A stretch of 40,066 bases of DNA from an uncultured Fidelibacterota bacterium (GTDB lineage Bacteria; Fidelibacterota; Marinisomatia; Marinisomatales; TCS55). Shown piece after piece: positions 1 to 40,066 of this stretch. The position numbers and the translations under genes were made by a program. The DNA lies in assembly GCA_913009735.1 (NCBI GenBank), contig CAJVYU010000016.1, positions 1 through 40,066 on the forward strand, given 5' to 3'. The notes under the pieces are model-generated. The model saw only the letters and a list, made by a program, of their open reading frames with translations. It searched no databases and was not told where the DNA came from. Each line of letters starts with the position of its first letter. Position 1 is the first letter of the stretch.

Positions 1-200
1 AGTTGACATAATGTGTCTTGCCTGCCATCGCTGCGTCCATTGCTGCTTTTGTTATATGTTCCGGCGTCTCATAGTCAGGCTCTCCTATTTCAAAATGAAG
101 AATATTGCGTCCCTGTCTCTCGAGGTTATTTGCCTTGGCCAGTACTTTGAATGCAGCCTGACCTAGCAACCGTTTTGCTCCCTGGCTCAGTTCTTTCATA
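1..200 (-). CDS. PLP-dependent class I/II aminotransferase, N-terminal part (cut by window edge)
   Basis: The minus strand reads from an ATG at 198-200 without a stop to the window edge. The 66 residues begin MKELSQGAKRLLGQAAFKVL and contain the segment HFEIGEPDYETPEHI followed by GKTHYVN. The GEPD(Y/F)xTPxHI motif and the downstream GKTHY are the substrate-binding N-terminal signature of aspartate-type fold I aminotransferases, which transfer an amino group between an amino acid and a 2-oxo acid using pyridoxal phosphate. No good Shine-Dalgarno lies before the ATG. The PLP lysine and the rest of the enzyme are outside the window, so substrate cannot be given. Confidence 0.85.
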
Positions 201-293
201 AAACTGGTAGTACATAGGTGGCCAGGATTAAATAATTTTCATGCCCTTTTAAAGGTTTCTGAAAAAGGTTTTAATATATATCGGTACATAGTA

Positions 294-983
294 TCATTTG
301 ATAATATGAAAACCAAACTTTGAATCAACAGGCCCCATAATATTTCCAGGTTTTGAATTCCAAATAACACTATCCAGCGATAAGGGTAATGTACCAAACG
401 AAATGGGTCCAATTTCTCCATTTCTTATCTTCATCGATGGTTCTTCAGTATAAATAGACACAGCTTCATCAAACGTAATTTCATTTGAATTCAGTCTGCT
501 CAAAATTTCCTTTGCTCTTATTTCTGCATCTGATTTGGTTCTGTCCTGATTTTGGCCATAAGAGAGATTATGAGTTACAACAATATCTTGAATTGTATAT
601 TGTTTTTTTACTGCTTCAATAGTGTAATTCAACAAACTGTCACTGATTGAAAAATCATCAGACAGGAAATTGAACACACTTAAGAGTTTCTCATCATTCC
701 GGATCTTTTCTAATTCATACCGAAGGTTTGAATCTTTATATATTAGATGATCAATTGCTTGTTTGAACAATATTGTTTTTACGGTCCATATTTGAATTTT
801 TTCAATCTGATCAGCATAATCTAGTCTTAAAAACGCCGGTTGATTTATTTCATCAAAAAATTCTGTTGTTGTAATAGACCTATCTTTATAAGTCGCTAAT
901 ATTTTATCATTACCAAAAAAGAATATGATAGCAACTATTGCTACCATAATTCCCACGAAAATCAATATTTTATTTTTATTCAT
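294..983 (-). CDS. Membrane-anchored parvulin-type (PpiC-like) peptidyl-prolyl isomerase
   Basis: 229 residues. Residues 5-24 are a hydrophobic signal-anchor (ILIFVGIMVAIVAIIFFFG). The middle is a helical SurA/PrsA-like region, and residues about 130-229 form a parvulin domain: IRAKEILSRLNSNEITFDEA, then an acidic-basic stretch, GEIGPISFGTLP and a terminal GPVDSKFGFHIIK, the family's closing motif. Proteins of this type assist folding of exported and outer-membrane proteins in the periplasm. That would suit the neighbouring secreted-protein operon, but the terminator immediately upstream suggests separate transcription. The C-terminus ends right at the domain edge, slightly shorter than usual. 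The ATG has no clear ribosome-binding site. Confidence 0.85.
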   Translation of the reverse strand: MNKNKILIFVGIMVAIVAIIFFFGNDKILATYKDRSITTTEFFDEINQPAFLRLDYADQIEKIQIWTVKTILFKQAIDHLIYKDSNLRYELEKIRNDEKLLSVFNFLSDDFSISDSLLNYTIEAVKKQYTIQDIVVTHNLSYGQNQDRTKSDAEIRAKEILSRLNSNEITFDEAVSIYTEEPSMKIRNGEIGPISFGTLPLSLDSVIWNSKPGNIMGPVDSKFGFHIIK

Positions 984-992
984 TTTGATAAT

Positions 993-1028
993 AAAAAGGA
1001 CGGCTTCAGGTAGAAAGCCGTCCTTTTT
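993..1028. terminator. Bidirectional rho-independent terminator
   Basis: A perfect 14-bp inverted repeat (993-1006 with 1015-1028) has an 8-base loop. The arm core is GGACGGCTT. One end carries A-rich and the other T-rich sequence, so the hairpin ends in a U run on either strand. It sits 21 bases after the stop of the 812-aa sorting-domain protein, and so closes the long minus-strand envelope operon. Confidence 0.9.
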
Positions 1029-1048
1029 TTATTTTAGAAATAAGGTTC

Positions 1049-3487
1049 CTATTTCAGAAGCATCATTTTACCGGTCTTAATCTGACCAGCAACGTTTACT
1101 TGATAGAAGTATACTCCTGATGCAACTTGCTTACCATGCATATCCAACCCATTCCATTTAATGGAATGAACACCTGATCTCATGTTTCCACTCTGTAATT
1201 TTGCGACTTCTTGTCCCAAAATTGAATAAACAGTCATAGTAACATCACTGGCTTTTTCCAGCGTAAATAAGATGTTTGTTGTTGGATTAAAAGGATTCGG
1301 ATAATTGCCTTTTAATGTAAAACTCTCTGGTGCGTGCATTTTATCATCATTGATGCTTACATTATCAGCCGCCCAATCCATAATGGCCCTGACGGGGCCA
1401 CCGGGTGAATCAGCATAATAGTCTTCAGCACCTACCCAATGTTCGTATGTAACGCCACCGGTGTCATTATAAACCCGGGCATACATACCAATCTGATTTA
1501 AGGCAACCACTCCGCCTTTACTACCAAACCCTGAGTATGAATACACAACCACAGCAAGTGTGTCAGCATCAGCAGCTGGATTACCTAAGCTATCTATTAT
1601 ACCGGTAAGACCGTAATACATAACATTAGCACCTTCTGCGGGTGTCATAGCGTCTAACCAATTGTCAACTCCTGGATCATAAACAGGATCGTAATCCAGT
1701 ATCGAACCGGCATAGGTATAGCTTGTGTCCCAAGGCGTTACTGATGAATCGATAATCATTGTTACAACGTTGGAATCGAGGTAATCTGCCATGACAGCAC
1801 CAAGTGGATCATCAGCATTCGGAAACAAACGTGAAACGCCATCTGCATCACCATTGATGTCTGTGTGAACGATGCCTACACCTAAATCATACGCAAAATC
1901 AGATGAGTTCAATTCAAGCGCTGCGGGCCAACCATAACGGTTACTTAGCCATTCATCTCCTTCAGCAACATATATTTTACCTCCGGAAGCATACCAGTCA
2001 TCCAAGGCAGGATCGCTATCAAAACCATATGTATCATTTCCAGAAGTACGCTCAAAGATAACATCATAATTTGCAGTTAGACTTGCGGTAATGTTGCCAT
2101 AATCACCTGACCAGTAATCGAATGGGTTCAGTCCCCATCCATAATAGAGGTATGGAGCGTACAGTGGATTACCATATAACGGATCTGCATTGTCAAACAG
2201 TAACGGGGCTCCCGCAGTAGGTGCAAAAATATAGTACGAGTATGGGCTTGAAACAGTAGAATTGGCGCCCACATCCGTCGCGGTTATTTTCCAGTATACA
2301 AATGTACCTGGGTCCTGTCCGGGGATTTCTCCTTCCCATGTTCCATCTACGTCAGTGCCGGATGTCATTGTCATTTGTACTGTATTGACTGTTGCCGTTA
2401 GCGAATCCAACTGGTAAGTCAGTGTTACAGCAGCAACACCGGCTTCACCGCCAATGGGGTTATCATCCGTAATATCAGCGCTGACTGCACGTGCCGCGGT
2501 TGATACAGTTGTTATTAATGGATCAACACTTGTAAATACTGGTCCGCGATCGCTGGTAAGTTCTACCGCCAGTTGGAAGTTGAACATCCAATCACGAATA
2601 TGCCACCCGCCGTTTCCTGAAGTACCACTGCACTCACCATAGAATTTCAGTGATACCCAAGGATCAACTACACCGACTCCTGTTTCATAAAAGAAACCGG
2701 TAGCATCATCTTCACCGCCACCAGCTCCCTGAGAAGCAACCATTACACCAATCCATTCACCTTGCAGGACATCAATTTCCGAACCAAAGTCGGACAGGAG
2801 AGTCCAGTGTGCCGTCGGGCCATCCTTTGCTCCATCATTGTAATAATCCGGGTTGTTTGTTGGGTTCATGGTCGCTGCTGAGAAACCAACAGGCCAAAGA
2901 AGACCCATTGTGGGTGTTCCTGGTGGAGCTGCACTGGCATCAACTGTACCTAAGGGATCCTGCGATCCACTAACAACAACATCACCATCATCACAAATAC
3001 CTGCTGTTCCACCTGGCGTGTAAGTTGTTCCCATAATGGACAACCACCCGGAGGCATCCATATCATAACCGCCAATCCAACCGTTACCATTAACAGCGGC
3101 TGCTGGATAGGTCGTTCCATCTGTTCTAAAAGGATAAGACAGCTTGTGCAGTGAGATCGTCAATAGCTGGTCTCCGGTTCCCCATGCATACACTGGAACA
3201 TTTACAGCCTTAATTGTAGCATTGGCTGGCATTTTGAATGCAGTAATCATTGCATCACCCGGGGATTGTACGAATTGCCCGTTCCAGCTACCGTCTGCAG
3301 GAAGATACTGAAGCGTATCGTCTGTACTTCTGTTGCTATTTTGGGTAGAAGGAGAGATAATTAATACATTATCGCCTCCTTTCTTTATTTCATAATTGCT
3401 GTTTCCAGTATTCTTGACAATTTCATTTGCCGATAACATGGTAACAGAAATCATAGAGATAAGAATTATTATCAAATATCTCTTCAT
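1049..3487 (-). CDS. Secreted protein with T9SS type A C-terminal sorting domain
   Basis: 812 residues. There is an N-terminal signal peptide (MKRYLIIILISMISVTMLSA, cleavage near SAN). The central body of about 700 residues is rich in Asp, Gly, Tyr and Trp with no enzyme motif I recognise. A segment near residues 315-420 resembles a beta-sandwich (TAARAVSADITDDNPIGG through YWKITATD). The last 85 residues are a classic type IX sorting domain: NYPNPFNPTTNILFTL, then VYSILGQEVAKL, SGVHSIKWNG and ASGVYFYQV. This predicts export by Sec, crossing of the outer membrane by T9SS and surface attachment or release. AGGAG stands 7 bases before the ATG. It is the last gene of the operon and lies just after a PorV-like gene, whose relatives shuttle such cargo. 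Confidence 0.9.
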   Translation of the reverse strand: MKRYLIIILISMISVTMLSANEIVKNTGNSNYEIKKGGDNVLIISPSTQNSNRSTDDTLQYLPADGSWNGQFVQSPGDAMITAFKMPANATIKAVNVPVYAWGTGDQLLTISLHKLSYPFRTDGTTYPAAAVNGNGWIGGYDMDASGWLSIMGTTYTPGGTAGICDDGDVVVSGSQDPLGTVDASAAPPGTPTMGLLWPVGFSAATMNPTNNPDYYNDGAKDGPTAHWTLLSDFGSEIDVLQGEWIGVMVASQGAGGGEDDATGFFYETGVGVVDPWVSLKFYGECSGTSGNGGWHIRDWMFNFQLAVELTSDRGPVFTSVDPLITTVSTAARAVSADITDDNPIGGEAGVAAVTLTYQLDSLTATVNTVQMTMTSGTDVDGTWEGEIPGQDPGTFVYWKITATDVGANSTVSSPYSYYIFAPTAGAPLLFDNADPLYGNPLYAPYLYYGWGLNPFDYWSGDYGNITASLTANYDVIFERTSGNDTYGFDSDPALDDWYASGGKIYVAEGDEWLSNRYGWPAALELNSSDFAYDLGVGIVHTDINGDADGVSRLFPNADDPLGAVMADYLDSNVVTMIIDSSVTPWDTSYTYAGSILDYDPVYDPGVDNWLDAMTPAEGANVMYYGLTGIIDSLGNPAADADTLAVVVYSYSGFGSKGGVVALNQIGMYARVYNDTGGVTYEHWVGAEDYYADSPGGPVRAIMDWAADNVSINDDKMHAPESFTLKGNYPNPFNPTTNILFTLEKASDVTMTVYSILGQEVAKLQSGNMRSGVHSIKWNGLDMHGKQVASGVYFYQVNVAGQIKTGKMMLLK

Positions 3488-3520
3488 TGAGTTTCTCCTT
3501 TACTTTTCTTTCTTGCAAGA

Positions 3521-3564
3521 AAGACGACAATGGACAAAAAAGAATGTCCACTGCTTTTCGTCTT
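3521..3564. other. Hairpin in the gap between the porV-like gene and the sorting-domain gene
   Basis: AGACGACAATGGACA at 3522-3536 pairs, with small internal bulges, with the TGTCCA...TCGTCT segment at 3545-3563. A T run follows on the plus strand only. There is no plus-strand gene to terminate, so on the mRNA (minus strand) this is better read as an intercistronic stem that could protect or partly separate the last gene. The role is inferred. Confidence 0.45.
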
Positions 3565-3580
3565 CATTTTTTTCGATATG

Positions 3581-4687
3581 TTAAAAAGCTACTTTAATCG
3601 TCAGCCAGCTAACACCATCGAAGTATTCTGCTGTCCTGTAAGCATAATCAATGGACAGCCCTAAACCTGTTAGTTTAGATAAATTTATTCCGAAACCAAA
3701 TGAGGGTCCCCATATAAATTCTTCAGTACTATACTCAAATTGTTTATCAGCGTTATCATCGGCCGTATCCTGCACTCCGTCTTTACCATACGGTTCCGGA
3801 TCATATCCAATAGCAAGACCACTACGCAAATATAACATATCCAATACATTTGCCTGAACACCAAATCTGTATTCATCAAAATAAAAATTATTATTCAAAA
3901 ACGATCCGGATAAGAGAATTTTTGCCGGGCCAATATTTACAGGACCGTATGAAACGCCTAATTCTAAAGTGGTTGGCATTTCAAAATCCTGTAGCGTAAT
4001 GCGCCTGGGTTCAGTCGGTGTGCCGGGTTCCGTACCAAAGGGGTCAACAAATTCTTCCAAGTCCGAACCGGTAAAAATCATATTTAACCCTAGATTCTTT
4101 AAGGATGCTCCCAAGCGGATACCGTTTTCACTTGAAGCATATTGAACACCGGCATCAATAACTGCGCCTGTTGCGCCTACTCTCATAATTGTTTCAGAAA
4201 CAATTTTGAAATCAAAGCCAAACGAAATGCGATCTGTCATACTGCGAGCAAAAAGAAATGCAATATTAATAAAGCTCGGTGAATACATTTCTCCCGTACC
4301 ACTAGTGGCTTCCATTGTCGTAACCGGGATATCGCCAAAATCCAATGATTTAAACGTGATTCCAAATACATTCTTACCGCCGAATGAAGATGCAACTCCA
4401 AAGTAAGAAACCCCAATACCGTCCAGCCAGGTTGCATGAGAAAACATTGCTTCACCCGTGCCTTTGATTCTGGCGAGACCGGCAATATTCCATTCCACTG
4501 CTTCTATGCCGAATATGCCGGCAACATTTGCACCGGCCATGGCCGTGCCGCCTGAACCTACAGGAATCAGGAGTTCTTGAGCGCCGGCGGTACCGCTTCT
4601 GTTTTTACTTCCGGCTTCTATTTGCACTCCTAGCAAAATAAAAACTGTTAAGAATAATCCCAATCGAGCTTGATATTTTTTCATCAT
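3581..4687 (-). CDS. PorV/PorQ-family outer-membrane protein
   Basis: 368 residues from the ATG at 4685-4687. A signal peptide (MMKKYQARLGLFLTVFILLG to QIEA) is followed by the family hallmark near residues 35-75: AGAQELLIPVGSGGTAMAGA, then EAVEWNIAGLA (the NPAGLA-like motif) and a run of amphipathic strands to a C-terminal aromatic (TIKVAF). PorV is a 14-strand barrel that collects type IX substrates at the translocon for sortase processing; PorQ is related. Here it sits between two exported-protein genes, suggesting a dedicated shuttle or surface-assembly factor. The start is set by GGGAG at 4693-4697; the first ATG (4687) is 5 bases and the second (4684) 8 bases away. A TTG at 4697-4699 overlaps that site and is unlikely. 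Confidence 0.85.
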   Translation of the reverse strand: MMKKYQARLGLFLTVFILLGVQIEAGSKNRSGTAGAQELLIPVGSGGTAMAGANVAGIFGIEAVEWNIAGLARIKGTGEAMFSHATWLDGIGVSYFGVASSFGGKNVFGITFKSLDFGDIPVTTMEATSGTGEMYSPSFINIAFLFARSMTDRISFGFDFKIVSETIMRVGATGAVIDAGVQYASSENGIRLGASLKNLGLNMIFTGSDLEEFVDPFGTEPGTPTEPRRITLQDFEMPTTLELGVSYGPVNIGPAKILLSGSFLNNNFYFDEYRFGVQANVLDMLYLRSGLAIGYDPEPYGKDGVQDTADDNADKQFEYSTEEFIWGPSFGFGINLSKLTGLGLSIDYAYRTAEYFDGVSWLTIKVAF

Positions 4688-4705
4688 CAATTCTCCCAAA
4701 TCTTA

Positions 4706-7700
4706 TTAATAAATGTCCAGGCGTTCTTCCGGTTGGAAGATTGCCAATTTCAGTACTTTTTCACCAATAGATTTACCGTTAGTATCTTTCAACTCCAGAT
4801 GAGCCAAGTACATACCACTTGCCACCGGAACCCCGGCTCTATTTCGTAAATCCCAAACAGCTCTTCTGTCACTGTCATTTTCAGAAATAATTGTTTTTTC
4901 TATTTTGGAAACAAGAGCGCCGGCTAATGTGAATATCCTGATTGTGGTTATCCCTACACCAAGTTGTGTAAAATATACCTTGCGATCCAATGGATTGTTT
5001 TCTTCCCAGTTTGAACCAAAGTATGGATTTGGATACACATTAATAGCATCCATTTGTGACGCTAAAAGATCAGCATCTGAACTATTCAATCCGGAGGCGA
5101 CAAAATTATACACATCCGTGCCGGGAATTATCGGGTTTAGAAATTTTACTTGAAATATATTCCCATTTTCCCAAATTGTATTATCCTTATTTAGACTCAT
5201 CATCCACCCAATTTTATTAGCATCTGTAGCGTAATTATATGTTTTATCAGGATCATAATCCTCATAAACAGGCATAAACGATACATTCCAATTTAATTGA
5301 TAGGAATCTGATTCTGGTTCTACTACACTATATAATTGATTACCCGTTCCACCAACTTTATATACAAAAGTGTTAATTTGTTTACCGCTTGCAAGGGACC
5401 AAAGCTCAAAAGGTACTGTCATTGTGTCCACAACATCTGGTACCAATGTAGTCGATTGATAGTAAGAGGCTATTGATCCTTCTGCTGTAAACCTTAATTC
5501 CAGATCTTCCTGTAATATCGTCTTATCAGGCGTTCCCGATGGAGTATTAAGAGGATAACCATAATCAATAAGGCCCTGAATAAAACCAGACCAAGCGCCA
5601 TTAGGGGAATCAGAACTGATTCCTCCAAATACTACTGTTGTTAATATATCTTCATCAGACTCTGGGAGCAATTCACTTTCATAATATTCGGCATTCCACA
5701 CACCATTAACAACTGTTATTTGAAAACCGTCGATAATGGTGGTTGTAGCACCGCTGATTACATCTGTATTGTTCATATAAATTACATCGTTAGTATTATT
5801 ATCTCTCAATCGCCAATATTGAGTTAAAGGCTCGCCTTCATAGGAAAGGTTCGTCACAGTAAATGAACCATCAATTGTAGAACCTTCTATACTCGCATCG
5901 GCAAGCACATAGTTATAATCAACCGGGTTTGTAAGTGTACCAGTAAAACTAGCGGTAAAATCATTGTTTCCAGGGTTAAAATTGGTGACTATCAAATCTG
6001 CTGTTCCTCCCTGATCAGCCGAACTAAACGTGTTCCCGTAAGAATCTGTATATTCTACGATAAAAGAGCCGGAACTGGATACAGTATCAATCAAAGTATC
6101 GTTTTCTATAACCTGTATAAAAGTGTCTCCTGTTACAAAAATATAAGATGTATCGACGGTAAAAGTAGAATCATGATACCATTCAAAATTCAGTTCAATA
6201 CTCATCATATTTGTTGACTCGCCTCCCGTTTCAATTTCAACGAGATATTGATTATCCCCCTGATATGTATCAAGAACAGATACAGTATCACCATTTTCAG
6301 CAGAAATTTCTTCAATCTCATGGCTCCCTGCTTCGAAAAAAGTTATTTCATAAGCATCGCCCGACAATACATAAGGATCAATTACAAGCGGTTGGACTAC
6401 TGCATCAGAAGAACCCGACACATGTTCCACAGATAAAAGTTCACCATGAGAGTATTCCAATTCATGCCCAAGGCCAGGCTTTCCAGGCACGGCGGTTATT
6501 GTTTTAAACGCACTTTCCACCGTAACCGGAGCAGTGGCCGGATCATAAGCATATGCTGTCACGCTAAAATAGTATTTGCGGTTATTAATCAGTTGTGCAT
6601 TGCGTACAGCATCATTGGTAATTTCAATAAAATGCTTAACACCGGAATCTTCACCAAATTGTACCGGTTTTCTAAGTAGTAACCCCGTTTCCAAATCCAA
6701 TGTTTCGTCAGTGATTATTCTTACATCGTCAATAAGATCATATGTTTTTAACAAACGCCATGGACCCACCGCAGATTCGCCTTGGTAAATGTTGTACCCC
6801 TGGAATTCATAGCCTAAGCAACTATAACCAACAACATCCTCTGCATTATCTTCCCAGGATAAAATAATTTTCTCATCCAATTGTGCAACGGTTACTTTTG
6901 GCGCAGGCGGGCCGCATAGGTCAAAATTACTGTCAAAGGCATTTTGGGCGAATTTATCGAAATATTTGAATACTCTAATTGAAGTTAACGCGTCCGGACC
7001 GCCGGCGACCATTAAAGAACCCACGACTTCTTGTTTATCTCCGGGAGCCATAGTAAAGGGACCTGACGTCATTAAAAATCGACGGTCACCTGAAGCATGG
7101 CGATCGCTGTCTAACCACCCCGTTCCGGTCACCGGATCACCATTGGCAATAAAAACGCCGGGTTCTCCGGTGTTAGGGTCTGTATAAGGTTGCCCATCTA
7201 TCCCTTTCAAGCCATTCATGTATCGATAGGCTTCTTCAGCTGTTTCAGGATCTCCGTATTCATCGTCACCGCGTATATATTTGACAAAACTGGTCAATGG
7301 AAGCATTCTTTTATCGTAGACCTTCTCTTGAAAATATCCTGAAATAGGGTTGCCTAAACTATCAATTCCCGTTAAGTCAACGTTCCAAGTTAACAATTCA
7401 GCTGAATCACCCGGGGCATCCACAAGCGGGCCTTGAAAAAAGTCTGATCCAGAAACAGGTACGGCAACGCCATAGGTTGCGTCACGACCATCATTAAACG
7501 TATACCCAATGCTCAACGTAGTATCGCAGCCAACAAAATCATCATTTGCATCGCCCACATCATCGTCGTGCCAAATAGAGACAAACATTGAATCAATGGT
7601 ATCATCCCCTTTGTTTACAATGACCCATCGGACAAACATCGTATTGCCCAGCGCGTCATTCGGCGCACGATCGAAACCAAAAATAGATGTTTGTATTTCA

Positions 7701-8377
7701 ACATTAAGGGGAAGTGTTGCCCACAAGTTCGCATGAGACCAGGCATCATTCATAATATACCAATGAAATTGGTCCCCCAAAATATCAGGAAAGTCAACAG
7801 AATAATCATAAACCCCATCGCCATCAACATCAATAAAAGGGGCGCCATCATCTACCGGCCATTCCCGATAATCCTTTGTTGGTATTGTAATTGTTTCCGC
7901 TGCGCCATCATTATTCAGGTCAAATTCTGCCGTACTATTACCTGCCCTCATTCCATCCACTTCTGCTTTAAACATCCTGTAAATACGGTACTTAGAATCG
8001 TTAGGGTTCCCCCCATGGGCTCCGGGTTGAAATTCCCTTGTATATTCAGCAGCCGCAGTACGGATACCACCTTGTACCATACCCGCCATCCAAATACCTG
8101 ATGCGAAAATGGCTGTTTTTCCACTGCCTTTTGGCCATTCCAATCCGGAATCTCCGGTGGCATTATGATCAACCACGGCGCCGTTATTACGATGATAAGT
8201 AGAAATTTGATTTCCATCCCAAAGGTCAAATTCCAGCACTGCAGTTTTAGCCATTCTTTCCGACCAGCTTGTGCTATCCTCTTTCACTCGCTTTTCTGCA
8301 TAAACAGCCGGTAGTGTTGCATAAACAATAAATGTTATCAACAATGCTAAATTTAGTTTTTTATTTCCAAAAGCCAT
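4706..8377 (-). CDS. Large secreted protein with T9SS-like C-terminal beta domain
   Basis: 1223 residues with a signal peptide (KLNLALLITFIVYATLPAVYA). The N-terminal 450 residues contain Ca-binding-like acidic loops (DLNNDGAAE; DVDGDGVYDYSVDFPD) and many aromatic beta strands. A fibronectin-III-like segment lies near residues 500-600 (KVTVAQLDEKIILSWEDN ... YNIYQGES). The end carries NVYPNPYFGSNWEENNPLDR, IRIFTLAGALVSKIEKT, WDLRNRAGVPVASGMYLAHL. This is a diverged sorting-type domain, followed by an unusual extra tail LAIFQPEERLDIY. AAGGAG stands upstream of the ATG. It follows the TonB receptor by 50 bases and precedes the porV-like gene by 18, so one transcript is likely. The family seems restricted to FCB-type bacteria; no specific activity can be given. 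Confidence 0.8.
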   Translation of the reverse strand: MAFGNKKLNLALLITFIVYATLPAVYAEKRVKEDSTSWSERMAKTAVLEFDLWDGNQISTYHRNNGAVVDHNATGDSGLEWPKGSGKTAIFASGIWMAGMVQGGIRTAAAEYTREFQPGAHGGNPNDSKYRIYRMFKAEVDGMRAGNSTAEFDLNNDGAAETITIPTKDYREWPVDDGAPFIDVDGDGVYDYSVDFPDILGDQFHWYIMNDAWSHANLWATLPLNVEIQTSIFGFDRAPNDALGNTMFVRWVIVNKGDDTIDSMFVSIWHDDDVGDANDDFVGCDTTLSIGYTFNDGRDATYGVAVPVSGSDFFQGPLVDAPGDSAELLTWNVDLTGIDSLGNPISGYFQEKVYDKRMLPLTSFVKYIRGDDEYGDPETAEEAYRYMNGLKGIDGQPYTDPNTGEPGVFIANGDPVTGTGWLDSDRHASGDRRFLMTSGPFTMAPGDKQEVVGSLMVAGGPDALTSIRVFKYFDKFAQNAFDSNFDLCGPPAPKVTVAQLDEKIILSWEDNAEDVVGYSCLGYEFQGYNIYQGESAVGPWRLLKTYDLIDDVRIITDETLDLETGLLLRKPVQFGEDSGVKHFIEITNDAVRNAQLINNRKYYFSVTAYAYDPATAPVTVESAFKTITAVPGKPGLGHELEYSHGELLSVEHVSGSSDAVVQPLVIDPYVLSGDAYEITFFEAGSHEIEEISAENGDTVSVLDTYQGDNQYLVEIETGGESTNMMSIELNFEWYHDSTFTVDTSYIFVTGDTFIQVIENDTLIDTVSSSGSFIVEYTDSYGNTFSSADQGGTADLIVTNFNPGNNDFTASFTGTLTNPVDYNYVLADASIEGSTIDGSFTVTNLSYEGEPLTQYWRLRDNNTNDVIYMNNTDVISGATTTIIDGFQITVVNGVWNAEYYESELLPESDEDILTTVVFGGISSDSPNGAWSGFIQGLIDYGYPLNTPSGTPDKTILQEDLELRFTAEGSIASYYQSTTLVPDVVDTMTVPFELWSLASGKQINTFVYKVGGTGNQLYSVVEPESDSYQLNWNVSFMPVYEDYDPDKTYNYATDANKIGWMMSLNKDNTIWENGNIFQVKFLNPIIPGTDVYNFVASGLNSSDADLLASQMDAINVYPNPYFGSNWEENNPLDRKVYFTQLGVGITTIRIFTLAGALVSKIEKTIISENDSDRRAVWDLRNRAGVPVASGMYLAHLELKDTNGKSIGEKVLKLAIFQPEERLDIY

Positions 8378-8427
8378 GAATTATTCTCCTTCAACCAAAC
8401 GTTGTTTCAATTTTTTATTCCTCTTGC

Positions 8428-11400
8428 TTACAGATTTATTCTTAAACCAAATCGAACCTGTCTTGGGGAACCCCAATTATATGGATGGGAAATTTTTGCA
8501 TCATATAGATCCGCGCCAAGCGTTTCGCTGTATTTATCCAACCATATTGCTTGTCCTTCAGCTGTGTTTAGCCAATTATCATTTCCGGGTTCACCCGTTG
8601 CTGCATAAACATCTCTGACAATCTCACTATTAAGCACGTTCTCAATTTGCAGATACACATTTAATTTCGTACCCATCAAATTAAACCCTTTATCAATTTG
8701 CAAACTCACATTAAACGTAGCCGGCATCACACCTGTGTTCAGACCGGCAATAGGCCTTGAAGGGTCGCTGTCCTGGAAAACTTCTGATCGTACTTGTGAC
8801 GGAGTATAGCGCATGCCCGATCCGAATTCTGCAAGAATATTAACTCCAAAATTCGATAATATACCTCGGTTGCCCGTGCGATAATCAAGTATAATATTCC
8901 CGGTGTGGCGCTGATCAAATTCCAGCGGTGATACAAACGTCGTGGAGTTTCCACCTTGCCACGCAATTGTATATTGCCTTGTTGAATTTGAACCCGTCCC
9001 GCCGGCATAGGATAATGTATAGTTTGCATTAATCTGTACATTGTTGACTCGACGCATACCAAAAGCGAACGATAACCCTTTCACAGTACCGTAATCACCA
9101 TTCACGTAATAAGCATAGTTAAGCGGATAAGCCGCACCGGTTATGTCGGTAACATTGCGAATGGTTACATAACCGGTCATTTGTTTATAAAAAACGGTAG
9201 CGTCAATACTGATATCATTGGTAATCAACTGTTTAAAGCCAAGTTCATATTGTGTTGTCACAACCGGCTGTAGATCCGGATTTCCGCTTGTGGTATAATT
9301 CCCTTGCTGCATGTTTGCCAAGAATCTTGTGTAGCTAATAAACATGCGGTTTAATTCAGGTTGTTGAATGAATTTTCCATACTGAGCATGAAATACCGTT
9401 CTATCCGTTACCGGGAACGCCATGCCGATTCTCGGGCTCAAAAGGTTTCTTACTTCGGATTTAATTTGAAGTGGCTTACCTGTGGCGTCGTAATCTGTTG
9501 GGGTAAGACTACGATATTTATCTTCAGGATCTGCAATACCGTTTTCATTGGTGTCATCAAGATAAACCGTTTCGGCCAATTGACCGGTTTTAGAATCGAT
9601 TATTATATTCAGCGGGCCGCCGGTTTCCGGATTGAACCGCATATTGTCCGGATCAATCCTGTCATACCTTAATCCCAGGTTCAAAATTAAATCCTTCAAT
9701 TCCAGCTTATCTTGAATAAACACTGCAGAAATTTTTGGCTTTCTTGCTCCATCTGTCCCACTGTTTAACTTTTTCTGTCCCGTCAGATCAAAACCAATAT
9801 TTTCTGCATAGGCGTTCATATATGCATCAAAAATAGTTTTATCATAATAGGTGTCATATTCTTCACCGCTGATTTCATCGTTTTCATCCGTATCATAAGA
9901 AGTGCCAATCAGAGAATCTTTTTGGGCAGATGAATAGGGTGAAGTCTGCTGCAGCGTTGAAGCCAACCTGATGGGAGCAGCGATGCGATAATAGCGAATG
10001 GTATAATCCCGGATGTCCAGACCGGCTTTTAATTCATGATGCCCCATCTGCTTTGTAATAGATCCGGTAATTCCTAAATAGCTCATATCTTGTTTTGTAT
10101 AATCATCCCACACGCGACCCGCAAAATCAAACTGTGCTACCGAATCAACCAATGCCGGTCTAACTCCGGCAGTTTGAAGTAAAGGTGTTACCCAGGATTC
10201 TGCAGCATAATCATATCGTTTCCCATATTGCAGAAACGGGTATGCTTCACTGGTGGAACCATCATCAAAAAGAAAACTCCCCTTCCCTTCGCCAAACATG
10301 GGGTCATATTCTTCATACTGATCACGAAACTGACTAACCTGAAAAGAAAGATATGTATTCTCCATCAACGCTCCGGTCAATCTGGCATATAGGGTTGACG
10401 TGGAAGATTCATTCTTTGGAAAACGGAGCTTTAATATGCCATTATCATTATAATAGTTAAACAAACTGGAACCATGAATATATGAACTGCGTTCTTCATT
10501 GAAAGAAGATCCTCCGGCTTTCAATTTGAACGGTAAGCCAATAAAGTCTTTCATGTTCACAACAATATTTCCATTCCACATGGAGCGCGTGGAGCCGTTG
10601 TTGGGCAAGGGTCCTTTCTTATATTCAATATCATCGCCTGAAATATGAAATGCGTCATATTTACCATTTCCATTTGCATCAACATATTCTTCGGCAGTTT
10701 CTAATGCGGGACCAATTAATGGGTTTGAATAACCAACGCCATTTATTTCCCAATAATTCTGTTTATCCCAAACGCCGTTGCCATTTGCATCCACAAACTC
10801 TTCACCGTTGGCCGGTAAGCCCGTCTCCAGGTTCAGAGCGCCCGTATAGACGGGGTGAGACCCCCAAGTGCTCTTCGCATCGTCTAAATTACGGAACTCT
10901 CCTGAAAAGGAATAACGAATAGCATTTATGCCTGGGAGCGGCCCGGAAATGGCGCCGGAAATCAAATTATAACCATAGGAAAAAGCTGATGGGTTCCCTG
11001 ACGTCGGGAAAACTCCATCTGTTAAACTTTCAAAAGAAGCTTGTAGTTTTTCACGCCCTTCCTTTGTTGTGGCGCTGATAATACCGGAGTTTGCCGAACC
11101 GTATTCAGCATTAAAACCACCTGCTTGAAACGATATTTCTTCTAACGCTGTGTTAGGAACTTCCATTGTTCCCCTTGCGGGCGCTGCGGCTATCCCTTCT
11201 CCAGCGGTGCCGGCGCCGCCGAGACTTGAATATGGATTGTTTACATAAACACCATCAATATAATATCCAACTTCATCTGCTCGTCCGCCACGAACGTGTA
11301 GATCGCTACCTGCGCTGACAACACCGGTTTGTAGCGCAACAATTGAACTATATCCCCGTACGGGCATATTTTGAATATCTTCAGCTCGTATAACACGCAC

Positions 11401-11796
11401 TTCGTTTGTTGCGTTTATCTCGATGAGAGGTTTTTCTGCTATTACGATAACTTCTTGACCCTCAATCGCTTCCGGGGTTAATTCAATACTGTACAAATTA
11501 GTTGTTAAATCCTTGGTTGCGCGAACGTTTTTAATAGTTACATCGGCATATCCGATATAAGTAAATTTAATATTATACAGGGCAGGTGGAACAAACAGGA
11601 TAACAAATTCACCGTCCGTATTTGTTGCGGCACCCATGGATGTACCTTCCAGCAATACATTTACTCCAGGTAGTACGTTACCGTTTTCTTTATCTACAAC
11701 GGTGCCGGTGATTTTTCCGGTCTCACCTGCAAAAATTGTCATTGGCAGTGCAATGAAAAAAACGATTGCTAACAGTTTTATGGAATGTTTTAACAT
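8428..11796 (-). CDS. TonB-dependent receptor with N-terminal carboxypeptidase-regulatory-like domain
   Basis: 1122 residues from the ATG at 11794-11796 (GGAG 7 bases upstream). In-frame ATGs further upstream (11802, 11835) lack a site and would bury the signal peptide MLKHSIKLLAIVFFIALPMT. Residues about 25-110 are the CarboxypepD_reg-like beta-sandwich (GKITGTVVDKENGNVLPGV ... TNTDGEF). The plug follows (EDIQNMPVRGYSSIVALQTG, DLHVRGGRADEVGYYIDGVY), then a 22-strand barrel ending QVRFGLRINL. It would move a large ligand through the outer membrane using TonB energy, or act with the secreted proteins encoded next to it. Extracellular parts hold several EF-hand-like acidic loops (VDANGNGVWD, VDANGNGKYDAF, DTDENDEISGEEYD), which is unusual. 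First gene of the operon. Confidence 0.92.
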   Translation of the reverse strand: MLKHSIKLLAIVFFIALPMTIFAGETGKITGTVVDKENGNVLPGVNVLLEGTSMGAATNTDGEFVILFVPPALYNIKFTYIGYADVTIKNVRATKDLTTNLYSIELTPEAIEGQEVIVIAEKPLIEINATNEVRVIRAEDIQNMPVRGYSSIVALQTGVVSAGSDLHVRGGRADEVGYYIDGVYVNNPYSSLGGAGTAGEGIAAAPARGTMEVPNTALEEISFQAGGFNAEYGSANSGIISATTKEGREKLQASFESLTDGVFPTSGNPSAFSYGYNLISGAISGPLPGINAIRYSFSGEFRNLDDAKSTWGSHPVYTGALNLETGLPANGEEFVDANGNGVWDKQNYWEINGVGYSNPLIGPALETAEEYVDANGNGKYDAFHISGDDIEYKKGPLPNNGSTRSMWNGNIVVNMKDFIGLPFKLKAGGSSFNEERSSYIHGSSLFNYYNDNGILKLRFPKNESSTSTLYARLTGALMENTYLSFQVSQFRDQYEEYDPMFGEGKGSFLFDDGSTSEAYPFLQYGKRYDYAAESWVTPLLQTAGVRPALVDSVAQFDFAGRVWDDYTKQDMSYLGITGSITKQMGHHELKAGLDIRDYTIRYYRIAAPIRLASTLQQTSPYSSAQKDSLIGTSYDTDENDEISGEEYDTYYDKTIFDAYMNAYAENIGFDLTGQKKLNSGTDGARKPKISAVFIQDKLELKDLILNLGLRYDRIDPDNMRFNPETGGPLNIIIDSKTGQLAETVYLDDTNENGIADPEDKYRSLTPTDYDATGKPLQIKSEVRNLLSPRIGMAFPVTDRTVFHAQYGKFIQQPELNRMFISYTRFLANMQQGNYTTSGNPDLQPVVTTQYELGFKQLITNDISIDATVFYKQMTGYVTIRNVTDITGAAYPLNYAYYVNGDYGTVKGLSFAFGMRRVNNVQINANYTLSYAGGTGSNSTRQYTIAWQGGNSTTFVSPLEFDQRHTGNIILDYRTGNRGILSNFGVNILAEFGSGMRYTPSQVRSEVFQDSDPSRPIAGLNTGVMPATFNVSLQIDKGFNLMGTKLNVYLQIENVLNSEIVRDVYAATGEPGNDNWLNTAEGQAIWLDKYSETLGADLYDAKISHPYNWGSPRQVRFGLRINL

Positions 11797-11874
11797 AGCC
11801 ATTCTCCGTTTATTTGATTGAATTATTGTGTTCATTGACAAAAAAGAACTCCGCACATGTTCAAGGTGAGCCGG

Positions 11875-11903
11875 ATATTAAGCGCTTGTAATACGACAGT
11901 CAA
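11875..11903 (-). promoter_or_regulatory. Sigma70-like promoter of the TonB receptor / PorV / T9SS cargo operon
   Basis: On the minus strand TTGACT (11898-11903) and TAATAT (11875-11880) are separated by exactly 17 bases. This leaves about 70 bases of leader before the ATG at 11796. It is the best promoter match in the window, but activity is inferred from sequence alone. Confidence 0.75.
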
Positions 11904-12252
11904 TAAATAATTAAAAATTATAAAAACTTATATAATGCAATTTTATGGATAATATTATGTCAATTATCCCGTAAAAATCTAATATTAATTAGTGTATGAG
12001 TTCGTTAGTCTCCGACTGATTCTCGTCGACAAAACCTGCTTCGCTTATTCAATAAACTCCCTACGCAGATAAATGATAGCCAACATATTATAGCTGGGAT
12101 AAAACAACAATCTATTAAAAAAACAGCTGATGCATATTTATGAACATTATTCATATTCCCTTCATTAATAATACTATATTCCTATGTTTATGGAAAACAA
12201 ATATGCGATCTCACTTGTCGCACCGGCAGAACCGTTCATTTAGTTTACATAT
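11904..12252. other. Intergenic region between two minus-strand operons
   Basis: About 350 bases, AT-rich, lying upstream of the promoter of the large envelope operon and downstream of the beta-helix lipoprotein. I see no open frame of coding character, no tRNA and no strong terminator in it. Confidence 0.6.
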
Positions 12253-13704
12253 TTACCAATCGTCGCCATAAGGTCCACCATATATCCCCATATCATTTCT
12301 GGAACCATCGGTATCATTATAGGCGCCATCCGGGTTGCCTGCATTAATACAGGGAGAGTCAGACAGTAGATGATAGTCTCCCTCGTTACTATTCACAAAC
12401 AGAGGATTTAATTTCAAATTTCCAAGACCGAATACGCTATTAAATTCGTCCGAAGTTGTGTACTCAGCATATTTTGAATATAACTTGTAATCCTTATCAC
12501 CGTCATTATTCCAAACAATTGTGTTAATAATTGAAATTTCCCCCAAATTGATAATGGCGCCACTATAATTTGTACTATATGTCCAATTCTTGTAAAAAAC
12601 ACAATTTATTATATTCGCATTACCGGACTCTCCAATGATTAATCCTCCTCCCCGACCGCTTTTGTTTTTCTCAAACAAACAATTATAGATTTCCGCCACA
12701 GCGTTAATCATTATTGCTCCTCCTGTCCCATTTGTGTAGCTTCGTTTAAACTTAGTATTACGAATTATTAACTGACCATTTTGTTGATACAGACCGGGTC
12801 CACTGTCCCACGTAATCGTATTATTGTTATCAATTGTGCAATTTATTACTGAATTATTTCCATCTGTTAAAATACCTCCGCCTGATTGTTGGGAATGGTT
12901 ATGCGCAATACGGCATCTTATTAATATTGCCTCATCTTTCAAATACACTCCACCTCCCATACCGTAGGGATATTTTTGCATATAGGGATTTTCATGATTG
13001 ACAGCCCTGTTGTTTCTAATAATACAATTTCTGATAATTGCTGTACCGCCGGCAGATACCCCGCCGCCCGCTAAAGCAACGCCTTCTGTGACCGTAAAGC
13101 CATCCAGTTCTCCATTATTGATCGTCACCACAGAACCTCTCCCCGGCGCGGCGCCTAACAAGGTAATTTCCGGAATCATGACCGCCCGAATAATTGCGTT
13201 TTTATCCAAAAACTCAAAATGTCCCAGATAAAGCCCGGGAAAAACATTGATGGTATCTCCATCATCTATAAAATGCGAATCAAAGGCTTTTTGCAGATTT
13301 TCATATTGCTCCGGGACTTTCAGGGAAGATACATCTGGAACCTTTAGCGGTGATGACAATGCATGGATGAATTGGTCATCTTGATCTACCATACGAATTC
13401 GATATTGAAAGGTGATGTCATCATCGATTGTATCTATATATGTCATCTGCAGGGAGTCTAAAATATGGGCTCTCACTTCCCACGCAACACTATCACCGTA
13501 TGCTGCAGAGCGCTCCACTAAAAATTCCTTAAACTTTTTTATAGTAATATTTGACCACTCGAGAGTAATGGGCGTCGGATGGTATATTTTTTCGCCATTG
13601 TAATTATGAGTAACACTAAAAATATCATCTTCAGTTGGCTGGGTAGAAAAGGGGGATTCACATGCAAGAAAAAACGAAATGAATATCAGGGTTAGGCGTT
13701 TCAT
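12253..13704 (-). CDS. Lipoprotein with right-handed parallel beta-helix
   Basis: 483 residues. MKRLTLIFISFFLACES carries a lipobox (FLAC, Cys15), so the protein should be lipid-anchored. Residues about 35-125 resemble a fibronectin-like sandwich. Residues 130-450 are a pectate-lyase-like beta-helix with repeated rungs: GGGVSAGGTAIIRNCIIRNN, GGGVYLKDEAILIRCRIAHN, GGGILTDGNNSVINCTIDNN, GGAIMINAVAEIYNCLFEKN, GGGLIIGESGNANIINCVFY. The C-terminus SPCINAGNPDGAYNDTDG with DMGIYGGP is a closing motif common in such surface proteins. No catalytic residues are identifiable, so glycan binding or cleavage is only possible. It starts 2 bases after the stop of the TonB receptor and has no clear Shine-Dalgarno, so translational coupling is likely. 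Confidence 0.85.
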   Translation of the reverse strand: MKRLTLIFISFFLACESPFSTQPTEDDIFSVTHNYNGEKIYHPTPITLEWSNITIKKFKEFLVERSAAYGDSVAWEVRAHILDSLQMTYIDTIDDDITFQYRIRMVDQDDQFIHALSSPLKVPDVSSLKVPEQYENLQKAFDSHFIDDGDTINVFPGLYLGHFEFLDKNAIIRAVMIPEITLLGAAPGRGSVVTINNGELDGFTVTEGVALAGGGVSAGGTAIIRNCIIRNNRAVNHENPYMQKYPYGMGGGVYLKDEAILIRCRIAHNHSQQSGGGILTDGNNSVINCTIDNNNTITWDSGPGLYQQNGQLIIRNTKFKRSYTNGTGGAIMINAVAEIYNCLFEKNKSGRGGGLIIGESGNANIINCVFYKNWTYSTNYSGAIINLGEISIINTIVWNNDGDKDYKLYSKYAEYTTSDEFNSVFGLGNLKLNPLFVNSNEGDYHLLSDSPCINAGNPDGAYNDTDGSRNDMGIYGGPYGDDW

Positions 13705-13706
13705 CT

Positions 13707-15905
13707 TTAGATGTTTATTTTGAATGTGATAATTTCCCGGTAACGCTCAAAATAATTAAATCCCTGGCGAATGCTTTCTTCCAAGGTTAAATCCAATTCG
13801 TCTTTGGACATAATATTTCTAACAGTATAAGATAAACTGCAATTCAATTTCCAGAATTTCTTTTGCAGTGTAATATTTACATTTGAATTTTCCCTGGGTT
13901 TACGAACTCCCTCTCCAAAACCTGCTATATAATAAAATTGTTCTCCTTCATTCACGTGATCATAACTCATCGTCAGCCACCCGAAGTTCAACTCTGCCGT
14001 TGAAACGAAACGATATTTAGGTTTATTCGGGAATACCCGTATATTACTGATCCCCAACCAGGTTCCACTGCTGCTGACGGAAAATTTTCCATCGAACATT
14101 TGCATCTTCAATGCAGCTTCAAACCCGCGTATATCTGCTGTAAGGTCATTAAACGGAACTGAGGGTCCCACCTCAACCGGACGATATGCAATTTTATTTG
14201 TGTAGTCATGAATAAACATACCCAGAACAAGATTGATTTCTGAAATAGGCAGATCTGTCCGAATATCCATAAATGTCATATCCATATTGATTTCTGTTGC
14301 AGATAAATGTTCTCGAGTTAGCACCGTATCCATAGAGCTGTCAAGGACAGCATGTACAAAACGAAATTGGTCACTTAACGTTGGTAAGCGTGAATTATTT
14401 CCTGAATTTACAAACAATGAATAGCGAAGTTTTTTGGTTTGTCCGTCCACATGCACGCCGAGTCTTTTGCTGGAAACGGTGGTTGAAAATTCGTTATAAT
14501 CTAAAATTAAATCAGTATTTGGAATCCCATTCGTATAGTAACGGGTTGTCTCATCAAAGACTGTTTTTATACTGTTTAGTCTGTAGTTGAACTCCCAGTT
14601 AATATGATCAATTATAGGACTATCGCTTTCGATAATCCATCGAGAAACCCATGCCACTGCTTTTGTATTTCTTGACATTTCAGCAATTTGATCTTCTGTT
14701 TGAAAGCCATCAATGTCAAAATAAGAGCGATCCCCATTGAAAAATTGATTTTCGGATTCAACCTGTAGTGTATTTTGAATATCTATAATTGTAAATCCTT
14801 TTGATGCCTGGAATGTCAGGGATCCGTCTTCAAGCACTTCATTGATACTTGTAAAATAATCTTGATTCAGTTCCCAGGCTCTTTGTCCGGCCATAAAGGT
14901 CCAATTTTTCGTTTTCCAAATTGGCCCGGTGTATCTACCGCTTATTACCTCCAGTCCATCGTCTGATGTTACGCTTCCTGATTCAAATTCAAGCGTTTTA
15001 TCCAACTGATACCAGCTGATATCAGCCCTGCCGGAAAAGACATCTAAACCGCCAAATGCATTATTAAAAATAGACGTTGTAATGGTTCTTCCGCCATAAG
15101 CTCTCTTCTTCCCGGTAAATCGGCCGCCGATACCAGCCGGTCCATATACGCCGGTGGCTCCGTAGGACAGGTCTAAATCATCGCTGTAAGTCTGACCAAT
15201 TCCTTCAGTAATATAACCGGAATTATTTCTGGCTTTTTTGCTCTCAATATTCACAACGCCACCAATGGCGTCGCTGCCGAACAATGCTGATCCACCTCCC
15301 TTAATCACTTGAATTTGATCAATTGAATTCAAATCAATAAAGGACAAATCAGCCACCCCGGTATTGGAATCATTAATTCGCACCCCGTCTAAAAATACAG
15401 CGACGTCTGTCGCATTGCTACCGCGGATATTAACTGTCTCCTTACCGCTGTTAGCATAATTTAACTGCAGACTGGAAACCCGCCTCAAGGCGCTGCCAAT
15501 ATCCCTGGCTCCTTGCATTTCGATCATGTCTATATCAATACGATTCACAGCGGACGCAACATCAATTTCAACTTTTCTCCGTGTACCCATAACTTCGATC
15601 TTCTGACCGGCAATGACAGTCGTGGTTAGTTTAATGAGTAAAAAGCTATCGTTCTCTACGGTTATTATTAGAGGTTCATAACTGATATGGGATATCTTTA
15701 TCGAAAATGGAAAACTGTATTTTGTTGAAAGGGTAAAATGACCTTTCGTATCCGACGCGGTACCCTCGTCCGCATTATCAACGCTGATGTTAACACCGTC
15801 AACAGGTGAGCCGTCATGAGCGTCAACTGTTTTACCGGAAATTTCATTTACCTGTGCAAGTGTCCATGATAATGAAATCAAAAAATAGGATATGAATCTG
15901 AACAT
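13707..15905 (-). CDS. BtuB-like TonB-dependent receptor with CarboxypepD_reg-like domain
   Basis: 732 residues. Signal peptide MFRFISYFLISLSWTLAQ; residues 20-100 are the regulatory-like beta domain (ISGKTVDAHDGSPVDGV, ASDTKGHFTL). The plug comprises MGTRRKVEIDVASAVNRI, ALRRVSSLQLNYANSGKETV, NIRGSNATDVAVFLDGVRIN and IDQIQVIKGGGSALFGSDAI with GGVVNI, all standard TonB-receptor motifs. The remainder is barrel strands ending YREIITFKINI. Size and plug resemble cobalamin or siderophore receptors, but I see no cobalamin riboswitch upstream and would not name a substrate. The ATG lacks a Shine-Dalgarno. Coupled to the beta-helix lipoprotein downstream, a pairing that recalls receptor plus surface lipoprotein systems. 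Confidence 0.9.
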   Translation of the reverse strand: MFRFISYFLISLSWTLAQVNEISGKTVDAHDGSPVDGVNISVDNADEGTASDTKGHFTLSTKYSFPFSIKISHISYEPLIITVENDSFLLIKLTTTVIAGQKIEVMGTRRKVEIDVASAVNRIDIDMIEMQGARDIGSALRRVSSLQLNYANSGKETVNIRGSNATDVAVFLDGVRINDSNTGVADLSFIDLNSIDQIQVIKGGGSALFGSDAIGGVVNIESKKARNNSGYITEGIGQTYSDDLDLSYGATGVYGPAGIGGRFTGKKRAYGGRTITTSIFNNAFGGLDVFSGRADISWYQLDKTLEFESGSVTSDDGLEVISGRYTGPIWKTKNWTFMAGQRAWELNQDYFTSINEVLEDGSLTFQASKGFTIIDIQNTLQVESENQFFNGDRSYFDIDGFQTEDQIAEMSRNTKAVAWVSRWIIESDSPIIDHINWEFNYRLNSIKTVFDETTRYYTNGIPNTDLILDYNEFSTTVSSKRLGVHVDGQTKKLRYSLFVNSGNNSRLPTLSDQFRFVHAVLDSSMDTVLTREHLSATEINMDMTFMDIRTDLPISEINLVLGMFIHDYTNKIAYRPVEVGPSVPFNDLTADIRGFEAALKMQMFDGKFSVSSSGTWLGISNIRVFPNKPKYRFVSTAELNFGWLTMSYDHVNEGEQFYYIAGFGEGVRKPRENSNVNITLQKKFWKLNCSLSYTVRNIMSKDELDLTLEESIRQGFNYFERYREIITFKINI

Positions 15906-15989
15906 TAAAATACCATTGAACTAATTGGAGCGGAAATTAATGTATTTTGAAAGAGAGTCTATCTATTTTACTGTTTCCGCTTTTCCACC

Positions 15990-16073
15990 CAACCCAAGAC
16001 CGCTATACACTGCAAAACAGAGCAAATCACAATCCAACATAGCGGCCAGGGTAGTCAACTGGATTCAACCTGG
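15990..16073 (-). other. Structured element of unknown type upstream of the BtuB-like receptor
   Basis: The 145 bases before the receptor gene hold two nested or adjacent stems. CCGCTAT (16000-16006) pairs with ATAGCGG (16039-16045), and CCAGG (16046-16050) pairs with CCTGG (16069-16073). The arrangement could be a leader RNA or a decayed repeat. The conserved boxes of the cobalamin riboswitch were looked for and are absent. Confidence 0.35.
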
Positions 16074-16105
16074 TATTGGTAATTAAATTTTAATTTTTTC
16101 TACTT

Positions 16106-17209
16106 TTAGTTTATTTTTATCCCCATTTTTTCCATATCATCCATCAATCGTATGGGTTCTACAATCTGCCCCATCCAATGCAATCCCGGCTTTTGAATGG
16201 ATCCGTCCAAATATTGTAACAAGCACGCCGCAACAGGAATAGATGTAAACCAATAGCCATCTTCATGAGATAGAGTTGTTTCCAGTTGGCTTTCCTTTCC
16301 GTCTATCGTACCACTTGCTTTCAATTTCAAGATGGTATAAAACGGTGGTTTTGATGTTTTTTTCCACGCCCATGCAAATACATTGCCCATGGGCTTTGCC
16401 ATGACGTTGGGAAATAGTTTAACCAGTATCATGGAGAAGGGCATGATAATCCAATCCATAATCCAGCCAAATCCCGTGATGTAAAAACCGGTTTCTTTTA
16501 GCGTTGGAATCAATTCCGGCAGATTACGTATTTCTTCAAAAAACATAGGGACACACCATTTTTTTCCTGCCGGTATACCAAAATCAATTTTTTTAAAATC
16601 CCGAGTTGTCCACATATTTGCTTTTTTCCACTGACCATCTTGGAAAAATGAAGTATCATAATCCTGCAATTCCCGCATGAATTCCTGTTTAGAGGCATTC
16701 GTGAGTTCAACGCTACTCATATCCATATTAATGGCGCTGTAGGTTATCGCCGATTCCAATTCATCCAATTGCCTGTTTGCATACCGAACCAGTGCAGCCG
16801 GCAATCCAGGATGGAATCCCGCTTCGCTGATAAAGCATTGACCGGAAGCTTCAATTTCACCCGCCATAGACTTCAATATTTTCACTTTTGAGTTTGAATA
16901 CTGAACATCCAGATAATCACATTTTGCTTCAATACAAGCTCTTGCGATTGTTTCAGTAAATTGGGCTGTGGATGCCGCAGACACCACGATATCTACGCCA
17001 GTGAAAGACGGAGTCAATACAGACGCATCCGATGCATCAACAGATTTCCAACTTACCCGATCCGGATAATTCAATTTTTCGGCTGTTCGACCTAATTTTT
17101 TTTCATCCCGAGCCGCTAATATTATGTGAACATCCGTGCGCTCAAGGAGTAATCGCGCAATCTTTTCACCCGTGTTTCCGCTGCCGCCTAATATAAAAAT
17201 TGTCTTCAT
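16106..17209 (-). CDS. Saccharopine dehydrogenase-like NADP-binding protein
   Basis: 367 residues from the ATG at 17207-17209, which has GAGAG 6 bases upstream; an ATG 18 bases earlier is possible. The N-terminus MKTIFILGGSGNTGEKIARL is a Rossmann nucleotide-binding loop (GGSGNTG at residues 8-14). It is followed by ILAARDEKKL, VDIVVSAASTAQFTETIARA and CDYLDVQYSNSKVKIL, the usual pattern of the Sacchrp_dh_NADP family. FISEAGFHPGLPAALVRYA is the family's second conserved block. Members outside lysine metabolism are poorly known oxidoreductases, several acting on lipids. A hydrophobic stretch near residues 245-275 could touch a membrane. It lies 10 bases behind the stop of a broken methyltransferase, suggesting a former operon. 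Confidence 0.85.
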   Translation of the reverse strand: MKTIFILGGSGNTGEKIARLLLERTDVHIILAARDEKKLGRTAEKLNYPDRVSWKSVDASDASVLTPSFTGVDIVVSAASTAQFTETIARACIEAKCDYLDVQYSNSKVKILKSMAGEIEASGQCFISEAGFHPGLPAALVRYANRQLDELESAITYSAINMDMSSVELTNASKQEFMRELQDYDTSFFQDGQWKKANMWTTRDFKKIDFGIPAGKKWCVPMFFEEIRNLPELIPTLKETGFYITGFGWIMDWIIMPFSMILVKLFPNVMAKPMGNVFAWAWKKTSKPPFYTILKLKASGTIDGKESQLETTLSHEDGYWFTSIPVAACLLQYLDGSIQKPGLHWMGQIVEPIRLMDDMEKMGIKIN

Positions 17210-17236
17210 TTTTTTCTCTCTGTCCATAAGATTATT

Positions 17237-17467
17237 TTAATACAAAAACGGAGTAAATTTCTTTATTTTTGATGCATAGACCCAAAAATCATTCTCATAT
17301 TTTTCAGATAAATATTTTTTCTTTATGGGAATGTGCATAAAAATAAAACTAATAGTCATAATAACGGTTAAAATTAATGTCCACAGATTACCTGTGATAA
17401 AAGCATAACCGGTAAACAGAACCGTATCTCCAAAACAATTTATATGTCTTGAGGAGGCAAAATAATA
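17237..17467 (-). pseudogene. C-terminal relic of a membrane methyltransferase (isoprenylcysteine methyltransferase / DUF1295-like)
   Basis: The minus strand is open from a TAA at 17468-17470 to a TAA at 17237-17239 and reads YYFASSRHINCFGDTVLFTG, two hydrophobic helices, then KKKYLSEKYENDFWVYASKI and KKFTPFLY. SRHxNxFGD matches the SRHPNYFGE cofactor motif of the isoprenylcysteine carboxyl methyltransferase / steroid-reductase-like superfamily, and the helices and Kx(Y)xxY-rich tail match the family's C-terminus. The N-terminal two thirds are missing: the upstream barrel gene ends only 14 bases away. No start codon with a ribosome-binding site is present. I read it as a deletion remnant, not an expressed gene. 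Confidence 0.75.
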
Positions 17468-17483
17468 TTACCTTTTTAACAAA

Positions 17484-18254
17484 TTATCCCCGGCTCCAAA
17501 CAAAATCGAGGATAGGTAAAATGTGAATCCGGGCGATTTTTTCATTGGGATATCCATCCGGGTATTCACCATAAATAAATTTGTAACCGATGGATAAATG
17601 AAACCTGTCACTTTTTTCCCAGGTAATCATACCTTTATGTTCCAACGCCAGAGAGCCCTTCATCCCCGGAATTAAAAACAGATCTCCATCCACTAAATAA
17701 GTCCATTTTTTACTCATGCGTCCATTAATATCGGCTCCGAACCGCACTAGCCAGCCGTTATAATAAACAGCCAGCCGATGATAGATCAATGGCAGGTCAA
17801 TGGTAGAACCCGGCGTCAACTCCGACCCGCCAAACGCGACTGCAAAACCTGCTTTTGCCGTTAGAATTTTGTTCTGATCCAAAGATTTACTTGCCAATAC
17901 CATATTCCAGAGAGATACCATATGTGGAATATCAAACTCAGGAGAAATCATTCCGCCAATACCTTCTTTTGCCACCATTTTTAATAATGGAGTCGGGTAA
18001 TACACTGAATGTGTTGATGAAAATGTCCATTGATAACGCTGGCGCCAGCGTTGCTTAATGGTTAACCCCGGCATCAGTAATGCGGATAATTTGTAAAATG
18101 AAATTTCTCTATCATCAGACTGTCCCCAGCGTACCGGTTGAAAAAGACCATATTCCCATCGGCCCTCAGGCAGTGTATAGGCTGTTCCGGGTTGCCATTC
18201 TCCCTGAGCAAACACCTGACTTACTAACATTGTTATGATAAAAAGTCTTCTCAT
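17484..18254 (-). CDS. Outer-membrane beta-barrel protein, uncharacterised
   Basis: 256 residues with a signal peptide (MRRLFIITMLVSQVFAQ). The mature part is a series of amphipathic strands separated by turns (YELPEGRWEYGLFQPVRW-type alternation, GADINGRMSKKWTYLVDGDL, RFHLSIGYKFIYGEYPDG), consistent with a 10-12-strand barrel. It ends LPILDFVWSRG, without a canonical terminal Phe. No family name can be given. The ATG overlaps the stop of the preceding phosphatase-like gene by one base (TAATG), so the two are translationally coupled and probably act together at the outer membrane. Confidence 0.75.
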   Translation of the reverse strand: MRRLFIITMLVSQVFAQGEWQPGTAYTLPEGRWEYGLFQPVRWGQSDDREISFYKLSALLMPGLTIKQRWRQRYQWTFSSTHSVYYPTPLLKMVAKEGIGGMISPEFDIPHMVSLWNMVLASKSLDQNKILTAKAGFAVAFGGSELTPGSTIDLPLIYHRLAVYYNGWLVRFGADINGRMSKKWTYLVDGDLFLIPGMKGSLALEHKGMITWEKSDRFHLSIGYKFIYGEYPDGYPNEKIARIHILPILDFVWSRG

Positions 18255-19357
18255 TATTCTAATACGATGGAAACACCTACAGAAGCGTGATCTGATAATT
18301 GCATCGCCCCGGCGCCTTGGTGAGTTGTGCCTGTTCCGGACACAATGGTTTGGTTCGTGAAAATATAGTCCAGCTTACGATCCCAAGGCCTGTCCCCGGA
18401 TGTGCTGTGGGTGTTACTATGTACGCCCGTTACGGCGTCTTCCAAAACAATTGCCGGATTATATGAGTCGTATAAAGACTGCAGTATTATCGGCTCGTTC
18501 TCAAAATTATTGAAATAGCTACCGTCCAGATGTGGTCCGCCATCTGCATCTGTATGAAACTCATCTCCGGAACAGGCATCTTCATCGCAATAATCTGTTT
18601 CCGCTCCCGGGGGCACAGAATTCAAATCACCGCCGGCAACAAAATCATATCCATCCGAATTGATTTCATCCAAGATCTCTAAAAATTGATCAACGTGTTT
18701 TTGTTTCGTATCATCCGTAGCAAAAGCCGTAGCGTGAACATTTACGGCATAAAAATCTTCTTGACCGGGTACAGCTATTTTTGTCTTAAGTACATTTCTT
18801 CGGAGATAAAACATTTGTGTCAAGGCATCCTGATCGGTACGCAGCGACAGCTTAATACGTTCAGCGGATTTAATTTCCCATTTGCTCATGACCACATTCC
18901 CGGCATCAATTCTGCCAATGCCGTCGCTGGGAATCGTTTGGGCTTTCCATATGGATGCATATGCGGCATAATTCATATCCGTATGATCTAATATCCATTG
19001 CACCTGATCTATGTACGCTGTGCGTTTGGATTCTCGATCCATTTCCTGAAAGAGTATAATGTCCGGATTGATTTCATCAATTTTTGCTGCAATAAGTTCC
19101 AGAGCATCAAGAACTTCTTTTTCAGTCATCACCGTTCGATCTCCACAGGAATCGCCGAAGAAAGGCAGGCGGCCAATACCAAAGCGGATATTCCAAGTCA
19201 GAACATTGAGTGAGCCATCCGGAGCAGAAACCGAACTAACCTTTTTGGCTTCGTATAAAACAGCATTTTCAATATCATCAAAGGTAGTTACCAACGGTTC
19301 ACAGCTGATAAGAATAATGATAAATATAGTTAGAAAATATTTTCCCTGTGGCATCAT
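18254..19357 (-). CDS. Lipoprotein of the endonuclease/exonuclease/phosphatase family
   Basis: 367 residues from ATG at 19355-19357, giving a compact lipoprotein signal MMPQGKYFLTIFIIILISC with Cys19. An in-frame ATG at 19384 would overlap the upstream reading frame by 17 bases and is less convincing. The metal-dependent fold is clear: LNVLTWNIRFG, DIILFQEMD (catalytic Glu), YAVNVHATAF, FVAGGDLNSVP (Asp and Asn), RKLDYIF and LSDHASV (terminal Asp-His pair). Superfamily members cut nucleic acids or hydrolyse phosphate esters of inositides and sphingolipids. A cell-surface or periplasmic anchor favours a lipid or nutrient phosphodiesterase, but this is inference. Confidence 0.85.
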   Translation of the reverse strand: MMPQGKYFLTIFIIILISCEPLVTTFDDIENAVLYEAKKVSSVSAPDGSLNVLTWNIRFGIGRLPFFGDSCGDRTVMTEKEVLDALELIAAKIDEINPDIILFQEMDRESKRTAYIDQVQWILDHTDMNYAAYASIWKAQTIPSDGIGRIDAGNVVMSKWEIKSAERIKLSLRTDQDALTQMFYLRRNVLKTKIAVPGQEDFYAVNVHATAFATDDTKQKHVDQFLEILDEINSDGYDFVAGGDLNSVPPGAETDYCDEDACSGDEFHTDADGGPHLDGSYFNNFENEPIILQSLYDSYNPAIVLEDAVTGVHSNTHSTSGDRPWDRKLDYIFTNQTIVSGTGTTHQGAGAMQLSDHASVGVSIVLE

Positions 19358-19367
19358 CGCAAATATA

Positions 19368-20340
19368 TTACTGTTCTGGTACATGTTTCAGTATTTCTTT
19401 ATCATCAGGAAATAATTTTGATTTGATCAGGCGTGGTACCAAAGTTTTTAAATTAGGATCTCTATGGAAGACGTCCTTAAATATGGGTAGCGCTTCATCA
19501 ACTCGACTTGCTCCCACTAGTGTAACAACCACCCAGAAGGGCAGTTCGGGGTTTTCAGGATAATATGTTGCTGCTTTGTCGTATTCTTCCAACGCCTGTT
19601 CTGTTTTTCCTTCTTCCATATAAGAATCTCCCTTATTGGCATGATCGTACGCTCTGTGAATGCGCACCAGCCTACGTAATTCTTTTATGGGTTCCGGGTG
19701 GTCTTCAATGTGTAAATCCATAACCACATCTTTCCAGAATACACCTGTTGGCTCTCCGCTGATGATCAATATTGCCGCGGATTGTTTACCCCTCAAATCA
19801 CCGCCTGCCTTTTGCGCCGCTTCCAATGCAGCCAGCATGCGGTTTGCTAAATCACCATCTGCATTTTCAAAAGCATTTACCATGGCTTACAGAACGGTAT
19901 TTTTTTCCATGAGATTGGCCTGCGCCGCATAGTTTTTCCCAACAATATGTCCGGTATAATCAATACAACTGCTCCTGGTATGAGCCGTCGCATTGCTATG
20001 AATATCAATCATGCCGACTTGCCCGTACTGCCTCTCCTTCATCCTGCGCTAATAATTCCTCCAATGCTTCATGGGCTGTCTCCCCTTCGCTCATGAGCGT
20101 CAATCCGTCCGGACCATATTCCACTTTAACGAATGACTGAGTAGCCACAGCGCCAACACCTGCCTTTGCCCATGGAACAAGGGAGCCTACAGAAAACCAG
20201 TGGCTTTGCACGGCCGCGCCCAGTTTTCCCGTTTCTTCATCTAGAGCCACAATGGAATAAGTGTTCACCGGACGAATGCCTTGAACAAATGTGACGCTTG
20301 CTGCTATCAGCAATATGAAAAAGAATTTATGTGTTAACAT
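19368..20340 (-). pseudogene. DUF1028 family Ntn-hydrolase-like gene, frameshifted and with a nonsense codon
   Basis: The first 111 codons (signal peptide, then NTYSIVALDEETGKLGAAVQ, WAKAGVGAVATQSFV) are the DUF1028 N-terminus with AAGGAG before the ATG. After GEAVR one extra base in the GGG at 20022-20024 throws the frame. The other frame continues perfectly as QVGMIDIHSNATAHTRSSCI and DYTGHIVGKNYAAQANLMEK, then hits TAA at 19887-19889 and resumes AMVNAFENADGDLANRMLAA. The C-terminus has a TPR-like pair of helices (YMEEGKTEQALEEYDKAATY). Two independent lesions make a sequencing error an incomplete explanation. Family function is uncertain. Confidence 0.9.
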
Positions 20341-20649
20341 GCTATCTCCTTTTCAAGTGATGGGTAAAAGTAAATTAACCGTTTTATTATTTCAACCTTG
20401 AGATGAGTTAGTTTTTAATGTTATTATTATTCCTTTTCAATTTTCCCCTTGATTCAATTATTATTATATTTTACACGGCGGGTAGGCAGGAGAAAAGTTG
20501 ACGGATTGAAGCCATTACATTTTATGCTACCTTGATCCATAATACGTCAAATTGAACAATATTGAAATTATTGGATGGATTTTTCTATTTCATCAAATAC
20601 CGCTGTCTCCAGACCCCGCCGTGATAATTAAAACAAGATCCTTACTATA
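20341..20649. other. Intergenic region with a distant inverted repeat
   Basis: About 310 bases without a gene. AAGGAG at the left edge serves the DUF1028 start. ACGGCGGG near 20477 and CCCGCCGT near 20614 form an 8-bp inverted repeat about 130 bases apart; its role is unknown. No convincing terminator or promoter is seen. Confidence 0.5.
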
Positions 20650-21030
20650 CTAATTTTCCTTCAGAATAGAATTTATGGCTAATATAATCTCATCTTTTGA
20701 GAAAGGCTTGTTCAGTTGGTAAGAAGAGCCGAATGTTTCCGCAAATTTAAGGTAATTAACACCTCCACGGTTTCCACCGCCCGACATTGTAATTATTTTA
20801 ATTGACGGATATTTTTGTCGGACCTCCCTGATTAATTCTAGACCATCTTTGTCCGGCATAAAAATATCTGTAATAATAAGTTCTATTTTCGATTTCTCGA
20901 GTATTTTAAAAGCTTTAACGCCATCGTTGGCTGTATAAATATCAAACTCTTTACCGAGATCCCTTAAACTTCGCTTAAGTGAATCAAGCAAAGCCTGTTC
21001 ATCATCAACGATTAATATCCGTTTTTTCAT
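20650..21030 (-). CDS. Single-domain CheY-like response regulator
   Basis: 126 residues, a receiver domain only. MKKRILIVDDEQALL gives the acidic pocket (Asp9, Asp10). IELIITDIFMPDKDGLELI gives the phospho-acceptor Asp55. IITMSGG supplies the switch Ser/Thr region and LNKPFS the conserved Lys. There is no output domain, so it should act by protein contact in a phosphorelay. ATG at 21028-21030 has GGAG 6 bases upstream; a TTG 12 bases earlier overlaps that site and is unlikely. No kinase adjoins it on the same strand; the intact histidine kinase at 24.3 kb is on the other strand. Confidence 0.9.
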   Translation of the reverse strand: MKKRILIVDDEQALLDSLKRSLRDLGKEFDIYTANDGVKAFKILEKSKIELIITDIFMPDKDGLELIREVRQKYPSIKIITMSGGGNRGGVNYLKFAETFGSSYQLNKPFSKDEIILAINSILKEN

Positions 21031-21177
21031 GATCAACTCCAATTTATACTATTCAAAATCTAATTCTTGTACTTATGCAATGTGCTATAAAATCAGATTT
21101 TACTATCATTCGAAATAAATGTATCAATATTTCACAAATTAGGGGTAGGTTATACCTCTGGTACGCTTCCAGGCGGA

Positions 21178-21666
21178 TCAATCAACTTCTTCAAATACTC
21201 CTGTCTTTTTATTCTTCTGCACTTTATCAAAATCAAAACACCTGCCGTTCATGGCGATGTAAACATAATGAGGCAGGCTTTGCACAAAACCCAGTGCACT
21301 ACCCATATTAAAAAGTCCATCTGAACTGCCAAACTTAATGGGGATCATGGCGCCAGTTAGAACAATGGTTTTTTCCAGATTACCGTTTGCCAGTACTTTC
21401 GCAGTTTCGGTCATCGTATCCGTTCCATGAGTAATGATAATCTGATCTTCTTCAACGTTTTTACAATTCTCTAATATTAACTGCCGATCCGAATCGGTCA
21501 TCTCCAGACTATCAATCATCATAAGGGTTCGGAAGCTTACATCAATGCGTGCTCGCCCAAGTTCCAGGATCTCATGTATGTGTGTATCCTTGAAATAAAG
21601 CTTTCCGGTTATTTCATCATACTCTTTATCAAAAGTACCACCTGTTATAAATATTCGTATTGCCAT
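21178..21666 (-). CDS. Short asparaginase-domain protein
   Basis: 162 residues. IRIFITGGTFDKEYD holds the first asparaginase motif with Thr11 as the expected nucleophile. IIITHGTDTMTETAKVL (His80 to Thr84) is the second, and IVLTGAMIPIKFGSSDG the third with its Lys. Classical type I/II L-asparaginases are about 330 residues; this contains only the N-terminal catalytic domain. Stand-alone versions of about 160 residues are known as asparaginase domain-containing proteins, so it is probably intact and not a truncation. The C-terminal dimer-forming domain is absent, so the true substrate is open. No close Shine-Dalgarno. Confidence 0.85.
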   Translation of the reverse strand: MAIRIFITGGTFDKEYDEITGKLYFKDTHIHEILELGRARIDVSFRTLMMIDSLEMTDSDRQLILENCKNVEEDQIIITHGTDTMTETAKVLANGNLEKTIVLTGAMIPIKFGSSDGLFNMGSALGFVQSLPHYVYIAMNGRCFDFDKVQKNKKTGVFEEVD

Positions 21667-21707
21667 AATTTTTTGAATAATGCTCCCTTAAGTCGTATAG
21701 AAGTTTA

Positions 21708-21770
21708 CGACGAAGCAATCTCCTGTCTTCCGTTTATACTTAGTGATTGCTTCTCCGCCGGTTGGCGGCA
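21708..21770. repeat. Palindromic intergenic repeat (CGAAGCAATCTCCT family)
   Basis: GAAGCAATC at 21712-21720 is inverted as GATTGCTTC at 21745-21753, followed by CCGCC/GGCGG at about 21756-21767. The core CGAAGCAATCTCCT recurs, inverted, inside the larger element at 36076-36256 as AGGAGATTGCTTTG. This makes it a dispersed repeat, not a local terminator. Confidence 0.6.
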
Positions 21771-22171
21771 CCATTAGACTTTAAACATGATAATTAAAGT
21801 TAATATTTTCCAAATGAAGAGCCCAAGAGACCGTCTAGGTTTGAAGTTTGGGGAATATATTACTAGAGAGGGTAATTTTTTCCCATTTAAAGCATTTTAT
21901 ATTCCACTAATGGTTTTTATGGATTCATTGTTACAGGAAAAACCCCTGAAGGGAGAAGGGCACTATACGTTGACCATTTCTTATTATTTCCTCTCTTATA
22001 ATGACTGGCACATAAATTGATATAAATCAACAAACAACCTTCAATTTTGGTTCCCGATTCTCGTATCAGTTTCGTGGTAAACATGATTTATGAGAAGAGA
22101 TTTGCCATGGATACTTTACCGAAAGGCGGGGACAAAGGAGGTTTGTCAATAAAACAACCAGAAAACAGGTA
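21771..22171. other. Intergenic stretch, no confident gene
   Basis: The only longer frame is a plus-strand 77-codon stretch from an ATG at 21787. It lacks a ribosome-binding site and any recognisable motif, so I do not call it. A 21-codon frame from 22109 (MDTLPKGGDKGGLSIKQPEN) ends in TAA and is in phase with the relic downstream, so it may be the decayed start of that gene. Confidence 0.45.
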
Positions 22172-22283
22172 AATCCGGAATGTATCCGTTATTGGTAAGA
22201 AAGAACCATGGGAAGATTATGGCCCAAAAACAGGCCTACCCGTCCTGGTTCATAATCCACAAATCAGTGTCAGTTTTGGGAAT

Positions 22284-22969
22284 ATGGGAGGACAATGGAA
22301 GTCCGTCAGAACTCCTTTCCAATTTATCGGATTAATTCTGCATCAACTCAGTATGAACCATTCATCCTTTTGGTTTTCTGATTATGAGAGATTATTAAAG
22401 TACGAAAGATTGTCGTATCCAATTACTACCAGTGAATTAGTGCGGGTTCTGGTCCAGAACGATAGCGTTTGGTCCATTTTTAAGGAAAAGGCGGCTGTCA
22501 TTGCCTCGGGAGTGCGAAACAATCCAGGGTTTGAAGAAATCCTTATTCACGTTTCGAAACACAACGACGAATTGTTAGCAAAAAGTGATCTTGTTACCCA
22601 AGATTTTGATCACATATTTACCGGGATAGTCGCTTTTTTCAAGCGACTATTGTTCTTTGTTTTGATCGCTAACTTGATCGTCTTTATGGTGGGTTTTATC
22701 GTTTTCAGTCGGATTATCCGACCGGTCATAGAACTTTCAGGATTCGTTGAAAGGGTCAGTAGACGGGATTTTCCGCAATGGATTGCCCTTCCCGAATCCT
22801 ATGATGAAGTGAGTCAGCTGGTATCGACATCAAAGGGACCGATCAAGGTTTGGCGATCTCACACAATGTAATCGTGAAAAAACACGGTGGAGCTATAACT
22901 TTTGAAACGGAAGAAGGTCAAGGAACGACATTTAAAATCCGCTTGTCCATTGATAATGATCTCTCATGA
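22284..22969 (+). pseudogene. Sensor histidine kinase relic with internal deletion
   Basis: The first 185 codons give a soluble sensory segment, a transmembrane helix (LLFFVLIANLIVFMVGFIVF) and a HAMP-like stretch (IIRPVIELSGFVERVSRRDF). They then run into SKGPIKVWRSHTM and a stop at about 22871. In another frame, from about 22845, the sequence reads QGLAISHNVIVKKHGGAITF and ETEEGQGTTFKIRLSI to a TGA at 22967-22969. That is the C-terminal end of a HATPase domain and closely matches the end of the intact kinase at 25.6 kb. The whole dimerisation region and most of the ATPase are missing, so no kinase activity is possible. The frame is also open for about 35 codons before the first ATG. Confidence 0.88.
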
Positions 22970-23084
22970 ACGGAGGCCGGATGGTGGATAAAAAAACGAA
23001 TTGCAGAACCCGTACTGAATATTATGGGGCCTGGACTGGATACTGGTCATTTTTATGCCATAACACTAACGATGGAGAAAAGTA
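22970..23084 (+). other. Short spacer with possible gene relic before the HDOD operon
   Basis: A 34-codon frame begins ATGGTGGATAAAAAAACG and its TAA overlaps the next ATG by one base. Another frame reads EPVLNIMGPGLDTGHFYAIT. Neither is recognisable. GGAG 7 bases before the ATG at 23085 is the ribosome-binding site of the next gene. Confidence 0.4.
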
Positions 23085-23426
23085 ATGCCAAGAGTTAATC
23101 TCAATGATTTACAAATTGGAATGGTCACAGCGGGGGACGTGCATGATCGCAATGGACGATTGTTGTTAACTGCTGAAACGGAACTCACAGATACACATCT
23201 ACGTGCGTTTAAAACATGGGGAATTTTTGACGTAGACATAGTGGGGGACGGAGAAGACGATGCCCTTAGTGATAATGATTTCGAGACAATTAATGACCCC
23301 CTAAAGCAAGAAGAAACGGAAAAGATGAAAGCCCATTTTTACCACACGGACTTGGAACATCCATTTATCAAATCGTTATTCCAACTATGTGTAGATAAGA
23401 AGGTTCATAGTAAATCTGCTGAGTAA
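23085..23426 (+). CDS. DUF3391-like small protein preceding the HDOD gene
   Basis: 113 residues. The first 55 match the N-terminal module often found in front of HD-GYP phosphodiesterases: LNDLQIGMVTAGDVHDRNGR, LLLTAETELTDTHLRAFKTW and GIFDVDI. The remainder is acidic and has no recognised domain (EETEKMKAHFYHTDLEHPFI). In larger proteins this module is fused to an output or HD domain; here it is free-standing, and the HDOD gene begins 4 bases after its stop, so the two may work as a split version. GGAG stands 7 bases upstream of the ATG. Confidence 0.75.
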   Translation: MPRVNLNDLQIGMVTAGDVHDRNGRLLLTAETELTDTHLRAFKTWGIFDVDIVGDGEDDALSDNDFETINDPLKQEETEKMKAHFYHTDLEHPFIKSLFQLCVDKKVHSKSAE

Positions 23427-23430
23427 TCTA

Positions 23431-24273
23431 ATGTTGAGTAAGGCCACCAATCTTGTACAAGGGATACGAACTGTTGTTTCATTGCCATCAATATATATGC
23501 GACTTACAAAGGTTATCAATCAGCGCATAAGTTCAGCAAAAGATATCGGTAAAATTGTCAGTGATGACCCTGGGTTGACGGCCAGATTATTGCGGGTTGT
23601 AAACAGTGCCTATTTTGGGTTTCCCCAAAAAATTGAAACGGTTTCTCATGCGGTAACCATCATTGGAACCCAGCAGTTAGTAGATCTGGCATTAGCAACC
23701 TCAGTCATTAAGGTTTTTAAGAAAATCCCCCAGGATATTGTGGACATGGAATCATTTTGGAAGCATAGTCTGGCTTGTGGAGTATTCGCCCGAGTTTTAG
23801 CTGGACAACGTCGGGAGACTAATGTAGAACGATATTTTGTTGCCGGACTCCTGCATGATATTGGAGAAGTCATTATTTTAACAAAAAACAGTGAGCAAGC
23901 CCGGCAAGCATTGGACCGATGTAAAAAGAGCGGTGAACTTTTACATGAAGTAGAAGAAAAGATTATGGGATATAATCATGCAGAAGTAGGGTTCGCTTTA
24001 CTGAAAACGTGGAATCTATCCAGCGGCCTTCAAGAAGCAGTGGGTTACCACCATCATCCCCAACAGGCAACCAAGTCTCCTCTTGAAGCGGCAAGCGTTC
24101 ATGTGGCTGAAATCATGGCTATAGCTCTGCAGTTGGGCAGTAGTGGAGAAGACTTGGTGCCCCCATTAGATCCGAAGGCCTGGAATTCACTCAATCTACC
24201 GGCGAATATTTCACGCTTCATAATAGATGAATTTGAACGCCAATATTATGATATCGTGGATATTATTTTATAG
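23431..24273 (+). CDS. HDOD domain signalling protein
   Basis: 280 residues. The HDOD fold is recognised from SSAKDIGKIVSDDPGLTARL, LRVVNSAYFGFPQKIETVSH, AVTIIGTQQLVDLALATSVI, FWKHSLACGVFARVLAGQ, FVAGLLHDIGEVIIL and VGFALLKTWNLSSGLQEAVG with YHHHP. HDOD proteins are relatives of HD phosphohydrolases, usually without full catalytic sets, and act in bacterial signalling networks through protein contacts. It is in an operon with the DUF3391-like protein, a histidine kinase (gap 5 bases) and a second HDOD protein. Start ATG is 4 bases after the previous stop. Confidence 0.9.
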   Translation: MLSKATNLVQGIRTVVSLPSIYMRLTKVINQRISSAKDIGKIVSDDPGLTARLLRVVNSAYFGFPQKIETVSHAVTIIGTQQLVDLALATSVIKVFKKIPQDIVDMESFWKHSLACGVFARVLAGQRRETNVERYFVAGLLHDIGEVIILTKNSEQARQALDRCKKSGELLHEVEEKIMGYNHAEVGFALLKTWNLSSGLQEAVGYHHHPQQATKSPLEAASVHVAEIMAIALQLGSSGEDLVPPLDPKAWNSLNLPANISRFIIDEFERQYYDIVDIIL

Positions 24274-24278
24274 GTGGT

Positions 24279-25748
24279 GTGAAAGTGCAGAATAACCTGA
24301 AAACAATAAGTGTTCCTTTTGCATTAGATTTCGATGAAATGAACCGATGGCTTCTGGATTCTTTAGATTTGGTGGCGTCTTTAGGGGATATCTCTCATTC
24401 TGGTCGAAAGCAACAACGGGGTCCTCTCCCCCCTGTTCAGGAAATAAAACCGGTATTAAGGAAGTTGCTAGATTTCCAGGTTATGGCATTTTTTAAGATT
24501 AATGAAGAGGATTTGGATTTCACGCTAATTGATTGTGATCCAATTGGAGAACGTACATTGATTGAGGAAGAATTGGAATATCATGTCGAAAAGGGGACGT
24601 TTGCTTGGGCCTTATACCAGAATCGACCGGTGGTTATTGCCTCCGACGTCTTGGGAAAAAGAACCCTGTTTCATGTAATGGCAACCAAGAAACGGATATT
24701 GGGAATGTTTATGGGTATACTGGATTATGACGATCCTTTTATACCTGATGCAATTCAGAAATTGGTCTCAATTGCTTTACTCAATTGTGCAAGTCTTATT
24801 GAGAATTCAATTTTATATGATGAATTAAATACATATACAAATGAACTGGAAGAGGCTAATAATACACTCAAACAGGAGATCCTCGAGCGCAAATTATTAG
24901 AAAATGAATTGGTACAAGCACAAAAGCTTGAAGCTATTGGTCAATTGGCTGCTGGGATCGCCCATGAGATAAATAACCCTGCTCAATTTATTGGAGATAA
25001 TATCCGGTTCCTCCAAGATTCCTTACCTAAGATATTAATTCTTATCGAGAAATACCGTCATATGGTTAAGGCGGCTAAAGAGGGAGCTATACCACCCGAA
25101 TTGGGATTGGAGGTCTCTGATTATGAACGGGAGATGGATATAAATTATTTCCTGAAGGAAATTCCCATTACAATTACCCAATCATTAGAAGGCATCAACC
25201 GGATATCTAAAATCGTTTCTGCTATGAAGGTATTCTCACATCCAGGTGGGGAAGAAAAAATACACACAGATATTAACAAAACCATTGAGAGCACTATAAC
25301 AGTGGCTCGAAATGTGTGGAAATATGTAGCGGATGTGGTAACGGACTTCGACCAATACTTACCTTTGATATTGTGCTATCCTGGGGAATTCAATCAAGTG
25401 ATTTTAAACATAATTGTTAATGCGGCTGATGCAATCGCTGACACTCTCGACAACGGATCCGGTACCAAAGGAACTATTACTGTTTCCACCCAGCAGAAAG
25501 ATGATTGGGTTGAAATTCAAATTAAAGATACGGGCTCGGGCATCCCGGAAACAGCAAAAACCAAAATATTTGATCCTTTTTTTACAACAAAAGAAGTTGG
25601 AAAAGGAGTGGGTCAAGGTCTGGCTATCTCCCATAACATTATAGTTGAAAAACATGGCGGAATGCTCACTTTTGAGACAGCAATGAATAAAGGTACCTCA
25701 TTCATTATCAAACTTCCTATCAATCCTGAAACACAAAGTACTGCTTGA
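24279..25748 (+). CDS. Cytoplasmic hybrid-less histidine kinase with GAF-like N-terminus
   Basis: 489 residues from a GTG at 24279 (a second GTG at 24285 is better spaced from AGGTGG). No membrane segment is seen. Residues about 60-175 look like a GAF-type sensor. Residues 180-215 are a coiled coil. The H box KLEAIGQLAAGIAHEINNPA has His229, and a long helical insert separates the two halves of the dimerisation domain. The ATPase has N381 (LNIIVNAADAI), DTGSGIP at 417-423, an F box FDPFFTTK at 431-438 and GQGLAI at 445-450. All catalytic motifs are present. Its partner is probably the receiver-HDOD protein, whose frame starts at or just after its stop. Confidence 0.93.
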   Translation: MKVQNNLKTISVPFALDFDEMNRWLLDSLDLVASLGDISHSGRKQQRGPLPPVQEIKPVLRKLLDFQVMAFFKINEEDLDFTLIDCDPIGERTLIEEELEYHVEKGTFAWALYQNRPVVIASDVLGKRTLFHVMATKKRILGMFMGILDYDDPFIPDAIQKLVSIALLNCASLIENSILYDELNTYTNELEEANNTLKQEILERKLLENELVQAQKLEAIGQLAAGIAHEINNPAQFIGDNIRFLQDSLPKILILIEKYRHMVKAAKEGAIPPELGLEVSDYEREMDINYFLKEIPITITQSLEGINRISKIVSAMKVFSHPGGEEKIHTDINKTIESTITVARNVWKYVADVVTDFDQYLPLILCYPGEFNQVILNIIVNAADAIADTLDNGSGTKGTITVSTQQKDDWVEIQIKDTGSGIPETAKTKIFDPFFTTKEVGKGVGQGLAISHNIIVEKHGGMLTFETAMNKGTSFIIKLPINPETQSTA

Positions 25749-25753
25749 ATCGG

Positions 25754-26968
25754 ATGAAGAAACAAATTCTATTTGTGGATGATGACCTCAAGGTCTTGGA
25801 TGGTTTTCGACGGGCTCTAAGGACCATGCGCTACCAATGGGAAATATCATTCGCTGAAAGTGGGGAAAAAGCGCTGAAAATCTTGGCCCGGAAACCCTAT
25901 AATGTCATCGTATCAGATATGCACATGCCGGGTATGAGCGGCGCAGAACTTTTAAGAGAAGTAATGGAGAGGTACCCACACATCGTACGGATAATTCTTT
26001 CCGGTCATTCAAACCAAGATACCGTACTTCGTACCATTGGTCCCACGCATCAATACATATCAAAACCGTGTCCCGCAGAGTTGTTAATAACTTCCATTAA
26101 ACGGGTTTGTACAATTCAGAACCTATTACCGGATCATGAAATAAAACGACTGGTTTCAAAAATAGCATCGATACCCAGTCATCCATCAAGATATACCGAG
26201 ATCATCAATGTATTAAAATCCCCGAAACCATCCGTGAAGAAAGTGGGTGAGATTCTTTCAAAAGATATAGGCATGAGTGCTAAAATTCTGCAACTGATCA
26301 ATTCAGCCTATTTTGGGCTTCCTCAACATGTTTCCGGACCCGCTGAAGCAGTAATTTATCTCGGTCACGAAATTATTAAAAAATTATTTTTATCAGAACA
26401 GATATTCACCCAATTCCAACCGCGAACGCTGGAGAATTTAGTCATGGCATCTGTTTGGGAGCACAGCCTGACAGTGGGGATTTTGGCAAAACAGATCGCA
26501 CAGCAGCAAACGCGGGATCAAAAAACGATTAATTATTCATATATCGGAGGACTGCTTCACGATATAGGCATATTAATACTGGCAGATATATTACCTGCTA
26601 AATACGAGGAAGTGATTTATCTGGTAGAAAAAGAAGAAATAGACTTATGTACGGCTGAGTGGGAATTAATAGGGTCTTGCCATGATAAGGTGGGGGCTTT
26701 TCTTTTGGGGCTTTGGGGCTTCCCGGATCCGATCATCGATGCAGTTGCGTTCCATCATACACCAAGCGAGAGTCAAACCCGGAATGCTAATTCCCTGATG
26801 GCAATCCACCTAGCAGATGTTATCGACCTTCAAGCCTCAAAACTTGGTGAAGCATACCGTTTCCCTAAACCTGATAGTACCTTTGTGGATCAAATCGGCC
26901 TAGCCAACGAACTTTCCTATTGGGAAGAAGTTCATAAAGAAGTCATACTTAAACAGAAATACATATGA
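25754..26968 (+). CDS. Response regulator with HDOD output domain
   Basis: 404 residues from the ATG at 25754; a TTG at 25745 overlapping the kinase stop is the alternative. Residues 1-120 are a receiver: KKQILFVDDDLKVLDGF (Asp9, Asp10), NVIVSDMHMPGMSG (phospho-acceptor Asp55), IILSGHS and YISKPC. Residues 135-400 are HDOD: VGEILSKDIGMSAKILQLIN, SAYFGLPQHVSGPAEAVIYL, VWEHSLTVGILAKQIA, IGGLLHDIGILILADI and FHHTPSE. The domain is paralogous to the stand-alone HDOD protein two genes upstream. It would carry a phosphorylation signal from the kinase to an HDOD-controlled process. Confidence 0.93.
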   Translation: MKKQILFVDDDLKVLDGFRRALRTMRYQWEISFAESGEKALKILARKPYNVIVSDMHMPGMSGAELLREVMERYPHIVRIILSGHSNQDTVLRTIGPTHQYISKPCPAELLITSIKRVCTIQNLLPDHEIKRLVSKIASIPSHPSRYTEIINVLKSPKPSVKKVGEILSKDIGMSAKILQLINSAYFGLPQHVSGPAEAVIYLGHEIIKKLFLSEQIFTQFQPRTLENLVMASVWEHSLTVGILAKQIAQQQTRDQKTINYSYIGGLLHDIGILILADILPAKYEEVIYLVEKEEIDLCTAEWELIGSCHDKVGAFLLGLWGFPDPIIDAVAFHHTPSESQTRNANSLMAIHLADVIDLQASKLGEAYRFPKPDSTFVDQIGLANELSYWEEVHKEVILKQKYI

Positions 26969-27048
26969 ACGAGAAGATTTTATTTGTTGATGATGAACCC
27001 AACCCTTTAGAGGGTTATAACGAAAATTTAGAAAAATTTCAATATTGA
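26965..27048 (+). pseudogene. Truncated response regulator stub
   Basis: ATG at 26965 overlaps the preceding stop (ATGA), a typical coupled start. The 27 codons read MNEKILFVDDEPNPLEGYNE, NLEKFQY and then TGA. The start of a receiver domain (acidic pair in FVDDEPN) is unmistakable, but the phospho-acceptor half is absent. It is the 5' stub of a second response regulator of the same operon, cut off by a deletion or insertion near 27045. Confidence 0.85.
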
Positions 27049-27432
27049 TACTGCCTAGGGTGGAGTAATAAAAAGCCTGCCGGTCTTCCGATAAGTCGTA
27101 ATAAAGGCGAAACCTTCGTTGTTGTCTCTGCATTCATTTCTGTTTTTTATTTTGTGAGTCCGATATTAAAAAGCTGGTAAGTAAATAATTACAAATTATT
27201 CATTCAATCGCTTGGGTATTGTAAATAGATTGTTATAGCAGTAACATTTTGTAGCATTACTGTACCATAAGGAAAACATTTGTTATTATTCTGAATAATT
27301 CATCAGCAAATTAAAAAATGTGTGTAGATTTAATATAGAAATAGAGGTAATGGATTATTCACCGAAGGGCGATTAATTCATGGCTCGTGAATTATTCAGG
27401 TTATCTTTCATGAACGGCCAAACAATCGGGAA
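27049..27432. other. Gene-free stretch with TGAATTATTCA-type inverted repeats
   Basis: CTGAATAATTCA (27291-27302) is inverted as TGAATTATTCAG (27388-27399), and TAATTCA (27374-27380) pairs locally with TGAATTA (27388-27394). They lie just upstream of the lipoprotein gene and could be an operator or leader. A frame after the stub (KKPAGLPISRNKGETFVVVS) carries a C-terminal hydrophobic segment, but I cannot call it a gene. Confidence 0.45.
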
Positions 27433-27435
27433 ATG

Positions 27436-28320
27436 ATGAAATTATCAAAACGAATAACATTCACCACAATTCTTGGGTTTTTGCTCATTCTCAGTTGTAG
27501 CGGGAATCCCAAGTCTTTTAATATAAATAAATTTGAAAATCAACCTACAAAGGTAATTAAGAATTTCATCGAATCCGTGGGGATGGAGAATATTAAGACT
27601 TCTGCCTTTCAAAAAGTGGCTGTAATCGAATTTAACGTTGAATTTTTAATTGATCTTCCTAGTCAAGAGTGCATCCGCCTAACTGATAAAATGTATCAAA
27701 TCTTCACGGATTCAATAAAAAGCATTGTTGGTTGGGAAATAATAAGCAAAGACGCGATCACTAATAGTCCAATTTACAAACTTCTGAGAAAAAAACAGTG
27801 GGACCAACGGTTTAGAGAGCCTAAAGAAGAAAACGATCCAATTGAAGTTAAAAGCACTATTTATCCAGCTTCCCAATTAGCGATTCTACAACCGTCACAA
27901 GAGGGAGTAATGAGTCGTTATACGAATAAACTGATTGAAGCGGCTATTTTGGAAGATGTTGAAGCAAGTGCTATTCTAAAAGTTCATACCGTTGTGGATT
28001 ATTTTTATAAACGCGGGGAGGGGAAAATTGTTATTGCCCCTGTTGACGACCAAACATCCGTTGGTAGCAAGGTGGAGATATTAATCGATTACACAAAAAC
28101 ATCATCACCGGGAATGGGATATAAAGCGCGTGATAAAAAAGAGTATATTTACGCCTATAAAAATAAATTTTCCTTCATGCTGAAAGAGCCTTTAGTTGCA
28201 TATGAAAGTATTTCCGCAAAAAAGAGTACATTCGCTTTTGAAGAATTCAGCAATCAACTGGAAGCGATTTATAAAATTTATGTTGAAATGTTAGCTATAG
28301 AAATAGAGCAAAATTTATAG
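27436..28320 (+). CDS. Lipoprotein of unknown function
   Basis: 294 residues from the second of two adjacent ATGs (27433 or 27436; GGGA lies just upstream, better spaced from the second). The start KLSKRITFTTILGFLLILSC has a lipobox with the Cys at residue 21, followed by SGNPKSFN. The body is mixed alpha/beta with VAVIEFNVEFLIDLPSQECI, a segment resembling proteins that report a stress or surface response (VDYFYKRGEGKIVIAPVDDQ), and no transmembrane segment. I do not recognise a family. It stands alone between the HDOD operon and the tetR gene. Confidence 0.7.
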   Translation: MKLSKRITFTTILGFLLILSCSGNPKSFNINKFENQPTKVIKNFIESVGMENIKTSAFQKVAVIEFNVEFLIDLPSQECIRLTDKMYQIFTDSIKSIVGWEIISKDAITNSPIYKLLRKKQWDQRFREPKEENDPIEVKSTIYPASQLAILQPSQEGVMSRYTNKLIEAAILEDVEASAILKVHTVVDYFYKRGEGKIVIAPVDDQTSVGSKVEILIDYTKTSSPGMGYKARDKKEYIYAYKNKFSFMLKEPLVAYESISAKKSTFAFEEFSNQLEAIYKIYVEMLAIEIEQNL

Positions 28321-28465
28321 TCATATTGTTTGTTCGTCTGTTTGTGTTAAAATAAAGACTAGAACCCTTTGACAAACCTTAATGTATCTTTTCCCCTGTT
28401 ATCCCCTTACAAAAGTGGAAAAACAGTTGTATTGATTCATGGCACATTGTAACTTCGTTCATTAT

Positions 28466-28480
28466 ATGACTAACGGTCAG
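28466..28480. promoter_or_regulatory. Probable TetR operator upstream of the tetR gene
   Basis: TGAC-TAACG-GTCA (28467-28479), a 4-bp inverted repeat with a 5-base centre, ends 20 bases before the ATG of the regulator. The same motif recurs at 29184-29198, which supports autoregulation. Confidence 0.7.
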
Positions 28481-28498
28481 CGCACATAGATCACACCC

Positions 28499-29131
28499 AT
28501 GGGAATAGTAGAAAGAAAAGCAAAAGAAAAGCAACAAAGGCGGGCAGATATCCTGCGCGCAGCTAAAGATGTCTTTTTTAAAAAGGGGCTTATGTCGGCT
28601 ACCATGGATGAAATTGCCGAAAAGTCCGAGCTGAGCAAGGGGACTCTCTATCTGTACTTCAAGAGTAAAGAGGAGTTATATCTTTCATTGCTGGATGAAG
28701 GTGATCGATTATTTATGGCTATGATGCAAAAGGAACTTTTGCCCACATTATCGGCAGAGGAGTTAATACGGAAAACCGCTTTTGTGTATTATAAATTTTA
28801 CCGGCAACACCCCGATTATTTTAATATTATGTTCTTTTTGCATCACGGGGATCTTGAAGAAAAGGTATCACCCGAATTCTATAAAACATGTATGTGTCAA
28901 GCCGAAGAAACATTGAAAATGATCGAAAGTATTATACAAAAAGGCATCGGCGAAGGAACCTTTCGCGAAGTAGATACTTGGAAAACGACATTAAACCTGT
29001 GGGCAACGGCAAATGGAATATTTTTTCTCTGTAAAGAAAAGGGGCATCATGATTTTTTAAAAGGAAACAACGAACAACAGCTTCTTGAACACGCATTAGA
29101 TATTTACCTGAAAGGAATAAAGAAAAAATAA
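28499..29131 (+). CDS. TetR/AcrR-family transcriptional regulator
   Basis: 210 residues. The N-terminal DNA-binding domain (residues 1-60) reads [52 protein letters not shown], with the helix-turn-helix at about 34-53. The C-terminal ligand domain is helical and hydrophobic with [20 protein letters not shown]. In this family the regulator normally represses an adjacent transporter until a small molecule binds. Operator-like repeats before its own start and before the MMPL gene fit that. There is no Shine-Dalgarno ahead of the ATG. A terminator follows at 29148-29174. Confidence 0.92.
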
Positions 29132-29147
29132 TATGTTTATAATCAGG

Positions 29148-29174
29148 AAAAGGCCCTTATGGGTCTATTTTTTT
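29148..29174 (+). terminator. Rho-independent terminator after tetR
   Basis: AGGCCC (29151-29156) pairs with GGGTCT (29161-29166, one G-U pair) around a TTAT loop, preceded by four A residues and followed by ATTTTTTT. It separates tetR transcription from the transporter operon. Confidence 0.8.
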
Positions 29175-29183
29175 CGTCTGCAA

Positions 29184-29215
29184 ATGACTAATGGTCATAA
29201 TACTAACGGGGGTCA
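29184..29215 (+). promoter_or_regulatory. TetR operator pair in the promoter of the MMPL operon
   Basis: A perfect 15-base palindrome ATGAC-TAATG-GTCAT lies at 29184-29198. A looser third copy, ACTAACGGGGGTCAT, follows at 29201-29215. CATAAT at 29196-29201 could be a -10 with TTCGTC 17 bases upstream, so a bound regulator would block it. The promoter call is weak; the repeat itself is clear. Confidence 0.7.
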
Positions 29216-29315
29216 TATTGCTCTGTCGTCGACGGAACCAGGCAGGGGCGATTTGATTCACACTGTTTTTCTTTGGCGAGGGAATGGTTAGTCAATTATA
29301 ATTAAGGAATATCAA

Positions 29316-31691
29316 ATGCTTAAACAATTTGCAAAACTCATCGTCAATTTCCCAAAAGCCACTCTAACGGCAGTTATGGTTTTGACGCTTTATATTGGTT
29401 TTGGAATCGGAAAGTTGGAAACCAGAAATAATTATGATTCCGACCTGCCAAAGAATGATCCCATCATTATTACTAATGACAGATTCAAAAAAGTTTTCGG
29501 CGATAAAGACGTTGTCATGATCGGAATCAGAACCGCGGATATCTTTAACCGACAAACACTTCAAAAAATAGCACTTATCTCCGAGGAATTGAAAAATGTC
29601 AAAGGAATAATCGAAGATCAGATTTTCAGCTTATCGACCCTTAATAATATTAAAGGTCGCGATTGGGGATTGGAAGTCGGGCCCTTTATGGAATTCGTCC
29701 CCAAAACCATCGATGAAATAAATCAACTTCGCAATGATGTTCAATCGAACGATTTAATCTACGGAAAGTTGGTGTCCAAGGACTTTAGCAGTACAGTTAT
29801 TACAGCCAATATAGAAAGAGGGTTCGATCAAGCCACTGTTTACAACCAAGTTCAAGAAATTGTAAAGAAATATGAAGGCCCCGAACAGATTTATCCTAAC
29901 GGTGAGCCTATTATGCAGCAAGAAATAGATTTGGGAATCCAGCGGGATGTTTCCATTTTGCTGCCTTTTGCTCTCATCTTGGTTTTGATAGGGTTCTTGA
30001 TCTCATTTCGAAGTATTCGCGGTGTTTTGTTACCATTTTCAGTCGTAATACTCAGCATTATCTGGACCATGGGAATTATGGGGCACATAGGATTAAAAAT
30101 GACTGTTGTATCTTCGGCTCTTCCCATGGTGATGGTGGCGGTTGCCAGTTCCTATGGAATCCATGTACTGCACCGCTATTATGAGGAAATTCTCCATAAG
30201 TCAATAGCCGAAGCTGTCTCAGAAACGATTATTACCATGACGCCACCGCTATTAATGACAGGAATAACATCTGCGGCAGGATCGGCTACATTAGCCGTTT
30301 TTAAAATTATGTCCATCCGGGAATTTGGAATTATCACCGCCATAGGAATTCTATCTGCTCTTTTCCTTTCTACCATTGTTCCCCCGGCACTATTAATGTT
30401 ATTGAAAAAACCCTCTAAAAAATATAAGAAAGCCAAAAAACCTATGGGCAATAGACTGATGACCTCCTTCGCCCTTCTAACGCTGAGGAAACCCGGTTTC
30501 ATCACAGCCACAACCTTGGTTATTATTGCAATCTCAATCGTTGGAATCACCCGGATTCAAATCGGCAGTGACTTTACAAACATGTTCCCCGATGGTCATC
30601 GGGTAAAACAGTCTTTTAATATGTTCAATGAATATTTGGGTGGAGCCAGATATTTCAATATTATGATCACCGGAAAAGAGCCGGACACCATTACCGACCC
30701 CGCTTTACTCATGCAGATTGATGACTTCCAGAGATATGTCGAAGGGTTGGAAGGGGTCGGTTATACCAATTCCTTTGCAGATATTATTAAACGAATCAAT
30801 CGCGTCATGAACAATGATGACGTCAAATATGAGTCAATCCCAAATTCGCAGGCACTGATTTCCCAGTACCTGCTTCTTTATTCAATGTCGGGTGATCCCG
30901 GCGACTTCGAAGATATTGTGGATTATGATTATCAGCGTGCCAAGATCCGGGTCATGATCCAAACGTCGAAACAGGATGCTCATAAACGGCTCTATCGAGA
31001 TATGCTCTCTTATGCCAAAACGCATTTTGATTCCGGCGTGGAAATTGAGTTCGGCGGATCAATAATGTCCTGGTTAGCACAGGTTCGATATATCGCCATC
31101 GGGGAAATTCAGAACATAATTACAGCAATCGTTATTATTTTTCTATTTTGTCTGGTCGTGTTTCGATCACTGTCCGGTGGATTACTCAACATCGTTCCGC
31201 TTTCAATCGCGTCAATGATAACGTTTGGTCTAATGGGATACCTCGAAATTCGTTTGGAAATGGGAACGGCAATTATTACTGCCATTGCGGTGGGCGTTGG
31301 GGTTGATTTTGCCATTCACTTTATTAGTCGCTACAGGGAAGAATTTCAGAAAACCGGAGATGTGGAAAAAACAACCGTCATAACGCTCAACACGGCCGGG
31401 GAAGCAATTATTTTGGATATGTTTTCGAATGTGCTCGGTTTTTCTGTGTTAATCTTCTCCGGGTTCACACCGGTTCAGAACTTCGGCTGGCTGGTTTCAC
31501 TCACCATGATTACGAGCGGTTTCGGATCGTTGGTTTTGCTTCCTCCATTGCTTGCTTTTTTCAAACCCGGTTTCATTTGGAAAAAACAGAATATTGCTGC
31601 CAGATCAAACACCGTGCTTTCTATCGGGGAGGAGCCGGTTTCCGTTAATGTGAATGAAGAAAGCAACAAAAAGATGATGGAGCTTGAGTAG
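29316..31691 (+). CDS. MMPL/RND-superfamily transporter
   Basis: 791 residues, the usual size for this family. One N-terminal helix, an extracytoplasmic loop (residues 35-210, starting LETRNNYDSDLPKNDPI), five helices (about 215-360), then the same pattern repeated: helix near 392, loop 410-590, helices 595-770. The sterol-sensing-type core appears in both halves (MVMVAVASSYGIHVLHRYYE and AIAVGVGVDFAIHFISRYRE, the second with a proton-relay-like Asp). Close relatives (MmpL, HpnN) move lipids or hopanoids from the inner membrane. Proton-driven export of a hydrophobic compound is the likely job. AAGGA stands 8 bases from the ATG. First gene of a TetR-controlled operon with LolA-like, SDR and DUF1302-like genes. 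Confidence 0.92.
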   Translation: MLKQFAKLIVNFPKATLTAVMVLTLYIGFGIGKLETRNNYDSDLPKNDPIIITNDRFKKVFGDKDVVMIGIRTADIFNRQTLQKIALISEELKNVKGIIEDQIFSLSTLNNIKGRDWGLEVGPFMEFVPKTIDEINQLRNDVQSNDLIYGKLVSKDFSSTVITANIERGFDQATVYNQVQEIVKKYEGPEQIYPNGEPIMQQEIDLGIQRDVSILLPFALILVLIGFLISFRSIRGVLLPFSVVILSIIWTMGIMGHIGLKMTVVSSALPMVMVAVASSYGIHVLHRYYEEILHKSIAEAVSETIITMTPPLLMTGITSAAGSATLAVFKIMSIREFGIITAIGILSALFLSTIVPPALLMLLKKPSKKYKKAKKPMGNRLMTSFALLTLRKPGFITATTLVIIAISIVGITRIQIGSDFTNMFPDGHRVKQSFNMFNEYLGGARYFNIMITGKEPDTITDPALLMQIDDFQRYVEGLEGVGYTNSFADIIKRINRVMNNDDVKYESIPNSQALISQYLLLYSMSGDPGDFEDIVDYDYQRAKIRVMIQTSKQDAHKRLYRDMLSYAKTHFDSGVEIEFGGSIMSWLAQVRYIAIGEIQNIITAIVIIFLFCLVVFRSLSGGLLNIVPLSIASMITFGLMGYLEIRLEMGTAIITAIAVGVGVDFAIHFISRYREEFQKTGDVEKTTVITLNTAGEAIILDMFSNVLGFSVLIFSGFTPVQNFGWLVSLTMITSGFGSLVLLPPLLAFFKPGFIWKKQNIAARSNTVLSIGEEPVSVNVNEESNKKMMELE

Positions 31692-31723
31692 AAAGATATT
31701 TTCATAAATATAAAGGAAAAACA

Positions 31724-32512
31724 ATGAAAAGGTTTACTATTTTACTAACAACAGCTGTGATTCTGTCTCTCGGGTTTAGCTTTGGGAAAAGTCTGACTGC
31801 CCGTGAAATTATGGAACAAAATGAGCAGATGATGAACACCCGGGACGAGCGATCCGATTTGACCATGAAACTAATTAACAAGCGGGGAAAAGAACGGAAA
31901 CGCCAAGTGGTGCTATATTCAAAAACAGATAACCAGAATAATGATAAAACACTCATTCGATTCCAGGCGCCGGCTGATGTGAAGGGTGTGGGTTTATTAT
32001 CTATTGAAGAGGGTGGACAGAAAAATCAATGGTTATATTTGCCCGCTTTGAAACGAGTGCGAAGAATTTCATCCAGTGAAAAAACGGATAGTTTTATGGG
32101 ATCTGACTTTTCTTACGAAGATATTGAACAAAATGACCTGAATAATTATAAGTATTCTTTGCTGCGGGAAGAAAATTTCGACGGTGTTATGTGTTATGTC
32201 ATCCGGTCCATACCCGTTGATGAACAAGTAAAGCAAGAAACGGCCTATAGTAAATCTGATGTTTGGGTTCGTAAGGATAATTACATATCCATCAAAGTTA
32301 ATTTCTACAACAAAAAGGCGGATCTTATAAAAATTATGAATTCCAACGATATCCGGCCGGTAGAAGGTACCGATAAATGGCGCGCTCATTTTATTGAAAT
32401 GCAAAATGTGAACACAGGGCATCGTACTGAACTTCTCTATAAGAATATTATAATCAACCAGGGTGTCGCTGACAAATACTTTACCCAGAGATATCTTGAA
32501 AGAGGGAGATAA
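31724..32512 (+). CDS. LolA-like outer membrane lipoprotein-sorting family protein
   Basis: 262 residues with a signal peptide (MKRFTILLTTAVILSLGFSF). TAREIMEQNEQMMNTRDERS starts the family domain. LIRFQAPADVKGVGLLSIEE and QWLYLPALKRVRRISSSEKT, then SFMGSDFSYEDIE, are the signature blocks of the LolA_like group that accompanies MMPL transporters. The half-barrel fold should bind lipid chains in the periplasm. No Cys for lipidation is present near the N-terminus. AAGGA stands before the ATG, 32 bases after the transporter stop. It is likely the periplasmic carrier between the transporter and the barrel protein. Confidence 0.9.
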   Translation: MKRFTILLTTAVILSLGFSFGKSLTAREIMEQNEQMMNTRDERSDLTMKLINKRGKERKRQVVLYSKTDNQNNDKTLIRFQAPADVKGVGLLSIEEGGQKNQWLYLPALKRVRRISSSEKTDSFMGSDFSYEDIEQNDLNNYKYSLLREENFDGVMCYVIRSIPVDEQVKQETAYSKSDVWVRKDNYISIKVNFYNKKADLIKIMNSNDIRPVEGTDKWRAHFIEMQNVNTGHRTELLYKNIIINQGVADKYFTQRYLERGR

Positions 32513-32587
32513 CTTTGTACTCATGGATGAAAATTTGTAGAATGCTACCGGTTTTAGAGCCAATACTATTTTTAAAGAGGAAACAAA

Positions 32588-33379
32588 ATGAGTGAAAATC
32601 AAACGGTATTAATTACAGGCGCTAGTGGCGGAATTGGTCTGGAATTCGCAAAAATATTCTTTTCAAAAGGATATAATCTTATCCTGATTAGCCGGGATCG
32701 ACAAAAACTTCAGGAAGTAAAAGAATCTCTTACGAATGGAAGTTCTCAATCAATTGCCATTATTCCATGTGATTTATCACAGGATAAGTCCGCTCAAAAT
32801 CTTTACAACCAGTGTAAGGCAGATGAATTAGCTCCTGATATTCTCGTGAATAATGCCGGTTTCGGAATGCATGGAGAACATGTTGATCTCTCAGTCTCTG
32901 AAGTTGAGAATATGATTAATCTGAATATTCTTTCTTTAACTTCGCTCTGCGGTCTTTTTGGTCGTGACATGAAGAAGAGAAAATCAGGTTTTATTTTAAA
33001 TGTGGCTTCAACGGGAGCCTACCAACCCACGCCGTACCACGGTGCTTACGCAGCAACAAAAAGCTATGTCCTCAACTTTTCAGAAGCCCTGGCAAAAGAA
33101 TTAGAAGATTATGGTGTAACGGTAACCTGCCTCTCTCCCGGAGCTACAGATACGGACTTTTTCATACGGTCCGGAATCGGGGACGTTATGACCGGATTTT
33201 TTGCCAAGAAAAGAAGAATGGATGCAAAAAAAGTTGCTGAATTAGGTGTGTCGGCACTCTTTTCAAAAAAGCTTTCGACTATTGCGGGACTAACAAATAA
33301 AATATTAGCGTGGTCAAACCGTTTTGCCCCCAGAGCGATGGTCGCCGGTCTTTCCAAAATATTAATGAAAAATCCATGA
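32588..33379 (+). CDS. Short-chain dehydrogenase/reductase
   Basis: 263 residues. Classical SDR: TGASGGIG at 10-17 for NAD(P) binding, DLS at 62-64, NNAGFGMHG at 88-96, Asn113, Ser141 in NVASTGAYQP, and the Tyr154/Lys158 pair in HGAYAATKSY. The C-terminal part (ATDTDFFIRSGIGDVMTGFF, APRAMVAGLSKIL) resembles lipid-active SDRs such as DltE/YdfG-like members, but substrate cannot be fixed. AGAGGAAAC precedes the ATG. Its place inside the transport operon suggests it modifies the transported molecule. Confidence 0.9.
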   Translation: MSENQTVLITGASGGIGLEFAKIFFSKGYNLILISRDRQKLQEVKESLTNGSSQSIAIIPCDLSQDKSAQNLYNQCKADELAPDILVNNAGFGMHGEHVDLSVSEVENMINLNILSLTSLCGLFGRDMKKRKSGFILNVASTGAYQPTPYHGAYAATKSYVLNFSEALAKELEDYGVTVTCLSPGATDTDFFIRSGIGDVMTGFFAKKRRMDAKKVAELGVSALFSKKLSTIAGLTNKILAWSNRFAPRAMVAGLSKILMKNP

Positions 33380-33392
33380 GTCTGTTCCGTAA

Positions 33393-33540
33393 AGGGGTTA
33401 AAACCCCTGAATTTTCTTTTTTGAACCATATCCCCGCCCTGAAGGACGGGGCAAGTGATTTGTTCCGGGTTACTGTTACAGATAATTACCCCGACATTTA
33501 TGTCGGGGGTAATAACACCAAAACAAAAGGCATTTATGCC
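33393..33540. repeat. Cluster of four small palindromes (REP-like)
   Basis: AGGGGTT/AACCCCT (33393-33408), CCCCGCCCT/AGGACGGGG (33432-33451), TTACCCCGACA/TGTCGGGG-TAA (33486-33512) and GGCA/TGCC (33529-33540) follow one another between the SDR gene and the barrel gene. The last two share a TTTA loop. Together they would fold into a row of hairpins in the operon mRNA. Not typical terminators, because no U run follows. Confidence 0.75.
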
Positions 33541-33619
33541 AATTTGACCTTTTCGGGGTGGGCTCATCCATAACCCTGTACCGAAATACAAGGCCACTTT
33601 TATTTAGGAGACTTGGTTA

Positions 33620-34882
33620 ATGCAAAGAATAACACAAGTATTATTGTTAACAATGTTAAATGGTTTATTGGCCCAGGTAGAAATTGATGGTTATGTAAAA
33701 AATTATAATGCCATTCGCTTAAACAAAGACTACGATTATCTAATTTTAAGAAACAGGCTTCGTTTGAATCTCAATTATTTACCTTCAGAATATGCTTTGG
33801 GTTATGCATCGTTCGATGTAAAAAATGACCACATGGGTGACCAAAACGATCTTGAGCTAAATCTGCGTGAGATGTACATCGATCTGTATTTTGATCATTA
33901 TGACCTTCGAATTGGAAAACAGCAAATTGTCTGGGGCAAGGCAGACGGGTTGTTCATTACCGATATTATTAATCCCCTTAATCTAAGGGAATTTATCCTG
34001 GCGGATTTCGAGGATATCCGAATGGGAATAAATTCCATTAAAGTACAGGCATATTTCGGGAACAGTCGGTTGGAAAGTATCTGGATACCTCAATTTGTTC
34101 CTGCCAAATTTTCGGAGCCGGGAGAGGCCTGGGCGTTTTATACTCCTATCGATGAAATTGCCAAATCGATTCCGGATACATTAATCATGATATATAATAT
34201 TACAGAACCGGAAAAGCGGCTAAATAATTCTGAATATGGATTCCGGTATTCAACACATTTTAAAGGAATAGACCTGGCGCTGTCTTATTTCTACACTTGG
34301 GACGATTATCCGGTTTTCCGGCAGTATTTTCAACTAACCAATAATCCATTGACGCCATTTAGCGTTACGATTAAACCTGAATATGATCGATTAACGGTAT
34401 TGGGAGGAACGTTCGCCTCAACAATCGGACCCCTGGTAATTCGTGGCGAAGGTGCTTTGTATCAAAAGAGAAATTTTTATACGGAAAATGCTGCGGATGG
34501 CGATCGCGTCGTACAAAAAGATTTTCTAAATTACATGATTGGTGGAGAAATCTCCCCCGGGAAAACATTCATCAGCGGGCAATTTATTCAGGAAATAATT
34601 TTGGATTATGATGATCTGGTGGTTAATGATAAAATCGTCAACACGGGGACATTATTACTTTCAGATACTTTCGTAAATGAAACCATTAAGCCGGAAATAT
34701 TTGTCATCTATAATTTCACTCACGAAGATTATTGGAACCGATTCAGTATAAAGTATTACCCTGTGGATGGCGTCGAAATCATTCTTGCGGCGGATATTTT
34801 GGGCGGTAAAAAAGACAATAAATTATTCAGCCAGTTTGACGATAATGATAATGTTTATATAAAATTGAAGTATAGTTTTTAA
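33620..34882 (+). CDS. DUF1302-like outer-membrane beta-barrel protein
   Basis: 420 residues with a short signal peptide (MQRITQVLLLTMLNGLLAQ). LRNRLRLNLNYLP and LREMYIDLYFDHYDLRIGKQ lead into QQIVWGKADGLFITDIINPL and NLREFILADFEDIRMGINSI. The IGKQ-xVWGxxDG...INPxxLRE pattern is characteristic of DUF1302-type barrels. The end NVYIKLKYSF has the terminal Phe expected of an outer-membrane protein. AGGAG stands 9 bases before the ATG. Relatives occur next to MMPL transporters and LolA-like or DUF1329 proteins, so an outer-membrane exit or entry point for the transported lipid is a fair inference. Last gene of the operon; convergent with the next. Confidence 0.82.
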   Translation: MQRITQVLLLTMLNGLLAQVEIDGYVKNYNAIRLNKDYDYLILRNRLRLNLNYLPSEYALGYASFDVKNDHMGDQNDLELNLREMYIDLYFDHYDLRIGKQQIVWGKADGLFITDIINPLNLREFILADFEDIRMGINSIKVQAYFGNSRLESIWIPQFVPAKFSEPGEAWAFYTPIDEIAKSIPDTLIMIYNITEPEKRLNNSEYGFRYSTHFKGIDLALSYFYTWDDYPVFRQYFQLTNNPLTPFSVTIKPEYDRLTVLGGTFASTIGPLVIRGEGALYQKRNFYTENAADGDRVVQKDFLNYMIGGEISPGKTFISGQFIQEIILDYDDLVVNDKIVNTGTLLLSDTFVNETIKPEIFVIYNFTHEDYWNRFSIKYYPVDGVEIILAADILGGKKDNKLFSQFDDNDNVYIKLKYSF

Positions 34883-34949
34883 CCGGGTTGATTCCACAAA
34901 AGCACAAACAAAATTCGCTATGGTGATGTGTTAGGTTTTGGACGGGTGT

Positions 34950-35309
34950 TTACCAGTCCAATTGATGTTCGGGGACTCCGATAAATTTTCCGTAATTCCT
35001 TGCTTTTTGTTTTGTATCGTCATCTCCCTTTGTATAGGAAAATAACTTTTTATGAAAGATAACATATTCAGTTGTGGTATCAGACAGGTTTGCATACCAT
35101 TTATCTAAAATTGAGGCTGAAACAATCATTGCAATATCTTCCAGGTTTTCATCGGTGCCCTCTATATATACAGCAGTCCAAATTTTCGGCTGCCAATCTT
35201 CTGCGCTTTTATCAACATTCCATTTTTCCTCTTTTGTAATGGTTATCCTGTCATCTATTAAAACGTCTGGATTTTCAAGGCTTTCTTTCAGGATTAGTCC
35301 TGTATACAC
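34950..35309 (-). CDS. Conserved small protein of unknown function
   Basis: 119 residues from a GTG at 35307-35309 with GAGG about 8 bases upstream. The sequence YTGLILKESLENPDVL, KEEKWNVDKSAEDWQPKIWT, ILDKWYANLSDTTTEYVIFH and the end GKFIGVPEHQLDW look like a compact alpha/beta domain with well-kept Trp residues. I recall similar stand-alone proteins in bacteria and archaea, but no function is known to me. No signal peptide or membrane segment. Next to a PPOX-family gene on the same strand, 69 bases apart. Confidence 0.7.
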   Translation of the reverse strand: MYTGLILKESLENPDVLIDDRITITKEEKWNVDKSAEDWQPKIWTAVYIEGTDENLEDIAMIVSASILDKWYANLSDTTTEYVIFHKKLFSYTKGDDDTKQKARNYGKFIGVPEHQLDW

Positions 35310-35378
35310 GGCAAGGACCTCACATTTTTTAGTAAAGCTAATGGCGGCACACTACGTTTTTGCTGCTTGATGGGTTTG

Positions 35379-35930
35379 TCAGGCATTTTTTCTCATTATA
35401 TTTGTTGGCTTACCGTCCAGGCTCACTTGATTCTTTTTTTCCCAATATTTTTTTATACCCTCTTCGCCTTTTTTTAATGCCCAGTTTTTTAACTGCTCCC
35501 TTTCCTCTGCATAATCAAATAATGGCACAGCCATACCGCAAGAAGTGTGAATAAGATCAACTGTTAGATCAAATATTTGCCTGGCGCCGGGAATTGGGTT
35601 GAACAAAGAAAACAATTCGTTCCATTCCGGATCATTTTTATGAACCACTTTTGCTTCACCATAAAGCCGTAGAATCATGGGTTTTCCTTCAAAAGCGGCA
35701 AACATTATTGTCATTCGAGCGTTTTCCTGAACGTGAGCAGATGTTTCATTTGCGCTACCCGTTACATTTAGCCAGACAACTCTATTATCGCTAACAACTT
35801 TCAAGGAATCCATGCCTTTTGGAGATATATTGATCCTTCCTTCTGCCGCGGCGGTGCCCACGAAAAATATTTTTTGCTCTTCGATAAATTTTTTCAATTT
35901 ATCTGATATTTCAAAAGATTGTTTACCCAT
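35379..35930 (-). CDS. Pyridoxamine 5'-phosphate oxidase family flavoprotein
   Basis: 183 residues. The split-barrel flavin fold is seen in FIEEQKIFFVGTAAAEGRIN, ISPKGMDSLKVVSDNRVVWL and ENARMTIMFAAFEGKPMILR with LYGEAKV. HTSCGMAVPLFDYAEERE and KKYWEKKNQVSLDGKPT complete the pattern of a known subfamily. Such proteins bind FMN or F420/haem and act as oxidoreductases; vitamin B6 synthesis itself is not implied. AAGGAAGAG lies before the ATG, which directly follows the TAA of a gene relic. Confidence 0.88.
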   Translation of the reverse strand: MGKQSFEISDKLKKFIEEQKIFFVGTAAAEGRINISPKGMDSLKVVSDNRVVWLNVTGSANETSAHVQENARMTIMFAAFEGKPMILRLYGEAKVVHKNDPEWNELFSLFNPIPGARQIFDLTVDLIHTSCGMAVPLFDYAEEREQLKNWALKKGEEGIKKYWEKKNQVSLDGKPTNIMRKNA

Positions 35931-36075
35931 TTACTCTTCCTTGAATTTTATTTGAACGCCATTTGTTCTTCCATTCAATTTACTGATTACATCTTTTGCA
36001 TTTTTTTATTTCTTTAGGTAATCCATAAAATGAAAATGCCGATTTACTTTCCTTATACCCTGCTCCATCAATATT
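35931..36075 (-). pseudogene. C-terminal gene relic with homopolymer frameshift
   Basis: The minus strand reads NIDGAGYKESKSAFSFYGLP then KEI. After a run of seven A residues near 36003-36009 the frame must shift by one to continue as KNAKDVISKLNGRTNGVQIK and FKEE before a TAA that touches the next ATG. Removing one A gives one smooth reading frame. The upstream part ends at the border of the inverted-repeat element at 36076. Family not recognised. Confidence 0.55.
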
Positions 36076-36256
36076 AATATTTCTCCGGCAATGGTTAGTC
36101 GTATCAAAGATAGCACAAGACTCCTTGTCGTCGCGAGGTGTGGAGCGGCGAAGCGATCTCCTTGATACCGCAGCCTTTAGGAGATTGCTTTGTCGTTCGT
36201 TCCTCTCTCCGCACAATGACAATATTATTACCACTAACCGTTGCCGGAGAAATATT
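36076..36256. mobile_element. MITE-like palindromic element with 24-bp terminal inverted repeats
   Basis: Left end 36076-36099 and right end 36233-36256 are inverted copies matching at 23 of 24 bases (core TTCTCCGGCAAYGGTTAGT). Inside, CGAAGCGATCTCCT (about 36150-36163) and AGGAGATTGCTTTG (36179-36192) form a second hairpin. The 181-bp unit has no gene. Target duplications were not evident. It should be mobilised in trans, if at all. Confidence 0.72.
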
Positions 36257-36308
36257 CAGAAACGTATCTTTTGATTGTTATTAATGTAGAGCGGCTGCCT
36301 CGCGACTA

Positions 36309-37157
36309 TTAACGATTGTCCCATTGAACGATAGCTTCCGCCAGCGCATTGCTCTCCAAAGGATGAAAATGTCTTCCCTCGATGAGTTTCCAAGTAGCCT
36401 TGGGTAACGCGTCCCGTAATTTTTCTCCAATGGAAACAGGTTGGAACTTGTCGCCATTCGCCCAGACAACCAGCGCCGGTTTCTCAACCGTTTTGAGCTT
36501 GGCGGAAGCTCCCTGAGTATACTTGTTGTCCATCGCTTTTAAGAAAAGTATAAAGTGTTCCATTCTTTCCCGGGTTCCAACAAGTCCTTTACATATATCC
36601 TCCAGGAGCTCATTGGTGTTTAAAGATGCATCCAACAATCCGGCAGATAACCCTTTCTTTACAAAACCGGCTATAAATTCTGGAGAGAATATCTGTGTAT
36701 AATTCTTTTTGTAAGCAGCTCCGATTAATAGTTTTATCCCTTCTATCGGCCAAGAATCATAGGCGACACAATTTGTGAATACATATTTTTTGATTCCGGC
36801 TTGGTTGGAAAGCCCTGCGGCTATAATCTGAGCCACGCCTCCTCCCAGATCATGACCAACAAGAATGCACTCGTCTTTCACTACCTTGTTTATGAACAGG
36901 TTTACCAGCCGGGCTTGCCCGTTTAACGAGTGATCATAATTGATTGGACCCTCAGTATAGCCCAGTCCCAACATTTCAGGTGCATATACAAGATAGCCTT
37001 CTGTAGAAAGATGTGAGCCGATCCGCTCCCACAATGAACTATTCATTGGGATACCATGAAGCAAAACAATAGGCTTACCAGCCGTTCCCCATTGGCGGTA
37101 CGCGACGCTACAAGCGTCTAGTGTTACCCATTGTCTTTCAAGATTTTTTGTTTTCAT
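36309..37157 (-). CDS. Alpha/beta hydrolase with Asp nucleophile
   Basis: 282 residues from the ATG at 37155-37157 (GAGG 9 bases before; the TTG 6 bases earlier is unlikely). HGIPMNSSLW (oxyanion loop, 34-43), APEMLGLGYTEG, and the nucleophile elbow LVGHDLGGGVAQ with Asp103 in place of the more common Ser. The acid is probably the Asp in VVWANGDKFQP and the base the His in EGRHFHPLE. GHDxGG is typical of haloalkane dehalogenases and epoxide hydrolases, so water-dependent opening of an epoxide or C-halogen bond is the favoured reaction. Probably cotranscribed with the sigma factor upstream (90 bases). Confidence 0.88.
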   Translation of the reverse strand: MKTKNLERQWVTLDACSVAYRQWGTAGKPIVLLHGIPMNSSLWERIGSHLSTEGYLVYAPEMLGLGYTEGPINYDHSLNGQARLVNLFINKVVKDECILVGHDLGGGVAQIIAAGLSNQAGIKKYVFTNCVAYDSWPIEGIKLLIGAAYKKNYTQIFSPEFIAGFVKKGLSAGLLDASLNTNELLEDICKGLVGTRERMEHFILFLKAMDNKYTQGASAKLKTVEKPALVVWANGDKFQPVSIGEKLRDALPKATWKLIEGRHFHPLESNALAEAIVQWDNR

Positions 37158-37246
37158 TTTCAAGTTCCTCTAAATACATTTTATGTGTTTGGCGCCCCTT
37201 AAGGGCTCTATTACATTAGTGGAACTGAAAACAAGTTTGTGACAAC

Positions 37247-37954
37247 TCAGTCCAGATCTAGAAATTGTCTCCAATAATTCACTCTGGATATGATTTCTTC
37301 TGTTTCTCGAAAAACGTTTACTTCGGCCATAGATTGTGTGAGTTCCTGGTATTCACGAACCAGATCGACCTCTAATACCCATTTCCTCATTCTACAGCTG
37401 CATTTCCCTTTTGCGTTATGCAGCACACATTCGTCCTTTAAAAAATTTTGTAGTTTTCTCCTGGATCGAGAAATCATTTGTCGAATCGACGCTGAACTTT
37501 GTTCCATAACTTCGGCAATTTCTTCATAAGACACCCGGGCAACATCTCTCATAATGTATGCCATGCGAGACTCATGGTTCAGGCAAGACAAAACTCCTGT
37601 GAGACATTTATCGCACATTTGCTTGACCCAAAGTTTTTTGTCAAGGCCATGAGAATTGGGTAATTTTATTTCTTCTTGGCGGAAGTAATCGCCCACATAT
37701 TTTGCGGAGTATACCTTTTCTTTCTTTGCATAACGCATAACCGTTCGGTAAGTGATAGTATAAATCCAAGTTGAGATTTTCGACCCTCCCCGAAAAGAAG
37801 GCAGGCTTTTTGTAATCTCCAGCCATGCTTCCTGCGCTGCATCCCGGACGGTTTCCTCATCCTGTATCATTCGATGGCAAATCGATGAAACCAATCGCCC
37901 GTAATCTTCTACGAGATTGGCAATAAAAACGGTATCTTTATTATTCTTAACCAT
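37247..37954 (-). CDS. ECF-type RNA polymerase sigma factor with Cys-containing tail
   Basis: 235 residues. Region 2: FIANLVEDYGRLVSSICHRM, AAQEAWLEITKSLPSFRGGS and STWIYTITYRTVMRYAKKE. Region 4: SCLNHESRMAYIMRDVARVS, YEEIAEVMEQSSASIRQMIS and RSRRKLQNFL. After it comes an additional tail of about 60 residues with CVLHNAKGKCSCRMRKWVLE, four Cys in all with the upstream ones; this might bind metal or sense redox state. No anti-sigma gene is adjacent. The CPBP protease gene ends 29 bases upstream, the hydrolase follows. No Shine-Dalgarno is clear. Confidence 0.9.
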   Translation of the reverse strand: MVKNNKDTVFIANLVEDYGRLVSSICHRMIQDEETVRDAAQEAWLEITKSLPSFRGGSKISTWIYTITYRTVMRYAKKEKVYSAKYVGDYFRQEEIKLPNSHGLDKKLWVKQMCDKCLTGVLSCLNHESRMAYIMRDVARVSYEEIAEVMEQSSASIRQMISRSRRKLQNFLKDECVLHNAKGKCSCRMRKWVLEVDLVREYQELTQSMAEVNVFRETEEIISRVNYWRQFLDLD

Positions 37955-37983
37955 ATAATCATTCTGAAGTAAAATTACGCATG

Positions 37984-38910
37984 TTAACCAACTCGCTCAT
38001 TTACTTGGCCATTCTTCCTTTGCAACCACAGCAACCCTAAAATGATCCCTATCAGTACAACCGTTCGCACAATACTTGCTTCCATACCAAATTGCCCGCC
38101 CGATAACCAGTCAGGGCCAGATAATCTTGTAACGAATAACGTGGTTCCTTCCAATCCCATACTGCTTACTGAAATTCCCGAATTTGGAAGTCCTGCTACA
38201 AAAAACTGCGTAAAGTTCCAGCCCGCATGCCACCCGATTGGAAACCACAGCGACTTTAGCCACAGTAAGCCAAAAGCATATATCGCCGCTGATAGTGCGA
38301 TATTGACGGCTCCAAGTATCTCTGCATTCGGGTTTAGCAAATGAAGTCCGCCAAATAATGCCGATGTTATCACTACCGCAACAGTAACTCCCCAACCCCG
38401 CTTGATATTCTGAAACCAATACCCTCTGTTGAGAACTTCCTCTGTAATTGGCCCCAAAACTGACGATGCAAACATCCATCCAAGCGCCATTATCCATACC
38501 TTCAACGGCACTTTGCTCAAACCAAATGCAGGATGCACAATCCCAAGTGCCCAAAGCACAACAAACACCAATATCGCTTCACACACACCAGCCAGTAATC
38601 CCCAGTTCAGATAACGCCATTGACGACGGCTAAACTCCCAATACATTTCCTTCGGTTGCTTACGTTCTATCCAGCGCCAGGCTAACAAGATAATTGCAAG
38701 GTTGACGAGAAAAACAATGATTACACCGATGATTTTCCCGTCCGGGCTGATGGTCTCTAATGTCTTCCCATGGAAATCTATCTCAATCCAATGCAGCTTT
38801 TCTACCAACAATGCCAGCACAAGCCATCCCGCCAGACTGCCGAATACACCTATCATCAAAATGAATTGCAGAATGAGCACGCGTACAATAGGCCAAATGC
38901 GTTCGCTCAT
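37984..38910 (-). CDS. CPBP-family intramembrane metalloprotease
   Basis: 308 residues from the ATG at 38908-38910, with weak GAAG upstream; an in-frame TTG at 39015 would add 35 polar residues. About eight transmembrane segments. The Abi/CAAX-protease motifs are complete: GPITEEVLNRGYWF (EExxxR), SALFGGLHLLNPN (FxxxH) and FPIGWHAGWNFTQFF (HxxxN/B). These Glu and His residues bind the active-site metal. Prokaryotic members cleave membrane peptides or modify bacteriocin resistance. It lies directly upstream of the sigma factor gene on the same strand; a link to sigma activation is possible but not shown. Confidence 0.9.
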   Translation of the reverse strand: MSERIWPIVRVLILQFILMIGVFGSLAGWLVLALLVEKLHWIEIDFHGKTLETISPDGKIIGVIIVFLVNLAIILLAWRWIERKQPKEMYWEFSRRQWRYLNWGLLAGVCEAILVFVVLWALGIVHPAFGLSKVPLKVWIMALGWMFASSVLGPITEEVLNRGYWFQNIKRGWGVTVAVVITSALFGGLHLLNPNAEILGAVNIALSAAIYAFGLLWLKSLWFPIGWHAGWNFTQFFVAGLPNSGISVSSMGLEGTTLFVTRLSGPDWLSGGQFGMEASIVRTVVLIGIILGLLWLQRKNGQVNERVG

Positions 38911-39095
38911 AAAGGTTTTCTTCGTCTTGTTTGTATCTACTTCTTGGTACCGGTCACTTATGTATTCGCTGGATAGATGAGATAACCAGCCTGAAAGGTT
39001 TTGATTTCTTAACAATCATGTCAGAATATAACACTGTATTTTCGTCGCAACTTTATAATCACACTGAATGTTTTTCAGGTTTCCAGCTGGACATT

Positions 39096-39318
39096 TTATC
39101 CAAGTCGTAACGCCCAACAGATATCAATTTTTCCTTCTTCAATAGAGTATTTGGTTTTTACCCATTTTATATAATTTTTTGAATCTTCGATACTTTGGTG
39201 AGTATCCTGAGGTAAATCTTGAAACGTTAGGATTTGAACAACATGCGAATACTGCTTGTGCATCATTGTTTTCAAAACGGTAAAACAATAGGCGTTCTGT
39301 TTCCAATTCTGGTGACAT
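39096..39318 (-). pseudogene. GNAT acetyltransferase, frameshifted and truncated
   Basis: From the ATG at 39316-39318 the frame reads MSPELETERLLFYRFENNDA, QAVFACCSNPNVSRFTSG, the RimJ/RimL-type N-terminus. It then loses sense (YSPKYRRFK). One base away the other frame reads HQSIEDSKNYIKWVKTKYSI, EEGKIDICWALRLG and TAA at 39096-39098, the expected continuation. The frameshift lies near 39195-39210. The acetyl-CoA-binding second half is also missing, so the gene is dead. Confidence 0.85.
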
Positions 39319-39372
39319 TTTATTCTCTATTAACGGCGTGGGAGCTATCGGCTGAAACATGTTTTTGTTTTT

Positions 39373-39963
39373 TTATTGGCATGAACCAATCGCTTGAACA
39401 ACCGAAGCAATGCCTGAATGATGAGAACCTTCTACTATTTTGCGCTCAAGCTCCAGTAAATGACTGAATTTTAAACCTGCTAATTCTTTAATGAGTATTT
39501 TTTTAGACATCATTAAGTCTTCTGAGGGCGGGCCGCCCGTACCGTGCTTTAACTGATCGGGTGTATACGCTTCAAGTAGCAGTACGCCATTTTTTTTAAG
39601 TCCTGCGACCACGTTTTTATGTAGACCTTTTCTTACGTGTTCTGGTACATGGCAAAAAATAGATACAATTCCATCCCACTGACTAATACCTAGCTCATAG
39701 TCTTCTAATTTACTGTGAACAATCTCAATAGAGACTTTATTGTCGTCAGCTAACTTTTTAGCTTTTCTCAATCCAACTATAGACGCATCTACAGCAGTCA
39801 CATTATAACCCTGTTTGGTCAAGAAAACTGCGTTCCTCCCTTCTCCTTCAGCCAGGCAGAGCACGCGTCCGCCCTTTGGAATAGCGCCAAAGTTTTCCTT
39901 CAAAAAACTGTTAGGTTCTGTTCCATATATGTAGTGCTTTGCACTATATCTTTCATCCCACAT
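39373..39963 (-). CDS. TehB-like SAM-dependent methyltransferase
   Basis: 196 residues, the full family length. MWDERYSAKHYIYGTEPNSF is the typical start. RVLCLAEGEGRNAVFLTKQG is the SAM-binding motif I (AEGEGRN), VTAVDASIVGLRKA motif II. WDGIVSIFCHVPEHVRKGLH and KKNGVLLLEAYTPDQLKHGT, then GGPPSEDLM, complete the group. Relatives include tellurite-resistance TehB and thiopurine-type methyltransferases acting on small molecules. AAGGA stands 9 bases before the ATG. It begins inside the end of the nitroreductase frame. Confidence 0.92.
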   Translation of the reverse strand: MWDERYSAKHYIYGTEPNSFLKENFGAIPKGGRVLCLAEGEGRNAVFLTKQGYNVTAVDASIVGLRKAKKLADDNKVSIEIVHSKLEDYELGISQWDGIVSIFCHVPEHVRKGLHKNVVAGLKKNGVLLLEAYTPDQLKHGTGGPPSEDLMMSKKILIKELAGLKFSHLLELERKIVEGSHHSGIASVVQAIGSCQ

Positions 39964-40066
39964 TTACTTATTCCTTTAAATGGTTTTTTGCGGATATTTG
40001 GCACTTCTGCCTCTTTCGTTGGATAGCCAACGGGAATTAATAAATAGGTTCGTTCGTTATCCGGTC
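39900..40066 (-). CDS. Nitroreductase family protein, C-terminal part (cut by window edge)
   Basis: The minus strand enters from the edge as PDNERTYLLIPVGYPTKEAE and VPNIRKKPFKGIS. NERxxxLxPVGYPxxxAxVPxIxRKP is the C-terminal block of an FMN-dependent nitroreductase subfamily. The normal stop would be near here, but the frame runs on for 16 codons inside the methyltransferase start to TGA at 39900-39902. This gives a 64-base overlap, which suggests a lost stop or small frameshift at the 3' end. Confidence 0.75.
   Translation of the reverse strand, partial: PDNERTYLLIPVGYPTKEAEVPNIRKKPFKGISKCGMKDIVQSTTYMEQNLTVF

Follow-up and report, generated by a model that had tools for sequence, protein, structure and literature searches.

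A regulator, an inner-membrane pump, a periplasmic carrier, an oxidoreductase and an outer-membrane barrel are encoded one after another at a single bacterial locus, which raises the question of what these proteins move across the envelope and in which direction. To our knowledge, the way in which MMPL pumps of diderm bacteria convey lipids across the periplasm and the outer membrane has largely yet to be explained. The stretch analysed here (the window, 40,066 nucleotides) corresponds to contig C16 in a Neomarinimicrobiota MAG of 3.42 Mb that is 91% complete. We propose, with a probability of roughly 0.6, that the locus encodes a substrate-inducible trans-envelope exporter of an acyl-chain amphiphile, the window's own cargo being predicted from its relatives.

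Gene content and regulation of the locus

Open reading frames checked against Pfam profiles give the plus-strand order tetR, MMPL/RND transporter, PF17131 LolA-like carrier, SDR and DUF1302 barrel, and the Pfam matches bear out the coordinates, strand and families that an earlier note on this DNA had assigned to the five frames. Three same-phylum genomes with an orthologue (G001, of the same genus, G060 and G134) make up, with the window, four TetR-type loci. The features are as follows.

28467..28479, no strand: putative operator before tetR, TGACTAACGGTCA, a TGAC-N5-GTCA palindrome; same palindrome in G001 and G134, one mismatch in G060
28499..29131, plus strand: TetR-family regulator, 210 aa (TetR_N, E 1.9e-15)
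29151..29173, plus strand: terminator-like hairpin with T run after tetR (consensus scan)
29185..29197, no strand: putative second operator, TGACTAATGGTCA, before the MMPL gene; exact TGAC-N5-GTCA in 4/4 TetR-type loci
29202..29215, no strand: possible degenerate further operator half-site, ACTAACGGGGGTCA (by eye only)
29316..31691, plus strand: MMPL-family RND transporter, HAE3-like, 791 aa (PF03176, E 3.6e-38)
31724..32512, plus strand: LolA-like periplasmic carrier, 262 aa, signal peptide (PF17131, E 4.8e-65)
32588..33379, plus strand: classical SDR oxidoreductase, accessory, 263 aa (adh_short, E 1.4e-45)
33375..33568, no strand: dispersed structured repeat that lies between the SDR and barrel genes and has terminal inverted repeats (copies at 19 genomic places, 73-93%)
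33620..34882, plus strand: DUF1302-family outer-membrane beta-barrel, 420 aa, signal peptide (PF06980, E 1.5e-13)

TetR orthologues that are 87, 70 and 47% identical head the same genes in the three relatives. The TGAC-N5-GTCA palindrome precedes both tetR and the MMPL gene in all four loci, with seven of the eight sites exact and the eighth carrying one mismatch, and the second site always lies 53-54 nt past the tetR stop. No other exact TGAC-N5-GTCA occurs in the 91 kb of the window and three loci together, where about 1.2 would be expected in all, and the only two exact instances of TGACTAANGGTCA in the 3.42-Mb genome are at this locus. A sequence resembling ACTAACGGGGGTCA is found by eye in G001 and G060 and was not seen in G134. 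Because the palindrome stands before both genes in all four loci, TetR probably governs itself and the pump, and the sequence pattern is that of a dedicated, autoregulated switch. These conserved operators are new relative to the earlier note.

The description of the locus as one operon holds for shared strand and gene order. Since the terminator-like hairpin with its T run (a stem and T run are visible by eye in the three relatives as well) and the second operator come after tetR, this gene is probably a transcription unit of its own. Between the SDR and DUF1302 genes lies a 240-nt gap holding the dispersed repeat, so that the MMPL promoter may or may not drive the barrel gene. A promoter scan gave matches near chance level; the best-looking promoter before the MMPL gene was discounted as too near the start codon. 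An Rfam search of the operon gave no match. Just upstream of tetR (27433-28320) we also note an orphan predicted lipoprotein of 295 aa with an LSCSG lipobox and no Pfam family.

The repeat is about 190 nt long with termini ATGAGTC...GGCTCAT and internal hairpins (by alignment and folding), it has no match in Rfam, and its 19 genomic copies are full or partial. A few of its pairs change on both sides in the alignment. It is mobile-looking, and copies at L127, L130, L131 and L132 seem to carry a nested insert of about 45 nt, GGGATTCCCGCCTGCCCCATTTGAATAATATTGTAGGGGGCGGACAGG-like, in one hairpin loop. The SDR takes its stop codon from the left end of the repeat. Truncation of the SDR by the repeat is ruled out by end-to-end alignment with homologues, and the enzyme is intact, with TGxxxGxG, NNAG, S and YxxxK present.

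The SDR had been taken as an integral member of the pathway, a view the relatives contradict. In G001 the barrel gene directly follows the LolA-like gene, and G060 has at the same place a different SDR (30% identity, versus 66-74% for the neighbouring genes) along with a small extra OMP gene. After its LolA-like gene, G134 has neither a same-strand SDR nor a DUF1302 gene. The more similar SDRs (38-43%) are not located at MMPL-LolA-DUF1302 operons in the four loci examined. The absence in G001 and the unrelated SDR in G060 exclude the enzyme as a core part, and by this sequence comparison it is an accessory gene, perhaps recruited twice independently. Recruitment at the same place is suggestive, though not proof, of a role in the pathway.

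A conserved pump, carrier and barrel

Forty regions around LolA-like genes were fetched, 35 of them from relatives and mostly best matches to the window's LolA-like protein. In 27 of these 35 loci the LolA-like gene has MMPL and DUF1302 genes on its own strand no more than 3 kb away, a fraction biased by choosing loci for LolA-like similarity; of the remaining eight, several stop at a contig edge and most lack just one partner. This co-conservation is far beyond chance, and the conserved unit is MMPL–LolA-like–DUF1302. The proposal that the inner-membrane MMPL, the LolA-fold carrier and the outer-membrane barrel belong together is thus supported, the genes not being scattered in relatives, and of the four-gene order first proposed the SDR alone drops out, absent or replaced.

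The trio has two paralogous copies elsewhere in the same genome (C17 and C85), of which the C17 copy starts with another TetR. One such own-genome paralogue operon (L056 9584-15014) reads TetR-MMPL-MMPL-LolA-DUF1302, with tandem MMPL genes. Orthologous TetR-type loci occur in 4/245 phylum genomes searched. The trio is present in Marinoscillum and Cytophagales (Bacteroidota); Prevotella, of the same phylum, has TetR-ABC-ABC-MMPL-LolA-DUF1302, and Haliovirga (Fusobacteriota) has TetR, radical SAM, KAS III, DUF1302, MMPL and LolA-like genes. The LolA-like protein in place of DUF1329, once regarded as a local peculiarity, is the common form in the phylum and is found in Bacteroidota, Fusobacteriota and Pseudomonadota too; the kinship to DUF1302/DUF1329/MMPL cassettes is nonetheless real. 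Many relatives (L064, L067-L073) show MMPL-LolA-DUF1302-LolA, with LolA-like genes on both sides of DUF1302, an arrangement that suggests two carriers per pathway.

The MMPL protein has orthologues at 77, 74 and 56% identity in the three same-phylum relatives. Its best family is HAE3 (TIGR00921), although its 281.9 bits fall under the cut-off of 351.9. The scores for HpnN (113.7 vs 751.85 bits) and the sterol transporter BstA (59.4 vs 1400 bits) are far below the NCBIfam equivalog cut-offs, which rejects a sterol/hopanoid transporter identity and leaves the sterol-like cargo of the earlier note unsupported. An MMPL tree places the four TetR-type loci as the sister group of Cytophagales ES-bin-26 together with Marinoscillum furvescens, the six having an SH-aLRT of 100, and among 395 genomes of the Marinoscillum class no further member of this clade was found beyond Marinoscillum itself.

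The LolA-like protein scores 219.1 bits against a Pfam gathering cut-off of 30 for PF17131, matches DUF1329 only partially (E 1.1e-9) and has no match to canonical LolA (PF03548). Both it and the barrel have signal-peptide-like N-terminal segments by eye. Its model (pLDDT 93.3) aligns with P. gingivalis LolA3 (PDB 9tp6) at TM 0.84/0.92, with 37-38% of the structurally aligned residues identical; V. parahaemolyticus 3bk5 and D. piger 4z48 match as well, with TM 0.82-0.84 across these and LolA3. Against true LolA the TM is about 0.4, and LppX and LprG are weak fold matches. The LolA3 crystal structure has a hydrophobic groove (PMC13103446), and a similar groove is predicted for the window's carrier by homology to it. 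The barrel (51.1 bits, PF06980 gathering cut-off 23.2) is modelled at pLDDT 87.6 with about 18-20 strands; its fold is similar, at moderate TM, to porins, MOMP and AlgE, and not to FadL. A PDB sequence search with its profile gave no match.

The family name 'outer membrane lipoprotein-sorting protein' raises the alternative that the carrier is a branch of lipoprotein sorting, perhaps serving the barrel. PF03548 LolA went undetected in the genome (91% complete). Of its six PF17131 genes, three sit, on inspection of the sequence, with FtsX/LolCE-like ABC permeases (L058 16019-18630, L059 8459-12438 and L060); because no PF03548 LolA is detectable, these permease-linked genes may be the lipoprotein-sorting systems of the lineage, and PF17131 may do such work elsewhere in the cell. 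The other three are in MMPL-DUF1302 operons (C16, C17, C85), and the window copy stands beside an MMPL gene rather than an ABC permease. In P. gingivalis, LolA3, which belongs to this family, shows only very weak binding to LolB and is missing the conserved LolA arginine (PMC13103446), and deletion of LolA3 in F. johnsoniae gave no phenotype (PMC11885536). A sorting role at this locus is thus very improbable. Proteins bearing this family name are often MMPL partners and unlikely to be lipoprotein carriers, and the name can mislead annotation.

Cargo and direction of transport

The best clue to the type of cargo comes from lipopeptide-cluster relatives, which stand at 30-53% identity in different contexts. 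Cytophagales ES-bin-26, the closest relative outside the phylum (53% identity), has the joined order FAAL-ACAD-ACP-NRPS(C-A-PCP-TE)-SRPBCC-MMPL-LolA-DUF1302-START-PPTase, its MMPL gene being split over two contigs with a 229-bp overlap (99%). In Marinoscillum an acyltransferase gene precedes MMPL. The gene after the NRPS in A. baumannii encodes SRPBCC, MMPL and LolA_like domains in one chain, and after it come genes for a 424-aa barrel, an epimerase-hydrolase and a PPTase; the barrel has no Pfam match of its own but matches the Cytophagales DUF1302 protein (E 9e-20). By size and order we equate these genes with A1S_0116-0119 as described in PMC5376624. The A1S_0112-0119 operon is required for lipopeptide-like acinetin 505, which carries a C15 acyl chain and was detected in the supernatant (PMC5376624); surface motility depends on A1S_0116 (PMC7997844). 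The relatives thereby tie the trio to acyl and lipopeptide molecules, in keeping with the lipid-type cargo first proposed.

Direction of transport, hand-over between the parts, induction by the cargo and the cargo class of the window would then be as follows. TetR would sit on the palindromic operators before its own gene and the MMPL gene, as site conservation and TetR family behaviour suggest, and would release them, again by family behaviour, on binding the cargo or a related molecule. The MMPL protein, going by its family, would lift the molecule from the inner membrane, driven by the proton gradient; the half-barrel groove of the LolA-like protein, whose fold the model shows, would shield the molecule across the periplasm; and the barrel would pass it through, or insert it into, the outer membrane. 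More weakly, the SDR, as an optional added enzyme, might reduce a carbonyl on the cargo or a related compound.

Several observations weigh against export. Among the window ORFs, covering about 28 kb upstream and about 5 kb downstream of the operon, there are no FAAL, ACP, NRPS or PPTase genes and no lipid-making genes were seen nearby, so the cargo could come from outside. The modelled barrel is like ordinary porins and AlgE, so that a lipid path is not evident in it; the Acinetobacter MMPL shares only some 30% identity with that of the window, and G134 lacks DUF1302 at the locus.

A detoxification pump would be the same machine with a different source of cargo: TetR would sense a foreign hydrophobic compound (a terpene, hydrocarbon or free fatty acid), the trio would expel it and the SDR would reduce reactive carbonyls. 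The dedicated operators, the lack of biosynthetic genes nearby and the patchy distribution among phylum genomes agree with this, as does the lower monoterpene tolerance after AmeABCD deletion (PMC6394551). The nearest Bacteroidota relatives, however, lie beside NRPS/FAAL or acyltransferase genes, which points to an endogenous product, and we consider detoxification distinctly less probable than export.

Uptake would run the other way, the barrel admitting a hydrophobic nutrient such as an alkane or fatty acid, the LolA-like protein carrying it inward and MMPL and SDR aiding its use. T. oleivorans TOL_3187 and the porin encoded beside it increase on C28 alkane (PMC6304351). AmeABCD and TOL_3187-3188 belong to hydrocarbon users, where export is no more plausible than import or tolerance, and DUF1302/DUF1329/MMPL cassettes occur on catabolic plasmids. 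RND/MMPL transporters of established direction, however, are exporters, no catabolic genes lie near the window and the lipopeptide-cluster relatives imply export, which makes uptake improbable here.

Returning to export, we suggest tentatively, at somewhat less than even odds, that MMPL-PF17131-DUF1302 is an unnamed, widespread trans-envelope exporter of acylated natural products or lipids that is distinct from the Lol pathway and occurs in at least Neomarinimicrobiota, Bacteroidota, Fusobacteriota and Pseudomonadota, with the window operon as a TetR-switched member. If true, this would account for the orphan 'LolA3' proteins and for how acinetin 505 is exported. The trio, found in several phyla and in the lipopeptide clusters of relatives, is a specific candidate for such a machine, and in one case its product, acinetin 505, is known; cargo and direction can therefore be tested by gene removal in laboratory strains that already exist.

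Comparison with known systems

A literature search for earlier accounts of the trio, mostly without subscription papers, turned up the Ame, TOL_3187 and A1S_0116 cases only. Acinetobacter A1S_0116/A1S_0117 resembles the window in having MMPL and LolA-like parts, there fused, followed by a DUF1302-like barrel. The N-terminal SRPBCC domain, the fusion, the NRPS genes and quorum-sensing control belong to A1S_0112-0119 only; the window shares its adjacent MMPL, LolA-like and barrel genes but not the neighbouring FAAL, ACP, NRPS and PPTase genes. Thalassolituus TOL_3187-3188 (PMC6304351), by its description, similarly combines MMPL and a LolA-like domain with an adjacent predicted porin, and differs in that the first two are fused and induced by C28 alkane. 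P. gingivalis LolA3 (PDB 9tp6) shares the PF17131-type protein. The mycobacterial MmpL lipid exporters with LppX/LprG, which likewise pair an MMPL pump with a lipid carrier of LolA-like fold, are an analogy only, with another envelope and no DUF1302 barrel.

The Castellaniella AmeABCD monoterpene efflux cassette (PMC6394551) shares with the window an HAE3-type RND pump, a DUF1302 barrel and a periplasmic protein of the LolA superfamily. It alone has a DUF1329 protein and the YCF48-like AmeC; the window has PF17131 instead, and no YCF48-like gene lies between tetR and the barrel. Membership in AmeABCD itself is rejected, since Ame-type MMPLs (represented in the tree by Aromatoleum and Methylibium) form a separate clade and the window MMPL groups with Cytophagales and Marinoscillum. 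The window operon is thus a new variant of the HAE3-RND/DUF1302 cassettes, AmeABCD-like, and not a separate kind.
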